Shown one piece after another: positions 1 to 10,457 of a DNA stretch of 10,457 nt (positions within the stretch are counted from its first letter, which is position 1; each line of letters begins with the position of its first letter). The notes below the pieces were generated by a model, which was not told where the DNA came from, made no database searches, and saw only the letters and a program-made list of their open reading frames with translations. Made by a program: the position numbers and the translations under genes. Source of the DNA: Oscillospiraceae bacterium (GTDB lineage: Bacteria > Bacillota > Clostridia > Oscillospirales > Ruminococcaceae); contig JAITVU010000158.1 in NCBI GenBank assembly GCA_031285645.1, positions 1-10,457 of the forward strand, written 5' to 3'.

Positions 1-2
1 TG

Positions 3-788
3 GAGACGACGCGCGGCGTGGAATGCGGTGAGGTTGTAATCGCGAACCGCGATATCGGTGAGGATGAGTTCACGCAGCCGCTGAAAAAAGTATTGCGTCC
101 GGCTACGGAAGAGGACATGGAGCAGATCAGGCAAAATAAGGAGAAGGAAGAAAACGCCCTTAAGGTCTGTGCCGAGAAGATACGCAAGCACAACCTCGAT
201 ATGAAACTGATCGGCGCTGAATACACCTTTGACAACAACAAGATTTTGTTTTATTTCACAGCCGACGGCCGCGTGGACTTCAGGGATTTGGTTAAGGATC
301 TGGCATCGGTTTTGCGCACACGCATTGAGCTGCGGCAAATCGGGGTGCGCGACGAGGCAAAAATGCTCGGCGGTCTGGGCATATGCGGCAGGCCGTTTTG
401 CTGTTCAACTTTTTTGGGTGATTTTCAGCCTGTCTCGATTAAAATGGCCAAGGAACAGGGCCTTTCACTGAATCCGACGAAAATATCGGGAACGTGCGGG
501 CGCTTGATGTGCTGTCTTAAATATGAGCAAAACGCCTACGAGGACTTGATCCGCACAACGCCAAAGCAGGGCAGCACGGTGCAGACGCCGGACGGGAAAG
601 GCGTCGTCACGGAGGTCAGCCTGATGACAGGCATGCTCAAGGTATCGATTGATTCGCCAAACGGCCCGACTGTAGTCAGCGTTCACAAAAGCAATGCGAA
701 GCCCGTGCGCGGTGAGGGCCGGCAAAGAGGCGGTGTTAAAAAGGCGGAAACACCCCAGGATACCGATGAACCAATGGTTGAATTATAA
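3..788 (+). CDS. ricT: RicT/YaaT (PSP1 domain) protein, 5' end cut off by window
   Basis: The protein is the C-terminal bulk of a RicT (YaaT) family protein. In Bacillus, RicT works with RicA (YmcA) and RicF (YlbF) in an iron-sulfur-containing complex that assists RNase Y-dependent mRNA maturation and influences sporulation, competence and biofilm formation. The diagnostic signs are the PSP1 core with the cysteine-rich segments GICGRPFCC and TCGRLMCC, about 30 residues apart, which supply the conserved Cys set for cluster binding. The reading frame is open to the left edge: codons from base 3 read E-T-T-R-G-V-E-C-G-E-V-V, which matches the conserved early part of the family, so the GTG at base 18 is an internal valine and not the start. 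Roughly 20 to 30 N-terminal residues are missing. The tail after about residue 225 is charged and variable. A hairpin terminator follows about 95 bases after the stop. Family assignment is firm; function is by homology. Confidence 0.95.
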   Translation, partial: ETTRGVECGEVVIANRDIGEDEFTQPLKKVLRPATEEDMEQIRQNKEKEENALKVCAEKIRKHNLDMKLIGAEYTFDNNKILFYFTADGRVDFRDLVKDLASVLRTRIELRQIGVRDEAKMLGGLGICGRPFCCSTFLGDFQPVSIKMAKEQGLSLNPTKISGTCGRLMCCLKYEQNAYEDLIRTTPKQGSTVQTPDGKGVVTEVSLMTGMLKVSIDSPNGPTVVSVHKSNAKPVRGEGRQRGGVKKAETPQDTDEPMVEL

Positions 789-797
789 TATTCAATA

Positions 798-871
798 ATA
801 CTAACCCTCTATTAAAATCAATCCACTCAACGATCGCTCGCTTTTATATGCTTTTTAACTGGTTTTAGTAT
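798..871. repeat. Small inverted-repeat element, copy 1 (short)
   Basis: The element begins with ATACTAA and ends with its complement TTAGTAT. Inside each end there is a run near TTAAAA, giving imperfect arms of about 20 bases. An internal stretch at 825-837 (ACTCAACGATCGC) resembles ACTCAACTATTGC in the 8922-9027 element. At 74 bases it is shorter than the other two copies and its arms are more diverged, so it may be a decayed member of the same family. It sits just after the ricT stop codon and before its terminator. No clear target-site duplication was seen. Confidence 0.5.
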
Positions 872-881
872 AAGAACAAAG

Positions 882-917
882 AACAGCCGCGACTGAAAGT
901 CGTGGCTGTTTATTTTT
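882..917 (+). terminator. Intrinsic terminator of ricT
   Basis: A 12-pair stem (AACAGCCGCGAC against GTCGTGGCTGTT, one G-T wobble) closes a five-base TGAAA loop at 882-910 and is followed directly by TATTTTTTT. This is a textbook Rho-independent terminator for transcription arriving from ricT. Read on the other strand the stem is followed by TTCTTTGTTCTTAT, so it may also weakly stop transcripts coming leftward from the GTPase side. Confidence 0.88.
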
Positions 918-983
918 TTATGCTGATAGCACCAGAATCAATCCGAATAGCACCACCCCGCGCGCGTTCGAAAGCGCCCGCAT
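918..983 (-). CDS. Possible 21-residue hydrophobic peptide
   Basis: A short frame starts at ATG 983 and ends at TAA 918. It has a plausible ribosome site, AAAAGGAC, with a nine-base spacer. The peptide has a basic, polar start (MRALSNAR) followed by 13 mostly hydrophobic residues (GVVLFGLILVLSA), like a minimal single membrane segment. The stop abuts the ricT terminator, where leftward transcripts may also end. No relative is recognised and a chance ORF of this size is common, so this is only a candidate. Confidence 0.2.
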   Translation of the reverse strand: MRALSNARGVVLFGLILVLSA

Positions 984-1029
984 TTTATTAATGTCCTTTT
1001 CCCTGTTCTGCGGGCGCGGGTAGAAAGTT

Positions 1030-1276
1030 GACGCGCCGCAGCGCGTCGTTTCAATGCCCGCTATGCACCCACACGCGCGCGGTATAGCCCTTCCAACGTT
1101 AAACGACCCAAACTCTTTAATTCTCCCTGTTATCCATATCCGGGTGGGTCCGGGAGGTGGCCCCTCCCGGCGTCTTTTGGTTCCTTTGTGACGAGACAAA
1201 GGAACTGCCTGTCGCGGCATGAGCGACAAGCCCCGCTGCACAGCAGCGCCTTGCCTTGTTGCGGCACGAGCGACAA
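1030..1276. repeat. Cluster of six short hairpins
   Basis: Inverted repeats follow one another: 1030-1047 (GACGCGC, loop CGCA, 7 pairs); 1150-1170 (CCGGGAGG, loop TGGCC, 8 pairs); 1180-1205 (GTTCCTTTGT, loop GACGAG, 10 pairs); 1210-1228 (TGTCGC, loop GGCATGA, 6 pairs); 1234-1248 (CGCTGC, loop ACA, 6 pairs); and 1257-1276 (TTGTTGC against GCGACAA, loop GGCACGA, one wobble). The fourth and sixth are near-copies of each other, GCGGCATGAGCGACAAG and GCGGCACGAGCGACAAG. The stems are direct readings; whether this is a repeat element, a leader or a non-coding RNA is not known. Confidence 0.5.
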
Positions 1277-1384
1277 GCTTCGCCTTGCAAAAGACCCATA
1301 GCGCCGGAGAAAACAGCCGAAATTCACATGGCCTTTAGCAAAGCCGCATTAAAGCAATAAATGGAAAAAAGAAGAACGCTACAT

Positions 1385-2488
1385 TTACTCTGTTGACGAT
1401 ATAATCCTGTTTTTCCAGAGAATCCATAAAATGGGGTCAATGACCCTGTGCGGCACAATGTGGTTGATCGCGTTCGCGTCATTGGGCGCCGATCCCAGCG
1501 AACTGAGCCCGAAGAAGCCGTAGTCGGCAAATTGGGACGTGACCTGATTGACAATTTCAACCTCGCCCCAGCTCTCAAGCAGGCTTTGAACCTCAAGGCT
1601 TGAGCTGGTAAAGTCGTGGATATCAAAACGACCCGTATTGACATGCCGCGATGGATAAAGGAGAAAGCTGGAAGGGTCCAGAAGCGGTCGGATCGTATCC
1701 ATTTTTGTCAGGCAGACCGCGATGGGAATATCGATTTTCCGCCTGATGTTTTTGCGGTTGCCGCCTTGCCGGATCAGGTGGATGGTGCGCGAAAGCAGCG
1801 TGCTGGCGTCGTCATTGCTCACCGGCCGGCCCGTTGTTTTCAGGCTCTCCCGCACGCTCGGTATCTGAAAGGGATCAATAAAATACAGTATGCCCCGGGC
1901 ATTGTAAATGCTGCGGTTGTAGTCCGCCATGACCTTTTCACTGCGGAAATTGGCGCCGCAGGCATCGTAAAGCGTGAGGTTACAGCTTTTGCCCAATGGC
2001 GGCTGGCCGGAGAAAACAAGGGAATACAGCAGCGGCGTCACCTCGTCCTGCATGGTTGAGGTGATGCATTGGCCGCGCACAAAAAGAGGCTGGTAATAGC
2101 GGCTGTCGTAATTATGTATGGTTTCGTCCCCGCCAAGCGGGTAAAGCGCACAGTTGTAAACCTTCGAGATCCGGCGGCGCAGCTGGTCGATCAAAACGGA
2201 AAGATAGTTGCTTTTGCCGCAGCCCTCGGCCCCGACAATGGAGACAGGCAAAGTGGGCACACTGTCGTCGTCAATAATAACAGGGTAGCCGCAGGAAGGG
2301 CAGAGACGCTCGATCAGGGCGCTTTTACACGCGGGGCAGAGAGGATTGCCGTTCTCCTCGTGGATGTCCGCCGCCGGTATCGGCAGTCCCGATCGCTCGC
2401 AGTTGCCATGGGTACAGGTGTAGGAAAACGCCTCCGTCGCGTGGCGTTGGAAGCAGTTTGGACATACAATTGTCTGTTTTGCCGGCAT
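1385..2488 (-). CDS. Zinc-ribbon P-loop GTPase of TRAFAC type
   Basis: This 367-residue protein joins an N-terminal metal-binding region to a GTPase domain. Cysteine pairs CPNC (9-12), C25/C30, CPAC (51-54) and CPSC (63-66) suggest two zinc ribbons or rubredoxin-like knuckles in the first 70 residues. The GTPase domain shows the P-loop GAEGCGKS (86-93), a Walker B/G3 motif LYDACG with DxxG at 175-178, and the guanine-specifying TKMD (261-264); SSL near 329-331 may be the G5 loop. No membrane segment is visible. ATG 2488 is preceded by AAAGGAG with a short spacer. The gene lies 233 bases after the J-like/zinc-ribbon gene and is the last of the leftward series. The CxxC pairs in both neighbours suggest shared architecture. 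It resembles the double-GTPase (DO-GTPase) families described in predicted conflict systems, but that placement is inferred from layout only. GTP binding is well supported; the role is unknown. Confidence 0.85.
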   Translation of the reverse strand: MPAKQTIVCPNCFQRHATEAFSYTCTHGNCERSGLPIPAADIHEENGNPLCPACKSALIERLCPSCGYPVIIDDDSVPTLPVSIVGAEGCGKSNYLSVLIDQLRRRISKVYNCALYPLGGDETIHNYDSRYYQPLFVRGQCITSTMQDEVTPLLYSLVFSGQPPLGKSCNLTLYDACGANFRSEKVMADYNRSIYNARGILYFIDPFQIPSVRESLKTTGRPVSNDDASTLLSRTIHLIRQGGNRKNIRRKIDIPIAVCLTKMDTIRPLLDPSSFLLYPSRHVNTGRFDIHDFTSSSLEVQSLLESWGEVEIVNQVTSQFADYGFFGLSSLGSAPNDANAINHIVPHRVIDPILWILWKNRIISSTE

Positions 2489-2525
2489 GGGATTCTCCTT
2501 TCAGGAATGCGTCGCGCCTGATTTT

Positions 2526-2679
2526 ATAGTGAACGACCTTCAAAACCGGAACGGTTTTGAAGCGTCAGGCATACGCCTGACGGTACGCTGCAGGCGTGCG
2601 CGTTCACTATGTACGGTGCGAAGGCCGCTTCGCGGGCCCACATTCGCGCGTGTGCGCGAATGCTTCAAAAGTGTGGCCC
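2526..2679. repeat. Cloverleaf-like palindromic intergenic element
   Basis: A perfect 10-base outer inverted repeat, ATAGTGAACG (2526-2535) and CGTTCACTAT (2601-2610), encloses three hairpins: 2538-2562 (11 pairs, loop GAA), 2563-2582 (CGTCAGGC, loop ATAC, 8 pairs) and 2583-2599 (GTACGC with GCGTGC, one wobble). Two more structures follow at once: 2618-2633 (GCGAAG, loop GCCG) and a composite stem 2634-2679 (GGGC and CACA paired with TGTG and GCCC) whose inside carries the perfect 8-pair stem ATTCGCGC (2642-2661, loop GTGT). It fills nearly all of the gap between the two leftward genes. It lacks tRNA hallmarks. Repeat element or structured spacer are both possible. Confidence 0.6.
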
Positions 2680-2704
2680 GTTTCTGAAGTTCGCTGAGTA
2701 TAAG

Positions 2705-2717
2705 ACGGCTTTGCCGT
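2705..2717 (-). terminator. Weak hairpin just after the 989-residue gene
   Basis: ACGGC, loop of three, GCCGT lies five bases past the stop codon of the large gene; on the - strand it is followed by CTTAT. The stem is only five pairs and the T tract is poor, so at best it is a leaky terminator or an RNA 3'-end stabiliser, which would still allow read-through into the GTPase gene. Confidence 0.25.
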
Positions 2718-2721
2718 AATA

Positions 2722-5691
2722 TTATGTGATTTTCAAGCTCGCGACTGGCAGCAGCCTGAATTTATCATAGAACATTTCGTCGCGTAAAAAGAGCTTGACA
2801 TGCAGATTTTTGGGCAGAAGGCTGGTGCGGTACTCGTATGTAATTGACCCGGCCACCTTTGTCTCCTTCTCAATTTCAAAAAGCGGCATACCGTCGGTTT
2901 TTTTAAGCGGCAGGCGCCCGATTTTGCCGACGATAACGGCGCGGGGCAACACAAACTCACTGTCCGAGCTGATGGTGAGGGATACGGAATAAGCCGAGGC
3001 GAAAAAAGATTTCGTGTATTTAAGCTGATAAAAAATTTCCTGCTGAGGCGTCAGGTCTATGCGCAGCTCAACACCGGGCGAATAGTTGCGGTCGCCGTCC
3101 GGCGCTGTAAAGACTGAAAATATCTTGAAATAATACAGGCTCTTCTCGGGGTCCTTGAGCAGCGCGCCGGCGTCATATTCGTATTGTTCGCGCGTACAGG
3201 TCATGGATATGGTGCCCGGCTCGCCCGGTGTTTTGGGGTATGCGTCAAAGCGCCACATGATCAGGATTTCCTGGGTGCCCTGCGGCCACTTCATGTTAAA
3301 AAACAAATCGCTGTTCACCATATCCCAGGTGAGTTGTTCCACGTCGAGCACATTTGTCAGGTAACGCGGCGTGCCGACCGTCGCGTATTTGCCGGAAACA
3401 GCCGCGGCAAATATGTAGAGACCGCCGCTGAACTCGCAGCGCAGGCGCGCGCTTTCCGGCGTTTTCGCGTCGAGGTCGAGGTTGCGGTACTGCTCGATGA
3501 GTTCGGAGACGGGCAGCGTCTCCCCGACACGGAAGTCGGGCTTTTTGACGGACGCCAGCACGAGGACGTCCTTGTACTGCGAGTTGTGCCAGTTCACAAC
3601 ATACTCGCCGTCCGCGCCGTCGACACGCATGATGTCGATGTGATCGATCGGCGCGAGCAGGCGGTGCGGAATGACGCTGTCGCACACGCCCTTGGAAAAC
3701 ACCCTGACGCCGTCCAGCACATATACGGAGACGATGTAGTACCAATACTCAACATCATTTTTAAGCTTGTGATCCGAAAGGCCATCCAGGCGCGGGTTTT
3801 CAAGGAGCATGCCGTCCCCGCGGCGAAGCGGCCTGTCCCCGCCCAGCTTGCGCCAGACAAGCACTTCGCGCAGGTCGGGGTTGAAGCTCCACGATATGCG
3901 CGCCCCGGAATCCGTGGGGACAATGCGCAGATTTTCCACTTCCGGTATGATCAGGATCGGCTCGGACAGGGCCGAACTCTCCGAATAGGCGTTGCCGCGG
4001 CGCACATAGACGCTGTAGTAAAAGCGCTTGAGCGGCGCGGGATTCAGATCCTCAAAGGAGTTGGCCCGGCCCTCATAGAGAATGTCGCCGTCATAGGCGG
4101 TGAGCGGGGCGCTCTCAAGCTTGCGCACCAATACATAGCTGATGACGCCCTTTGCCGGGCTTTTATCCCAATCGACGCGCACTTTTTTATCCAGAAGCGT
4201 CACTTTCATGCCGGACACGGGTTCGGGCGGATGCATGGCAAGCAGGCGCCCGAGCTCAATGCTGTCGGCTACAGTGTTCACCATGGCGTACAGGACGTCA
4301 AAATCAGGCGCTGTTCCAATCGCCGTTATTTCTTCTAGCCGCTTTTCAAAATCAGCGATGACTTTGCTGACATGGGACGTCGTTGACGCGGGCAATCGGA
4401 TACGCCGGGCCTCGGCCTCCTCGATGAGCTCGACAGCCGCGTAATACTGATTGTGCTTGACGCAGTCCCCGATGTTGTCGACATAGGTGGCGTAGCGGTC
4501 TTCAAGGCGCTTGGCGCGGCGCTCAAGGGAGTCCAGGCGCGGGTGGCCGGGCCAGAACTTGCCCGCATAGGCGATGCAGCGCTGGGCCGAACTCCAGTTG
4601 CTCTCAATCAGGGCGTTTTCGGCGTCGCTGATATATTGCTGGGCCTTGATCATTTCCGCGATGGAGAAACCGCATTTGGAGCAGACTGAGGGGCCGCCCT
4701 CAAAAGGCGTGGCGCAGTTGGGGCAGAGGCCGCGCAGCGGCGCGGCGCAGACCGCGCACAATTCGCCCTCGCGGTCCGTCTTGTTGTGGCAGGCCGGACA
4801 GTCGACAAATTTGGACTGCGAATCGATGGGAATATTGTAGGCCTGGCAATAACGCCGGATGTACTCCTCGGCCTCGAGAACCTTGCAGCCATATTTTTCC
4901 ACGGCAAAGTTAATGATGCGCAGCAAAACATCGGTATTGATGTATTTGGAGCGGTTAAACTCATCGTCCACCAGCTCACCGACGGCCGGGTAGCTGCTGA
5001 TTTTAAGGTAACGGTCATATTTCTGTTTCGTGTCAAAGCTGGAGAAAAGCTGCAGGCAGATACCGGAAAGCTCCTGGACCGCCGTGACCTGGGCGTTTTT
5101 AGCGCCGCTGGAGGAGGCCTCCCGCCTTTTAGCCTCGGCCGCGTCTTTAAGCTTTTTAATCGATGAGTACGGCGGCAAGTCAAGGAACGCGTAGAGGTCG
5201 CTGATGCCGAGCAGGGTCAGGTTGCGCTGGACATTGCGGGCGACAAGCCTGTCGAGCGTTTCGCCGACGTCATCGTCACCGCTCTCCCGCGGCGGATTTT
5301 CTGAAACCGGCTTCCTGGTCAGGTTTTCAAGGGCCGTTTTGCCGATTCCATAGTGGGAATATTTGGCCGTTATGGCGGCCGCTTCCCTGGGCGTGATGTG
5401 GCCCTTGCTCTCCAATATGCGCAGTTCCGCCTCAAACTGGCGCAGCATTTCACCCCGCAGCTCCTGCGCGGCGGCGGCCTCGCCGGCGCGCAAGGCGGGA
5501 TCAAGCATGATGCGCTCGATTTCGGGGATGAGGCTTAAATTGTATAAAGCGATGCTGCGCTTGCCGGGCGTATCCTGCATGCGCACCCATTCCTGTCTTT
5601 TTTTGTGGATCGCGGCCTTGATCGCGGTGGCGTCGGTTACCGGCGGATCAAAAGCCAGTTCCAAAAGGACATAGCAGTTTTCCCTCTCCAT
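2722..5691 (-). CDS. Large J-like / zinc-ribbon / fibronectin-III-like protein
   Basis: The 989-residue product has no signal peptide or membrane segment and is probably cytoplasmic. Residues 5-80 (CYVLLELAFDPP..., helices, LDPALRAGEA) and 162-230 (GISDLYAFLDLPPYSS..., ending FDTKQKYDRYL) both resemble J-domain folds, but neither contains the HPD tripeptide used to stimulate Hsp70. Four CxxC pairs follow, CPAC (298), CAVC (312), CPNC (323) and CSKC (337), likely two zinc ribbons. Residues 345-460 are helical, TPR-like. From about 490 to 880 come three or four beta-sandwich repeats of fibronectin-III type (for example VRVDWDKSP, ARISWSFNP, YVVNWHNSQ), then a beta-rich C-terminal domain. ATG 5691 has GAGG nine bases upstream. 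The neighbourhood (Hsp70, GrpE-like, zinc-ribbon GTPase) supports a role as an adaptor that brings clients or partners to the chaperone. Domain calls come from reading the residues; the J-like calls are the least certain. Confidence 0.8.
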   Translation of the reverse strand: MERENCYVLLELAFDPPVTDATAIKAAIHKKRQEWVRMQDTPGKRSIALYNLSLIPEIERIMLDPALRAGEAAAAQELRGEMLRQFEAELRILESKGHITPREAAAITAKYSHYGIGKTALENLTRKPVSENPPRESGDDDVGETLDRLVARNVQRNLTLLGISDLYAFLDLPPYSSIKKLKDAAEAKRREASSSGAKNAQVTAVQELSGICLQLFSSFDTKQKYDRYLKISSYPAVGELVDDEFNRSKYINTDVLLRIINFAVEKYGCKVLEAEEYIRRYCQAYNIPIDSQSKFVDCPACHNKTDREGELCAVCAAPLRGLCPNCATPFEGGPSVCSKCGFSIAEMIKAQQYISDAENALIESNWSSAQRCIAYAGKFWPGHPRLDSLERRAKRLEDRYATYVDNIGDCVKHNQYYAAVELIEEAEARRIRLPASTTSHVSKVIADFEKRLEEITAIGTAPDFDVLYAMVNTVADSIELGRLLAMHPPEPVSGMKVTLLDKKVRVDWDKSPAKGVISYVLVRKLESAPLTAYDGDILYEGRANSFEDLNPAPLKRFYYSVYVRRGNAYSESSALSEPILIIPEVENLRIVPTDSGARISWSFNPDLREVLVWRKLGGDRPLRRGDGMLLENPRLDGLSDHKLKNDVEYWYYIVSVYVLDGVRVFSKGVCDSVIPHRLLAPIDHIDIMRVDGADGEYVVNWHNSQYKDVLVLASVKKPDFRVGETLPVSELIEQYRNLDLDAKTPESARLRCEFSGGLYIFAAAVSGKYATVGTPRYLTNVLDVEQLTWDMVNSDLFFNMKWPQGTQEILIMWRFDAYPKTPGEPGTISMTCTREQYEYDAGALLKDPEKSLYYFKIFSVFTAPDGDRNYSPGVELRIDLTPQQEIFYQLKYTKSFFASAYSVSLTISSDSEFVLPRAVIVGKIGRLPLKKTDGMPLFEIEKETKVAGSITYEYRTSLLPKNLHVKLFLRDEMFYDKFRLLPVASLKIT

Positions 5692-5872
5692 AAATACAGA
5701 CCTCGCTAAAAGAATTGCCGGACAAGAACCTGAGCGGACAGGTTTTCAGCCGCCTATGTAATGCTAAAGCACGAGTCAAATACGAAACCTCTGTTAAGGC
5801 CTGTTGACATAAAGCTGACAGCGCGCCTTTTCTGCGCTTTTGCACGGCACTTCGCTTATACCCTGAAGGCAA

Positions 5873-5900
5873 AAAAATATGAAGCCCGGCTTAAGCGGGC
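5873..5900 (-). terminator. Terminator-like hairpin inside the leader of the 989-residue gene
   Basis: GCCCG and CGGGC (5884-5900) enclose GCTTAAG on the + strand. On the - strand the stem is followed by TTCATATTTTTTT. It lies downstream of the candidate promoter at 5986-6015 and upstream of the start at 5691, so it could end transcripts from the DUF3788 side or act as an attenuator. The stem is only five strong pairs and the T tract starts five bases after it. Confidence 0.35.
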
Positions 5901-5985
5901 ATTTTGTTCGCCGTCTATAAAAAGTGCGTCAGAGCTTTTATATACACAGGCGTATGCGAACGGCTGCGCCTGCTTATGCGTCTAT

Positions 5986-6015
5986 ATTATACATAATAGC
6001 AGTGTAAAAATACAA
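5986..6015 (-). promoter_or_regulatory. Candidate sigma-A-type promoter for the 989-residue gene
   Basis: Read leftward, TTGTAT (6015-6010; four of six consensus bases) is followed after 18 bases by a perfect TATAAT (5991-5986). It lies in an AT-rich patch between the DUF3788 gene and the large gene, about 295 bases before the latter's start. This would let the J-like and GTPase genes be transcribed separately from the Hsp70 part. Prediction only. Confidence 0.4.
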
Positions 6016-6076
6016 GCTTTTTACTGCGGTAATGCCAATATTTGTTGTTTCAGCGGCCTGATTTGCGTAAAACACG

Positions 6077-6106
6077 CCCGCAGGCGGCAGCCCGCAGCGG
6101 GTTTTT
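6077..6106. terminator. GC-rich stem downstream of the DUF3788 gene
   Basis: CCCGC (6077-6081) pairs with GCGGG (6097-6101), with an inner GGC/GCC stem, and TTTTT follows on the + strand. On the - strand, which is the direction of the adjacent gene, the tail is CGTGTTTT, so it could also serve that gene, whose stop lies about 20 bases to the right. Orientation and strength are unclear. Confidence 0.3.
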
Positions 6107-6123
6107 AACAGAAACTTAGTATA

Positions 6124-6576
6124 TCAGGCGTTCTTTGGCGGCTTCTTAAACTTAAGAAGTTCGATGATATCGGCGATTTCATTGTCGTTTTCGACACGGT
6201 AATGAACCCACCCGCCGCCGTTCTTGCCGCAGGGATAGCGGTTTTTCCAGTATTCCTGTGTCCGTGGCAGCATGGTGGGGAGGATCGCCTCGAGCTTGTC
6301 GACGGCCGCGCCGCTCAGCTGCGTCGTGACCGTGATCGTGCCCGCCTCAAAAAAGGCGTAACAGAGATGGGCGGATTTGCTGCTGAACTTATAACCCCAT
6401 CCGTATTTGCGGCCGAAAGGACAGCGCAGCTCCTTGCCGGTTATGTATAAGGCGCCGATCAATGATTCGAGACGGTCGAGGCGGCGTATGCCGTCCGGAC
6501 CGATAAAGGCGCCGATTTCTTTCGGCGCGGGTTCACGGTTGGGATCGGACAGGCGTTTCCATTCGGGTGCAGCCAT
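6124..6576 (-). CDS. DUF3788 family protein
   Basis: A 150-residue soluble protein of the DUF3788 family, whose biochemical role is not established. The recognisable signs are the KYGWGYKF segment (57-64) followed by a hydrophobic strand beginning LCYAFFEAG, the strand TITVTTQLSG, and the C-terminal GGGWVHYRV (120-128) before the helix that ends the family domain. Length is normal for such proteins. ATG 6576 has AAGGAAAGG upstream at a suitable distance. It lies 50 bases after the acetyltransferase gene on the same strand, so the two are probably co-transcribed. Proteins of this family are common single-domain accessory proteins in Firmicutes and Bacteroidetes; nothing seen here ties it functionally to the chaperone genes. 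Confidence 0.8.
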   Translation of the reverse strand: MAAPEWKRLSDPNREPAPKEIGAFIGPDGIRRLDRLESLIGALYITGKELRCPFGRKYGWGYKFSSKSAHLCYAFFEAGTITVTTQLSGAAVDKLEAILPTMLPRTQEYWKNRYPCGKNGGGWVHYRVENDNEIADIIELLKFKKPPKNA

Positions 6577-6626
6577 AGTGATGCCCTTTCCTTTACTGTC
6601 TTTACAGATTTGATTCGGCCCGTGGC

Positions 6627-7160
6627 TTAATCGGTCAGCACGCGGTGCATGGTGCGCTTTGTGTCGGCGAAGCCGTGCCGGGCGTAAAGACGGGCGGCTT
6701 GCCTGTTTTCCTCAAGGACTGTAAGCTCGACATAGTCGAGTCCGCGGGCCCGCGCCCAATCCTCCACAGCGGCGATCAAAAGGCTGCCGCTCCCCTCGCG
6801 GCGGCGTTCGTCGGCGACGCAGATATCCATCAGGTACGCAAAGCGGCGGGGGCGAATACAGGCATAAGGCGGCGTCTGTTCAGCCCGGACGAGAGCAAAC
6901 CCCGCAATATCGCCGCTGTCCGCCGCCACAAGAATATCAGCGTCACTGTTTAGGATTATTGTCCTGAGGAAATCCGCGTTTTGATCGGCCTCGCGCCAAT
7001 ACCGGGGCTGGAGAGCGGCCATCTCCTTAAACAGCAGCTTGTAAATGGGCATTATCCGGGCAATATCGTTTTCTGCGGCCACTCTTATAAAAGTATACGA
7101 TACTCCTCTTCCAAAGTTAAAAAACCATGGATTCGTCGAGGCGGCGGCGCGCCTCCACAA
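6627..7160 (-). CDS. GNAT-family N-acetyltransferase
   Basis: The protein has the GCN5-related acetyltransferase fold: an IRVAAENDIARI first strand and helix, the acetyl-CoA-binding motif RREGSG (120-125, fitting RxxGxG) in a DICVADERRREGSGSLLI context, and the C-terminal ELTVLEENRQAARLYARHGF segment typical of the family. The substrate cannot be told. The start is ambiguous. TTG 7160 overlaps the Hsp70 3' end by 44 bases and adds about 22 residues without family resemblance. GTG 7082 would remove the first beta strand. The good ribosome site GGAAGAGGAG (7103-7112), right after the Hsp70 stop, has no in-frame ATG, GTG or TTG at normal spacing. The wide call is kept so that strand one is included. 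Position suggests translational coupling to the Hsp70 gene. Confidence 0.85.
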   Translation of the reverse strand: MWRRAAASTNPWFFNFGRGVSYTFIRVAAENDIARIMPIYKLLFKEMAALQPRYWREADQNADFLRTIILNSDADILVAADSGDIAGFALVRAEQTPPYACIRPRRFAYLMDICVADERRREGSGSLLIAAVEDWARARGLDYVELTVLEENRQAARLYARHGFADTKRTMHRVLTD

Positions 7161-8805
7161 AGTCCGCCTGTGAAATGGCGTCCACAGTCTCGAAGCGCGC
7201 GCTCACTTCGCGGTTCTGGGCCAGTTCGGCGGCGCGAAGCTCGAGCAGGCCGGACTCGTTGAGCTTGAACTCTATTTCAAGCGGGGACCCTTTAGGCAGG
7301 CCTTCAGGCAAATCGAGCACGGCTTCGCCGATCTCGGTGCCCTCTTCCGGCGCGGCGTGGCGCTCGCCGGACAGCGATTCCAAAACGCGGATTGTCACCT
7401 GTTTCTGCGCCTCCACGACTGTGTAAAACTGCCGCACCTCCGACGCTGGAAGCTCGGTATTTTTGATAATCATATTGTACAGGACTTCGGTTTTTTCCTC
7501 CGCTTTGGCGTCCTCGAACGCGATGGTGCCGAAGCTGCGGCTTGTAACGTTGACAATGTCGATATCGGCCGACGCGGCTTCAACACGCGCTTCGTCGATG
7601 TCGAGTTCCTCGGCGAGCGTCTGAATGTCCGTGTCGCCGCGCGCGATCTCATCGCGGATGGCTTCCTGCGTTTTACCGCTCTCAGCGGCGCTCTTCTCGA
7701 TGATTTCGCCGAAGAAGTTCTGGCGCTCGGCAAACAGCGCCGCGCCCTTGGCGACGGCCTCGTCGGGATCGTAGATTTTGACCGGGGCTGAAAGCGCCTG
7801 CGACACGCGCTCCGATATCTGCGGCATGCGCGTGGAGCCGCCCACAAGCAGCACCTCCGCGATGCGATTTTTCGCGTAGCCTTTTTTCAGCGCCTCCTCG
7901 AGCATCTCCTGGGTGAGGAGGATGGTGCGCTCCAGCAGATCGGCCGTTAAGGTATTGAACTGGTCGCGCGTCAGCTCCACGCGGGCGCGCTCGCCCTTAA
8001 AGTTGATCGATATGGGGGCCTTTTCGCGGGCCGTGAGCATTTTTTTGGCCCGCTCGGCGGAAATGGAAAGCTCCTGCAGGGTTTCGGGATCGGAGAGGAT
8101 ATCCTCAGAGCTGCCCGTCTGGCGCGCAAACTCCTCCGCGACGTACTCAATCACGCGGTCGTCCCACAGCTTGCCGCCCAGCGCGTGGTCGCCGCCGGTG
8201 CAGATGACTTTTATGGCGTCGGGCTGAATGTCGATCATGGTAACGTCAAAAGTGCCGCCGCCAAGGTCATACACCATCACAACCTTGTTCTCGCTCATGC
8301 CCTCCACGCCGTATGTGATAGCGGCGGCGGTGGGCTCGTTGATGATGTTGAGGACATTGAGGCCGGCGATTTCCCCCGCGCGCTTGGTTGATTCGCGCTC
8401 GCCGATGCCGAAGTAGGCGGGGCATGTGATCACGACGTCGGTGATGGTTTCGTCGGGAGCGAGCTTGTTTTCGGCGCGCAGCGCCGAAACGGCGTCCGCC
8501 ACTATTTTTTTGAGGATATAGGAAGACACTTCCTCAGGCGTGCGGTTTGCGCCGTGAATATGCCACGAAATACCTGGCTGGCCGATGCTGCGCTTAACAA
8601 AGCTGACAACCTCGTCGGGGTATATTTTCGAGCTTTCCTTGGCGGGAGTCCCGACGACAACATTGCCCGGGGATTCAAAAAAAACGACGGACGGCGTGGT
8701 CAATTCACCCTCGGAATTCTTAAGGACGATTGGCTTGCCCGATTCATCCACATAAGAGACGCAGGAATACGTCGTGCCCAGGTCAATGCCCAAAACTTTG
8801 TTCAT
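7117..8805 (-). CDS. DnaK-type Hsp70 chaperone without C-terminal lid
   Basis: An Hsp70 of 562 residues. The ATPase domain (about 1-362) is intact: phosphate-1 loop GIDLGTTYS (6-14), FVKRSIG with the catalytic Lys71, NEPTAAAI (156-163), phosphate-2 VYDLGGGTFD (178-187) and the adenosine motif LLVGGSTRMP (319-328), so ATP hydrolysis is expected. An additional acidic, helical segment (about 363-412) precedes a diverged interdomain linker, DIDIVNVTSRSFG. The beta substrate-binding domain is recognisable at about 426-540 (IIKNTELP, VTIRVLESLSGE). After that only some 20 residues remain, so the helical lid of DnaK, usually another 90 or so residues, is missing, as is any EEVD-like tail. ATG 8805 has GGGAG ten bases upstream. 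A GrpE-like gene lies directly upstream and a J-like gene farther down, pointing to a dedicated, specialised chaperone rather than housekeeping DnaK; an HscC-like role is another possibility. Confidence 0.95.
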   Translation of the reverse strand: MNKVLGIDLGTTYSCVSYVDESGKPIVLKNSEGELTTPSVVFFESPGNVVVGTPAKESSKIYPDEVVSFVKRSIGQPGISWHIHGANRTPEEVSSYILKKIVADAVSALRAENKLAPDETITDVVITCPAYFGIGERESTKRAGEIAGLNVLNIINEPTAAAITYGVEGMSENKVVMVYDLGGGTFDVTMIDIQPDAIKVICTGGDHALGGKLWDDRVIEYVAEEFARQTGSSEDILSDPETLQELSISAERAKKMLTAREKAPISINFKGERARVELTRDQFNTLTADLLERTILLTQEMLEEALKKGYAKNRIAEVLLVGGSTRMPQISERVSQALSAPVKIYDPDEAVAKGAALFAERQNFFGEIIEKSAAESGKTQEAIRDEIARGDTDIQTLAEELDIDEARVEAASADIDIVNVTSRSFGTIAFEDAKAEEKTEVLYNMIIKNTELPASEVRQFYTVVEAQKQVTIRVLESLSGERHAAPEEGTEIGEAVLDLPEGLPKGSPLEIEFKLNESGLLELRAAELAQNREVSARFETVDAISQADFVEARRRLDESMVF

Positions 8806-8843
8806 GTCAGGAAGACTCCCTTCTATTCCCTCGAAATATCGTG

Positions 8844-8869
8844 CGGAATTCTACAGAATTCCGTTTTTT
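8844..8869. promoter_or_regulatory. 20-base palindrome in the Hsp70 leader
   Basis: CGGAATTC (8844-8851) and GAATTCCG (8856-8863) form a perfect inverted repeat around TACA, centred about 50 bases before the Hsp70 start. TTTTTT follows on the + strand, so read rightward it looks like a terminator, but no rightward gene is present. In the Hsp70 direction it could be an operator or a 5'-UTR hairpin. It is not a CIRCE element (TTAGCACTC/GAGTGCTAA). Confidence 0.4.
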
Positions 8870-8921
8870 AGTAGTATCGCTATATTGTATTTTATTAAGA
8901 GACGGGCGGCTTAAAGTTCTC

Positions 8922-9027
8922 ATACTAATCCGCTTTTAAAACCAGCTACTCAACTATTGCTCAAAACGCTTTCTTCTCAAAGAAAGCAATCGCTCTGTTT
9001 CGCAGGATTTTAAATGCGGATTAGTAT
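8922..9027. repeat. Small inverted-repeat element, copy 2
   Basis: The left arm ATACTAATCCGC plus TTTTAAAA (8922-8941) and the right arm (9008-9027) match as inverted repeats in 19 of 20 positions. The interior carries a perfect 8-pair hairpin GCTTTCTT, loop CTCA, AAGAAAGC (8968-8987), and the ACTCAAC motif shared with copy 1. The 106-base length, terminal inverted repeats and absence of an ORF fit a MITE-like or REP-like non-autonomous element. A target-site duplication is not obvious. Confidence 0.7.
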
Positions 9028-9038
9028 CATATATAAAG

Positions 9039-9078
9039 CCCGGCTTTTCGAGCCTGTATTAAAAGTGAAAAAGCCGGG
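9039..9078 (-). terminator. Terminator-like stem after the GrpE-like gene
   Basis: CCCGGCTTTT (9039-9048) pairs perfectly over ten bases with AAAAGCCGGG (9069-9078), with a 20-base loop. In the leftward direction it lies 60 bases past the GrpE-like stop and is followed by CTTTATATATG, a modest T-rich tail. If it works, the Hsp70 gene needs its own promoter or read-through. Confidence 0.5.
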
Positions 9079-9137
9079 ATATTATGGACTTTCCGCTGAT
9101 TGATTCCCGCCGCCACAATGCTGACTGACCGGCGGTG

Positions 9138-10223
9138 CTAACGCCCGCCGGATTCGCCGGCAATATATACGGATACCCGCTCAGGCCGAATAACTTTGCC
9201 GTTTTTTGTCCAACCGGGGGCCATGCGCGCCGCGATTTTTTTATCGAGCGCGGTATTGGATGTTGGCACGGTCGACACTGTGTTCTGCCGGGTGGGATCG
9301 GCGTCCTCGCCCGCCACGGTAAAGGGGTCGACGCCCTGGCGGTAAAGAATATCGCGCAAATCGGTTTCAACGCCCGCCAGCATTTTGTAAAGCCTGGCGT
9401 AGTCCGCCTCGCTGCAGGGCTTGTCCCTGAACGAATCCAGCGTTTTGGCGAGGGAATCAATGAGCTGGATAACGTCCAGCTCCATGTGGCGCGTGAGCGA
9501 ATCAAGCAGATCGTTTTTATAATCCTGCACCTCTTTGTGCAGATGGTCAAACAGCATGTCCTTATGGCTGTCCACTGCGATTTTTTCCTGAAACTGGCGC
9601 ACGAGCTGCTGCAGATTTTCAAGGATGAGCAGCTGGTGCTCGTAAACGCGCGTATCCTCCTCCGGCGTGTCCTGGGTGAGGGCCGGGGGGCCGTTTTCGG
9701 GTAAAGGCAGGCGCAGCCAGTGGAAAAAAGCGGGGGACAGCGCGTGGTAGAACGGGTATAACCCCTTCGGACAGAGCTGCATGAACAAATCCTTGTAGCG
9801 CACAACGACGGCAACCTGGTCACGATTCAGGTTTTCCTCAAACGCGAACTGGCGCAGGTTGTCGTATGCGGCAATCAGGTCTTTTTGCAGCGCCTTGATC
9901 TTTCGGTTATCCATGCTGCGGGGCAGCGCCATGGACACGGCTGTGTCCAGCGGATACTGCACGGGATTTATAAAATCGGCCGCCGCGCACTCGCTTAAAA
10001 GGCACAGGTTTCCTGTGTCCATGGAGAAGAGGGCCCAGGCATGGGGCCGCGCGGCCGTGTCTCTTCCATCCTGATGGTAATAAGCGAAAACACCGTCGTA
10101 AAAGCGATCCTCACGCCGAACGCCGACAGGATATGAAAAGACAGCCTCGGCGGTGAAAAGATAATCCAGCTTCTTTCTGCTCCTGATGGCATCATATGTT
10201 TTGGAAAAAACGGGCAAATCCAA
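9138..10223 (-). CDS. GrpE-like nucleotide-exchange protein with extra N-terminal domain
   Basis: A 361-residue protein whose second half resembles GrpE, the dimeric exchange factor that removes ADP from Hsp70. Residues 193-265 form a long amphipathic helix suited to a coiled coil (EHQLLILENLQQLVRQFQEK and onward). Residues about 278-355 fit the four-helix and beta-wing part: LYKMLAGVETDLRDILYRQG, then VDPFTVAGEDADPTRQNTV, then GWTKNGKVIRPERVSVYI, matching the GrpE layout of Gly-x-x-x-Asp/Pro, a hydrophobic wing and a V-x-RPA-like end. Residues 1-180 are not GrpE: a mixed alpha/beta region (LDYLFTAEAVFSYPVGV, AWALFSMDTGNLCLL) of unknown fold. GrpE is usually near 190 residues. The TTG start is chosen because AAGGAG lies nine bases before it and no better start is in frame nearby. 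Its position upstream of the Hsp70 on the same strand supports the pairing. The GrpE match is by motif reading, not alignment. Confidence 0.8.
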   Translation of the reverse strand: MDLPVFSKTYDAIRSRKKLDYLFTAEAVFSYPVGVRREDRFYDGVFAYYHQDGRDTAARPHAWALFSMDTGNLCLLSECAAADFINPVQYPLDTAVSMALPRSMDNRKIKALQKDLIAAYDNLRQFAFEENLNRDQVAVVVRYKDLFMQLCPKGLYPFYHALSPAFFHWLRLPLPENGPPALTQDTPEEDTRVYEHQLLILENLQQLVRQFQEKIAVDSHKDMLFDHLHKEVQDYKNDLLDSLTRHMELDVIQLIDSLAKTLDSFRDKPCSEADYARLYKMLAGVETDLRDILYRQGVDPFTVAGEDADPTRQNTVSTVPTSNTALDKKIAARMAPGWTKNGKVIRPERVSVYIAGESGGR

Positions 10224-10232
10224 CTGTGACAG

Positions 10233-10238
10233 CTCCTT
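10233..10238 (-). promoter_or_regulatory. Ribosome-binding site deciding a TTG start
   Basis: AAGGAG on the - strand lies nine bases before TTG 10223. This strong site is the main reason to begin the GrpE-like protein at a TTG codon (M-D-L-P-V-F). Confidence 0.7.
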
Positions 10239-10270
10239 TTATGGAAAAAGATCCTTTATGCAATGAACCT

Positions 10271-10310
10271 CCCCGGGGCGGAGACCCCGGGGTATCAAGC
10301 CGACGATACC
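10271..10310. other. Two adjoining GC-rich hairpins upstream of the GrpE-like gene
   Basis: CCCCGGGG occurs at 10271-10278 and 10285-10292; being self-complementary, the two copies can form an 8-pair stem with a six-base loop. GGTATC (10291-10296) and GATACC (10305-10310) form a second stem sharing two bases with the first, so the two are mutually exclusive at that edge. The position, about 50 bases before the GrpE-like start, fits a leader structure or the end of a gene outside the window. No T tract follows closely in either direction. Confidence 0.35.
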
Positions 10311-10333
10311 GGGCTGCGGCCCAAAAAGGGCTT

Positions 10334-10436
10334 ATAGCAATATCCAATTAAAAAGCAGATAAAAACGAGCGATGCGTTTTAGGTAAAACGCGTTCTGAGC
10401 GACGTTTTTATCGCTCTTTTTAACGGATATTGGTAT
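10334..10436. repeat. Small inverted-repeat element, copy 3
   Basis: The left end ATAGCAATATCC and right end GGATATTGGTAT pair as inverted repeats, and pairing continues through TTAAAAAG/CTTTTTAA and TAAAAACG/CGTTTTTA to a central GCGTTTT, loop AGGT, AAAACGC hairpin. Almost the whole 103 bases can fold into one long imperfect hairpin. The outer ends (ATACCAATATCCG...TTAAAA read from the right) resemble ATACTAATCCGC...TTTAAAA of copy 2, and the length is nearly the same, so they are probably related. Confidence 0.6.
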
Positions 10437-10457
10437 TATATGGTACCGCTGCAAGCA

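Follow-up and report, generated by a model that had tools for sequence, protein, structure and literature searches.

The GAP1-N2 DO-GTPase systems were predicted to act in conflicts, with an FNIII protein as the presumed sensor, and in the second theme described for them HSP70 and GrpE occur together with an FNIII protein, as a rule joined to DnaJ or TPR (Kaur, Burroughs, Iyer, Aravind 2020, PMC7159879). Our literature search found no experimental study of this HSP70 theme, which is known as a prediction. A DO-GTPase encoded beside psp genes has been predicted to serve in membrane stress (2024, PMC11237479). The CoCoNuT systems, likened here by description, likewise encode an Hsp70-like protein next to a GTPase and are predicted to serve in defence; their GTPase is, however, McrB-like and their Hsp70-like parts are reported to carry degenerate motifs (PMC11090510).

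The stretch of DNA analysed here (the window, 10,457 nucleotides) makes up contig C37 of a draft genome of 2.24 Mb with a completeness of 70.6%. Its minus strand carries genes for a GrpE-like protein, an Hsp70, a GNAT acetyltransferase, a DUF3788 protein, a 989-residue protein (P989) and a GTPase (Table 1). A sequence-only reading had picked out four of them, for the GrpE-like protein, Hsp70, P989 and GTPase, as a dedicated system whose composition it knew from no described system. The genes proved to be real and conserved, but the composition matches the published HSP70 theme (PMC7159879).

Table 1. Features of the locus, by position in the window
Feature	Position	Strand	Evidence
GrpE-like nucleotide exchange factor, 361 aa	9138..10223	-	Pfam GrpE 8.8e-13, residues 201-352
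GrpE-like N-terminal domain, ~residues 1-185, no assigned function	9669..10223	-	no phmmer match among GrpE-type proteins from GAP1-bearing systems (5 compared)
Dedicated Hsp70, 562 aa, substrate-binding beta domain, without lid	7117..8805	-	Pfam HSP70 1e-102
Hsp70 segment matching DnaK 167-176; Asn153 = DnaK Arg167	8320..8349	-	alignment to E. coli DnaK
Hsp70 nucleotide-binding domain end, inserted stretch and linker IDIVN (DnaK: VLLLD)	7549..7746	-	59 residues vs 13 in DnaK 376-388
GNAT acetyltransferase gene	6627..7160	-	Pfam 3.6e-18
DUF3788 gene	6124..6576	-	Pfam 2.9e-20
P989 scaffold, 989 aa	2722..5691	-	matched over all or nearly all of its length in each of the 10 genus relatives; FnIII match
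DO-GTPase2-like GTPase, 367 aa	1385..2488	-	Pfam DO-GTPase2 26.2 bits, cut-off 27
GTPase G3 motif DACGA, Ala179 (Glu in GAP1-linked DO-GTPases examined)	1952..1966	-	

Relation to the HSP70 theme

Like the theme, the window encodes a zinc-ribbon DO-GTPase, an HSP70, a GrpE and an FNIII protein. The HSP70 and GrpE genes are recognized by Pfam and, for the former, by its grouping with other Hsp70s of such loci. The GTPase falls just under the Pfam cut-off (PF19993), nests among GAP1-linked DO-GTPases in the tree and has two N-terminal CxxC pairs, which suggest zinc ribbons. In P989 the FnIII domains were seen by structure and helices are predicted at residues 345-486, while the DnaJ profile gave no match. 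In G668, a single row of genes encodes a TM-type DO-GTPase, GrpE, Hsp70, vWA-Hsp70, a J-like/FnIII-type protein, a zinc-ribbon DO-GTPase and a GAP1-N2/M protein; comparable gene sets with GAP1 occur in G040, G045 (with the P989 homologue elsewhere), G960, G1007 and G1026, and all four homologues share a single neighbourhood with GAP1 in G1026, G1007 and G668. We are highly confident that the four-gene locus is related to the HSP70-theme GAP1-N2 DO-GTPase systems. The suggestion of a "regulated conflict-type system" in the sequence-only reading had named the right parentage.

The genus differs from the theme in several respects. GAP1, the TM-bearing second GTPase and a vWA-Hsp70 were not found, the GTPase mostly lacks the Glu after DxxG, the GrpE carries a genus-specific N-terminal domain, and the set occurs in every genus genome examined (without a detected GrpE-Hsp70 pair in two, see below). 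With four soluble-looking proteins it is the smallest version among the loci examined. The GNAT and DUF3788 genes, which had no tblastn match better than E 0.66 at the loci of 9/10 genus relatives and G040, are probably local insertions outside the conserved gene set. A GNAT gene also lies between the Hsp70 gene and the P989 homologue in G040; it has no tblastn match to the window GNAT.

Hsp70 and its partner proteins

We compared 15 dedicated Hsp70s with 13 housekeeping DnaKs (12 from these genomes and that of E. coli). In a tree whose deep part is weakened by long branches, the window-type Hsp70s and those of GAP1/DO-GTPase loci form one group (99/94), apart from all 13 DnaKs, with the GAP1-bearing G1026 adjoining the genus (93/97). 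On this placement a housekeeping dnaK operon was rejected, and the claim of a dedicated system was borne out. As in the housekeeping DnaK-DnaJ-GrpE machine, the ATPase residues are intact (D8, K70, E171, T199 and D201 in 15/15) and the C-terminal part of GrpE is conserved. The contact surface is different: at the position of DnaK Arg167 the dedicated proteins have N (8), G (3), A (2), S (1) or K (1, in G1007) and never Arg, which is present in 13/13 DnaKs, and Glu217 and Asp393, likewise in 13/13 DnaKs, are kept in one and two of the 15, respectively. The stretch aligned to DnaK 376-388 is 47-60 residues long, compared with 13-14 in the housekeeping proteins. The dedicated Hsp70s run on for 2-20 residues beyond the DnaK-507 position (14 complete proteins) and the DnaKs for 125-141 (12 complete proteins); contig ends truncate the remaining Hsp70, which is from the genus, and the remaining DnaK. 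Where a housekeeping DnaK has Arg167, the VLLLD linker and an alpha-helical lid, the window protein has Asn, IDIVN and 18 residues after 507.

The J-domain HPD residue Asp35 contacts Hsp70 Arg167 and K26 contacts E217, and HPD by itself does not account for all J action, according to PMC13012618. The P989 family is altered on the matching side. P989 consists of helical J-like segments (~1-95 and 148-232), zinc ribbons (298-342) with cysteines invariant in 12 aligned rows, a further helical part (345-486) and an FnIII array (~487-989); its model has a pLDDT of 77 and the fold search was filled by FnIII matches. HPD was found in 0/16 J-like partner proteins, the DnaJ profile had no match to the window at E<=10, and the J-like fold failed the profile tests, the hhalign comparison of these segments having used only 3 J-domain sequences. 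The label "J-like", taken over from the sequence-only reading, is in this respect unsupported. The segments are nevertheless the best-conserved parts of P989 within the genus (identity 0.59 and 0.64), which argues that they matter although HPD is missing.

J-like proteins without HPD exist, for example Pam16, and P989 resembles them in its J-like helix order. It differs in that the Hsp70 has also lost Arg167, in that its J-like head is joined to an FnIII scaffold, and in that homology to J-domains is unproven. Since the Arg167 and HPD changes are common to the GAP1-bearing systems, they are a trait of the theme and do not explain the reduced form seen in the genus. The words "HPD" and "R167" are absent from the text of Kaur et al. 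(PMC7159879), and we found no printed account of the Hsp70 features (Arg167 loss, the 47-60-residue stretch, no lid) together with a partner lacking HPD. The sequence-only reading had overlooked these altered partner-contact residues in the Hsp70 and J-like domain, as well as the genus-wide lack of detected GAP1 and second GTPase.

An alignment of 4 genus sequences shows the beta-wing motif of the GrpE-like protein to be conserved. Over 9 genomes the mean identity is 0.34 in the N-terminal domain and 0.53 in the GrpE part, and Foldseek gave the whole-protein model (4 rows, pLDDT 56) no PDB match at E<=0.001. In the sequences compared, the N-terminal domain appears to be confined to this genus; we found no printed account of it.

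These features also bear on whether the locus might, as the sequence-only reading suggested, serve as a chaperone devoted to a single abundant client (for example a protein of the envelope, spore or surface), held by the FnIII domains and acted on by the Hsp70. Intact ATPase residues, the substrate-binding beta domain, an own GrpE and fixation in the genus would suit such a role, but a protein with no lid and with a changed Arg167 position and linker, whose partner lacks HPD, fits a client-folding cycle poorly, and inspection revealed no conserved client gene adjoining the locus. We regard a client-specific chaperone as rather improbable.

GAP1 and the GTPase active site

GAP1 was searched for in two ways. 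The GAP1-M family of Pfam (PF20014) was found in 0/11 genus genomes and in 1/61 genomes of the same search (G082). A four-row GAP1 profile (E<=1) likewise gave 0/11, found the GAP1 of G040, G045 and G668, and missed that of G082. This profile detects 3/3 HSP70-theme GAP1s outside its build (G960 308, G1026 133 and G1007 85 bits); since it misses tubulin-theme GAP1s and that of G082, a strongly diverged GAP1 could have escaped it in the genus. The DO-GTPase profile had exactly one match in each of the 11 genus genomes and two in each of G040, G045 and G668. GAP1 is rare elsewhere, with 11/398 phylum genomes; the 19/391 obtained with PF20013 is a lower count, because this family overlooks the G040-like GAP1 of G960, and several of the 19 matches are orphan GAP1-N2-like genes with no DO-GTPase nearby.

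In the GTPase tree the genus clade (100/99) adjoins the GAP1-bearing G1026 and G1007 (98/89), and the surrounding set is otherwise GAP1-linked, with the exception of the orphan G900. From this nesting of the genus GTPases among GAP1-linked ones, we consider it likely that the genus lineage once had GAP1 and lost it.

The P-loop and TKxD are kept in 11/11 genus GTPases. The conserved Walker B-region glutamate of the HSP70-theme definition was taken as the residue after DxxG, where the window enzyme has Ala; we take this position to be that of the catalytic Gln of Ras-type enzymes. The genus has K (5), A (3), E (2) or G (1) there, compared with Glu in 19/19 GAP1-linked enzymes (18 different, as two are identical, and with two fragments lacking the G3 region dropped). 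Glu is also present in the orphan G900 and in the tubulin-theme G122, which is outside the 19. As G900, without a linked GAP1, and the genus members G004 and G009 retain Glu, loss of GAP1 and loss of Glu are not strictly coupled. In this alignment, constraint on the residue is relaxed in the genus. We found no printed account of this difference.

The missing GAP1, second GTPase and, often, GTPase Glu are what would be expected if a GAP1 system were decaying and its remains had been retained by chance, and G009 and G002 have in addition no detectable GrpE-Hsp70. Against decay, P989 frames are open and of full length in 10/11 genus genomes (in G003 contig ends divide the gene), and the motifs are conserved across species at ~50% identity. 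We regard a remnant as very improbable.

Distribution and possible function

The genomes searched were that of the window and 99 relatives, of which 11 in all belong to the window genus of uncultured Oscillospiraceae, including drafts at 70-81% completeness. Several of the 11 presumably derive from termite or cockroach gut, judging from their sample codes. P989 had matches in 20/100 genomes, 13 of them long (the 11 of the genus, G040 and G045) and seven short, chiefly to zinc-ribbon stretches; the GTPase had matches in 14, comprising these 13 long-match genomes and G049, where the match is weak and partial. The two therefore occur together in 13/13 genomes with either long match among the 100 searched, including 11/11 of the genus. 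The sequence-only reading was to fall if its families did not co-occur or if its Hsp70 and GrpE-like genes had equally close relatives in ordinary dnaK operons; given this co-occurrence and the separate Hsp70 group, neither was the case.

GrpE matches were found in 15/100 genomes, strong in nine of the genus, clear in G045 and weak in five, among them G009, whose match adjoins its housekeeping DnaK. The dedicated Hsp70 and GrpE are present in 9/11 genus genomes; they were not found in G009 (94% complete) or in G002 (75%, close to contig ends), and the genus may therefore be able to do without the pair. P989 adjoins the GTPase across the whole genus, in G003 by way of two contig pieces that together hold the P989 match. 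All four genes lie on one contig in the window, G001, G004, G008 and G010 (5/11); in G007 a contig break falls inside the Hsp70, and in G003, G005 and G006 GrpE-Hsp70 is on a different contig from P989-GTPase. An order-wide census with a P989 profile matched 106/345 genomes, and among the matches listed, the window's own aside, all were partial, mostly to zinc-ribbon or FnIII parts.

By inspection, the gene trees agree with that of DnaK in the main clades and differ from it in the order within G000/G002/G004 and in the placement of G001 and G008; the distance correlation with DnaK is 0.66-0.84. By the look of the trees, the system is genus-fixed and vertically inherited. Phage cargo was rejected, as 21 pattern matches on viral contigs included 0 confirmed relatives; plasmid cargo was rejected as well, the window GTPase and the G668 scaffold, the two queries used, having no match in plasmids.

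The locus might still be a conflict system, antiviral or abortive, in which the FnIII domains sense an invader and the effector role falls to genes elsewhere or to the assemblies as such. The parent class was predicted for conflicts with FNIII as presumed sensor (PMC7159879), and the GAP1-bearing relatives are rare and scattered. In the genus, however, the P989-GTPase pair is present in 11/11 genomes, the FnIII segments change no faster than neighbouring parts of P989 (identity 0.43-0.52 vs 0.46-0.64), and no shared effector gene was seen in the locus flanks by partial inspection of translated ORF starts. PADLOC 2023 gave the four proteins only three weak listings (E 0.033-0.59), and a known anti-phage family was rejected, there being no match below E 0.033. 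A present-day conflict function therefore appears unlikely to us.

We give an even chance to the reading that we prefer, in which the locus descends from an HSP70-theme GAP1-N2 DO-GTPase system, has no GAP1, is fixed in the genus and passed on vertically, and works as a scaffold-held switch. P989 would serve as a scaffold in the cytosol, with the FnIII array binding a ligand or client and the J-like helical head keeping hold of the lidless Hsp70 independently of the HPD-Arg167 trigger. The Hsp70 would then be a clamp or conformational switch driven by ATP, with its pace set by the ligand and its own GrpE, and not a general folding chaperone, and the zinc-ribbon GTPase might read or cap the assembly as a second switch. 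Lacking Glu after DxxG in 9/11 species, the GTPase may hydrolyse GTP slowly or use another residue, and may chiefly be a GTP-binding sensor. This ATP/GTP two-switch mechanism is put forward tentatively. The likeliest job of the system would be sensing and handling recurrent internal stress (for example envelope or protein damage), and not that of a toxin-releasing antiviral device.

The paired changes on both sides of the Hsp70/J-domain contact make possible a direct test of an Hsp70 run without the HPD-Arg167 switch. A possible, though somewhat doubtful, history is that a predicted conflict machine was domesticated into a core signalling device of the genus, a J-uncoupled Hsp70 switch on an FnIII scaffold with a GTPase that has no GAP1, no paralogue and mostly no Glu. 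If true, the genus would possess a naturally J-uncoupled Hsp70 system, and a conflict system would have turned housekeeping.

Additional Hsp70s in the GAP1-bearing relatives

A second Hsp70 of 694-749 aa is encoded at four loci from genomes that carry GAP1, the usual partner of DO-GTPases; at the C-terminus of both proteins scanned, a vWA domain was recognized by Pfam. The position of DnaK Arg167, which contacts the HPD motif of J-domains, is occupied by S, T, K or Q, the arginine thus being missing as in the dedicated Hsp70s. The short Hsp70 of G960 (375 aa) stops after the nucleotide-binding domain, and its residues equivalent to DnaK 11 and 199 are Tyr and Ser, respectively; it matches the "HSP70 sans peptide-binding domain" of Kaur et al. 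(PMC7159879).

Coordinates of the additional and flanking genes
Feature	Location	Strand	Setting
Second Hsp70	L152:1475-3594		GAP1-bearing genome
Second Hsp70	L180:3443-5533		GAP1-bearing genome
Second Hsp70	L218:9593-11677		GAP1-bearing genome
Second Hsp70	L251:8673-10922		GAP1-bearing genome
Short Hsp70	L251:11345-12472		G960; adjoins dedicated Hsp70
PSP1/RicT-type gene	window 3-788	+	beside window locus
MetG	L036:2871-6199	-	beside G008 locus
Lone DO-GTPase	L250:10902-12080		G900

Variation and place of the locus

Within the genus of the window, G009 (L034) retains an intact 989-residue scaffold, P989, and the GTPase, while the dedicated Hsp70 and GrpE were not found in this genome (94% complete); all four genes are present in its sister, G010. 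In the draft of the GAP1-bearing relative G1026 (L217), the P989 and GTPase homologues are each broken into two overlapping frames, which were kept as separate pieces, unjoined. Judging from gene order, the PSP1/RicT-type gene beside the window locus and the MetG gene beside that of G008 may mark a common chromosomal place.

DO-GTPase and GAP1-N2-like genes apart from each other

The lone DO-GTPase of G900 belongs to the same subfamily as that of the window and has the Glu after DxxG; no GAP1, P989 or Hsp70 was found within the 20 kb examined around it.

GAP1-N2-like genes (~720 aa) were observed in L220-L225 and L228-L232, loci from genomes of family f170 in the same class as the window. Among the genes of their recurrent neighbourhood are ABC-type genes and one whose start, as judged by eye, is CTP synthase-like, and no DO-GTPase match was found nearby. 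These loci possibly represent GAP1 without its GTPase, the reverse of the situation in the window.
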